Source: an uncultured Lachnospiraceae bacterium
GTDB lineage: Bacteria > Bacillota > Clostridia > Lachnospirales > Lachnospiraceae
DNA length: 36,908 nt
Assembly: GCA_947630485.1 (NCBI GenBank)
Contig: CANRHU010000033.1
Location: 1 to 36,908 of the forward strand
Direction of reading: 5' to 3'
A model generated the notes under the pieces. It was not told the DNA's origin and ran no database searches. It was given only the letters and a program-made list of their open reading frames with translations. Shown here one piece after another: positions 1 to 36,908 of this stretch (position 1 is its first letter; the number at the start of each line of letters is the position of its first letter). A program made the translations under genes and the position numbers.

Positions 1-461
1 TCCTCCACCGACTCCACCACCTGGGACGGAGCCACGGGCTCGCCGATCTTCTCCATCGTCTCCTTGAATTCCAGGCGATCCTCCGCCTTCTTGATCGTGG
101 CCGCCGTCGTACCGATGAGACGCACGTTATGTTCTTTCAGGAAACCGGCCTCCTCCAGCTCCATAGCCAGATTCAGCCCCGCCTGTCCGCCCAGGGTGGG
201 CAGCACGCTGTCCGGCTTCTCTTTGAGGATCAGCTGCTCCACCACCTCCAAGGTCAGAGGCTCGATGTAAACCCGGTCGGCGATGTCCTTGTCGGTCATG
301 ATCGTGGCCGGGTTGGAGTTTAAGAGCACCACCTCGATGCCCTCTTCCTTCAGGGAGCGGCAGGCCTGGGTTCCGGCGTAGTCAAACTCCGCCGCCTGGC
401 CGATGATGATGGGACCGCTCCCCAGCATAAGGACCTTCTTGATCTCCGGATTCTTAGGCAT
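1..461 (-). CDS. carB: carbamoyl-phosphate synthase large subunit, N-terminal part (runs off left edge)
   Basis: Only the first 153 or so residues are in the window. CarB makes carbamoyl phosphate from bicarbonate, ammonia passed from CarA, and two ATP, feeding arginine and pyrimidine synthesis. The visible N-terminus begins [18 protein letters not shown] and continues with [21 protein letters not shown] and [11 protein letters not shown], the classic start of the first ATP-grasp half. The ATG at 461 lies inside the 3' end of carA, giving an 8-base overlap (454-461) that implies translational coupling. A Shine-Dalgarno-like GGAGG sits just upstream within carA. Nothing looks damaged in the visible part. 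Identity is secure; the remainder lies beyond position 1. Confidence 0.97.
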
Positions 462-1605
462 CTGCGCTCACCTCCATCATCTTAAGGAAACGGTCAAACA
501 AGTAGCTGGAATCCTGGGGCCCCGGACAGGCCTCCGGATGGTACTGAACCGTGAAAATGTTCTTGCCCACGTAGCGGAGTCCCTCGTTGGTGCCGTCGTT
601 CACATTGACGAAGGCGGGCACCGCCACGTTCGGATCCAGGCTGTCCGTATCCACCGCGTAGCCGTGGTTCTGCGAGGAAATGTAGACGCGCCCGGTCTCC
701 AGGTCCTTCACCGGATGGTTGCCGCCCCGGTGGCCGTATTTCAATTTATAAGTATCCGCGCCGGTCGCCAGCGCCATCAGCTGATGTCCCAGGCAGATCG
801 CGAAGATCGGCACGTCGGATTCGTAGAGCTTTCGGATCTGGCGGATAATTTCCACATTCTCCTTGGGATCGCCGGGGCCGTTGCTGAGCATGATGCCGTC
901 CGGATGGGCGGCCAGGATCTCCTCGGCGGTCGTATCGCTGGGATAGACCGTCACCTGGCATCCCCTCTCCGCCAGTGACTGGGCGATGTTCTTCTTCGCG
1001 CCCAGATCCAGAAGCGCCACGCGCCGGCCGGTTCCGGCACGGTTCCTGAGACTCTCCGGCTTCTCGGCGGTACGGATGGACGCGGGCTCCGCTGTCGGGT
1101 CGCTGGGCTTTATGACGTATTTCTCCCTGCAGGACGTGGCCGCCACCACGCCCCGCACCCGGTAAGCGCGGATGCGGCTTAACGGCTCGCTTAAATCACT
1201 GTATGACGTCGTTGTGATCATACCGTTCATCGTGCCTTTTTCTCTTAGGAGTTTGGTGAGGGCTCTTGTATCGATACCGCTGATACCGGGAATGTTCTGC
1301 TCGGATAAGAAATGCTGAATGGTGTCTTCGCTTCGGAAATTGCTGGGAATTCTGGATAATTCGCGGACAATGTATCCGTCCGGCCACGCTTTCCCTGATT
1401 CCATGTCCTGATGGGCAATGCCGTAATTGCCGATCAGGGGATAGGTCATGACGACCGCCTGTCCCGCGTAAGAGGGGTCGGTCAGAACTTCCAGGTAACC
1501 GGTCATCGACGTGTTGAAGACGATCTCACTGACGATTTCCCTGGGAGCACCGATGCTTTGGCCTTCAAATACGGTGCCGTCTTCCAGTATCAGGTACGCT
1601 TTCAT
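454..1605 (-). CDS. carA: carbamoyl-phosphate synthase small subunit (glutaminase)
   Basis: The 383-residue protein releases ammonia from glutamine for CarB; both act in the cytoplasm. The N-terminal CPSase_sm_chain domain starts [19 protein letters not shown] and includes [16 protein letters not shown]. The C-terminal class I glutamine amidotransferase domain shows LSNGPGDP, the nucleophilic Cys in FAICLGHQ, and the His/Glu pair in [11 protein letters not shown]. Length matches the family. The ATG at 1605 has an AAGGAATGG ribosome binding site. The gene is first in a carAB operon read from a strong promoter about 30 bases upstream. That leader is too short for a classical PyrR or T-box element, so any control probably acts through a repressor or elsewhere (inference). 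Confidence 0.97.
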
Positions 1606-1641
1606 GAATCACCATTCCTTTCTTAACCCTGAATCTATAGC

Positions 1642-1670
1642 ATTATACAGGATGTCCCTCCGTTTTGCAA
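1642..1670 (-). promoter_or_regulatory. sigma-A promoter of carAB
   Basis: Read on the minus strand, TTGCAA (1665-1670) and TATAAT (1642-1647) are separated by exactly 17 bases. The predicted transcript starts near 1635, about 30 bases before the carA ATG. Confidence 0.85.
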
Positions 1671-1759
1671 TCGCTTTTTTCATGATTTTTCCGGCTGCCT
1701 GCACATCTTTTTTCGTCAGGTTCTATATACTGGTAAGGATTAGAAAAATAAGGAGCGTT

Positions 1760-3025
1760 ATGAATAAAAATATCCATATCTGCGCCGCTGACGGGGATTC
1801 CCGCGGTCTTTTGCAGGTCAACGTGGTCTCAACCGTCAGCCAATTTCCTGTCGCGGACGCGACCGTGCGCATCTCCTACACGGGCGAGCCGGACCGGACG
1901 CTTCAGGAAGCGGTAACCGACAGTTCCGGCCAGACCCGTCAGATCGCCCTTAAGGCTCCGCCGCTGGAATACAGCCTGTTCCCGGGCAAGGAACAACCCT
2001 ATGCGGAGTATAACCTTGAGGTTACAGCGCCAGGTTATAAACCTCTCACGATTCTGGGAACCGAGATTCTGCCGAACGCCACCGCCATTCAGCCCGCTGC
2101 CCTGGAGCCGCTCAGCGACACTCTGACCGAAAACAGCTCCGTTGTCATCCCCGACCACACCCTCTACGGCAGCTATCCGCCCAAAATCGCCGAGACGGAG
2201 GTGAAGCCGGTCCGCGAGACCGGCGAGATCGTCTTAAGCCGCGTCGTGGTGCCGCAGACCATCGTAGTCCACGACGGGGCGCCCACAGACCGCTCGGCCA
2301 AAAACTATTACGTCCCTTACCGGGATTACATCAAAAATGTAGCATCCAGCGAGATCTACGCTACCTGGCCGCGCTCCGCTATCACCGCCAACCTGCTGGC
2401 GATCATGTCCTTCACCCTGAACCGGGTCTATACCGAATGGTACCGCAGCCAGGGCTATGATTTCACGATCACATCCTCCACGGCCTTCGACCACAAATGG
2501 ATCTACGGCCGCAACATCTATGAGAGCATCTCCCTGATTGTCGATGAAATTTTCGACAATTACCTCTCCCGCCCTGACGTAAAACAGCCGATCCTGACCC
2601 AGTACTGCGACGGAAGAAAGGTCTCCTGCCCCGGCTGGATGACGCAGTGGGGAAGCGCGGAGCTGGGCGAGAGGGGCTACAGCCCCATCGAAATCCTCCG
2701 GCATTACTACGGCTCCGATATCTACATAAACACCGCCGAGCAGATCGCGGGGATTCCCTCCTCCTGGCCCGGGGAGGACCTGACTGTCGGTTCATCCGGT
2801 CAGAAGGTCGAACAGCTGCAGGAACAGCTAAACGCCATCTCTTCCGTCTACAGCGCCATCCCCAAAATCACGGCTGACGGGCTCTACGGCCAGGCCACCT
2901 CAGAGGCCGTGCGCGCCTTCCAGTCCGTCTTCGGACTGCCCCAGACCGGGGTAGCGGACTTCCGCACATGGTATAAGGTGTCCCACATCTACGTGGGAAT
3001 CACGCGGATCGCCGAACTGCAGTAG
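1760..3025 (+). CDS. SpoIID-like / peptidoglycan-binding domain protein
   Basis: This 421-residue protein begins at the ATG at 1760, chosen because AAGGAG lies 4 bases upstream. An open frame extends further 5', but it crosses the carAB promoter and has no ribosome binding site. Residues of about 15-115 look like a carboxypeptidase-regulatory-like beta domain (LLQVNVVSTVSQFPVADA, TAPGYKPLTI). A central part of about 180-320 resembles SpoIID (VPYRDYIKNVASSEIYATWP, then TQYCDGR and GWMTQWGS). The C-terminal 80 residues form a PG_binding_1 domain (LTVGSSGQKVEQLQEQL, ADGLYGQATSEAVRAFQ). No signal peptide is seen from this start. Proteins of this architecture in Clostridia are linked to spore or cortex biology by family resemblance; that role is inference here. 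It is transcribed divergently from carA and convergently with the next lipoprotein gene. Confidence 0.75.
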   Translation: MNKNIHICAADGDSRGLLQVNVVSTVSQFPVADATVRISYTGEPDRTLQEAVTDSSGQTRQIALKAPPLEYSLFPGKEQPYAEYNLEVTAPGYKPLTILGTEILPNATAIQPAALEPLSDTLTENSSVVIPDHTLYGSYPPKIAETEVKPVRETGEIVLSRVVVPQTIVVHDGAPTDRSAKNYYVPYRDYIKNVASSEIYATWPRSAITANLLAIMSFTLNRVYTEWYRSQGYDFTITSSTAFDHKWIYGRNIYESISLIVDEIFDNYLSRPDVKQPILTQYCDGRKVSCPGWMTQWGSAELGERGYSPIEILRHYYGSDIYINTAEQIAGIPSSWPGEDLTVGSSGQKVEQLQEQLNAISSVYSAIPKITADGLYGQATSEAVRAFQSVFGLPQTGVADFRTWYKVSHIYVGITRIAELQ

Positions 3026-3028
3026 ACA

Positions 3029-3071
3029 ATGCCGCCCGCAAAGGCCCATCGTCGGGTCTTCCGGGCGGCAT
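3029..3071. terminator. hairpin between convergent genes
   Basis: ATGCCGCCCG (3029-3038) pairs with CGGGCGGCAT (3062-3071). An inner stem (AAGGCCC with GGGTCTT) extends the hairpin. It lies between the convergent genes ending at 3025 and 3092. Neither side has a clear T-tract, so its action as a bidirectional terminator is inferred from position and stem strength. Confidence 0.5.
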
Positions 3072-3091
3072 AAAATGCCAAAAATAACTTG

Positions 3092-3778
3092 TTACTGGGA
3101 CACGATAGACATCGCGCTTACGGTAATCGTAGGCAGGGAAACCACCTCTCCCGGGCCGCCTCTCTGGTAGTTGATAATGCCCTTATACTGCCCGGCCACA
3201 ACCACCGTATGCCCCTTCATCAGATTCGCGGGCATCAGAAACGACGGACATTCGCAGACCAGCGTAACCGTATTATCCGCGCCGGTAGCCAGCAGAATCT
3301 GCATCATCCCGGTCTCCACCAACGCAATCTGCATCACCCTTCCGGAAAAGACCTCGCTGGCAGCGGACTGTCCATCCGTCCCTGCCGTCGGCTCCGTCTC
3401 CTGCTCCAAAGTCTCCGCGGCGCCGCTCTCCTCCGCGTATTCCCCGGCATTCTCATCCTCGCCCGTACTCTCTTCCATGGATTCCTCCATCGACTGAAGG
3501 GTCTCCTCCACAGCCTTTACCGATTCCTCCAGCCGGCTCAGGGACTCTAGCTCATCCGCCATTGACTCCAGTTCTTCCTCCGCGGCCTCAAGCCGGGCCT
3601 CCAGGGATTCCACCTCCAGCTGCTGGAAATCCGGTTCTCCCTTCTCCTCTTCGGCCTCCTCTGTCTCCGGCATCGTCCCGACGCCAAGCTTTTCGATCTG
3701 GGTGTTCGACTCTCCTGTGCCGCAACCTGACAGAACGATCATAACACAGGCAATGACTGCCAGAAAATATGCTTTCAT
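3092..3778 (-). CDS. acidic coiled-coil lipoprotein, unknown function
   Basis: The 228-residue product starts at the ATG at 3778, behind GAGAGGGAA. It carries a lipoprotein signal peptide, MKAYFLAVIACVMIVLSGCG, with lipobox LSGC, so it is probably anchored on the outer face of the membrane. Residues of about 35-110 are strongly acidic and heptad-like (many E, L, S), suggesting a coiled coil. The C-terminal 90 residues form a compact beta-rich part (GRVMQIALVETGMMQILLAT, VVVAGQYKGI) that may be an OB-like fold. No catalytic motif is visible. A good sigma-A promoter lies just upstream, between this gene and the amidase gene, so it can be transcribed on its own. The family is not recognised. Confidence 0.7.
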   Translation of the reverse strand: MKAYFLAVIACVMIVLSGCGTGESNTQIEKLGVGTMPETEEAEEEKGEPDFQQLEVESLEARLEAAEEELESMADELESLSRLEESVKAVEETLQSMEESMEESTGEDENAGEYAEESGAAETLEQETEPTAGTDGQSAASEVFSGRVMQIALVETGMMQILLATGADNTVTLVCECPSFLMPANLMKGHTVVVAGQYKGIINYQRGGPGEVVSLPTITVSAMSIVSQ

Positions 3779-3833
3779 AAGATTGATTCCCTCTCTGAAC
3801 GTACTTTCCGCTCTTTCTGTGATATCTATCTGT

Positions 3834-3862
3834 ATTTTAATGAAATTTATGCATTCCGTCAA
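3834..3862 (-). promoter_or_regulatory. sigma-A promoter of the acidic lipoprotein gene
   Basis: On the minus strand, TTGACG (3857-3862) and TAAAAT (3834-3839) are 17 bases apart. They lie about 60 bases before the ATG at 3778 and directly downstream of the amidase stop codon. Confidence 0.75.
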
Positions 3863-3886
3863 TCATTATCGAAATATTTTTGCAGA

Positions 3887-4666
3887 TCAGCGGACCGCTT
3901 CCTCGTGCACCAAATAGGTATTATAGCCGTATTCCCGAAGCCGCTTTTCCATCTGGACCGCGTTATCCATCTCGAGGAACGCGCCGGCGCGCACCTTATA
4001 ATATCCGTTCTGGTAGACGATATAGGCCGGAAATCCCTGCGACGTCAGCTGGTTATAGGCACGGACGGCCGGCTCCTTGTCCGTATAGGCCCCGACCTGC
4101 ACCTGGTAGTAGACCGGTTCTTTGGACTCCTGCCGCAGAGTCTTGAGGACGGCATCCGCGATCGCCCGCGCGATGACATCCATGTTCCCGTCAAACAGCT
4201 GATTATCCGCGTCGTTATCGATAAATCCGGTCTCGATCAGAACCGCGGGCATCCGCGTGCTGTTCAGCACAATCAGACCCGGCCGCTCCACGATCCCCTG
4301 ATCCGCAAATCCCGCGGATTTCAGATTCTCCAGAATATTCTCCGCCAGAGGCAGCGCCGCCCCTTCCTTTCCGTAAACCAGAACCTGCGCGCCGGAAGCC
4401 GTCCCCGGAACCGGCATGGCGTTGCGGTGGAAGGACACGAAATAATCGGCCCCCGACCGGTTGCCGATCTCCGCTTTCTCGTACGGCGTCTGATAGGTGT
4501 CGTCCACCCGTGTAAACATCACATCGACGCCCTCATTGGCCAGCAGTCCGCCGACCGCCAGCGCCAGATTGAGATTGTCGTTTTTCTCCTGCCGGCCGCC
4601 GTAGACGGCTCCCGGCTCCGCGCCGCCGTGGCCCGCGTCCAGAATCACTCTCTGCTTGATAGCCAC
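3887..4666 (-). CDS. N-acetylmuramoyl-L-alanine amidase with SPOR domain
   Basis: This predicted Zn-dependent amidase cleaves the bond between N-acetylmuramic acid and the peptide stem of peptidoglycan. The best start is GTG at 4666 (AAAGGAG, 7-base spacing), giving 259 residues (MAIKQRVILDAGHGG). Amidase_3 features are the Zn ligands His in DAGHGG, Glu in RQEKNDNLNLA and His in SFHRNA, plus the catalytic Glu in VLIETGFIDND. The C-terminal 75 residues are a SPOR-type domain (YYQVQVGAYTDKEPAVRAYN, YYKVRAGAFLE), which binds glycan strands lacking stem peptides. No signal peptide is visible. That fits mother-cell spore-cortex or CwlD/CwlC-type amidases, or non-classical release (inference). The operon upstream ends in a terminator at 4756-4783, so this gene needs its own promoter, which I could not pick out. 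Confidence 0.88.
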   Translation of the reverse strand: MAIKQRVILDAGHGGAEPGAVYGGRQEKNDNLNLALAVGGLLANEGVDVMFTRVDDTYQTPYEKAEIGNRSGADYFVSFHRNAMPVPGTASGAQVLVYGKEGAALPLAENILENLKSAGFADQGIVERPGLIVLNSTRMPAVLIETGFIDNDADNQLFDGNMDVIARAIADAVLKTLRQESKEPVYYQVQVGAYTDKEPAVRAYNQLTSQGFPAYIVYQNGYYKVRAGAFLEMDNAVQMEKRLREYGYNTYLVHEEAVR

Positions 4667-4755
4667 ATTGATTGCTCCTTTCAGAATTCCTCTACTCACA
4701 GGATATGAAACTGCCCGCCGCAAGGCGGCCTGTCCGGAGAAAGAAGTTTTCACAT

Positions 4756-4783
4756 AAAAAGAGGACGGCCGCTTAAGCCATCC
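4756..4783 (-). terminator. intrinsic terminator overlapping the TPR gene stop codon
   Basis: On the minus strand, GGATGGC (4777-4783) pairs with GCCGTCC (4763-4769) across a 7-base loop, followed by TC and TTTTT (4756-4760). The TAA stop at 4773-4775 sits in the loop. It marks the 3' end of the three-gene operon 4773-10636. Confidence 0.8.
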
Positions 4784-5585
4784 CCCGATATTCCTGTTTC
4801 CATGCCTCCAGCATCTGTCTGGCGCCTTCCATACGGCGGATGGGATCCTTTTGAAACATCTCATCCAGCTTTTTCAGCTCCTCAGACTGCTTTGCGGCCT
4901 CCCCCGCTTTTGCAAAATCCTCGTCCCACGCCGCCTTTAGCTCCTCCGTCACAATGGACTGGTAGCGCTCCTTCATGCCAAGCTCCGGACTGAGCAGCGA
5001 GAGATGATAGATCCGCTCCAGAACAGCCACATCCTTTAATTTCCCATAGGCCTTGTCATACGCCTGCAGGGCCTTGTCAAACTGGAAAATCCTGGCATAG
5101 CAGGCTCCCAGATTGTTCCAGACCTTTCCTAGGAACGCATCGTCCGCCTTCTGGGCCAGGAAGGACTCCAGGATCTTCTCATAACCCGCAATCGCCCGCC
5201 CGTACTGCTTAAACCCGAACAGATAATCCGCCTTGCTTTTCGCGTATTCCAGAGGCGGCATCTTCCGCAGGGCCGCCACCTTCTGGCGCAGCCGGCTGAT
5301 TTCCGTCGTAGTATAGTAATTGCACTCCTGCAGAAAGAGAAACAGCAGCTCGTCCTGATTCTCCCCGCTCTTCATCCAGCGTTCCAGCTTCAGCGCCGTA
5401 TACCCCATGTCCAGCTCTTCGCGGATGAAATCCACCAGATTCCGATCCATAAAGCCGTCCAATGCCAGCAGCGGATGGTTATAAATGGCATAACACAGCT
5501 CCTGGGAGGTATAGACATGAATCCCCAGATTCTCGATAAAAAAGGGATGACTGACCTGTTCTTTTCTGCACAGTATCACGCTCAT
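4773..5585 (-). CDS. TPR-containing protein of the DUF5716/DUF5717-type operon
   Basis: This 270-residue soluble protein has no signal peptide or membrane segment. Its middle carries tetratricopeptide-like helices: KADYLFGFKQYGRAIAGYEK, then WNNLGACYARIFQFDKALQAY, where the spacing of W/N/L/G/Y/A/F/A residues is typical. The N-terminal part (SHPFFIENLGIHVYTSQELC) and the charged C-terminus are not recognised. The TPR suggests a protein-docking role. It is the last gene of the operon; its start overlaps the upstream stop by 4 bases (ATGA at 5582-5585), so the two are translationally coupled. A partnership with the upstream Hsp70-like protein, as TPR co-chaperones dock on Hsp70, is an attractive but untested inference. 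Confidence 0.75.
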   Translation of the reverse strand: MSVILCRKEQVSHPFFIENLGIHVYTSQELCYAIYNHPLLALDGFMDRNLVDFIREELDMGYTALKLERWMKSGENQDELLFLFLQECNYYTTTEISRLRQKVAALRKMPPLEYAKSKADYLFGFKQYGRAIAGYEKILESFLAQKADDAFLGKVWNNLGACYARIFQFDKALQAYDKAYGKLKDVAVLERIYHLSLLSPELGMKERYQSIVTEELKAAWDEDFAKAGEAAKQSEELKKLDEMFQKDPIRRMEGARQMLEAWKQEYRGMA

Positions 5586-7024
5586 AACATAACCTCTTGT
5601 CTGATGACCGCCCCGGTGGAGGGATAGAATTCCCCGAATCCCATATCCTTTACCACCACGGCCATCGTATTTTCATCCAGAAACGCTGCCTGCAGCTGCA
5701 CCCGCAGAGTCTTATCGTCGCGCTCCGGGAATCCCTCCAGCGTCAGCTTCACCGTCTTTCTCCGCTTCGGGTCTGCCGGTGAAATCATAAACTCAAGATA
5801 CTGCTGGTGATCCAGAATCAGCTCCACCGTCGTCCTGGCCTCATACCAGTTGTCGCCGGCCGCCGCCAGCACCAGCTGTTCCTCTCGGTCCCTGTGCATC
5901 ACCTTTAAGGACACGGTCGTATCCAGCCGTCCGTCACAGATCATCACATACGGATAGGAAGTCTTATCCCGGCGCAGATCCGCCGCTTTGTAAGCGGCTC
6001 CCTGGACAAAGAGCCCCTGATCCACATAGACCTTACGCCTCGTGCACACCAGCTTCATAAAGTCCTTCGCCCAGTCCTGGGTCTCGAAGCCCTTGCCGGT
6101 CAGAAAGACGGAGGAAAACAGCTTCCTCTGCAGGAAACGTTCCCCGCAGGAACAGAGGATCTTATCCGCCAGCTTCACGCCTGACGGCGTATTCAGGATG
6201 TCCAGGCTGAAACCCTCGTCCAGCTTCTCCCGGTCCGCCACCACCGTCACCTGGCGCATGCCCCTCTGCACCTTCATCTCATAATAGCAAAGGAAATCCT
6301 CCGAGAGGTCAAACATTCCCACCTGGTTGTTCCAGACCTCCCGCTTCTGGCTCAGTACATAGTAGAGAAAGCTCTCCGTATGGCTGATGATCCGCACATG
6401 CTCCCTGGGAATCGCGAGACGGTCCGCGCAGTAAACCAACAGATCCAAAAGCTTCGCGCTCACCTTGGGCACGGCGATGACCAGACGCGCAATGCGGGCA
6501 GGATCGTAGCCTGGATTCTCCGCCTCAGGCGCCGGCTGCGCCTGGGACGCCGCTTCTTCCGTCTCCTCGCCGGCGTCTGCCGGCTGTCCCGCCGCCGTTT
6601 CTTCGACGGCCGTCTGCGCGGCCACACCCTGCGCGGTCTTTTGCGCCTTTCCGTCTTTCGCGGCCGCCTGCGCAGCCGCGCCCTGCGGCTCTTGTTCCTC
6701 CGCTTCCGCGCTCTCTGCCCGGTCTGCCTCGCAAACCGCCTCCGCCAGCACCTGCTCCAGGAACTTCTGCATCAGATCGAGTCCCTCATAGCGCACGCCG
6801 CCGATGGTCGCCGTCCCTTCCTTGCGCAGGAGTTTCAGAAGCTTATCCACAATGACGCCGTCCCCCGCCAGCGCGCTGGCGTAAGCATCCTGGCCGATCA
6901 GCCAGACCTCCTCGTCCTTCTTCTTGCAGACGATGGTCGGAAAGGAAAGCACCTCCCCCCGGTCTGCGCAGCACACCTGCGTATACGTGTCGCATATATC
7001 AAGACCCACTAACCGTTTTTCCAT
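5582..7024 (-). CDS. Hsp70/actin-like ATPase-fold protein (DUF5716-type)
   Basis: The 480-residue protein shows a worn Hsp70/actin pattern. There is a phosphate-1-like stretch VGLDICDTYTQVCC near the N-terminus, then IGQDAY, then RLVIAVPK and SHTESFLYYVLSQ. A phosphate-2-like MFDLSEDFLCYYEM follows, then an adenosine-site-like SSVFLTGKGFE and GLFVQGAAYKAA, which parallels the VALGAAIQA stretch of DnaK. The glycines of the usual DLGGGT are missing, so ATP hydrolysis is uncertain. Residues of about 105-190 are a low-complexity Ala/Gln/Glu-rich insert (many AAQ and AEE runs) that looks like a flexible linker. The C-terminal 110 residues form a separate beta-rich part. I associate it with the uncharacterised Lachnospiraceae family DUF5716 from memory. 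Second gene of the operon; soluble, presumably cytoplasmic. Confidence 0.75.
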   Translation of the reverse strand: MEKRLVGLDICDTYTQVCCADRGEVLSFPTIVCKKKDEEVWLIGQDAYASALAGDGVIVDKLLKLLRKEGTATIGGVRYEGLDLMQKFLEQVLAEAVCEADRAESAEAEEQEPQGAAAQAAAKDGKAQKTAQGVAAQTAVEETAAGQPADAGEETEEAASQAQPAPEAENPGYDPARIARLVIAVPKVSAKLLDLLVYCADRLAIPREHVRIISHTESFLYYVLSQKREVWNNQVGMFDLSEDFLCYYEMKVQRGMRQVTVVADREKLDEGFSLDILNTPSGVKLADKILCSCGERFLQRKLFSSVFLTGKGFETQDWAKDFMKLVCTRRKVYVDQGLFVQGAAYKAADLRRDKTSYPYVMICDGRLDTTVSLKVMHRDREEQLVLAAAGDNWYEARTTVELILDHQQYLEFMISPADPKRRKTVKLTLEGFPERDDKTLRVQLQAAFLDENTMAVVVKDMGFGEFYPSTGAVIRQEVML

Positions 7025-7057
7025 GACACACTGTTTCCTTCCATTCCCGGCCGGAGG

Positions 7058-10000
7058 CTACAAAAGCCCGTAGAGCTCCTCGACCGCCGCCGTCTTCTTC
7101 ACGTATTCCTCCATGGCCTTCTTAAGACCGGCTTCTTCCTTCAAATTCATAAACATGGACATCTGATTCAGCAGCTGGAACCGGCTGTCCTCCCCCGCGG
7201 CCGCCTTGCGGTCGCAGGCCAGACTCCCTTCCACAGCCAGCACCTGCTCCTCCCCGCGGTGCTCATAGATCCGATACTCCATGACCTCGCCTTCAAACAG
7301 CACCTTCTGTTTGACGAAAATCCCCTGATACATCCGCTTCATTTCGTCGGTGTAGAAGCGCTCCTCCTGCGGACGGATCCGCACCTGCAGATCCACGCGG
7401 GAATCCCTTTTTCCGATATACTGCAGGATCGCCTTGTCCATAATCTCCTGCGGAATGCGGACATGTGCCGCCAACGGTTTAAAGTGGGCAAATACCATCC
7501 CTTCCGCCAGCAGGACATCCACGATCGTCTGGCAGAGCTTCTTTTGCTCCTCATCCAGCTTCTCCAGATCCGCGTAATATTTGGTCAGGGCCAGCAGATA
7601 GATCGTGGACAGCTTTTCCTTCTCGATCGCCCCGTGAATCAGGCCCTCCAGATAGCGGAACACCTCCTCGCCTGCCGGCTTTCCTTCCAGGAAATAGGCC
7701 GTGCTTTTCACGGTGAAATAAGCCTTCACGATACTCTCGCTGGTCTTCTTCCGCTCCATATACAGGCTGAACACCCGGTCAATCCGGTCCGTCTCATCCG
7801 TAAACAGCATCTGGGCCAGCAGACGCTCCTCCAGATCATAGGTCTCCACATGGTCGGACACGCCGGCCAGCAGAAGCCGGTACATCTGATCCGTCGAGCC
7901 GTTATAGTGTTCGCAAAGATAATCCAGGATCACGCTGTCCGCCCTATCCTCGGCAAATACCGAATACGCCAGCGTAAGCAGAAGATCATCCTGGTCAAAC
8001 AGCTCGTTCAGGATCATGCGGCTGCACAGGCGGCGCAGCTTCTCCGCGGGCACCTGGCAGAAATACTTCCGGATCATCCCGTAGGCCTCCTCGATGTATC
8101 CGTGCCCGATCAGCGCCTCGCAGAGTGCCGTCCGCTGCGTTCTGGAAATGATCTCCTTATCCACGGACAGCAGCGGCTTCATATTCACGGACTCGTTCTC
8201 CCCGTTCTCCTCCAAAAGCTCCTGCTGATAGTAACGGATAATCTGCCCGACCAGCTTCCTGCTGTATAAAGGATGCAGCTTCAGCTTCGTCATGGCACGG
8301 TCGATCACCTGAATGTCCTCCGCCTCCGGCTTCTCCTTCTCCCCCGCCCTTCGGCAGGCGCCCAAAAGCAGCATCGCATGCTCCGGATATACCTCAAAGC
8401 ACCGCTCCTCCAGTTCCGGCTTGTGCAGAACCTCCGTCTTTTCATAATCCACATTTGTATAGCGGTTGCCGTAGGCGTCCTCGAACAGGATCCGGCTTCC
8501 CGCGAAATAAACCGGCACATAGGCCACGCCGTCCCGAATGGGATAAACGCCCTGGTCGGTCAGCTCCTCATAGCAGACCACCACATTGCGCATCCGCTTG
8601 TCCGCGCAGGCAATGCGGCAGGAATTCAGAAGGGACGGCAGAATCTGCGCCACCGGCGGATCCACCATATCCGGATAGATCATCGCGTCATAAACCACCG
8701 CCAGGTTCTGTCCGATCCTCGCTTTCAGCACCTGCTCGACGGCAAACGCGCCCATCGTCTTCTGATACTCTTTATACAGCTTGGACTCCCTGTCCATATA
8801 CCGGATCATGTTGGCATAGAGCACAGCCCTGCTGTTCTGATCCAGGCTATGGTCATAGGAGAAATACCGCAGCACCTCATCCGGCAGCAGATGTCCGTAT
8901 TCCTTCGGCAGCGAATACAGATAGTACTCATAAAGCCTTGTCAGGCTGATCTGCTCCTTCAGCGCCCTCTCATACCAGACAAAGTCGCTCTCCCTGCGGC
9001 AGTCCCCTCGGATCATCTGACCGCAGATGGACTCCAAAAGCACCTTCTGGTGCGACTTCTCATAGATCGTTTTAAGCATCCTGCACTGCAGCGGCTGGTA
9101 ATGCCTGCTGACCGCCGCAAGCTTCGCCGCCTTTTCCGCCAGCTCGTCGCGGACCTCTCCGCGTTTCGCCCCGAAATACAGCACCTGCGCCTCAAACGCG
9201 CCGACGCCCAGCATCAGCTGCGGCGCGTCGTTTAGAATCGCCAGCGCATGACAGTAGAGGAACGGGCTGTGACAGCCCCTGCCGTAGAGCACCTTCATGC
9301 GGACCAGGACGTCTGCCGGATTCTCAAAGCAGAATTTCTCCTCGCACCTCGTAAACACATAAAAGAGCGGATACTCGCCGCGGCCGTCCTCCATATATTT
9401 GCGGGAAAGGCGTCCCAGGGACTCCCAACGCTCTATATCCGGCTGCAGGCGGAGATAGACGCACTGGTAGAGACAATAGAGATCCGGCCGTTCCTGACGG
9501 TTTGAGAAAATCTCCTCACGGCACGCGTTCAGGGCCTCGAGCGCGTCCGCCTCCCGCTTTGCCAGAAGCGAAAACTCCGCCTCCAGAAGCGAAAGCCGGG
9601 CTGACTGCCCGCCGACCAGCTTAAGCTGCGCCACGGTCTCGCCCATCTGCCGGATCAGGTCGTCCGCGTCCCCCACATTGCTCTCATAGTCCAGCCTGAG
9701 CTCCAGATAGCGCTTCAGGAGACGGCCGGCAGAAGCAGATGACGCCTCCGCGCTGTCGCGCTCCTTTCCCTGATGCACCTCGATCTCCACCCTGACGGAT
9801 TCATTCAGGGTCTCAAACGTGATGCTGCCGAGATTCCGTCCGGCGTGAAGTCCTCCGACGTTCAGCTCATAGGGAAATTCAAAAACGCCGCCCTTAAAAT
9901 CCTCATCCGCAAAATTTCTTCTGTTGACCCGGATAAAGTCCCCGTCTACACGGACATTCACGGCCAGATAACCCCAGCCGCTCCTGTGCAGCTCAATCGC

Positions 10001-10636
10001 ATCCTGCCGGTTCTTCTCCAAACCGCGCAGCTGACGGCGGCAGTCCTCCACCACAAGTCCGACCGGTTTCTTTAACCCCAGCCCGATCATAAACTGCTCG
10101 ACCTGTCCATAACGGTTCCCGCGTCCCAGAAGACCGTCGTAAAGGCTGCGGACCTTCATATCCTGCATAAACGGTACATCGGCAAAATCACGGTACTCAA
10201 AAATCTGCGTCGCCGTCTCATAATTCTGCTTCGCCAGATTCGCAAAATCCTTCGGCTCCTTAAGTCTTTGCAGCGCGCGTCCGGAAACGCCTGACTGCAC
10301 CACGAAAGAATAAGGAATCTCTCTCTCACCGCTGTTGGTGACCAGATAGAAATTCCCCTCGACCCTGTCGCCGTATTCCAGATATTCACTGTCGATCTCA
10401 TAGGTGACATGATTTCTGATTCCCCCGAAGGAGCCATTCAGCACACGAACTCTCGGATTGGTAGAATAGGCAAGGCCCTTCATGTGAAGTCCGTTCTGGC
10501 TGGTAATATAAAGTTCTTTCTTTTCCAGTCCGCCCGCGGCGATCCCGACCTGAAGGAGGCTTTCCGGCTGAATGGAAATCTCCGGCGTCTCCATGTCGAT
10601 GATGCCTTTCGCGAGGCGGTTGATTCGTTCTCTCAT
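7058..10636 (-). CDS. giant repeat protein, unknown function (DUF5717-type)
   Basis: This 1192-residue protein starts at the ATG at 10636 (MRERINRLAKGIIDMETPEI). GGGTGAAAA lies upstream of it, whereas the in-frame ATG at 10651 has no ribosome binding site. Residues of about 15-125 look like a beta-sandwich domain (LYITSQNGLHMKGLAYSTN, GDRVEGNFYLVTNSGEREI, IPYSFVVQSG). The rest is almost entirely helical, with repeated short helix pairs (for example LSLLEAEFSLLAKREADALE and LLEENGENESVNMKPLL), resembling a TPR/HEAT-like superhelix. There is no signal peptide, membrane span or catalytic motif. I associate it with the uncharacterised family DUF5717 from memory. It leads an operon with the Hsp70-like and TPR proteins (gap of 33 bases to the next gene), so a shared complex is likely. 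Confidence 0.75.
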   Translation of the reverse strand: MRERINRLAKGIIDMETPEISIQPESLLQVGIAAGGLEKKELYITSQNGLHMKGLAYSTNPRVRVLNGSFGGIRNHVTYEIDSEYLEYGDRVEGNFYLVTNSGEREIPYSFVVQSGVSGRALQRLKEPKDFANLAKQNYETATQIFEYRDFADVPFMQDMKVRSLYDGLLGRGNRYGQVEQFMIGLGLKKPVGLVVEDCRRQLRGLEKNRQDAIELHRSGWGYLAVNVRVDGDFIRVNRRNFADEDFKGGVFEFPYELNVGGLHAGRNLGSITFETLNESVRVEIEVHQGKERDSAEASSASAGRLLKRYLELRLDYESNVGDADDLIRQMGETVAQLKLVGGQSARLSLLEAEFSLLAKREADALEALNACREEIFSNRQERPDLYCLYQCVYLRLQPDIERWESLGRLSRKYMEDGRGEYPLFYVFTRCEEKFCFENPADVLVRMKVLYGRGCHSPFLYCHALAILNDAPQLMLGVGAFEAQVLYFGAKRGEVRDELAEKAAKLAAVSRHYQPLQCRMLKTIYEKSHQKVLLESICGQMIRGDCRRESDFVWYERALKEQISLTRLYEYYLYSLPKEYGHLLPDEVLRYFSYDHSLDQNSRAVLYANMIRYMDRESKLYKEYQKTMGAFAVEQVLKARIGQNLAVVYDAMIYPDMVDPPVAQILPSLLNSCRIACADKRMRNVVVCYEELTDQGVYPIRDGVAYVPVYFAGSRILFEDAYGNRYTNVDYEKTEVLHKPELEERCFEVYPEHAMLLLGACRRAGEKEKPEAEDIQVIDRAMTKLKLHPLYSRKLVGQIIRYYQQELLEENGENESVNMKPLLSVDKEIISRTQRTALCEALIGHGYIEEAYGMIRKYFCQVPAEKLRRLCSRMILNELFDQDDLLLTLAYSVFAEDRADSVILDYLCEHYNGSTDQMYRLLLAGVSDHVETYDLEERLLAQMLFTDETDRIDRVFSLYMERKKTSESIVKAYFTVKSTAYFLEGKPAGEEVFRYLEGLIHGAIEKEKLSTIYLLALTKYYADLEKLDEEQKKLCQTIVDVLLAEGMVFAHFKPLAAHVRIPQEIMDKAILQYIGKRDSRVDLQVRIRPQEERFYTDEMKRMYQGIFVKQKVLFEGEVMEYRIYEHRGEEQVLAVEGSLACDRKAAAGEDSRFQLLNQMSMFMNLKEEAGLKKAMEEYVKKTAAVEELYGLL

Positions 10637-10699
10637 GTGCTTTTCACCCATCTCGTGTCTTTACATACCGCATATATTTTTATCTTAACACATTTTCCC

Positions 10700-10728
10700 T
10701 TGATTTACTATCCCAAAATTGGTATGAT
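10700..10728 (+). promoter_or_regulatory. sigma-A promoter of the DUF4364-type gene
   Basis: TTGATT (10700-10705) and TATGAT (10723-10728) are 17 bases apart, about 45 bases before the ATG at 10774. An extended -10 (TGTTAAGAT) can be read on the minus strand in the same gap for the divergent giant-protein gene, but its -35 is poor. Confidence 0.75.
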
Positions 10729-10773
10729 ATTAGAGAAATATTCAAAATCCGCAACTTTTCGGGGGGCGCTGCT

Positions 10774-11298
10774 ATGCTGTCAGAACCAAAAACGTTATAT
10801 AAGCTGATGAATCTCTATATCCTAAAGCAGGTGAATTTTCCCCTGACCAACGCCCAGCTGACCGATTTCTTCCTCGAACATGAGTACACGACCTATTTTG
10901 TCCTCCAGCAGGTTCTCAATGAGCTGCTGGAAGCCGGCCTGATCCGAACCCACTCCAGCCACAACTCCACCCGCTACGAGATCACCCGCGAGGGGGAGGA
11001 GACGCTGGAATTCTTCGGAAAGAACATCTCGAAGGCCATCATCGACGACATAGACCAGTACTTAAAGGACAACCGCTTCCGCATCCACAACGAAACGGGG
11101 ATCCTGGCCGATTACTACAAATCGACCAGCCAGGATTTCGTCGTCCATCTTGAAATCAGGGAGGGGCGCAGCAGCCTTCTCGACTTGAGCCTCTCCGTTC
11201 CCGAGCGGGAGCAGGCCGAGGCCATGTGCGCCCGCTGGAAGACCCAAAGCTCCGAAATCTATTCCTATCTGATGAAAAATTTAATGAGTGGAGAGTAA
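10774..11298 (+). CDS. DUF4364-type winged-helix protein
   Basis: The 174-residue protein matches the DUF4364 family pattern. The N-terminal 75 residues (LYKLMNLYILKQVNFPLTNA, LTDFFLEHEYTTYFVLQQVL, LLEAGLIRTHSSHNSTRYEI) read as a winged helix-turn-helix of PadR/MarR type. The remainder (DDIDQYLKDNRFRIHNETGI, DFVVHLEIREGRSSLLDLSL) is a small alpha/beta part. It probably binds DNA and acts as a regulator, but its targets are unknown. It has its own promoter and is divergent from the 1192-residue repeat gene with a 137-base gap, making that operon a natural candidate target (inference). The ribosome binding site is a run of G at 10760-10765. Confidence 0.85.
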   Translation: MLSEPKTLYKLMNLYILKQVNFPLTNAQLTDFFLEHEYTTYFVLQQVLNELLEAGLIRTHSSHNSTRYEITREGEETLEFFGKNISKAIIDDIDQYLKDNRFRIHNETGILADYYKSTSQDFVVHLEIREGRSSLLDLSLSVPEREQAEAMCARWKTQSSEIYSYLMKNLMSGE

Positions 11299-11302
11299 GC
11301 AT

Positions 11303-11707
11303 ATGTTTCAGAAAAAGAAGAAAAATCCGATTCAGGCCGAGTTTCAGGCCATCCGCAGGAAATGGAAGCGCAAAGCGTTCCGCATGAAGGCCAAACTGTT
11401 TCTGACCGCCGTACTGCCCGTACTCATGGCCCTTATAGGGACCGCAGCCGCGCGGATTTTTCTGCGCATGAAGCTCAGAAAAGCCGCCTCCGGCTTAAAG
11501 CCCGCCGTCAGCGCCTCCTCGGCCGTGAAGGCGTGGCCGGAGCCGGAGTCCGAAACCTCCTCCGAAGACGCCTGCCAAAAGACCGCTAAGGCCGCGGCGG
11601 ACATCCCGGCCGAGCCGGTCAGCCTGGAACGCACGCGGCCGGAATTTGTCAAACCGGAGGCAGTCGAAACCGCGGCCGCCGCCGACCAGACGGACAGCCT
11701 GTCCTGA
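11303..11707 (+). CDS. small single-pass membrane protein, unknown
   Basis: The 134-residue product starts at the ATG at 11303, with GGAGAG 7 bases upstream, overlapping no other gene. Its basic N-terminus (MFQKKKKNPIQAEFQAIRRK) is followed by one hydrophobic span (LFLTAVLPVLMALIGTAAAR) and a long Ala/Glu/Pro-rich tail. By charge the N-terminus should stay inside and the tail outside. It lies 4 bases after the DUF4364-type gene and is almost certainly cotranscribed with it. No family is recognised; a low-complexity tail of this kind diverges quickly. The coding call rests on the ribosome binding site, the membrane pattern and the operon position. Confidence 0.6.
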   Translation: MFQKKKKNPIQAEFQAIRRKWKRKAFRMKAKLFLTAVLPVLMALIGTAAARIFLRMKLRKAASGLKPAVSASSAVKAWPEPESETSSEDACQKTAKAAADIPAEPVSLERTRPEFVKPEAVETAAAADQTDSLS

Positions 11708-11732
11708 TAGCAAAGCCGCGCGGCGCCGAAGC

Positions 11733-12860
11733 CTACTCTGACTTCCGGAACCGGTTGATTTCCTCCGCGAGCAGTTTCAGACTGCCGATCAGTCCGTCGA
11801 ACATCCCGTACTGGTAAAGGTTCGCCACGATAATTCCGATCGGCACCGCCAGAATCATTCCGGATATCCCCTGCACCTTGAAGCCCAGATAGAGAAGAAA
11901 GAGCGTCGCGAGCGGGGGTACTCCCAGGGAGTCGCCCACGATCTTGGGCTGGATGATCTGCCGCACCACCTGCGTCAGCAGGTACAAAAAGACCAGTCCC
12001 GCCGCAAAGGGCCACTCCCCCGAGAGCAGCTTGACGACTGCCCAAGGAAATAGGGCCGTCCCGGTGCCGAACAGCGGCAGAAAATCCAAAAGCGCGATCA
12101 GCACCGCCCAGACTACGCTGTAGTTGACGCCCAATATCAGAAATCCGATCGCCAGAATCACGGCGACCACAAACATAATCCGAAACTGCGCCAGGAAGTA
12201 TCCGCTGATCAGGCGCATCATCTCACTCTTGAGGAAGTGAAAATATTCCCACACGCCCTGCGGCACCACTCTGTGAAGCAGATCCAGAATCTGCTCCCGC
12301 TCAACGATAAAAAAGTACGCGGACAGAATCGTCACGACCGCGTAGACAAAAACGGCCGGGATACTGCGGGCCACATTGCCGGCCACCGTCACCGTAGGAA
12401 AAGCGATTCCCTGAAGAAGCTCTCCGACGGCGCTTCCCAGATTCTCGTTCAGTCTCGCAAACCAGTCCCGCACGCCCTGCGGCAGCACCAGCAGAAAACG
12501 CGACAGGCCGGACGCTGCGTCATGAAGCTCCTCCTGCAGCGCCTCCACCATCTGCGGCAGATCGCGGATCAGTCCGGCGATTTCCAGAAAGAGCCGGCTG
12601 AAAATCAGGTAGAGCGCGCCGATCACAACAATCAGCACCAGCACTACAATCAGCACCGAGCTGTGGCCCCGCCCGATCTTCAAATGCTTTTCCAGAAAAC
12701 GCACCAGCGGATTCGCGATCATCGCGATGATCCAGCCGATAACGAACGGCATGAAAAAGCGCAAAAGCCAGGGCCCCAGAAAGCAAACCAAAAGGATCCC
12801 CGCCAATGGGATGAAGATATTCAAAAGAATCCGAAGCACCCGCCTGCCGTCTGTATTCAT
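11733..12860 (-). CDS. AI-2E/PerM-family membrane transporter
   Basis: The 375-residue polytopic protein belongs to the AI-2E transporter (PerM/YtvI) family. About eight hydrophobic segments are visible, starting with ILLNIFIPLAGILLVCFLGP and WIIAMIANPLVRFLEKHL. The family hallmark region is present near the C-terminus (DFLPLFGTGTALFPWAVVKL; VRQIIQPKIVGDSLGVPPL), including the QPKI...G motif. Substrates differ across the family (Na+/H+ exchange, autoinducer-2, others), so transport function is unassigned. The ATG at 12860 has GGTGAG upstream. An in-frame ATG at 12881 would overlap the end of hisC, so I prefer 12860, but this is not certain. It is the last gene of an operon with hisC and an aminotransferase. 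Confidence 0.88.
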   Translation of the reverse strand: MNTDGRRVLRILLNIFIPLAGILLVCFLGPWLLRFFMPFVIGWIIAMIANPLVRFLEKHLKIGRGHSSVLIVVLVLIVVIGALYLIFSRLFLEIAGLIRDLPQMVEALQEELHDAASGLSRFLLVLPQGVRDWFARLNENLGSAVGELLQGIAFPTVTVAGNVARSIPAVFVYAVVTILSAYFFIVEREQILDLLHRVVPQGVWEYFHFLKSEMMRLISGYFLAQFRIMFVVAVILAIGFLILGVNYSVVWAVLIALLDFLPLFGTGTALFPWAVVKLLSGEWPFAAGLVFLYLLTQVVRQIIQPKIVGDSLGVPPLATLFLLYLGFKVQGISGMILAVPIGIIVANLYQYGMFDGLIGSLKLLAEEINRFRKSE

Positions 12861-12870
12861 GAAGCTTCGC

Positions 12871-13998
12871 TCACCTTCCATTCAGATATGTTTCCAAAAA
12901 ACGATACAGCTCCTCCATCTGCGCATCCGTCCCGACGGTCACCCGCAGATAGTCCGAAACCCTGGGGCCGGAAAAATAGCGCACATAAATCCGATGCGCC
13001 CGCAGCACCTCATAAAGCTCCGCGGCCGGAACCGTCCGATGCCGGATAAAAAGGAAATTCGCATAGGAATCCGTAAACGCAAAGCCCAGCTGCGAAAGCC
13101 TCTCCTTCGCCCTTTCCCTGGTCGATACAATCTTCCCAACCGTCTCCTGAAAATACGCCTCGTCCTTCACAGCCTCGACACCCAAAAGGATCGAGGGCAG
13201 ATTCATCGTGTAGGAGTTGTACGAATATTTCACGTCCAGCATGGCCTTGATCAGTTCCGGCGCGCCAAAGGCGCAGCCGATCCGTATCCCGGCCATGGAG
13301 CGCGACTTGGAGAACGTCTGCACCACCAGCAGGTTCTCATACCGCGCAAGCAGCGGCAGCGCGGATACGCCGCCGAAATCAATATAGGCCTCGTCCACAA
13401 TCACCACAACATCCGGATTGCGCCGCAGGATATCCTCCACCTCGGAAAGCCCCATCAGACACCCGGTTGGCGCGTTGGGATTCGGAAAAACCACGCCGCC
13501 GTTCGCACCGCCGTAGTCCTCCGGCCGGATACGGAAATCCGCGTCCAGAGGCCGCGTCTCATAGGGAATTTTGTACAGCCCCGCCCACACCGGATAGAAG
13601 GAATAGGTCACATCCGGGAACAAAATCGGTCTGTCCGAATTAAAAAAGGTCAGAAACGCCGTCCCCAACACATCATCGGAACCCACGCCGACGAAAACCT
13701 GCTCCGGCCTGAGCCCATAGCGGGCGGCCAGCGCATTCGTCAGCGCGCCCGCAGTCGGATCCGGATACCTGCGCAGCGCGCCCGCATCCATCTGTCTGAG
13801 GGCCTCCGCCACGCCGGGCGCGGGCGGATACGGATTCTCATTGGTGTTCAGCTTAATCAGCCGGTCCCCCGCAGGCTGTTCGCCGGGGACGTAAGGGACG
13901 ACGCGCCGGAAATACCGCGCCCAGGCCCGCGCCCCGCCCGGGGACGGTGCTGTCCCCGCCGCGGCTGCACGCGCATCCTGACTCCCGCTGCCGGTCAT
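12871..13998 (-). CDS. hisC: histidinol-phosphate aminotransferase
   Basis: HisC is a PLP enzyme that converts imidazole-acetol phosphate and glutamate to histidinol phosphate. The 375-residue protein shows the fold-type I aminotransferase pattern: KLNTNENPYPPAPGV near residue 50, GVGSDDVLG, PNPNAPTGC, VIVDEAYIDFGG, the Schiff-base lysine in TFSKSRSMAGIRIG, and YANFLFIR near the C-terminus. The first 25 residues (GSGSQDARAAAAGTAPSPGG) are a low-complexity extension, but the ATG has AAGGAG 8 bases upstream, so I keep it. It overlaps the preceding aminotransferase by 4 bases (ATGA at 13995-13998). No other his genes are here, so this copy may also serve aromatic amino acid transamination (inference). 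Confidence 0.9.
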   Translation of the reverse strand: MTGSGSQDARAAAAGTAPSPGGARAWARYFRRVVPYVPGEQPAGDRLIKLNTNENPYPPAPGVAEALRQMDAGALRRYPDPTAGALTNALAARYGLRPEQVFVGVGSDDVLGTAFLTFFNSDRPILFPDVTYSFYPVWAGLYKIPYETRPLDADFRIRPEDYGGANGGVVFPNPNAPTGCLMGLSEVEDILRRNPDVVVIVDEAYIDFGGVSALPLLARYENLLVVQTFSKSRSMAGIRIGCAFGAPELIKAMLDVKYSYNSYTMNLPSILLGVEAVKDEAYFQETVGKIVSTRERAKERLSQLGFAFTDSYANFLFIRHRTVPAAELYEVLRAHRIYVRYFSGPRVSDYLRVTVGTDAQMEELYRFLETYLNGR

Positions 13999-15182
13999 AG
14001 GCCGTACTCCTTCGCAACGGCCTCAAAGGCCGGAAGAGATCTCTCGATCTGCTCATAGGAGACGCAGTAGGAAACCCGCACATAGCCCGGGCAGGCGAAG
14101 GACGAGCCCGGCACTACCAATATATTATGCTTCTTGCAGACGGTGCAGAACGCTTTTTCGTCCGGCTCCGGCGACTTGACAAACAGGTAGAAGGCGCCCT
14201 GCGGCTTGATGCAGGTGAAACCATACGATATCAGGGCGGAATACAGCCGATTCCGGTTCCGGTCATAGGCGGCTACATTGGCCTTCGCGTGCAGGCAGCG
14301 CATGACAACCCTCTGCATCAGGGAAGGCGCGTTGACGCAGCCCAGCACGCGGTTTGCGATCGTCGCCGCCGCGAATACCTCCGCGCTGTCCGCAAGCTCG
14401 TCCGGAATCACCAGATAACCGATCCGCTCGCCGGGCAGGGAGAGGGATTTGCTGTAGGAATAGCAGACCACCGTGTTCGCGTAATATTTCGTCACATACG
14501 GGACATCCACGCCGTCATAGGCCAGCTCGCGGTAAGGTTCGTCGGAGATCAGCACGATATCCGTCCCGAGCTCCTGCTGCTTCGCTGTCAGAATTTCCGC
14601 CATCTGCCGAAGCACCGCGTCCGAGTAGACCACGCCTGTCGGATTGTTCGGCGTATTGATAATCACCGCCTTCGTCTTCTCCCCAATCCGGGAGGCAAAG
14701 GCCTCCAGATTCGGCTGGAACGTCTCGGTATCCGGCGGCACGATGACCAGCTCGCCGTCGTAATTGCGCACATAATTGCCGTACTCCAGGAAATAGGGGG
14801 CAAACGTGATCACCTGGTCGCCGGGATTCAGAATCGTCTTGAGAATCACGTTCATGCCGCTGGCCGCGCCCACGGTCATCAGGATGTTGCCCTGATGGAA
14901 CGCCGTTTGGAAGCGCTCGTTCAGGGACTGCGCAATCGCCTCCCGCACATCCTCATAGCCGGAATTGCTCATATATCCGTGGACAAACGTGGATTCCTCC
15001 TCATCGAGAATCGCGCGGATCGCCGCGTCCACCTCCGGCGGCGCGGGCACATTGGGATTGCCCAGGCTGAAATCGTAGACGTTCTCAGCCCCATAGATCT
15101 TCGCCAGGCGCTTGCCCTCCTCAAACATCTCGCGTATGGCAGAATTATTCTGCAAAAGCGGTTTCATTTTCTCTGAAATCAT
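13995..15182 (-). CDS. PLP-dependent aminotransferase (class I/II, aspartate aminotransferase-like)
   Basis: The 395-residue enzyme starts behind AAGGAGG with an 8-base spacing. Fold-type I features are LGNPNVPAPPEV, TVGAASGMN, APYFLEYGNYV, NTPNNPTGVVYSD, LISDEPYRELAYDG and the PLP lysine in CYSYSKSLSLPGERIGYL. The last motif resembles the AspB/AspC subgroup that acts on aspartate, tyrosine or alanine; the exact substrate cannot be fixed from sequence alone. It is first in an overlapping operon with hisC and the PerM-like protein, which suggests amino-acid metabolism. The gap of about 100 bases upstream, after the polymerase gene, contains short GC-rich inverted repeats but no convincing promoter. 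Confidence 0.88.
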   Translation of the reverse strand: MISEKMKPLLQNNSAIREMFEEGKRLAKIYGAENVYDFSLGNPNVPAPPEVDAAIRAILDEEESTFVHGYMSNSGYEDVREAIAQSLNERFQTAFHQGNILMTVGAASGMNVILKTILNPGDQVITFAPYFLEYGNYVRNYDGELVIVPPDTETFQPNLEAFASRIGEKTKAVIINTPNNPTGVVYSDAVLRQMAEILTAKQQELGTDIVLISDEPYRELAYDGVDVPYVTKYYANTVVCYSYSKSLSLPGERIGYLVIPDELADSAEVFAAATIANRVLGCVNAPSLMQRVVMRCLHAKANVAAYDRNRNRLYSALISYGFTCIKPQGAFYLFVKSPEPDEKAFCTVCKKHNILVVPGSSFACPGYVRVSYCVSYEQIERSLPAFEAVAKEYGL

Positions 15183-15280
15183 CGCATCTTCCTCCTTGTC
15201 ATTCTATCCTTTGCCGGGGCTTTTGCCGCGGCCGGTAAGCAAATCCGCAAAACATCCGTTTCCGCCTGTTTCGGCGGCCG

Positions 15281-16555
15281 CTACCCTCTGAAGTAGCAGT
15301 AGAGCGCAATCAGACCCGTCACCGCGAAATAATACCAGGTGGACGGATTGCTGAACCATGTGGTAAAAAAGGACAGCACCATATAGATCCCGAACTGGGC
15401 GTAGAACAGATACCCCACAGGATTCTTAAGCCGCGGCAGCCGGTTCTCCAGCCAGGCGGCCGCGCAGCCAAGGACACAGGAAAACGCCGCCACCCCGACA
15501 GCGCCGAAATCATAATACGCGTCGTAAAACAGCGTCAGGGTCGTCAGCTCCTCCTTGTCTATGTAGATCGGAAAGCTGTTCAAATACGGAAACAGAAACT
15601 TGAGTCCCGTCAGCGCCCACAGCGGGAACAGCATCTTGACTCCGTGGGTGTGGGCAGGAAGCGCCTTGACGAGGCAGTTAAAATTCTCATAATTATTGGC
15701 GATATAGATATACGGCTGCGAGATAAAAATCGGAAGCGCCTCATTTTTCATCTCAAAAATACCGTTCAGATACTCCACATCGTGGCTTCTGGCTATGGTC
15801 AGAACCACATAGAGCGGAAGCATCACCGCTGCCAGGCCAAGGACTGTCCGGAAATGCACTTTCCGCCCATAGGCGATGTAGGTGAACAGCGCCGCGACTA
15901 CCGAAAAAATCAGCTGGAAACGGGAGACGCAGAGAATCGGAATCAGCAGACAGATCAGCGTCAGCGCCACAGCCGCCGCATTCCTGCCCGTCCGCCTGGA
16001 TCCGCCCTGCAGAAAGAACAGCACCGCCAGAGACGGCGTCAGCACGCAGGAAACGGTCAGATAATGCACGCCTGTCACATGAAACGCCGAGTACGCGTGG
16101 GGCACCCCCCGCAGAAAGAGAGGCACAAAGCCCAGATAAACAGCTTCAAACAGAAACGCCGCCAGAGATACCGCCGTCACCGCCCAGATGCTGTAGTACA
16201 GCGGACGCACATAGCTTCTCTCCCTGCGCCGCAGAAGATACAGGTTTTTGTTTCCATTCATCCGTGAAAGCAGTTCAAACGCGCACCAGAAACAGGCGTA
16301 GGCCAGGAAAAAGCAAAGCCACGTCTCCGGCATCCAATCCGTCTGCAGACGGCTCAGCTGCAGACAGGCAATCCCCTGCCCGCCCACCCAGAAAGCGGAA
16401 AAAAGCCCTCTGAGATGCAGGAGATTCCCCGAGCGGCGGTAATCGCGGCAATAGAGATACACCGCTGCCAAAAGAAGCGGTATCCCGGACGCGACCGGGT
16501 ATCCGGATCGCGCCAAAAAATAACTTGCCGCATAGCAGATACAAAAAACAAACAT
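15281..16555 (-). CDS. Wzy-like oligosaccharide repeat-unit polymerase
   Basis: The 424-residue integral membrane protein has about ten hydrophobic spans and resembles O-antigen/capsule repeat-unit polymerases of the O-ag_pol_Wzy type. Marks include AFELLSRMNGNKN, an external loop around VPLFLRGVPHAYSAFHVTG, a mid-protein VSRFQLIFSVVAALFTYIAY, and the C-terminal LFYDAYYDFGAVGVAAFS and TTWFSNPSTWYYFA. Such proteins join lipid-linked sugar repeats on the outer face of the membrane. No flippase or glycosyltransferases adjoin it, so its polymer is unknown. Its ATG overlaps the HPr stop codon (TAATG, 16553-16557), a strong sign of translational coupling to the phosphocarrier gene. It is the last gene of the cdaA operon. 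Confidence 0.8.
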   Translation of the reverse strand: MFVFCICYAASYFLARSGYPVASGIPLLLAAVYLYCRDYRRSGNLLHLRGLFSAFWVGGQGIACLQLSRLQTDWMPETWLCFFLAYACFWCAFELLSRMNGNKNLYLLRRRERSYVRPLYYSIWAVTAVSLAAFLFEAVYLGFVPLFLRGVPHAYSAFHVTGVHYLTVSCVLTPSLAVLFFLQGGSRRTGRNAAAVALTLICLLIPILCVSRFQLIFSVVAALFTYIAYGRKVHFRTVLGLAAVMLPLYVVLTIARSHDVEYLNGIFEMKNEALPIFISQPYIYIANNYENFNCLVKALPAHTHGVKMLFPLWALTGLKFLFPYLNSFPIYIDKEELTTLTLFYDAYYDFGAVGVAAFSCVLGCAAAWLENRLPRLKNPVGYLFYAQFGIYMVLSFFTTWFSNPSTWYYFAVTGLIALYCYFRG

Positions 16556-16818
16556 TACTCTCCCAGTCCCTCGGTCACAATCTCAATCATGGCCTTCAGG
16601 GCTTCCTCCTCATCCTCTCCCTCGCAGACAAACTCGATCTCATCCCCGCATTTGACGCAGGCGCCCAAAACGCTGAGCACGCTCTTGGCGTTGGCCGTCG
16701 TGTCCCCGATGGAAAAATGTATCTTCGATTTGTAGAGAATCGCTTTATTACAAAGGGCTCCGGCCGGCCTCAAATGAAGGCCTGTCAGATTCCTGATGGC
16801 TACCCTCGCCTTTACCAT
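16555..16818 (-). CDS. HPr-family phosphocarrier protein
   Basis: This 87-residue protein starts at the ATG at 16818 with AGGAG just upstream. It has the HPr histidine in NLTGLHLRPAGALCNKA, the site phosphorylated by enzyme I, and a regulatory serine in NAKSVLSVLG, the site of HPr kinase. Both are retained, so it could act in PTS sugar transport and in catabolite repression. Its location in a c-di-AMP/envelope operon rather than beside ptsI suggests a paralogue with a regulatory role (inference). It sits 21 bases after cdaR and overlaps the polymerase start by one base. It could be ptsH itself if no other copy exists in the genome. Confidence 0.9.
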   Translation of the reverse strand: MVKARVAIRNLTGLHLRPAGALCNKAILYKSKIHFSIGDTTANAKSVLSVLGACVKCGDEIEFVCEGEDEEEALKAMIEIVTEGLGE

Positions 16819-16839
16819 ACTTCTCCTCACTGCTTTCCG

Positions 16840-18402
16840 CTAATCTGACTGAGACTCCGTCTCCCCTCCGGCTTCCGTCTCCGCAGCCGCATCCGCACTG
16901 TCTGCCTGCCGCGAGATCTCTCCGTTTCCGTCCGCGCCGTCTGCCTGCCGACTGCTCTCTCCGGCCCCGTCCGCGCCGTCTGCCTGCCGACTGCTCTCTC
17001 CGGATCCGTCCGCGCTGTCTGCATGCCGGCTGCTCTCTCCGGCTCCGCCCGCGCCGTCCGACTGCCGGCTGTTCTCCCCGGTTCTGTCCGCGCCGTCCGA
17101 CTCATGGGAGGGATTTCCGTCCGCATCCGTACTGTCCGTCCCCGCGGATACATCCGCGATCGACACGCGCAGGGCAGTCGGGCCTATGTAATCAAATCCG
17201 TCCTTCAGCTCCGCGTTCAGCACAATCTGATGTTCCCCCGGCTCCAGCCCGGTCAGATCCGCCGTTATCCGGATCGAACCCGCGTCGATCGTATCCAGAT
17301 CCTCGCTGAGACCCCGGATCTGCAGAATCAGCGCCTGCTCCGCAAATGTATATTCATAGTCAGGATTCCGTCCCAGAAATTCCACACGGTCCAGACGGAA
17401 CTCATACTGTCTGGTCTCCAGGCGCTCCACATGCATGGTTACCGTGACAACCGACGGCTGGTCGGCCACAAGCGAAATATTGTCCGGCAGAAAAGCATTC
17501 AGATCAACTTCCACCACCATATCGCCGGCCGCTCCGTCGATATCGAGGATATCCCCGCTGATCGTAAGCGACGTCATATCGGCCAGGGAAGCTCTCGGTC
17601 CCACTACGGAAATGCTGCGCACGTCGCTCTCCACGCCCGTAAACCGATAACCCGGGGCCACTGTCCCGCTCACAATGAAATCGAGCGTCAGATCCTCCAC
17701 CCGCAGCACGGTCACCCGATAGGATACCTGCTGCTCACTCAGCTGCACCTTATCCCCCAAATCCAAGAGATTTCCGTTGGCGTCATAGAAGCAGACAGGC
17801 GCTTCCCCTGTGATATCCGTGTCAATACCTTCCACATCAATCTCCACGCCCAGGGAACTGATCTGCCCGATCACCGATTCCGCGCCGGTAACGCTGATCC
17901 GGGCCGGTGTCAGCTCAATGCCGCCGAGATCGTATTCCTCCGCCTCGTCGCCGACCGTGCGCACTCCCAGCGCAAACGTCTTCGTCTGAATCGGTTCTGT
18001 CTGAATCCGAACCACTGCCGGGCTGACCGACACCGAACCGCTGACGACCAGAAGCCGCGCCATGTAGGAGGACGGTTCCGCCTGCACGGGAATCGCTCCC
18101 GTCACATCGTACAGCTGTGCCAGATCCGCGTACGCGGCGAAATCGCTCGCCGTCACACGCGCCTCGTCCCTCACATGAATTTTATAGCTGACAGTCACCG
18201 AATTCCGTCCGACCGGCTCATACGTGAGTCCCGCCTCGGTCAGCACATCCGCGTTGGTGAACTCCACCGGAACCGTCTGCGTCACAGTCATCATCGGATT
18301 GGAGACGTTCACCATGATCAGCCAGGTAAACACAGCCAGGATAACGGACAGAATTTTGAGCGTCAAATTATGTGTCAGCATCTGTTTCAGCTTTTCTTTC
18401 AT
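16840..18402 (-). CDS. cdaR: YbbR-domain protein, regulator of CdaA
   Basis: CdaR binds and tunes the diadenylate cyclase CdaA at the membrane. The 520-residue protein has a short cytoplasmic N-terminus, one signal anchor (LKILSVILAVFTWLIMVNVS), and several extracytoplasmic YbbR-like beta repeats. These are recognisable from recurring patterns such as VPVEFTNADVL, TFALGVRTVGDEAEEYDLGG and YRFTGVESDVRSISVVGP. The ATG at 18402 has GGGAGG upstream and lies 35 bases inside the end of cdaA, so the genes are coupled. Unusually, the last 100 residues are about five degenerate 13-residue repeats of the form ADGADGAGESSRQ, hydrophilic and probably disordered. Standard CdaR proteins end soon after the YbbR domains. 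Confidence 0.93.
   Translation of the reverse strand: MKEKLKQMLTHNLTLKILSVILAVFTWLIMVNVSNPMMTVTQTVPVEFTNADVLTEAGLTYEPVGRNSVTVSYKIHVRDEARVTASDFAAYADLAQLYDVTGAIPVQAEPSSYMARLLVVSGSVSVSPAVVRIQTEPIQTKTFALGVRTVGDEAEEYDLGGIELTPARISVTGAESVIGQISSLGVEIDVEGIDTDITGEAPVCFYDANGNLLDLGDKVQLSEQQVSYRVTVLRVEDLTLDFIVSGTVAPGYRFTGVESDVRSISVVGPRASLADMTSLTISGDILDIDGAAGDMVVEVDLNAFLPDNISLVADQPSVVTVTMHVERLETRQYEFRLDRVEFLGRNPDYEYTFAEQALILQIRGLSEDLDTIDAGSIRITADLTGLEPGEHQIVLNAELKDGFDYIGPTALRVSIADVSAGTDSTDADGNPSHESDGADRTGENSRQSDGAGGAGESSRHADSADGSGESSRQADGADGAGESSRQADGADGNGEISRQADSADAAAETEAGGETESQSD
16890..17110 (-). repeat. 39-bp in-frame tandem repeat in the 3' end of cdaR
   Basis: About five imperfect copies of a 39-base unit encode 13-residue blocks (ADGADGAGESSRQ and variants). 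On the plus strand the unit includes CCGTCTGCCTGCCGACTGCT followed by CTCTCCGG. Because the unit is a multiple of three, copy number can change without breaking the frame. Confidence 0.85.
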
Positions 18403-19258
18403 CCTTCTGCCTCCCTCTCCATATTCTGAACCGCTTGCTCTGGCCGGAATCGGAGGCCTTATTGGCCGCCAGCGCCTTGCTCAAGGTCTCCGGATCGCTG
18501 ATCCTTCTCAGCTCTCCGCCCTCTGCCAGGGAGATATGCCCGGTCTCCTCGGACACCACGATCGTCAGGCTGTCCGTCACCTCGCTGATACCCACGGCGG
18601 CACGGTGCCTGGTCCCCAGGTCCTTGCTGATGCTGCCGTTGTCCGAAAGGGGCAGATAGCATGTAGCCGCCGTCACCCGGTTGCCGCGGATCACAACCGC
18701 GCCGTCATGAAGCGGCGTATTATGTTCGAAAATATTGATCAGCAGCTGACTGGTCACCATGCCGTCAATCTCGATACCGGTGCGCTCGATATCCTTCAGG
18801 GAAGCCTCCCTCTCGATCACCATGAGCGCCCCCGTCCTGGCCTTCGCCAGCTCCATGGACGCGCGCACCAGTTCGCTGATGGTCTTCTCCGTAAACCGGG
18901 AATCCGACTGCCGGTCCGCCTCGAACGGCAGAAGGTTTGTAAGCAGGTTCCTGCTTCCCAGCTGCTCCAGCGCGCGCCGCAGCTCCGGCTGGAAAATGAT
19001 GATCAGCGCTGTCGTCGCCACAAAGGCTACGTTCTGCATGATCCAGAGAATCGTATAAAGCTTCAGCATCCAGGCGAACAGCGCGAAGACCAGAATCACC
19101 ACAAGTCCCCGCAGAAGCGTCCACGCGCGCGTGTTCTTAATCCACACCAGGATCTCATAGATCAGAAAGGCAATGATGATGATCTCCAGAATATTCGTCT
19201 TGGTAATCTGTGGCAGAAAAGACAGCCACTCATAAAGCGTTTCCATGATCTGTGCCAC
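18368..19258 (-). CDS. cdaA: membrane diadenylate cyclase
   Basis: CdaA makes the second messenger c-di-AMP from two ATP, controlling potassium and osmolyte balance and cell-wall state. The 296-residue protein has three N-terminal hydrophobic spans (ILEIIIIAFLIYEILVWI, LLRGLVVILVFALFAWML, MQNVAFVATTALIIIFQP). A DisA_N cyclase domain follows, with the catalytic NTPLHDGAVVIRGNRV (DGA motif) and GTRHRAAVGISEVTDS (RHR motif). The tail after about residue 260 is basic and short. The start GTG at 19258 has GGTGGTGAG upstream; an ATG four codons later is the alternative. It is third in the operon, 28 bases after the 318-residue membrane protein gene, and overlaps cdaR. Confidence 0.96.
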   Translation of the reverse strand: MAQIMETLYEWLSFLPQITKTNILEIIIIAFLIYEILVWIKNTRAWTLLRGLVVILVFALFAWMLKLYTILWIMQNVAFVATTALIIIFQPELRRALEQLGSRNLLTNLLPFEADRQSDSRFTEKTISELVRASMELAKARTGALMVIEREASLKDIERTGIEIDGMVTSQLLINIFEHNTPLHDGAVVIRGNRVTAATCYLPLSDNGSISKDLGTRHRAAVGISEVTDSLTIVVSEETGHISLAEGGELRRISDPETLSKALAANKASDSGQSKRFRIWRGRQKDERKAETDADT

Positions 19259-19286
19259 AATCTCACCACCCTATCTTTTATACTTA

Positions 19287-20243
19287 TCACCGGTCTTCCC
19301 GGTTCTCGCCGCGGCCCATCCGCCCGCCATACCGCTGCACCTTCACGTCAGGCAGGGAGATGGCGATCTTCGGCACGGCCTTTACATAGTAATAATAATC
19401 GTCATCCTCAAACTGGACGAACTCCGTCCGCGTGTAATCCACCGCAAACACGAAGAACTGATACACCAGCGCCAAAAGCATCGAAAGCACCAATCCGGCA
19501 AGAAGCTGCCCGATGGGCACGGACACGTCAAACATGAAATCTCCCACAAAGATCGCGGCGGCCTGGGCCAGGGCCCCCACCACAATCGCGATCGACCAGG
19601 CAAAATTGACCGGAAGACGGCGGATCAGATATACCGCCAGGATTCCGACCGCGCAGGTGGCCATCATCACCACCATCAGCCGGTTGGAAAGCAGCGTCTT
19701 GACGATCTGGGCCAGCTGCTCCACCATCCCGAGCGTCGCCTCGCCGCTCAGCGTGCCGATATTCTGCCGGATATACTGCATAATATAGAACAGGGCCACA
19801 CCGCAGCAGACCACCGCCACGGAAGAAAGCCCGCAGGAAAGTCCTACCAGGATCGGAATCGCATACGGGATCTTCAGGTGGAAAAAGATCGGCGTCAGCA
19901 GCAGCAGATAGCTGTCCTCGGGCTGCAGGCCGCTGTAAAGCACGAACACAAACAGCAGAAACACCGCCAGGATCATCGTCATCTCCAGGGAAATGCTGCT
20001 GACGTGGGCCACCAGGAGGATCCCGGCCAGAAACGTCATCACTCCGTAAGGCAGGATGCTGCAGATCAGCGCCAGCACCAGCTCCACCAGGACGCTATTT
20101 AAGCGGGCCATCGCTCCCAGATTGCTGTTCAGCATATGGAACGTGACAAACCCGAACACAAACCGAATAAACGGAGTGATATACACATCGAATCTTGCGT
20201 AAAAACTTTTCAACTTTTCCCGAAATACCCATAACGCAGTCAC
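19287..20243 (-). CDS. polytopic membrane protein of the cdaA operon, unknown
   Basis: The 318-residue protein starts with GTG at 20243, behind AAGGAGG (10-base spacing). It overlaps the upstream stop by 4 bases (GTGA). About eight hydrophobic spans run from residue 20 to 270 (for example LICSILPYGVMTFLAGILLV, MTMILAVFLLFVFVLYSGL, FFHLKIPYAIPILVGLSCG). An acidic/aromatic patch (FEDDDYYYYVKAV) and a short basic cytoplasmic tail (GGRMGRGENREDR) follow. No transporter signature is recognised. The conserved-looking segment after the spans suggests a defined function. Its fixed place directly before cdaA suggests a role in membrane homeostasis or control of CdaA, by context only. Confidence 0.7.
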   Translation of the reverse strand: MTALWVFREKLKSFYARFDVYITPFIRFVFGFVTFHMLNSNLGAMARLNSVLVELVLALICSILPYGVMTFLAGILLVAHVSSISLEMTMILAVFLLFVFVLYSGLQPEDSYLLLLTPIFFHLKIPYAIPILVGLSCGLSSVAVVCCGVALFYIMQYIRQNIGTLSGEATLGMVEQLAQIVKTLLSNRLMVVMMATCAVGILAVYLIRRLPVNFAWSIAIVVGALAQAAAIFVGDFMFDVSVPIGQLLAGLVLSMLLALVYQFFVFAVDYTRTEFVQFEDDDYYYYVKAVPKIAISLPDVKVQRYGGRMGRGENREDR

Positions 20244-20668
20244 GACTTTCGAACCTCCTTGCCCCGCTCTTTTGTCCTGTTCTGAAATTCATATCGTTTC
20301 TCAAGACGCCGCAGCTTGGCCGTGTACACCTTCATTCCCCGCGCCGCGTAGCTGTATCTTCGGAAACATGTTATACATACAATGACCAGATAAACGACAA
20401 GGCCTGCCACGTACCACATGCCGTATCCGACCGCATACTGCCAGATATCCCCAAGGCTTACGATGGAAAGAATATCCTCGATGCTGCACGCCGCGGCCAT
20501 GGCGAGCCCGATCACCCAGCAGAGCGTATATCCCAGAAACGCCTTCAAAAGATTCCGGCTGATATAGTCGCCTTTATAGTACCGTTTGACGAGGGCCAGC
20601 CGTTTTCCTTCTGCCTTCTCAAACATAGCGATTCCTGTCATCAGTTTCAGCTTTTCCTCGTTCAGCAT
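20240..20668 (-). CDS. small membrane protein, first gene of the cdaA operon
   Basis: The 142-residue protein starts with ATG behind AAGAGGTGA. It has two or three hydrophobic spans (AFLGYTLCWVIGLAMAAACS, VGYGMWYVAGLVVYLVIVCI) between a charged N-terminus (LNEEKLKLMTGIAMFEKAEG) and a strongly basic C-terminus (TAKLRRLEKRYEFQNRTKER). No family is recognised. Its last codon overlaps the next start (GTGA, 20240-20243), so the two membrane proteins are probably made in fixed ratio and may form a complex. It follows a likely promoter at 20706-20734 and heads the run leading to cdaA, cdaR, HPr and the polymerase. Confidence 0.7.
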   Translation of the reverse strand: MLNEEKLKLMTGIAMFEKAEGKRLALVKRYYKGDYISRNLLKAFLGYTLCWVIGLAMAAACSIEDILSIVSLGDIWQYAVGYGMWYVAGLVVYLVIVCITCFRRYSYAARGMKVYTAKLRRLEKRYEFQNRTKERGKEVRKS

Positions 20669-20705
20669 GAACTATCACCTCTTAATGCCCATAACATATC
20701 AATTT

Positions 20706-20734
20706 AGTATAACACAGATTTAAAAACTTTGCGA
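20706..20734 (-). promoter_or_regulatory. likely promoter of the cdaA operon
   Basis: On the minus strand a -10 TATACT (20706-20711) sits in an AT-rich gap upstream of the ATG at 20668. The matching -35 region is weak (TCGCAA at 17-base spacing), so only the -10 is convincing. Confidence 0.45.
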
Positions 20735-20841
20735 TAGTCTACAGAAATTTTTCACAGATATTTACAGATATTTTCTTTTCCCATTCAGGCTTCTCATTCA
20801 GGCGCGGACAAAGCGGAAGCAAAATGGAACCGGCCGGAGCG

Positions 20842-20868
20842 AAAAAGAGCAGGCCCGCGGGTCCGCTC
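20842..20868 (-). terminator. intrinsic terminator after the 178-residue gene
   Basis: On the minus strand, GAGCGGACCC pairs with GGGCCTGCTC (hairpin 20847-20868, one mismatch and one G-U), followed directly by TTTTT (20842-20846). It begins at the base after the TGA stop. Confidence 0.75.
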
Positions 20869-21405
20869 TCATTTTTTCTGTCTTCGTTTCTTCGTCTTTT
20901 CCGGAGGAATCACGCCGATCCGGATAAAAATCGGATAGAGATAGCTGGCGCCGAAGGTTCCCAGCTTCTTCGGCCCGCTGATCGGCAGGTCCTCACGGAG
21001 AAGCTTTAAAGCCATGCCAAACGCCAGGTTCACGGTAGAGCGGGTGATGGATTTGTCCTTCCTGCTGACAAACATCTCGTAACCACGAATAGCATATGTA
21101 AACTGCAGGTTCTTAGAGGTTACAAAGGATACATCCTGATAGAGGATCAACGCGTTCCAAAGCAGCGTTTCCGCCTTCGTCTCCTCCGGACTCTCCCCCG
21201 CAAGTTCCCGTGCAATCGCATTCTTAAGCTTTTCCGAAGCCTGCCGTCTTCTCTCTTCCAGCCTTTGGTCCCGCTGCGCGAGACCGTCAGGACATTCCGT
21301 CCGCGCGGCAGGACTTTCGTCCGCAGTTCCGGCAGCATCTGCATGCTGCCGGAAAGAGCCGCCGCACGTCTCCTCCATCTGCTTCGATGATTCATACTCA
21401 CCCAT
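20869..21405 (-). CDS. conserved-looking soluble protein, unknown
   Basis: The 178-residue protein has a good ribosome binding site (GGAGGGGAG) before the ATG at 21405. The first 70 residues are polar and low in complexity. Residues of about 75-165 form a compact helical part (ETLLWNALILYQDVSFVTSK, YEMFVSRKDKSITRSTVNLA, FGASYLYPIFIRIGVI) with well-spaced aromatics and hydrophobics that look conserved. The C-terminus is a basic tail (PPEKTKKRRQKK), which could contact nucleic acid or the membrane. I do not recognise a family, although a DNA- or RNA-binding role fits the charge. It lies downstream of purB in the same direction, separated by a repeat-rich 160-base gap, and ends at a clear terminator. 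Confidence 0.65.
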   Translation of the reverse strand: MGEYESSKQMEETCGGSFRQHADAAGTADESPAARTECPDGLAQRDQRLEERRRQASEKLKNAIARELAGESPEETKAETLLWNALILYQDVSFVTSKNLQFTYAIRGYEMFVSRKDKSITRSTVNLAFGMALKLLREDLPISGPKKLGTFGASYLYPIFIRIGVIPPEKTKKRRQKK

Positions 21406-21475
21406 CGCAAACTCCCCTCCTTCACCGGAGCGCCTGCTGTCCCCTCTGTATCTCCATTCCGTCGTTTTCTGTCTG

Positions 21476-21565
21476 CGGCCGAGCGCCGCAGTTGTCCGGC
21501 TGTATGCTTTACGGCTGTCCGGCCATGCGCTCTACGGCTGTCCGGCCGAACCGGCCGAGCGCCGC
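21476..21565. repeat. intergenic GC-rich repeat block downstream of purB
   Basis: Two copies of CGGCCGAGCGCCGC (21476-21489 and 21552-21565) flank about three imperfect copies of a 22-23-base unit containing GGCTGTCCGGCC. The block lies just past the purB stop and contains nested inverted repeats. No coding frame is supported here. Confidence 0.8.
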
Positions 21566-21566
21566 G

Positions 21567-22997
21567 CTACACGCTGATCTCCGCCTTCATGCCGAGCGCT
21601 TCCCGGTTCACTTCCAGAATGGGCCTCACAATCTCCTCCAGAAACTCCTCAACCTGTCTCGGCGCGCGCCCCACATACAGGGACGGTTCCATGGTCTTTT
21701 TCAGATCGTCCATCGTAAGGCCGAAAGCGGGATCCGCCGCAATCAGCTCCAGAAGGTTATTATCAAGGCCTTTCTCCTTTACATTGCGGCCCGCCTCCAT
21801 GGACAGCTGCCGGATACGCTCATGCAGTTCCTGGCGGTCGCCGCCCGCCTTCACCGCGTCCATCATGATATTCTCCGTCGCCATGAACGGAAGCTCCGCC
21901 CGGAAATGCTTCTCGATAACCTTCGGATACACCACCAGACCGTCCACCACATTCAGATACAGATCCAGGATTCCGTCCACCGCCAGAAATCCCTCCGGAA
22001 TACTCAGGCGTTTGTTGGCGGAATCATCGAGCGTCCGCTCGAACCACTGGGTCGAGGCCACAAGCATCGGGTTTAGGACATCGCTCATCACAAAATTCGC
22101 CAGGGACGCAATCCGCTCGCTGCGCATGGGATTGCGCTTATAGGCCATGGCCGAAGAGCCGATCTGGTTCTTCTCAAAAGGCTCCTCCACTTCCTTCAAA
22201 TGCTGAAGAAGGCGGATATCGTTGGAAAATTTGTGCGCGCTCTGCGCAATCTGAGCCAGGACATTTACCACCCGCGTATCGATCTTGCGGGAATACGTCT
22301 GCCCGGACACCGGATAGCATTCCGCAAAACCCATTTTGCGGGCAATCATCTGATCGGCCAGGCGGCATTTCTCATGGTCGCCGTCAAACAGCTCCAAAAA
22401 GCTGGCCTGAGTGCCCGTGGTTCCCTTGGAGCCCAAAAGCTTCATGCTCCCAAGGACATGATCAAGCTCCTCCAAATCCAGGCAGAGATCATGAAGCCAC
22501 AGGGTGGCCCGCTTCCCCACGGTCGTGGGCTGGGCCGGCTGGAAATGGGTGAAGGCCAGCGTGGGCTGATCCTTATATTTCTCCGCAAACGCGGCCAGCT
22601 CCGCCATCACATTCAGAAGCTTTGCGCGCACCAGGCGCAGTGCCTCAGTCATGATGATAATGTCCGTGTTGTCGCCCACGTAACAGGAAGTCGCTCCCAG
22701 ATGGATGATGCCCTTGGCGTTCGGGCACTGCTGTCCGTACGCGTAGACGTGGGACATGACGTCATGGCGCACCAGGCGCTCCCGCTCCTTCGCCACATCA
22801 TAATTGATATCGTCCTGATGGGCTTTCAGCTCGTCGATCTGCTCCTGGGTAATCGGAAGACCAAGCTCCTTCTCGGTCTCCGCCAGGGCAATCCAGAGCC
22901 TGCGCCAGGTCTTAAACTTCTTGTCCGGGGAGAAAATGTACTGCATCTCCCTGCTGGCATACCGCTCGGAAAGCGGGCTTTGATATCTGTCGTTCAT
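21567..22997 (-). CDS. purB: adenylosuccinate lyase
   Basis: PurB catalyses two steps: cleavage of SAICAR to AICAR in purine synthesis and of adenylosuccinate to AMP. The ATG at 22997 is preceded by GGAGG and gives 476 residues starting MNDRYQSPLSERYASREM. The fumarase/aspartase superfamily pattern is clear: IHLGATSCYVGDNTD, AFTHFQPAQPTTVGKRA, KGTTGTQASFLELF and the signature loop GSSAMAYKRNPMRSERI with the catalytic serine region. The long C-terminal domain is present and length fits the eukaryote-like/Clostridial PurB class. It is third in the purC-purF-purB order, separated from purF by a 200-base region holding unusual inverted and direct repeats. Confidence 0.96.
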   Translation of the reverse strand: MNDRYQSPLSERYASREMQYIFSPDKKFKTWRRLWIALAETEKELGLPITQEQIDELKAHQDDINYDVAKERERLVRHDVMSHVYAYGQQCPNAKGIIHLGATSCYVGDNTDIIIMTEALRLVRAKLLNVMAELAAFAEKYKDQPTLAFTHFQPAQPTTVGKRATLWLHDLCLDLEELDHVLGSMKLLGSKGTTGTQASFLELFDGDHEKCRLADQMIARKMGFAECYPVSGQTYSRKIDTRVVNVLAQIAQSAHKFSNDIRLLQHLKEVEEPFEKNQIGSSAMAYKRNPMRSERIASLANFVMSDVLNPMLVASTQWFERTLDDSANKRLSIPEGFLAVDGILDLYLNVVDGLVVYPKVIEKHFRAELPFMATENIMMDAVKAGGDRQELHERIRQLSMEAGRNVKEKGLDNNLLELIAADPAFGLTMDDLKKTMEPSLYVGRAPRQVEEFLEEIVRPILEVNREALGMKAEISV

Positions 22998-23018
22998 GAA
23001 AACCTCCATGTATAAATT

Positions 23019-23188
23019 GTGCAAGCACGACGCGGCTTGACGCGTTTCTTCCTGCGTTCCTTCTGCTCCGCAGTGCACAGCTCAAAAACCGCAGGTTTTT
23101 GAGCTGTACGGGCTACGCCCTATGTATGTACGGATACGTCAGACCGCTTACGTGCAAGCACGACGCGGCTTGACGTATCCGTACATAC
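23019..23188. repeat. intergenic palindromic repeat element between purF and purB
   Basis: Three nested structures are present. A 24-base direct repeat, GTGCAAGCACGACGCGGCTT plus GACG, occurs at 23019-23042 and 23152-23175. A perfect 14-bp stem with a 3-base loop lies at 23077-23107 (core AGCTCAAAAACC). A perfect 18-bp inverted repeat, GTATGTACGGATACGTCA, lies at 23124-23141 with its complement at 23171-23188. No coding frame fits. Confidence 0.85.
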
Positions 23189-23201
23189 GCACTGCTTATG
23201 C

Positions 23202-24644
23202 CTAGCGCAGGTATTCCCCTCTGATATCTTCCGTGGGCGGCGCGATCGGGTAATCGCCGGTGAAGCAGGCGGTGCAGATCGGCAGGCCCTCGGCCATTTC
23301 TTTTAAGCGCTCCACCCGCAGATAAGACAGGGAGTCCGCGCCGATCAGGAAGCGGATCTCATCCAGGGTCTTGCCGTGGGCGATCAGCTGCTCCTCTGAC
23401 GGAATGTCCGTGCCGAAGTAGCAGGGATGCAGAAACGGCGGCGCACTGACCTTCACATGCACCTCCTTCGCCCCGGCCTCGCGAAGCATCCTCACGATCT
23501 GATGGCTGGTGGTGCCGCGGACGATGGAATCGTCGATCATAATGACCCGCTTGCCCTCCACGGCCTCCTTTAACACGTTCAGCTTCACGCGCACCGCCGA
23601 GACCCGGTTGCTCTGCTTGGGTTTGATAAAAGTCCGGCCCACGTAAGTATTCTTCACAAAGGCCGTGCCGTAGGGAATCCCGGATTCCAGCGCGTAGCCA
23701 AGGGCCGCCGCATTGCCGGATTCCGGAACGCCCACCACCAGATCCGCGTCCACCGGCGAATCCTTCGCCAGACAACGGCCCGCGTAGATCCGGGAATGAT
23801 AGACGCTGACGCCGTCGAAGACCGTGTCCGGTCTCGCAAAATAAATATATTCAAACACGCACCTCGCCTGCCGCCCCGCATCCGGAAAACACATGCTGCG
23901 GTCCGACTCAATGCCGTCCTTTGTGATCGCAACCACCTCTCCCGGCTCCACGTCGCGGATGAACTCCGCCCCGATCGTGGCCAGCGCGCAGGTCTCCGAG
24001 GTCAGGATATAGGCGTTGTCCTTTTTCCCGATGCACAGAGGTTTGAATCCAAACGGATCCCTCGCACCGATCAGCTTCCGCGGGCTCATGATCACCAGCG
24101 AATAAGCGCCGGACAGCTTCTTCATGGCCTTCGCCACCGCCTCCTGCACATTCTTCGAACCGATCCGCGCCCGCGCGATGAGATAAGCGATGACCTCCGA
24201 ATCGATCGTCGTCTGAAAAATGGCCCCTGTGTACGCCAGCTCCCGCCGAAGCTGCGGCACGTTGACCAGATTGCCGTTGTGGGCCAGAGCCAGGGTTCCT
24301 TTTATATAGTTAAGAACCAACGGCTGCGCGTTTTCCCGCGTGCTGCTGCCCGCTGTGGAATACCGCACATGGCCCACGCCGATATTGCCGTGAAGCGCCT
24401 CCAGCGTCTCCGGCAGAAACACCTCATTGCACAGTCCCATTCCCTTGTGGACGCGGACCGAATGCTTGGGGCCCTCGGTATCGCTGACCGCAATGCCGCA
24501 GCTCTCCTGTCCCCGGTGCTGCAGGGCAAATAAACCATAATAGATGGTGGAGGCGACTTCTCCACCATCTAAATCATACATTCCGAAGATGCCGCACTCC
24601 TCGTGCAGCTTATCGTCCGAGTTCCAGATATTTTCCATTTCCAT
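23202..24644 (-). CDS. purF: amidophosphoribosyltransferase
   Basis: PurF commits PRPP to purine synthesis by adding ammonia from glutamine. I choose the ATG at 24644 (AAGGTGG upstream), giving 480 residues starting MEMENIWNSDDKLHEECGIFG. The glutaminase nucleophile is the Cys in ECGIFG, preceded by a short propeptide, as in the Bacillus-type enzyme. Ntn-hydrolase features follow (YYGLFALQHRGQESCGIA, VGHVRYSTAGSS, ALAHNGNLVN). The PRPP-binding motif is VIMIDDSIVRGTT. Cysteines matching the 4Fe-4S ligands appear in ARCVFEYIYFARPD, HPCYFGTDIPS and ICTACFTGDYP, so an oxygen-sensitive cluster is likely. It follows purC by 36 bases. Confidence 0.97.
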   Translation of the reverse strand: MEMENIWNSDDKLHEECGIFGMYDLDGGEVASTIYYGLFALQHRGQESCGIAVSDTEGPKHSVRVHKGMGLCNEVFLPETLEALHGNIGVGHVRYSTAGSSTRENAQPLVLNYIKGTLALAHNGNLVNVPQLRRELAYTGAIFQTTIDSEVIAYLIARARIGSKNVQEAVAKAMKKLSGAYSLVIMSPRKLIGARDPFGFKPLCIGKKDNAYILTSETCALATIGAEFIRDVEPGEVVAITKDGIESDRSMCFPDAGRQARCVFEYIYFARPDTVFDGVSVYHSRIYAGRCLAKDSPVDADLVVGVPESGNAAALGYALESGIPYGTAFVKNTYVGRTFIKPKQSNRVSAVRVKLNVLKEAVEGKRVIMIDDSIVRGTTSHQIVRMLREAGAKEVHVKVSAPPFLHPCYFGTDIPSEEQLIAHGKTLDEIRFLIGADSLSYLRVERLKEMAEGLPICTACFTGDYPIAPPTEDIRGEYLR

Positions 24645-24680
24645 GGTCTGATACCACCTTCGCCGGTCTGCCACACACCC

Positions 24681-25388
24681 CTATTGGATTCCCAGTCTGC
24701 GGAACACTTCCTGGTACGCGTCCTCCACGTTGCCCAGATCTCTGCGGAAGCGGTCCTTGTCCAGCTTCTCATGGGTCTCCTTATCCCAGAGCCTGCAGGT
24801 ATCCGGGGACACCTCGTCAGCCAGGATGATCTGCCCGTGATAACGTCCGAACTCGATCTTGAAATCGATCAGCTCGATGCCAAGGCCTGCAAAATACTCC
24901 CGCATCACCTGATTGACCGTAAAAGCGTACTTCGTGATCGCATCAATCTCCTCCTGGGTCGCCAAATTCAGGGCCAGCGCGTAGTAGCTGTTGATAAACG
25001 GATCATGCAGGTCATCGTTCTTATAACTGAATTCCAGCGTTGGACAAGCCAGTTTGATTCCTTCCTCCATACCCAGCTTCTTGGCGAAGCTTCCGGCTGA
25101 GAAATTGCGGATGATGACCTCAAGCGGTACGATCTCGACCTTCTTCACCAGTGTCTCGCGGTCGTTCAGCTCCTCGACCAGATGGGTCGGAACACCTTTC
25201 TTCTCCAGGAGCCTGAAAATGTGATTGGTCATGCGGTTGTTGATCGCGCCCTTGCCTACGATCGTGCCCTTCTTCTGGCCGTCAAACGCGGTCGCATCGT
25301 CCTTGTAAGATACGATCAGCAGATCCGGATCGTCCGTCAGGAAAACCTTCTTCGCCTTGCCTTCATATAACTGTTCTCTCTTTTCCAT
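24681..25388 (-). CDS. purC: phosphoribosylaminoimidazole-succinocarboxamide (SAICAR) synthase
   Basis: PurC joins CAIR and aspartate using ATP. The 235-residue protein has the family's usual length and motifs: [20 protein letters not shown] at the N-terminus, [20 protein letters not shown], the signature [19 protein letters not shown], and [20 protein letters not shown], which contributes to metal/ATP binding, followed by SPDTCRLWD. It starts behind AGGTGG and is first in the purine run purC-purF-purB. The promoter lies about 190 bases upstream, leaving a long leader that contains short GC-rich tandem repeats. I see no purine riboswitch core in that leader. Confidence 0.97.
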
Positions 25389-25436
25389 GGGTATCCACCT
25401 GTCCTTTTTGTGCGCCGCGGCCCGCGCCGCCTGCTG

Positions 25437-25515
25437 CGCCCGGGCGGAAATCAGCCCACTGCGTCCGGGCGGAAATCCATCCGCTTTACCCGGACGGGAA
25501 TCCGTCCGCTGCGGC
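25437..25515. repeat. tandem repeats in the purC leader
   Basis: About three imperfect 25-base units (CGGGCGGAAATC, CGGGCGGAAATCC, CGGACGGGAATCC cores, each followed by a CCGC or CCACTGC stretch) lie between the purC promoter and its ATG. They could form alternative hairpins in the leader RNA. Confidence 0.7.
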
Positions 25516-25573
25516 CGGCCTGCGTCCCCGCGGCAAATGATATGTATGATGCAGCAGAAAACTCAATGGAAGC

Positions 25574-25602
25574 ATTATAGCGTATCGGATGGATTATAGC
25601 AA
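25574..25602 (-). promoter_or_regulatory. sigma-A promoter of purC-purF-purB
   Basis: On the minus strand, TTGCTA (25597-25602) and TATAAT (25574-25579) are separated by 17 bases. Transcription would begin near 25567, giving a leader of about 180 bases before purC. Confidence 0.8.
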
Positions 25603-25630
25603 GAGGTTTCGGCGGATTTTTCCTGTTGAA

Positions 25631-26023
25631 TTATTTTGTTTCATAGTGGATAATATGTTCATCAGAACAGCCGGAAGGTGAATGCGACTCACCCGCCCCA
25701 GCTCCAGGATTCGTCTCCCCGACGTTCTCCTCCTGCCGGTAGAACTCGACGGCCCCGTCCCGCAGCCGCAGCCGGAAACCAAAGATTTCCTCCATGAGAC
25801 CGCCGTACCCACCCCCATCCCCGGCCGGACTCATCCACTGGCTGCTCTCGCTTTCCGCGCGCAGCGCGAAGAAATCCGTGCCGCCGTGCTGATAAAACAG
25901 TACCGCCGCCTCCAGAGTAAGCGCCGCGATACAGACGCGCCGGATCTTCCGGGCCCTCACGCCCTCACGCGTAAATTTTCTCCATGATTTTTTTGCCGAA
26001 AATACAGAATCTTTTCGTGACAT
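25631..26023 (-). CDS. small single-pass membrane protein, unknown
   Basis: The 130-residue protein starts at an ATG with AAAGGTG upstream. A very basic N-terminus (SAKKSWRKFTREGVRARKIR) precedes one hydrophobic stretch (RVCIAALTLEAAVLFYQH). A short domain follows (GLMEEIFGFRLRLRDGAVEF, YRQEE) that looks like a conserved core, and then a polar tail. It would be a membrane-anchored protein with its C-terminus outside. I do not recognise the family. It lies alone between the purine promoter and the broken Rpn-type gene; the TAA stop is about 30 bases from the -35 of purC. Coding is supported by the ribosome binding site, charge pattern and codon use, but the call is moderate. Confidence 0.55.
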   Translation of the reverse strand: MSRKDSVFSAKKSWRKFTREGVRARKIRRVCIAALTLEAAVLFYQHGGTDFFALRAESESSQWMSPAGDGGGYGGLMEEIFGFRLRLRDGAVEFYRQEENVGETNPGAGAGESHSPSGCSDEHIIHYETK

Positions 26024-26172
26024 GGTACACCTTTTTCACAACGCTTTTCAAATTTCATGGAAATCCCCGCAGCAGATACGCGGATAAGAAATGATCCGCA
26101 GCTGCCGAAACACACCAGCTTTCCGGCGGTCCGCATGAATCGCGATCAGAAAAAAACGAAACTGATCAGACC

Positions 26173-27053
26173 TCAGATATTATATTCCCTGAAAAGCTTC
26201 CTGCGCAGGGCACTGTCCGAAGCCGCTTTGATAATCAGGTCATCCCTGTGATTCTCTGACAGCACGACGATCAATCGTGCCAAACGCTCCTGGCCGCGTT
26301 TTTCACCGCGTTTCTCGCCAATCCGCTCACCCTGTTCGCGCCCGCGTTTCTCTCCTCGCTCTTCTCCCCGTTTCTCCCCATCCAGTATCAGATCATCAAT
26401 CGCCTTGCACATACCTATCTCCTCCCCGCTCTTCTTCTGTTGACCTACCAGCTTCTTTAACCGCTTCTGCTCCCCAAGCATCGCAAACGCCGCAGCCATC
26501 TCCACTCTGTCCATCTGGTCCAGTTCTTCCCGATGGCTGCTCACATACTCATACAGCTTCTCTTTATCCTCATTAAGTCTTAGCATATAAAAAATGTGTG
26601 TAAACAGCTTTTGTAGTTTTCGGGCTCTTTTATCGCCCTGACCGGGATGATGTTCAGCCGGTAGTCCGCCACAAACGGCAGCAGCTCCTCCGGACTTTTC
26701 AGCTCCCTTCTCTCCCGGTGCCCTTTCTCCATCTCCTGAACCTGACGGCGATATTCCAGGGCATCGTAGAGCATATTCCGAACCGGCATCCCATAATCCA
26801 CCTTTGCCTGTGTCTCATCGAAGAATGTAACCGAATAGACATCATTTTCCGCCCTCATCCGCACATCGCCTGTCCTCTCAACCGCCTTTCTGCGGCCGTC
26901 TTCCTCCACGATCACCCCGTACCGAAGCGGAAGCGGCGTCAAATCCTCCGGTTTCAGCACCTGTTCGCCCCCATGGAGCAGGCCGTTGACCAGGTCGGCA
27001 AAGATAGCCGGCCTCTCCAGCATCGCGTTAACTTCTGTGTTGATTATGCCCAT
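26173..27053 (-). pseudogene. Rpn/PDDEXK-type nuclease (recombination-promoting, 'putative transposase'), frameshifted and internally deleted
   Basis: The intact ancestor would be a PD-(D/E)XK nuclease of the Rpn/transposase_31 family, implicated in RecA-independent recombination. The N-terminal frame starts MGIINTEVNAMLERPAIFAD behind GGAGGAG and keeps the family core TFFDETQAKVDYGMPVRNML (E-x-Q followed by VDYGMPVR). It reads to TAA at 26580. The family sequence then resumes in another frame from 26586 (MLRLNEDKEKLYEYVSSH) and ends with the typical GEKRGEERGEKRG-rich tail. A run of six T at 26589-26594 probably lost one base, since HTFFYMLRLN would be restored by adding one. Some 40-50 residues are also missing between SPEELL and PFVADYRL compared with relatives (from memory). 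A complete promoter remains upstream. Confidence 0.8.
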
Positions 27054-27173
27054 ACAACTCCTCCTCTGCACTATAAATAATCCTGCTTTTTTAACCGTAC
27101 ACCTTCATGGAATCCGCCGGAGAACGATCCGGATGAAAACAGATCCTTAGATATATGAAATACTGACAAGATC

Positions 27174-27202
27174 AGTATAGCACAGGAAGAGCGATAAGGC
27201 AA
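27174..27202 (-). promoter_or_regulatory. sigma-A promoter of the broken Rpn-type gene
   Basis: On the minus strand, TTGCCT (27197-27202) and TATACT (27174-27179) are 17 bases apart, about 120 bases before the ATG. The surrounding 27060-27360 region holds no other gene apart from the cobO remnant to its right. Confidence 0.7.
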
Positions 27203-27363
27203 TCTGAATGTTTACGCATCCAATGGGCCATGGCTCGCAAAGTCTTGTTTCAGATCAGCCAACTGTTTTTACTTACCGCTTTCCGGGATCCAGTGTCCCG
27301 GCGGCGGTATAGAACAGGACATTGCATATGGCGGCGGCGACAGTGCTGCCGCCTTTTCGGACC

Positions 27364-27414
27364 ATGGCGGCGGTGGTCTTTCCTTTGCCATCGCCCCCAA
27401 TAAAAATGGATCAT
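27364..27414 (-). pseudogene. cob(I)alamin adenosyltransferase (cobO/btuR) N-terminal remnant
   Basis: The ATG at 27412-27414 overlaps the cobQ stop (ATGA), as for an intact next gene. Seven codons read MIHFYWG. After one extra G in a run of five, the other frame continues as GDGKGKTTAAM, the P-loop of CobO/BtuR adenosyltransferases, which attach the adenosyl group to cobalamin. Beyond about 27364 the sequence no longer resembles the family and stops within 30 codons. So both a +1 frameshift and loss of about 90% of the gene are indicated. The matching segment is short, but its place after cobQ and the P-loop make the identification reasonable. Confidence 0.65.
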
Positions 27415-28889
27415 GCCGTTCCCCTCAATATCTTGTATACCGTCTCCATATCCAGGGCGCGGCGCACGGTATCCGCCAGGATGTCGTACTGCCTGTCCAG
27501 CTGTTCCTCCCGGTCAACCACGGCGGCGGCTGTATAGTCCAGACCCTTCCTCTCACACAGCGCCCGGGCCAAGGCATCCACTGCCTCGCCGGTGTCAAAC
27601 AGGCCGTGCAGATAGGTGCCGCAGACGCTGCCATTCGAACAGCCATCCGCACGCCCGGTGTCCAGCAGGCAGAAAGCAGGCCCGCACGCCGTCGTTCGGC
27701 CGGTGTGTATCTCATATCCATCTACCGAAGCGCCCGCCATGGGGCCGGCCAGCACCGTGCCCCGGACGCGGGTGCGGGTCTTTTGCGCGTCAAACACCGT
27801 ATCCACCGGCAGCAGGCCCATGCCCTGAACCGGCTCCGCTCCGCCGCCCTCCGTGCCGGAAGGGTCAGCGAGGGAGCGGCCCAACATCTGATACCCGCCG
27901 CAAACGCCCAGCACCGGGGTGTCTCTCTCCGTCAGACGCAGGATCGCTGTCTCCAACCCGGACTGGCGCAGCCAGAGAAGATCGCTCACGGTGCTCTTGA
28001 TTCCGGGCAGGATGAGCATATCCGGCGTGCCCAGCTCCGCCTGCCGGCCCACATACCGCACCCCCAGGAGCGGGTGAGCCTCAAGGGGTCCGAAATCGGT
28101 GAAGTTGGAGATGCGCGGCAGGCGTATCACCGCGATATCCAGGGGCTTGTGGACGATCCTCTCCCGAAGGCTTGGAGCCAGGGAGTCCTCGTCGTCCACG
28201 TCCAGGCGCATATACGGCACCACCCCCAGTACAGGCAGACCGGCGAGCTGTTCCAGCATCCCAAGTCCCGGGCGGAGGATCTCCACGTCGCCGCGGAACT
28301 TATTGATGACGAGCCCCTTGACACGGGAGCGCTCCTCCGGCTGCAGCAACGCCACTGTTCCGTAAAGCTGAGCAAAAACGCCCCCCGGATCGATGTCGCC
28401 TACCAGCAGCACCGGCGCATTTACAAGCTCCGCCAAGCCCATGTTCACGATGTCGTTTTCCCGCAGATTGATCTCCGCGGGGCTACCCGCCCCTTCGATG
28501 ACGATCACGTCATATTCCACGGCCAGGCTCTCATAGGCGGCCAGGATATCCGGGATGAGCTTTGTTTTATAGCGGAAGTACTCTGCCGCTGGCATCTGGC
28601 CCCGGACCTCGCCGTTGACGATCACCTGGCTGCCAATATCGCTGCAGGGTTTAAGGAGGATAGGATTCATCCGCACGTCCGGCTCCGCCCCGGCAGCCTG
28701 AGCCTGCATCACCTGGGCCCGGCCCATCTCCAGACCGTCCCGGGTCACATAGCTGTTGAGAGCCATGTTCTGGCTTTTGAAGGGCGCGGGCCGCAGACCA
28801 TCCTGCCGGAAGATGCGGCACAGCGCGGCGCACAGCAAGCTCTTGCCCGCGCCGGACATGGTGCCCTGAATCATGATACATTTAGCCAT
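27411..28889 (-). CDS. cobQ: cobyric acid synthase
   Basis: CobQ amidates four side chains of adenosylcobyrinic acid a,c-diamide using glutamine and ATP. The ATG at 28889 gives 492 residues starting MAKCIMIQGTMSGAGKSLLC, the ATP-binding dethiobiotin-synthetase-like domain. Family marks include FKSQNMALNSYVTRDG, EMGRAQVMQAQAAGAEP, VIVIEGAGSPAEINL, ADIDPGGVFA-like GDIDPGGVFAQLYGT, and LPGIKSTVSDLLWLR. The C-terminal class I amidotransferase-like domain has the nucleophilic Cys in VLGVCGGYQMLGR and the His in GTYLHGLFD. Length and motifs are normal, so the enzyme looks functional. It overlaps the upstream cobD by 8 bases. Confidence 0.95.
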   Translation of the reverse strand: MAKCIMIQGTMSGAGKSLLCAALCRIFRQDGLRPAPFKSQNMALNSYVTRDGLEMGRAQVMQAQAAGAEPDVRMNPILLKPCSDIGSQVIVNGEVRGQMPAAEYFRYKTKLIPDILAAYESLAVEYDVIVIEGAGSPAEINLRENDIVNMGLAELVNAPVLLVGDIDPGGVFAQLYGTVALLQPEERSRVKGLVINKFRGDVEILRPGLGMLEQLAGLPVLGVVPYMRLDVDDEDSLAPSLRERIVHKPLDIAVIRLPRISNFTDFGPLEAHPLLGVRYVGRQAELGTPDMLILPGIKSTVSDLLWLRQSGLETAILRLTERDTPVLGVCGGYQMLGRSLADPSGTEGGGAEPVQGMGLLPVDTVFDAQKTRTRVRGTVLAGPMAGASVDGYEIHTGRTTACGPAFCLLDTGRADGCSNGSVCGTYLHGLFDTGEAVDALARALCERKGLDYTAAAVVDREEQLDRQYDILADTVRRALDMETVYKILRGTA

Positions 28890-29937
28890 GAGCAAGCGCC
28901 TCCCTGATCGCTTTGATGAGTCTCTCGTTGTCTTGCCCTGTGCGCACCGCAGCCCTGTACCAGGATCCGTCCAGGCCCCGGAAACCGCCGCAGCCCCGCA
29001 AAAGGATACCCTGCCGGGCCAGAGGCGCGGCCAGATCAACGTGACTTTGAAACAACAGATAATTGGCCTCGCCGGGTATGACCGAAAGGCCCAACCCTTC
29101 CAGCGCCGCCTTGAGCTTTGGCCGCTGGTCCCGAACCAGCGCCCGGACCTGACCGGCATAGGCCGTCTCCTCCAGGGCCGCCAGTCCCGCCGTCTGGGAC
29201 AGCTCGGACACGGACCATGGCGGCCCCCCGGCGGCCATGGCCTCCAGAAACGCCCCGTCGGTGCTGAGGCAATACCCCAGCCGTATCCCCGCCATGGCGT
29301 ACAGCTTTGTGAATGATCTTAGAATGAGCAGCCCGCTCCCACTGGCCAACTCGCCGGCCAGGGTGTGGGCCTTCGGCTCATCCATCAGATCCACGAAGCA
29401 CTCGTCCGCCACCAGCAATACCCCCGCGGCACGGCACCACTCCAGCACCCGCAGCAGCAGTGGCATGGGGACAGATACACCGGTGGGGTTGTTTGGTTGA
29501 CATAAAAACACCATATCCATCCCGGCGATATCCTCCAGGATGGTCTCGTCCGGGACAAAGCCCCTCTCCCGGCGCAGAGTGTGGTATGCGATCTGGCACC
29601 CAACGGTGTTCAGCGCCGCCTCATATTCCGAGAAGGACGGGGCCGTCACCAGAGCCCGTTTGGGCTTCCGGGTCAGCACGGCCCGATAGATGAGCTCCGC
29701 CGCGCCGTTGCCGCAGAGGATATTTTTCACCGGAACACCCTCTTTTTCCCCAATGGCCGCCCGGAGAGCCCGGCAGCTTGGATCGGGATATCGATCCGCA
29801 CGGGCCGCGGCGCCGCAGATCGCCCGGCACACGCCCTCCGGCACCCCAAGGGGGCTGATACTGGCGGAGAAATCCAGGGGCAGCGTCCCATATTCCTGTT
29901 CAAATCCGGCCCAATCGCCGCCGTGGGCACCCGTCAT
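28882..29937 (-). CDS. cobD: threonine-phosphate decarboxylase (CobD-type PLP enzyme)
   Basis: CobD decarboxylates L-threonine-O-3-phosphate to the (R)-1-amino-2-propanol phosphate used for the cobamide nucleotide-loop arm. The 351-residue fold-type I protein resembles HisC but with CobD marks: LPLDFSASISPLGVPEGV, RYPDPSCRALRAAI, ILCGNGAAELIY, CQPNNPTGVSVP, VADECFVDLMD and the PLP lysine in RSFTKLYAMAGIRLGY. Assignment to CobD rather than HisC rests on the SASISPLG and CGNGAAELI motifs and on the location between cbiB and cobQ. Its ATG lies 7 bases after the cbiB stop, with GAGGTGAG between. Confidence 0.92.
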   Translation of the reverse strand: MTGAHGGDWAGFEQEYGTLPLDFSASISPLGVPEGVCRAICGAAARADRYPDPSCRALRAAIGEKEGVPVKNILCGNGAAELIYRAVLTRKPKRALVTAPSFSEYEAALNTVGCQIAYHTLRRERGFVPDETILEDIAGMDMVFLCQPNNPTGVSVPMPLLLRVLEWCRAAGVLLVADECFVDLMDEPKAHTLAGELASGSGLLILRSFTKLYAMAGIRLGYCLSTDGAFLEAMAAGGPPWSVSELSQTAGLAALEETAYAGQVRALVRDQRPKLKAALEGLGLSVIPGEANYLLFQSHVDLAAPLARQGILLRGCGGFRGLDGSWYRAAVRTGQDNERLIKAIREALAHG

Positions 29938-29943
29938 GCTCTC

Positions 29944-30909
29944 TCACCTCGCAATACAAATCCGCAGGATAAGCCCCAGCACTGCCGCCAGACAGCCTGC
30001 GGCAGACAGCATCCTGTCAGCTCGCAGGATATCCTCCGGTTCCGGGGGACGTGTATCATCCCCGATGTATGGCTTATCATATACCTTTCCGAAATAGCTG
30101 GCCGGTCCCGCCAGCCGCAGCCCCAGCGCCCCGGCACAGGCGGACTCGCACTGGGCGGAATTGGGACTGGCATGTTTCCGCCGGTCCCGCCGCCATATCC
30201 GCCAGGCCCCGGCCATGTCGTAGCCTGTGAGCCCCGACGCAGCGATCCAGATGAGCGCCGCCAGCCGGGACGGAACGTAGTTAGCGGCGTCGTCCAGCTT
30301 TGCTGCGGCCCGCCCGAAGTATAAATACCGCTCATTTTTATACCCCACCATGCTGTCCATGGTGTTGATTGCTTTGTAGACCATGGCCAGGGGCGCGCCG
30401 CCAAGGAGCAAATAAAACAGCGGGGTCAGCACACCGTCAGAGAAGTTCTCCGCCACGGTCTCCACGGCGGCTTTGACGACGCCCTGCGCGGAGAGGTTCT
30501 CCGTGTCCCGTCCCACGATGCGCCCCACCGCCTTTCGAGCAGCGGACAAATCATCAGTGCGGAGCACGTCGTATACGTTCCGGCTCTCCTTGGCCAAGTC
30601 CCGCAGGGCCAGGGCCTGCCAGCACCACAGGGTCTGAAAGAAGAAACCCAACGCCGGATGGATGGCCGCCCCGCCCCAGCAGACCAGGCCAGTGACGGCC
30701 AACGTGCCCAGAGGCAGCACGGCCGCCAGGACCGCTCCCGCCGTCAATTCGCCCCTTAATGTGACCGGAAACCAGCGGCGCAGGCGCTTTTCCAATTGGG
30801 AAATGGCCTTCCCCATAACGACCACCGGATGGGGAAAATGGGGGATGACCGGGTCACCCAACAGAATATCCAGTATGAAGCCGCACAGGATGGCAAGGGT
30901 CACGGTCAT
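29944..30909 (-). CDS. cbiB: adenosylcobinamide-phosphate synthase, membrane protein
   Basis: CbiB attaches the aminopropanol arm to adenosylcobyric acid in the membrane. The ATG at 30909 (AAGGAG, 5-base spacing) gives 321 residues starting MTVTLAILCGFILDILLGDP. Family marks include the early LLGDPVIPHFPHPVVVMGK, WQALALRDLAKESRNVYDVL, RIVGRDTENLSAQGVVKAAV, AENFSDGVLTPLFYLLLGG, YKAINTMDSMVGYKNERYLY and DDAANYVPSRLAAL. Several hydrophobic spans are present. It is the first intact cobalamin gene; upstream lies an in-frame fusion of an IS200 remnant and unknown sequence, and I see no promoter or B12 riboswitch. Confidence 0.94.
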   Translation of the reverse strand: MTVTLAILCGFILDILLGDPVIPHFPHPVVVMGKAISQLEKRLRRWFPVTLRGELTAGAVLAAVLPLGTLAVTGLVCWGGAAIHPALGFFFQTLWCWQALALRDLAKESRNVYDVLRTDDLSAARKAVGRIVGRDTENLSAQGVVKAAVETVAENFSDGVLTPLFYLLLGGAPLAMVYKAINTMDSMVGYKNERYLYFGRAAAKLDDAANYVPSRLAALIWIAASGLTGYDMAGAWRIWRRDRRKHASPNSAQCESACAGALGLRLAGPASYFGKVYDKPYIGDDTRPPEPEDILRADRMLSAAGCLAAVLGLILRICIAR

Positions 30910-31033
30910 GGCAGCTCCTTCGCATACCGCACGGTATCCACCAGCTCCAATGTGCGCTCCCGGGCCCACCTGTCAGCGTCCGTTTCCAGGAGGAAGCCAC
31001 CGCCCAGGGGCGACTGCCAGTCCCGATAGGCGG
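30906..31033 (-). pseudogene. C-terminal stub of an unrecognised gene, joined in frame to the tnpA remnant
   Basis: This 43-codon stretch (WQSPLGGGFLLETDADRWA, then a TVRYAKELP end) does not belong to IS200 transposases. It ends at a TGA overlapping the cbiB ATG (30906-30909), so it is probably the last part of the gene that preceded cbiB in the original operon. A cobalamin gene is the natural guess, but I cannot identify it. The junction with the transposase remnant lies near 31033. Confidence 0.45.
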
Positions 31034-31304
31034 CGTACTTTTTCACACTCAGTTTGTCTTTCATAATATCGTTTCTCTCTCGATCTTGTATGTACTTCCT
31101 TATAGTGGCTTCATTCATATAATCCGGCACCAGATATCCTTCTATGATCTCCACTCCCTTATAAGCACACAGTTATTTCAATATATCTCTTATATCATCT
31201 TTCAGTTGATTATAAATTACTTTTTGTTTATACTTAGGTGTGAAGACAATGTGATACTTGCACATCCATTTCGTGTGAGCTAAATCATTGGCTTTATTCG
31301 CCAT
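31034..31304 (-). mobile_element. IS200/IS605-type tnpA remnant
   Basis: Codons from the ATG at 31304 (AAAGGTG upstream) read MANKANDLAHTKWMCKYHIV then FTPKYKQKVIYNQ, the usual N-terminus of IS200-group Y1 transposases in Clostridia. At 31173-31175 a TAA stop interrupts ILK*LCAYKG, where a CAA codon is expected. The same frame continues KGVEIIEGYLVPD, then jumps to MNEATIRKYIQDRERNDIMK, which belongs near the C-terminus. The deleted middle (about 60 residues) held the HIH metal motif and the catalytic tyrosine region. The element is therefore inactive, and no downstream terminal hairpin is seen. Confidence 0.88.
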
Positions 31305-31411
31305 AAAATCACCTTTCCTTTCTCTTAATAGTGGCTGGACACCTCTATTATAGTCGGAAAACTGACGTAATACGAACAAAGCGTCACTGGCGCGTTGTTC
31401 GCATGGAAATA

Positions 31412-31462
31412 CAGAAAACCCGCGCAGGCCGGCTGCAGTCCATACAGTCATCCCGCGCGAGT
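31412..31462 (-). terminator. intrinsic terminator of glyS
   Basis: On the minus strand, ACTCGCGCGGG (31452-31462) pairs with CCTGCGCGGGT (31418-31428), including two G-U pairs. The 23-base loop is followed by TTTT (31415-31418). It lies about 70 bases beyond the glyS stop. Confidence 0.7.
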
Positions 31463-31533
31463 TTGCTTCTTTAACGTTCTGCCAACCTGCCGCCGGCTCC
31501 GGAATCAATTTCTCCATGCCCGGCAGATTCCCA

Positions 31534-32922
31534 TCAGAACCGGATTCTCTCCTCCAGATAATCCTTAAGCTCCGCGATCGGCACCCGCACCTGCTCCATC
31601 GTATCGCGGTCGCGGACCGTCACCGCCTGATCGTTCTCGGAATCGAAATCGTAGGTCACGCAGAACGGCGTGCCGATCTCATCCTGGCGGCGGTAGCGCT
31701 TGCCGATATTGCCGCGGTCGTCGAACTCGCAGTTGAAATATCTGCACAGGTCGGTGTAGATTTTCTCCGCACCCTCGTTCAGCTTCTTTGAAAGCGGCAG
31801 CACGCCCACCTTCACCGGAGCGATAGCCGGATGGAAATGAAGCACCGTGCGCACGTCGCCCTCGCCGATCTCCTCCTCGTCGTAGGCGGCGCAGAGGAAC
31901 GCCAGCGTCACGCGGTCGGCTCCCAGGGACGGCTCGATGACGAAGGGGATATATTTCTCATTCTTCGCGTCGTCAAAATAGGTCAGATCCTGGCCGGAGG
32001 TCTCCTGGTGGCGGGTCAGATCGTAGTTGGTGCGGTCCGCGATGCCCCAGAGCTCGCCCCAGCCGAAGGGGAACAGAAACTCGATGTCGGATGTGGCCTT
32101 GCTGTAGAAGGCCAGCTCTGCCGGGTCATGGTCGCGCACCCGCATCTCCTCGGGCCTGATGCCCAGGGTCTGCAGCCAGTCGATGCAGTACTGCTTCCAG
32201 TAGGCGAACCACTCCAGATCCGTGTCCGGCTCGCAGAAGAATTCCAGCTCCATCTGCTCGAACTCCCTGGTACGGAACGTGAAATTGCCCGGCGTGATCT
32301 CGTTGCGGAAGGATTTGCCGATCTGGGCGATGCCGAACGGGATCTTCTTGCGGGACGTCCTCTGGACATTCTTGAAGTTCACGAAAATGCCCTGGGCCGT
32401 CTCCGGGCGCAGATAGACCGTATTCTTCGCATCCTCGGTCACGCCCTGGAAGGTCTTGAACATCAGGTTGAACTGACGGATATCGGTGAAATCATGCTTG
32501 CCGCAGCTGGGGCAGCAGATGTTCTGATCCTCGATATACTGCTTCATCTGCTCCTGGGTCCAGCCGTCCACGGCCTCGTCCGGAACAATTCCCTTCTCCT
32601 TCATGTAATTCTCGATCAGCTGATCCGCGCGGAACCGCTCATGGCAGGCGCGGCAGTCCATGAGCGGATCGGAAAATCCGCCCAGATGGCCGCTCGCTAC
32701 CCAGGTCTGGGAATTCATCAGAATCGCGCAGTCCACGCCCACGTTGTAGGGGCTCTCCTGGACGAATTTCTGCCACCATGCCTTCTTCACATTATTCTTC
32801 AGCTCCACGCCAAGATTGCCGTAATCCCAGGTGTTGGCCAGGCCGCCGTAGATCTCGGAGCCCGGATAGACGAAACCTCTGGATTTGGCCAGCGCTACGA
32901 TCTTGTCCATTGTCTTTTCCAT
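31534..32922 (-). CDS. glyS: glycyl-tRNA synthetase (alpha2 type)
   Basis: This class II enzyme charges tRNA-Gly. The 462-residue protein is of the homodimeric type, not the alpha2beta2 GlyQ/GlyS pair. Marks include the N-terminal [33 protein letters not shown], a zinc-type pair (CRACHERF, then CCPSCG), [15 protein letters not shown], motif 2 ([20 protein letters not shown]), [13 protein letters not shown], motif 3 ([11 protein letters not shown]) and a C-terminal anticodon-binding domain ([20 protein letters not shown]). The start at 32922 follows GGCAGGG; a MENIW-like alternative is absent. The 135-base leader has a 7-bp hairpin but no T-box sequence. It ends in a terminator at 31412-31462. 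Confidence 0.97.
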
Positions 32923-32977
32923 AATAATTACCCTGCCTTTTCTATAAATTTATGTGATCGTTCAGACATACCCTTTT

Positions 32978-33001
32978 GACGCCGGATGAACCCTCGGCGT
33001 C
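32978..33001. other. hairpin in the glyS leader / after the lipoprotein gene
   Basis: GACGCCG (32978-32984) pairs with CGGCGTC (32995-33001) over a 10-base loop. It lies between the lipoprotein stop (33060) and glyS. There is no U-tract on the minus strand, so terminator function is doubtful. Confidence 0.4.
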
Positions 33002-33059
33002 TTCCCAAAACAGTCTAAAGCTGTCGGGGATAATCATATGCAGTCTTCACAGTACCGCT

Positions 33060-33959
33060 CTATTTATATACAATATACGCATCCCCATCCGTCACCTGCG
33101 CCGTGTACGGATCCAGCAGACTCACCGCCCCGCTGTAATAGAGAATGCGCTTCTCGGTCTGAACCGTGACCGGCCCGGCTACCGCAATCAGATGCAGGTC
33201 TATCCGACGTCGAATCTGCTCCGGCGTCACCGGATCATTCCGCTTCGCGTCAATCCATTTCTCACCCGCATCCGCATCTTTCGGCAGGCCCTCGCCGATT
33301 GTTGTTACGGAAAGCTTTTCCGTGTGATTGTCCACATCCTGGGATGCTTCCGTGAAATCTATCAGATCCGCCGCGTCCGAATATCGCAGAACCACACTGG
33401 CGGTTCCGTCTCCCAGGTGAACCTTTTCCACCGCGACCGCCTCATCCTGCCGCCGCAGACCCATCCATTCCGAACCTGCCTGCCGCACGCGCGTCTGCCG
33501 CGCATCCGTCTGTCCAGCGCCCGTTGATCGTGCCTGCCGCGCGTCCGCAGGATGCTCCGCATTGTAAGCCGCCACCTCTTCCTCAACGCGGGCGGTCAGC
33601 TCTTCCTCGCTGTAATAATCCTTCGCTTCATCATAAGTACCGCAAAGCGCCGTATAAATTCCGCCGTCCTTCGCGATATAAATCACGCTCCTGTCAGCAG
33701 GGAACGCTCCCCCGCCGACGCCGCAGCCCGTCAGAAGAAACATCGCAGCCACGACTATCACCGCAAGCCCCGTCACGGCAATCCTTCCCGCCCCCGTCAC
33801 GGTCCTTTCACTTTCAGCGTTTCTTCCCGCTTCCGCCACGGCCCTTTCACTTCCGGCGTTTCTTCCCGCTCCTGACACGGACCTTCCCACGCTGCCAGCG
33901 GCCCTTTTTCCGCCGTTCCCCGCATACTCCCGATCCCCCGCGCTCTCGTTCTTCCGCAT
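33060..33959 (-). CDS. lipoprotein with repeat-bearing N-terminal extension, unknown
   Basis: The 299-residue frame starts behind AGGAGG with a 4-base spacing. The hydrophobic signal and lipobox (TGLAVIVVAAMFLLTGCG) come only after 60 residues. Those 60 residues consist of 13-residue repeats (SGAGRNAGSERAV, AEAGRNAESERTV, TGAGRIAVTGLAV), the last merging into the signal. A GTG at 33776, with GGAAGG upstream, would give a short normal signal peptide and is a real alternative start. Past the Cys the protein is soluble: YIAKDGGIYTALCGTYDEAK, a second low-complexity stretch (ARQARSTGAGQTDARQTRVR), then KVHLGDGTASVVLRYSDAAD and a C-terminal beta-rich part. The family is not recognised. It has its own strong promoter and probably precedes glyS in the same transcript. 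Confidence 0.7.
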   Translation of the reverse strand: MRKNESAGDREYAGNGGKRAAGSVGRSVSGAGRNAGSERAVAEAGRNAESERTVTGAGRIAVTGLAVIVVAAMFLLTGCGVGGGAFPADRSVIYIAKDGGIYTALCGTYDEAKDYYSEEELTARVEEEVAAYNAEHPADARQARSTGAGQTDARQTRVRQAGSEWMGLRRQDEAVAVEKVHLGDGTASVVLRYSDAADLIDFTEASQDVDNHTEKLSVTTIGEGLPKDADAGEKWIDAKRNDPVTPEQIRRRIDLHLIAVAGPVTVQTEKRILYYSGAVSLLDPYTAQVTDGDAYIVYK

Positions 33960-34116
33960 AAGTCCCTCCTGTCATGTGATAAAAATGCCACTATGTAACC
34001 TGCTCACATTTCAGTTCCCTTATGCATCATTCTCTTACGCGCCGTTCTCTAATACACCTCTCAGGCATCGTTCTCCTAGGTATCGCTCTCCCGAACCGCC
34101 AAAGCGTTCAGCCCGC

Positions 34117-34145
34117 AGTATACCATGATTTTCCCTTATTTTCAA
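34117..34145 (-). promoter_or_regulatory. sigma-A promoter of the lipoprotein gene (and possibly glyS)
   Basis: On the minus strand, TTGAAA (34140-34145) and TATACT (34117-34122) are 17 bases apart, and a TGG before the -10 makes it extended. The leader to the ATG at 33959 is about 150 bases and contains loosely repeated AGAGAACGATGC-like stretches. Confidence 0.75.
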
Positions 34146-34200
34146 TACCTCCCCGCAATTTTATACCTCCCGCCCTTTACTCACAGCCCGCGAAACCACA

Positions 34201-34402
34201 GCGCAAAGACCACAGTCCGCACGAGGTGAATTTTGCGAGCGGCTAAAAATTCGAGACGAGCAGTGATTTGTGTTATCACGAAAAATGAACCTGTCCGAGC
34301 GAAGCGAGTTGTCCATTTTTCGTGATGCCCTTAACAAATCGCTGTGAATCCGAATTTTCCCGCAAGCAAACCTGAACCTCATGCGGACTGTGGTCCCTGC
34401 GC
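34201..34402. repeat. 202-bp fold-back (inverted-repeat) element
   Basis: Outer arms match almost perfectly: GACCACAGTCCGCACGAGGT (34208-34227) against the complement of ACCTCATGCGGACTGTGGTC (34377-34396). Middle parts pair with gaps (AGTGATTTGTGTTA with TTAACAAATCGCT). The inner arms TCACGAAAAATG and CATTTTTCGTGA (34276-34287 and 34314-34325) pair perfectly. The central loop includes CCGAGCGAAGCGAG. No coding frame is supported. This resembles a MITE or other non-autonomous fold-back element lying between recO and the lipoprotein promoter. The remainder of the 480-base gap holds the promoter and leader only. Confidence 0.85.
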
Positions 34403-34440
34403 GTCCCCTTCACGACTATCACAAATCGCGCGCCCTCTCC

Positions 34441-35100
34441 CTAAGACGCATCCCCCCTCAGCGTCTCCAGAATCCGAAGCGACTGAAACTCCCTGTCCAC
34501 ATACCGCCGCAAATTCATCTCCACACACTTCGCAAACTCCTCCAGCACCGGCTCCGACAGCGCAAACGTATACAGCTTCTCGATCGGGCTCCACACCACA
34601 TACTCCCACGCGTAAGCCGCCGATTCGCTGACCGCGGCCGGCGGTTTCTCCGTATACTCCCCGCCGATCACCATCGCCTTCAGCTCAAACACCCGCTGCA
34701 CCAGCCGGTCAGACAGGCCGGGCTTCAAAAGCGCCCGCAGCGATTGATAGATCAGAAGCAGCATGGACGACCCGTCCAGATTCTCCCGCGAATAGTAATC
34801 CCCGAATTCCAGGAAATACTGCCCGTAGCAGGCCGCCTCCACATCCGCCGTCAGCTCCTCAAAATACCGGCTGATCTCCGCGTCCTGCAGATTATACGCC
34901 TCCCGCCCCTCATAGAGCTTAAATGTCCCGAAGGCAAACGGCCGGCTGGGCCCCATAAGTCTGCTTCCGGGGCGCTTCGCGCCCCGTGCGAAGGCCGTGA
35001 TCTTGCCCCGCTCCCGGGTCAGAATCACCAGCCGCTTATCATATTCTCCCACCGAGGTGGATTTTAATACCATGCCGGTCAGTTCGATCAGTTCACGCAT
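34441..35100 (-). CDS. recO: DNA repair protein RecO
   Basis: RecO helps load RecA onto SSB-coated single-stranded DNA with RecR. The 219-residue protein has the N-terminal OB-fold (LTGMVLKSTSVGEYDKRLVI, LTRERGKITAFARGAKRPGS) and the helical C-terminal part (EAACYGQYFLEFGDYYSREN, LLLIYQSLRALLKPGLSDRL, QRVFELKAMVIGGEY). Typical RecO proteins are about 240-255 residues and carry a Cys-rich zinc site after the VFELKLL-like helix. Here that segment is replaced by TEKPPAAVSESAAYAWEYV, with no CxxC, so the zinc site has been lost. Identity is clear from the N-terminus. The start at 35100 is the only plausible ATG, although the ribosome binding site (GGAGGATGAA) is close. Confidence 0.93.
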   Translation of the reverse strand: MRELIELTGMVLKSTSVGEYDKRLVILTRERGKITAFARGAKRPGSRLMGPSRPFAFGTFKLYEGREAYNLQDAEISRYFEELTADVEAACYGQYFLEFGDYYSRENLDGSSMLLLIYQSLRALLKPGLSDRLVQRVFELKAMVIGGEYTEKPPAAVSESAAYAWEYVVWSPIEKLYTFALSEPVLEEFAKCVEMNLRRYVDREFQSLRILETLRGDAS

Positions 35101-35214
35101 TTCATCCTCCCCGCCGCCTTCTTATTGACAGGCTCTTATGGCAGACCTATCGGCCGGACAGCTTCACGCCGCCGCGTTCACAAAACCTCCAGGCCGGGCT
35201 CCAAAATGCTTCTC

Positions 35215-36908
35215 TCACGCAAGCCCGCCATCCCCCAGAATCCGGTTGATCTCATAATACGCCGGCGACTGCGCCAGCTCCGACACCTTCCAGCGCATCA
35301 GTTCATCCTCATAGACGCGAAACGTCTCATCGTCAAAAAGCACCCACTTGACAAGATCAAAGGCCCCCGGATGCTCCGCTGTGAACTGTTTCACCGTGCG
35401 GACGGCAATCCCGGCCGCTTCCGCAAGCGGATAGCCGTAGGCTCCGGTGGAAATGGACGGGAACGCGATGCTGCGAATCCCATGGTCCAGCGCCAGCTGC
35501 ATACAGGAGCGGTAACAGGAAGCCAGAAGCTCTGCCTCTTTCGCCGACCCGCCGTTCCAGACGGGACCGGGCGTATGGATCACGTTCCGGCACGGCAGCC
35601 GATAAGCTCCGGTAATCTTCGCCTCGCCGGTTCTGCAGCCGTGAAGTTTTCTGCACTCCCAAAGGAGCTTTGGCCCTGCCGCCCGGTGGATCGCGCCGTC
35701 TACGCCCCCTCCGCCCAAAAGACTGTTATTCGCCGCGTTTACGATTGCGGTCACCCCATGATCCTTCGTGATGTCGCCTTTCACAGCCTCAAACTTCACC
35801 GCAGGCACACCGGGCGCCGCGGCGTTCTCATCCTTCCACCGCATTTCAATATACTTTCTTTCCCAGTCCGGATCACGATAATGACCATACTCACTCATCT
35901 GGCAGCCGCGGCACAGATCGCCGGCCATCTCCAGGATCACATCCGAAAGCTCCAGGTTCCGTTTCCATTTCTCCTCAATCGCCTCATAGCCCAAAAGCGC
36001 GCCAAGGATATTGCCGGTGACCGCTCCGGTGGAATCACTGTCGCCTCTGTGGTTCACCGCCGCGATCACTCCGGCCGAAAAATCATCCTGATGACGCAGG
36101 GCGCAGTAAACCGCAATCGCCAGGGTCTCTTCGGCGACCCAGCCCTCGCCGAGCTGATGGATATTCTCCAGATCCGGCCTGTCATTCTCCGAAAGGCGGA
36201 CGGCCCGGTCAATGATATCGGTCAGTTCTTTTATGTGAGCGTCGTCCGCATAGATAGAGGCGACGGTATCCCGCGCTTCCAGGACGATCTGCTTAAGATT
36301 CGGGGCCTGCGCCTGCCGCGCGGCCTCTGTCTGCGGCGTCTCCCCGCCCGGATGCGCTGCCTGCGCCTGCTGCGCTGCCTCTGTCTGCTGCGCGGCAGCC
36401 GGTCCGTCCTTCTCCGGGTACACAAGCCTGCTGATGATATGCGTCAGCATCGCGGCCGGCATATACCCGAGAGAATGCTTATGGGTAATCGCGGCGATCT
36501 TCGCGCCCTCCTCGTCAATCACCTTGATCGGCGTACCGTGATAATCTATCAGCCCCATCGGCGCCACCCGCATCACGCCCCCGCAGCCCTTGCTGCTGTT
36601 TTGGGCCTCGCCGCCTTTCCGGATCGCGTGAAGCGCCGACATGCAGGTAATGCCCGGCGCGCGGCTGCTGTAAAGTTCAGGCACATCGCACAGCCAGGAA
36701 ACGCTTCCGCCCATGATGCCTCCGGCGCCAAGCTGCGCCCTTGCCTTCTCAAAAGACATCTCCTGGGTACGAAGCCAGTCAAGATACGCGTTCCCGACAT
36801 ATGCGTGCGGAGCCGCGCCTATCCCGCGCATCGCTCCCCTGGTACTTCCCATTAAGAGCCCGTTCGCTGTAAACAGCGTCATCTGCGTATCATCGGAGAT
36901 CAGCGCTT
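35215..36908 (-). CDS. ADP-ribosylglycohydrolase / macrodomain fusion (5' end beyond window)
   Basis: At least 564 residues are visible; the frame is still open at the right edge. The N-terminal part is an ADP-ribosylglycohydrolase (DraG/ARH-like). It has the metal-binding [16 protein letters not shown] right at the edge, [16 protein letters not shown], and the second metal site [20 protein letters not shown]. These enzymes remove ADP-ribose from targets. Residues of about 160-205 form an Ala/Gln-rich linker inside the domain. From about residue 355 a macrodomain follows ([70 protein letters not shown]), an ADP-ribose-binding and hydrolysing fold of MacroD type. Both parts look intact. The gene lies upstream of recO in the same direction, 115 bases away. 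Confidence 0.93.

Follow-up and report, generated by a model that had tools for sequence, protein, structure and literature searches.

A very probably ATPase-dead Hsp70 in a conserved three-gene unit, a candidate ATP-independent remnant of a larger operon

The window analysed here, a stretch of 36,908 nucleotides, encodes a three-gene unit whose middle product, a DUF5716 protein, is by profile comparison a sequence homologue of the Hsp70 superfamily and very probably an ATPase-dead one. On balance, we lean towards the reading that this ATPase-less Hsp70, reduced from a larger operon, would act in an ATP-independent triad together with a DUF5717 scaffold and a TPR adaptor. Homology, loss of motifs and of a lobe, gene order, ancestry, co-occurrence and gene fusion were computed. 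Pfam labels both DUF5716 (PF18980) and DUF5717 (PF18984/PF18983) as families of unknown function; the original prediction knew of no assigned function for either, and none was found in the library searched. A literature search by name returned no paper on DUF5716 or DUF5717, the one result being unrelated by title, and a search by subject, mostly judged at title level, returned none describing this operon. The analysis gives two families of unknown function a fold and an ancestry, together with a role that can be tested.

The three genes lie on the minus strand. The DUF5717 gene (7058-10636) encodes a predicted scaffold of 1192 aa (PF18984, E 1.2e-256; PF18983, E 1.3e-89), the DUF5716 gene (5582-7024) a pseudo-Hsp70 of 480 aa recognised by Pfam, and the last gene (4773-5585) a TPR-like protein of 270 aa, the predicted adaptor (TPR_12, E 1.2e-5). 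These are the positions, and for DUF5717 the length, previously claimed for the three open reading frames (ORFs). The DUF5717 start is the ATG at 10636, in agreement with the alignment of relatives, and a second ATG is located at 10651. The DUF5716 stop overlaps the TPR start by 4 nt (5582..5585, minus strand), as it does in 35 of 35 near loci with both ORFs called. More than one overlap had been claimed, but DUF5717 and DUF5716 are separated by a gap of 33 nt. The proposed shared terminator corresponds to a terminator-like hairpin located where the TPR gene ends (4760..4786, minus strand), which is weak, as 16 such sites occur in the region compared with 6.6 in shuffles. The triad is likely one transcription unit. 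Rfam and tRNA scans gave no matches.

Two neighbouring genes were considered and rejected as further components. A divergent gene for a DUF4364 winged-helix-like protein (10774..11298, plus strand; PF14277, E 8.1e-60) lies upstream of the triad. It does so in 31 of 39 near loci, at a distance of up to about 1.9 kb, and the remaining eight loci start less than 500 bases from the triad or inside it; DUF4364 has no match in the sister-family regions, several of which stop at DUF5717. The amidase at 3887-4864 adjoins the triad in nine of 39 near loci, some of the others ending too early to judge. The best 19-residue Kyte-Doolittle mean in the three proteins is 1.65, and since none of them contains a strongly hydrophobic stretch, a cytosolic location is likely. 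Close relatives of the locus are found in uncultured Lachnospiraceae, Hungatella and Enterocloster. In the following, "the family" denotes group f1, the window's family, which is probably Lachnospiraceae.

In sister families belonging to the same taxonomic order, the locus is larger and has the gene order DUF5717 (one or two ORFs), H1, GRPE, DUF5716, H2, HVWA and TPR. Here H1 and H2 are operon Hsp70s, HVWA is an Hsp70-VWA fusion and GRPE is a GrpE-domain protein. The order from H1 to TPR is present in 24 of the 29 single-locus sister regions fetched, a few of them with an extra ORF call in between, and five regions carry a partial version. In L117, the nearest operon-bearing relative, HVWA and TPR are each split into two ORFs. 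Another 21 sister regions come from eight genomes, six of them of sister family f5, where the genes are split into two to five pieces or located on contig fragments. The domain assignments are exemplified by locus L119, with matches to HSP70 in H1 (5.6e-78), H2 (2.4e-63) and HVWA (4.5e-96, in addition to VWA at 1.2e-10), and to GrpE in the GRPE protein (3.4e-12). Furthermore, the GRPE profile matches Geobacillus GrpE 4ani at 3.1e-5. A MIDAS-like DTTGS motif was located in 26 of 30 HVWA rows, with another motif caught first in three and none in one. No DnaJ family was matched at E ≤1 in the triad or, among the matches listed, in the sister operon proteins scanned. The absence of a J-domain protein from the operon proteins scanned is unusual for an Hsp70 machine. 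With three Hsp70s that carry catalytic residues at one locus, the sister-family operon is itself an apparently unstudied chaperone machine.

DUF5716 matches DUF5716_C with E 2.8e-102 and 342 bits, compared with a Pfam gathering score of 34.7, and is a full family member. Structure prediction had been suggested as a check on the fold, and the AlphaFold2 model adopts an Hsp70 fold, with NBD and substrate-binding beta domain (SBD-beta) in Hsp70 order. Residues 3-480 of the model align to DnaK 2-503, with 379 aligned residues extending through the SBD. The best 50 structural matches are all Hsp70-family by title, a list from which the absence of other actin-like families excludes nothing; Ssz1/RAC structures (5mb9, 4gni and 6sr6) are among the top matches. 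Of the degenerate Hsp70/actin-like fold in the original prediction, the degenerate Hsp70 fold stands; the fold is not a generic actin fold but specifically that of an Hsp70 with a substrate-binding beta domain. To our knowledge, SBD-beta is no feature of the actin family. An FtsA/MreB-like actin-filament protein was rejected as first choice, given the match to Hsp70 through the SBD and the Hsp70 identity of the best 50 matches.

The SBD-beta-like domain (residues 360-480; 5585..5947, minus strand) is all-beta in the model and aligned to the DnaK SBD. Its SBD segment is full length, with 96 residues versus 98 in DnaK, and the protein ends directly after the last SBD strand, the alpha-helical lid being absent. 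The NBD contains a Q/A/E-rich insert of low model confidence (residues 119-168; 6521..6670, minus strand; pLDDT <50), and its columns in the 92-row alignment of the family consist largely of gaps. Within the old NBD, residues 221-240 and 301-340 are as conserved as the last 20 residues of the protein and more conserved than the rest of the SBD. Because the SBD as a whole is not the most conserved region, the old NBD surface may be the main working part of DUF5716.

At the profile level, hhalign pairs DUF5716 with the pooled Hsp70s at 96.9% (E 1.5e-10, collinear), compared with at most 0.5% for ten control pairs. Among single groups, family DUF5716 reaches 96.1% with H2, 87.9% with DnaK, 76.6% with HVWA (part of the NBD) and only 0.4% with H1. 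The SBD part alone reaches 90.2% with H2, and no match was obtained with DnaK (2.6%) or H1 (0.5%). An intermediate sequence matches 2v7y with E 1.4e-11. A HMMER comparison of the family DUF5716 profile with PDB sequences gave no Hsp70, only chance matches. The link between DUF5716 and Hsp70 depends on the sister-family intermediates and the predicted structure.

The ATP site was compared in an alignment of 7 DnaK, 30 HVWA, 35 H1, 34 H2, 36 sister DUF5716 and 39 family DUF5716 rows, with columns mapped from the DnaK of this genome. Residue numbers (K70, E171, G196-198 etc.) follow E. coli DnaK numbering. The HVWA set probably includes one ordinary DnaK, a 624-aa ORF of L164, which shifts the counts of 30 and 99 by one; the VWA motif is missing from one HVWA row, the DnaK profile gives one row 1147 bits, and the stray row is absent from the trees. 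Equivalents of K70, E171, D194, G196-198, T199 and D201 are present in every DnaK, HVWA, H1 and H2 row. K70, G198 and D201 equivalents occur in none of the 75 DUF5716 rows, and those of E171 (4/36 sister, 0/39 family) and T199 (3/36 and 2/39) are rare. The E267 position is kept in 0/35 H1 and 0/34 H2 rows, and therefore the ATP sites of these two groups are not identical to that of DnaK.

The motifs quoted in the original prediction are present in DUF5716 at residues 6-19, 237-244, 308-314 and 337-347. In the degenerate phosphate-1 motif VGLDICDTYTQVCC (residues 6-19; 6968..7009, minus strand), the D8 equivalent is retained in 39/39 family and 33/36 sister rows, and the G10 equivalent in 0/39 and 33/36, respectively. 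The degenerate phosphate-2 motif MFDLSEDF (residues 237-244; 6293..6316, minus strand) retains D194 in 30/39 family and 33/36 sister rows, G196 in 2/39 and 28/36; in the family, G197 is found in 5/39 rows, and G198 and D201 in 0/39. The predicted loss of the phosphate-2 glycines is confirmed; the three paralogous Hsp70 groups keep all three in 99/99 rows. In the degenerate adenosine motif LTGKGFE (residues 308-314; 6083..6103, minus strand), the first Gly is kept in 39/39 rows, and the second Gly with the Ser/Thr in 0/39. Judged by these residues, the ATPase of this Hsp70 is very probably dead. Like Ssz1, DUF5716 may still bind ATP without hydrolysing it, because D8 and D194 persist in the family and G10 and G196 in the sisters.

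In the family, DUF5716 has also lost lobe IIB. Its approximate place is at residues ~270-280 (6185..6217, minus strand), where 24 residues remain in 39/39 family rows, compared with 97 in DnaK and a median of 94 (86-97) in 36 sister DUF5716. The interval from the phosphate-2 to the adenosine motif measures 60-78 residues in 92 family rows and 68-72 in eight further deep-branching or fused ones. It measures 117-150 in DUF5716 of the operon-bearing sister genomes examined, 139 in L117, and 145-146 in five H2 rows. Lobe IIB of the NBD is a docking site for GrpE; the lobe is therefore missing in the same family whose locus is without a GrpE gene. This joint absence is a single evolutionary coincidence, not many. 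Most ATP-site residues are already gone in sister DUF5716, and lobe IIB is gone in the family without a GrpE gene and other Hsp70s at the locus. This order of losses is a natural experiment on which Hsp70 parts serve what.

In the tree, whose DUF5716 branches are long and draw a warning from the tree program, DUF5716 groups with H2 (joint clade support 100), and a clade of H2 and HVWA is rejected (AU p 1e-6). Family DUF5716 groups with L117 (support 100/99), in a tree in which the H2 branch joint is weak (87/44), and sister DUF5716 as a single clade is rejected (AU p 2.4e-5). DUF5716 probably arose inside the operon, beside the second Hsp70, by duplication of H2. A census of PF00012 covered 13 family genomes. 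Among the matches listed, the window's genome has DnaK, a 563-aa Hsp70 and an MreB-sized frame, and genome G309 has two, DnaK and an MreB-sized frame. From 15 further family Hsp70 regions, 14 frames were scored (L199 left out), reaching at most 211 bits with H1 or H2 and at most 528 with HVWA; true operon members score at least 873 (H1), 900 (H2) and 708 bits (HVWA). The DnaK profile outscores every operon profile in 12 of the 14 frames, and those of L194 and L195 tie between DnaK and HVWA at a low score. Because the operon Hsp70s are absent from the family genomes examined, among the matches listed, their loss in the family would be the simplest account. The reverse direction, with the triad first and the other Hsp70s added later, was rejected on the grounds that Hsp70s in general have lobe IIB and the ATP site, and that family DUF5716 joins the operon-bearing L117.

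The survey of relatives proposed with the original prediction found the genes together in nearly all family genomes, rather than apart. PF18980 is matched in 118/120 family genomes, PF18984 in 119/120 and TPR in 118/120. One genome (G326) is without all three, and in another (G330) neither DUF5716 nor TPR is matched, while the DUF5717 match stops 40 bases short of a contig end. Counted from the match lists, DUF5716 shares a contig with DUF5717 in 114/118 family genomes and with TPR in 117/118. In five family genomes, DUF5716 and TPR form a single frame of 690-727 aa, both parts being confirmed in the ORF for four. Among 55 short family loci, 49 gave calls for all three ORFs together, and the remaining six are without an ORF call or reach a contig end. 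In the order sample (n=147), PF18980 is found in 66 genomes, PF18984 in 68 and both in 65; of these, the two share a contig in 50 and are on separate contigs in 15, of which 13 belong to f5 (counted from lists). As the parts are often on different contigs in f5, tight clustering is not needed there. Ten genomes of the class sample (n=243) exceed the cut-off for PF18980 and for PF18984, all of the family, with one marginal PF18984 match outside it. The phylum sample gave 4/299 genomes, all of the family, and none of 14 control genomes had matches. With nearly every sampled family genome carrying the triad, it likely serves a housekeeping role that has yet to be described.

The DUF5717 protein scores 854 bits with PF18984 (DUF5717_N) and 301 bits with PF18983 (DUF5717_C), versus a gathering score of 25 bits. 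Its AlphaFold2 model (pLDDT 84.4, pTM 0.58) has a PapD/MSP-like beta-sandwich (residues 20-114; 10295..10579, minus strand), a second beta-sandwich (193-289; 9770..10060, minus strand), an alpha-solenoid (297-1066; 7439..9748, minus strand) with a beta insert at 672-735, and a C-terminal beta domain (1068-1140; 7217..7435, minus strand). The beta domain followed by a helical superhelix, as originally described, is recognisable in the two sandwiches and the solenoid; the insert and the C-terminal domain had not been listed. The sandwiches match Hydin/central-pair, MSP and PapD-like domains, and the solenoid resembles sister-family TPR proteins (hhalign prob 91.1 over 95 columns). HMMER comparison of the DUF5717 profile with PDB sequences gave only chance matches, as did its N-terminal part. 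The TPR-like repeats claimed for the last protein were recovered (TPR_1, E 1.1e-5; TPR_12, as above), significant though below Pfam gathering scores.

We infer that the triad forms a three-protein complex that binds peptide, handles clients and acts as a chaperone. In the proposed mechanism, an ancestral operon of seven to eight genes would have lost the other Hsp70s and the GrpE gene at the locus in the window's family, and DUF5716 would additionally have lost lobe IIB. The remainder would be an ATP-independent complex of three subunits, with DUF5717 as large scaffold and the TPR protein as adaptor. The lidless SBD-beta of DUF5716 would bind an extended peptide or a partner's segment, and the old NBD would provide a rigid docking platform. 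Clients would be held at low affinity, followed by passive release or transfer to housekeeping DnaK. The chaperone or scaffold machine suggested earlier agrees with the gene set, the degenerate Hsp70 fold and the TPR and scaffold-like partners; an Hsp70 ATPase machine is unlikely in the family, given that DUF5716 lacks lobe IIB, the lid and the majority of its ATP-site residues and that the locus has no gene for a dedicated Hsp70 or GrpE. More tentatively, and at somewhat less than an even chance, an undescribed chaperone machine of the order (three further Hsp70s, GrpE-domain protein, VWA arm, scaffold and pseudo-Hsp70) would have shrunk, in one large family, to an ATP-independent core kept by nearly all members, in which the Hsp70 fold would be a fixed binding module that operates with neither nucleotide nor exchange factor nor lid.

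Somewhat unlikely is a relay, in which the triad would be a fixed client-capture module passing substrates to housekeeping DnaK, much as yeast RAC (Ssz1-Zuo1) delivers nascent chains to Ssb. Ssz1, as far as the available text describes it, is lidless, retains SBD-beta and does not hydrolyse ATP (PMC7083937). The Ssz1/RAC structures among the best matches of the DUF5716 model point the same way, as does DnaK being the only Hsp70 partner found in G309. However, the triad has no J-domain match and no ribosome-binding element was identified in it, and DnaK-type frames or fragments occur throughout, so that co-occurrence is uninformative. The old Hsp70 could also be a mere building block of a large non-chaperone assembly organised by DUF5717, which we regard as unlikely. 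The loss of ATP-site residues, lobe IIB and lid from a protein with a strongly conserved NBD would fit such a role, as would the Hydin/central-pair, MSP and PapD-like character of the DUF5717 sandwiches and the natural DUF5716-TPR fusion. A full-length conserved SBD would be needless for a mere brick, though, and the operon of the relatives contains three Hsp70s that retain catalytic residues, along with a GrpE-domain protein.

A conflict or defence system of the chaperone-based kind, such as the GAP1-N2 GTPase systems with HSP70 and GrpE of Kaur et al. 2020, is highly improbable. The GAP1-N2 theme in Firmicutes and actinobacteria has, in the part of that paper available, a similar gene content (PMC7159879), and weak PADLOC matches link sister H2 and HVWA to PDC-M61B and sister TPR to PDC-M71B and PrimPol. 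PADLOC has no match for the triad, however, and GAP1-N2 (PF20013) occurs in 3/20 genomes with the system, each time on another contig than the operon; the presence in 118/120 family genomes is a core-gene pattern, unlike a defence island. Least probable of all is a sporulation-specific assembly factor: SpoIVA is matched in 85/120 family genomes, but DUF5716 is kept in 34 of the 35 genomes without such a match, a distribution that largely refutes this role. The reading with the most support is the reduced, ATP-free chaperone or scaffold complex.

Compared with DnaK and canonical Hsp70s, DUF5716 has the same fold of NBD and SBD-beta over the 379 aligned residues and common descent through sister-family intermediates; it differs in the absence of most ATP-site residues, lid and lobe IIB, and in the lack of J protein and GrpE genes at the family locus. 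The GAP1-N2 theme, which in the available text combines HSP70 and GrpE with another, SBD-less HSP70 and with an FNIII protein carrying a DnaJ or TPR fusion (PMC7159879), is close in content to the sister-family operon, but no GAP1-N2 lies on the operon contig in the 20 genomes examined, a finding on which a GAP1-N2 conflict system was rejected, and the names DUF5716 and DUF5717 are not met in that text. CnuD of CoCoNuT is an earlier bacterial example of an Hsp70 domain with poor ATPase activity, having, as far as its source could be seen, an Hsp70-like NBD/SBD with ATP hydrolysis judged very poor at best, and HEAT-like repeats (PMC11090510). CoCoNuTs, in contrast, are McrBC-related restriction systems, and no McrBC-type domain was found in the operon proteins scanned, among the matches listed. 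Ssz1 of yeast RAC shares with DUF5716 the character of a lidless atypical Hsp70 with SBD-beta and a partner protein. According to the accessible part of its source, Ssz1 binds ATP without hydrolysing it, its SBD-beta is complemented by the partner, and this partner, Zuo1, is a J protein on the ribosome (PMC7083937). DUF5716, on the other hand, is without lobe IIB and has scaffold-like and TPR proteins as neighbours. Ssz1 would nevertheless be the nearest working analogy for a reduced Hsp70 complex that operates without ATP.

DUF5717, the predicted scaffold, varies in length within the window's own family. Its frames are about 1090 to 1110 aa long in some family genomes (G282, G284, G313, G320, G363, G366, G371 and others), and the DUF5717_N match in these frames ends near position 750-780, which suggests a variant with a shorter solenoid. 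A further homologue of 853 aa, encoded at 7387-9948 of locus L129 (genome G259), lacks the N-terminal beta-sandwiches. Upstream of it lies a gene that, judged by eye, is S-adenosylmethionine synthetase-like.

The pseudo-Hsp70 DUF5716 contains a disordered insert rich in Ala, Glu and Gln in its nucleotide-binding domain (residues 119-168, window 6521-6670). In the closest relatives of the window, the protein is longer by differing amounts, and in the Hungatella and Enterocloster loci it has a length of about 407 aa.

The operon-bearing genome nearest to the window's family is that of locus L117 (G015:C25:30000-49000). Here, both the TPR gene and the Hsp70-VWA gene, in the intervals 6205-7231 and 7340-9384, are split into two ORFs apiece, which may reflect either decay or an assembly error.

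Divergent Hsp70-like frames of 499 and 554 aa occur in two family genomes, at L194 (G141:C12) and L195 (G305:C27), respectively; none of the Hsp70 profiles used in this analysis gave them a clear assignment. On contig G486:C342, a match to GAP1-N2, known from GTPase-centric conflict systems, is found together with a further Hsp70, apart from the DUF5716 operon of the same genome.

Elsewhere in the window, a single ORF combines an ADP-ribosylglycohydrolase domain with a Macro domain (35215-36882, minus strand). A YbbR-like gene adjoins a CdaA-like (DAC) gene (16840-19258, minus strand), the pairing typical of c-di-AMP cyclase loci.

The ciliary C1 central pair (7n6g) appears among the structure matches of both the DUF5716 and DUF5717 models. 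DUF5716 matches its Hsp70A chain and DUF5717 a beta-sandwich chain, a double appearance that is probably coincidental.
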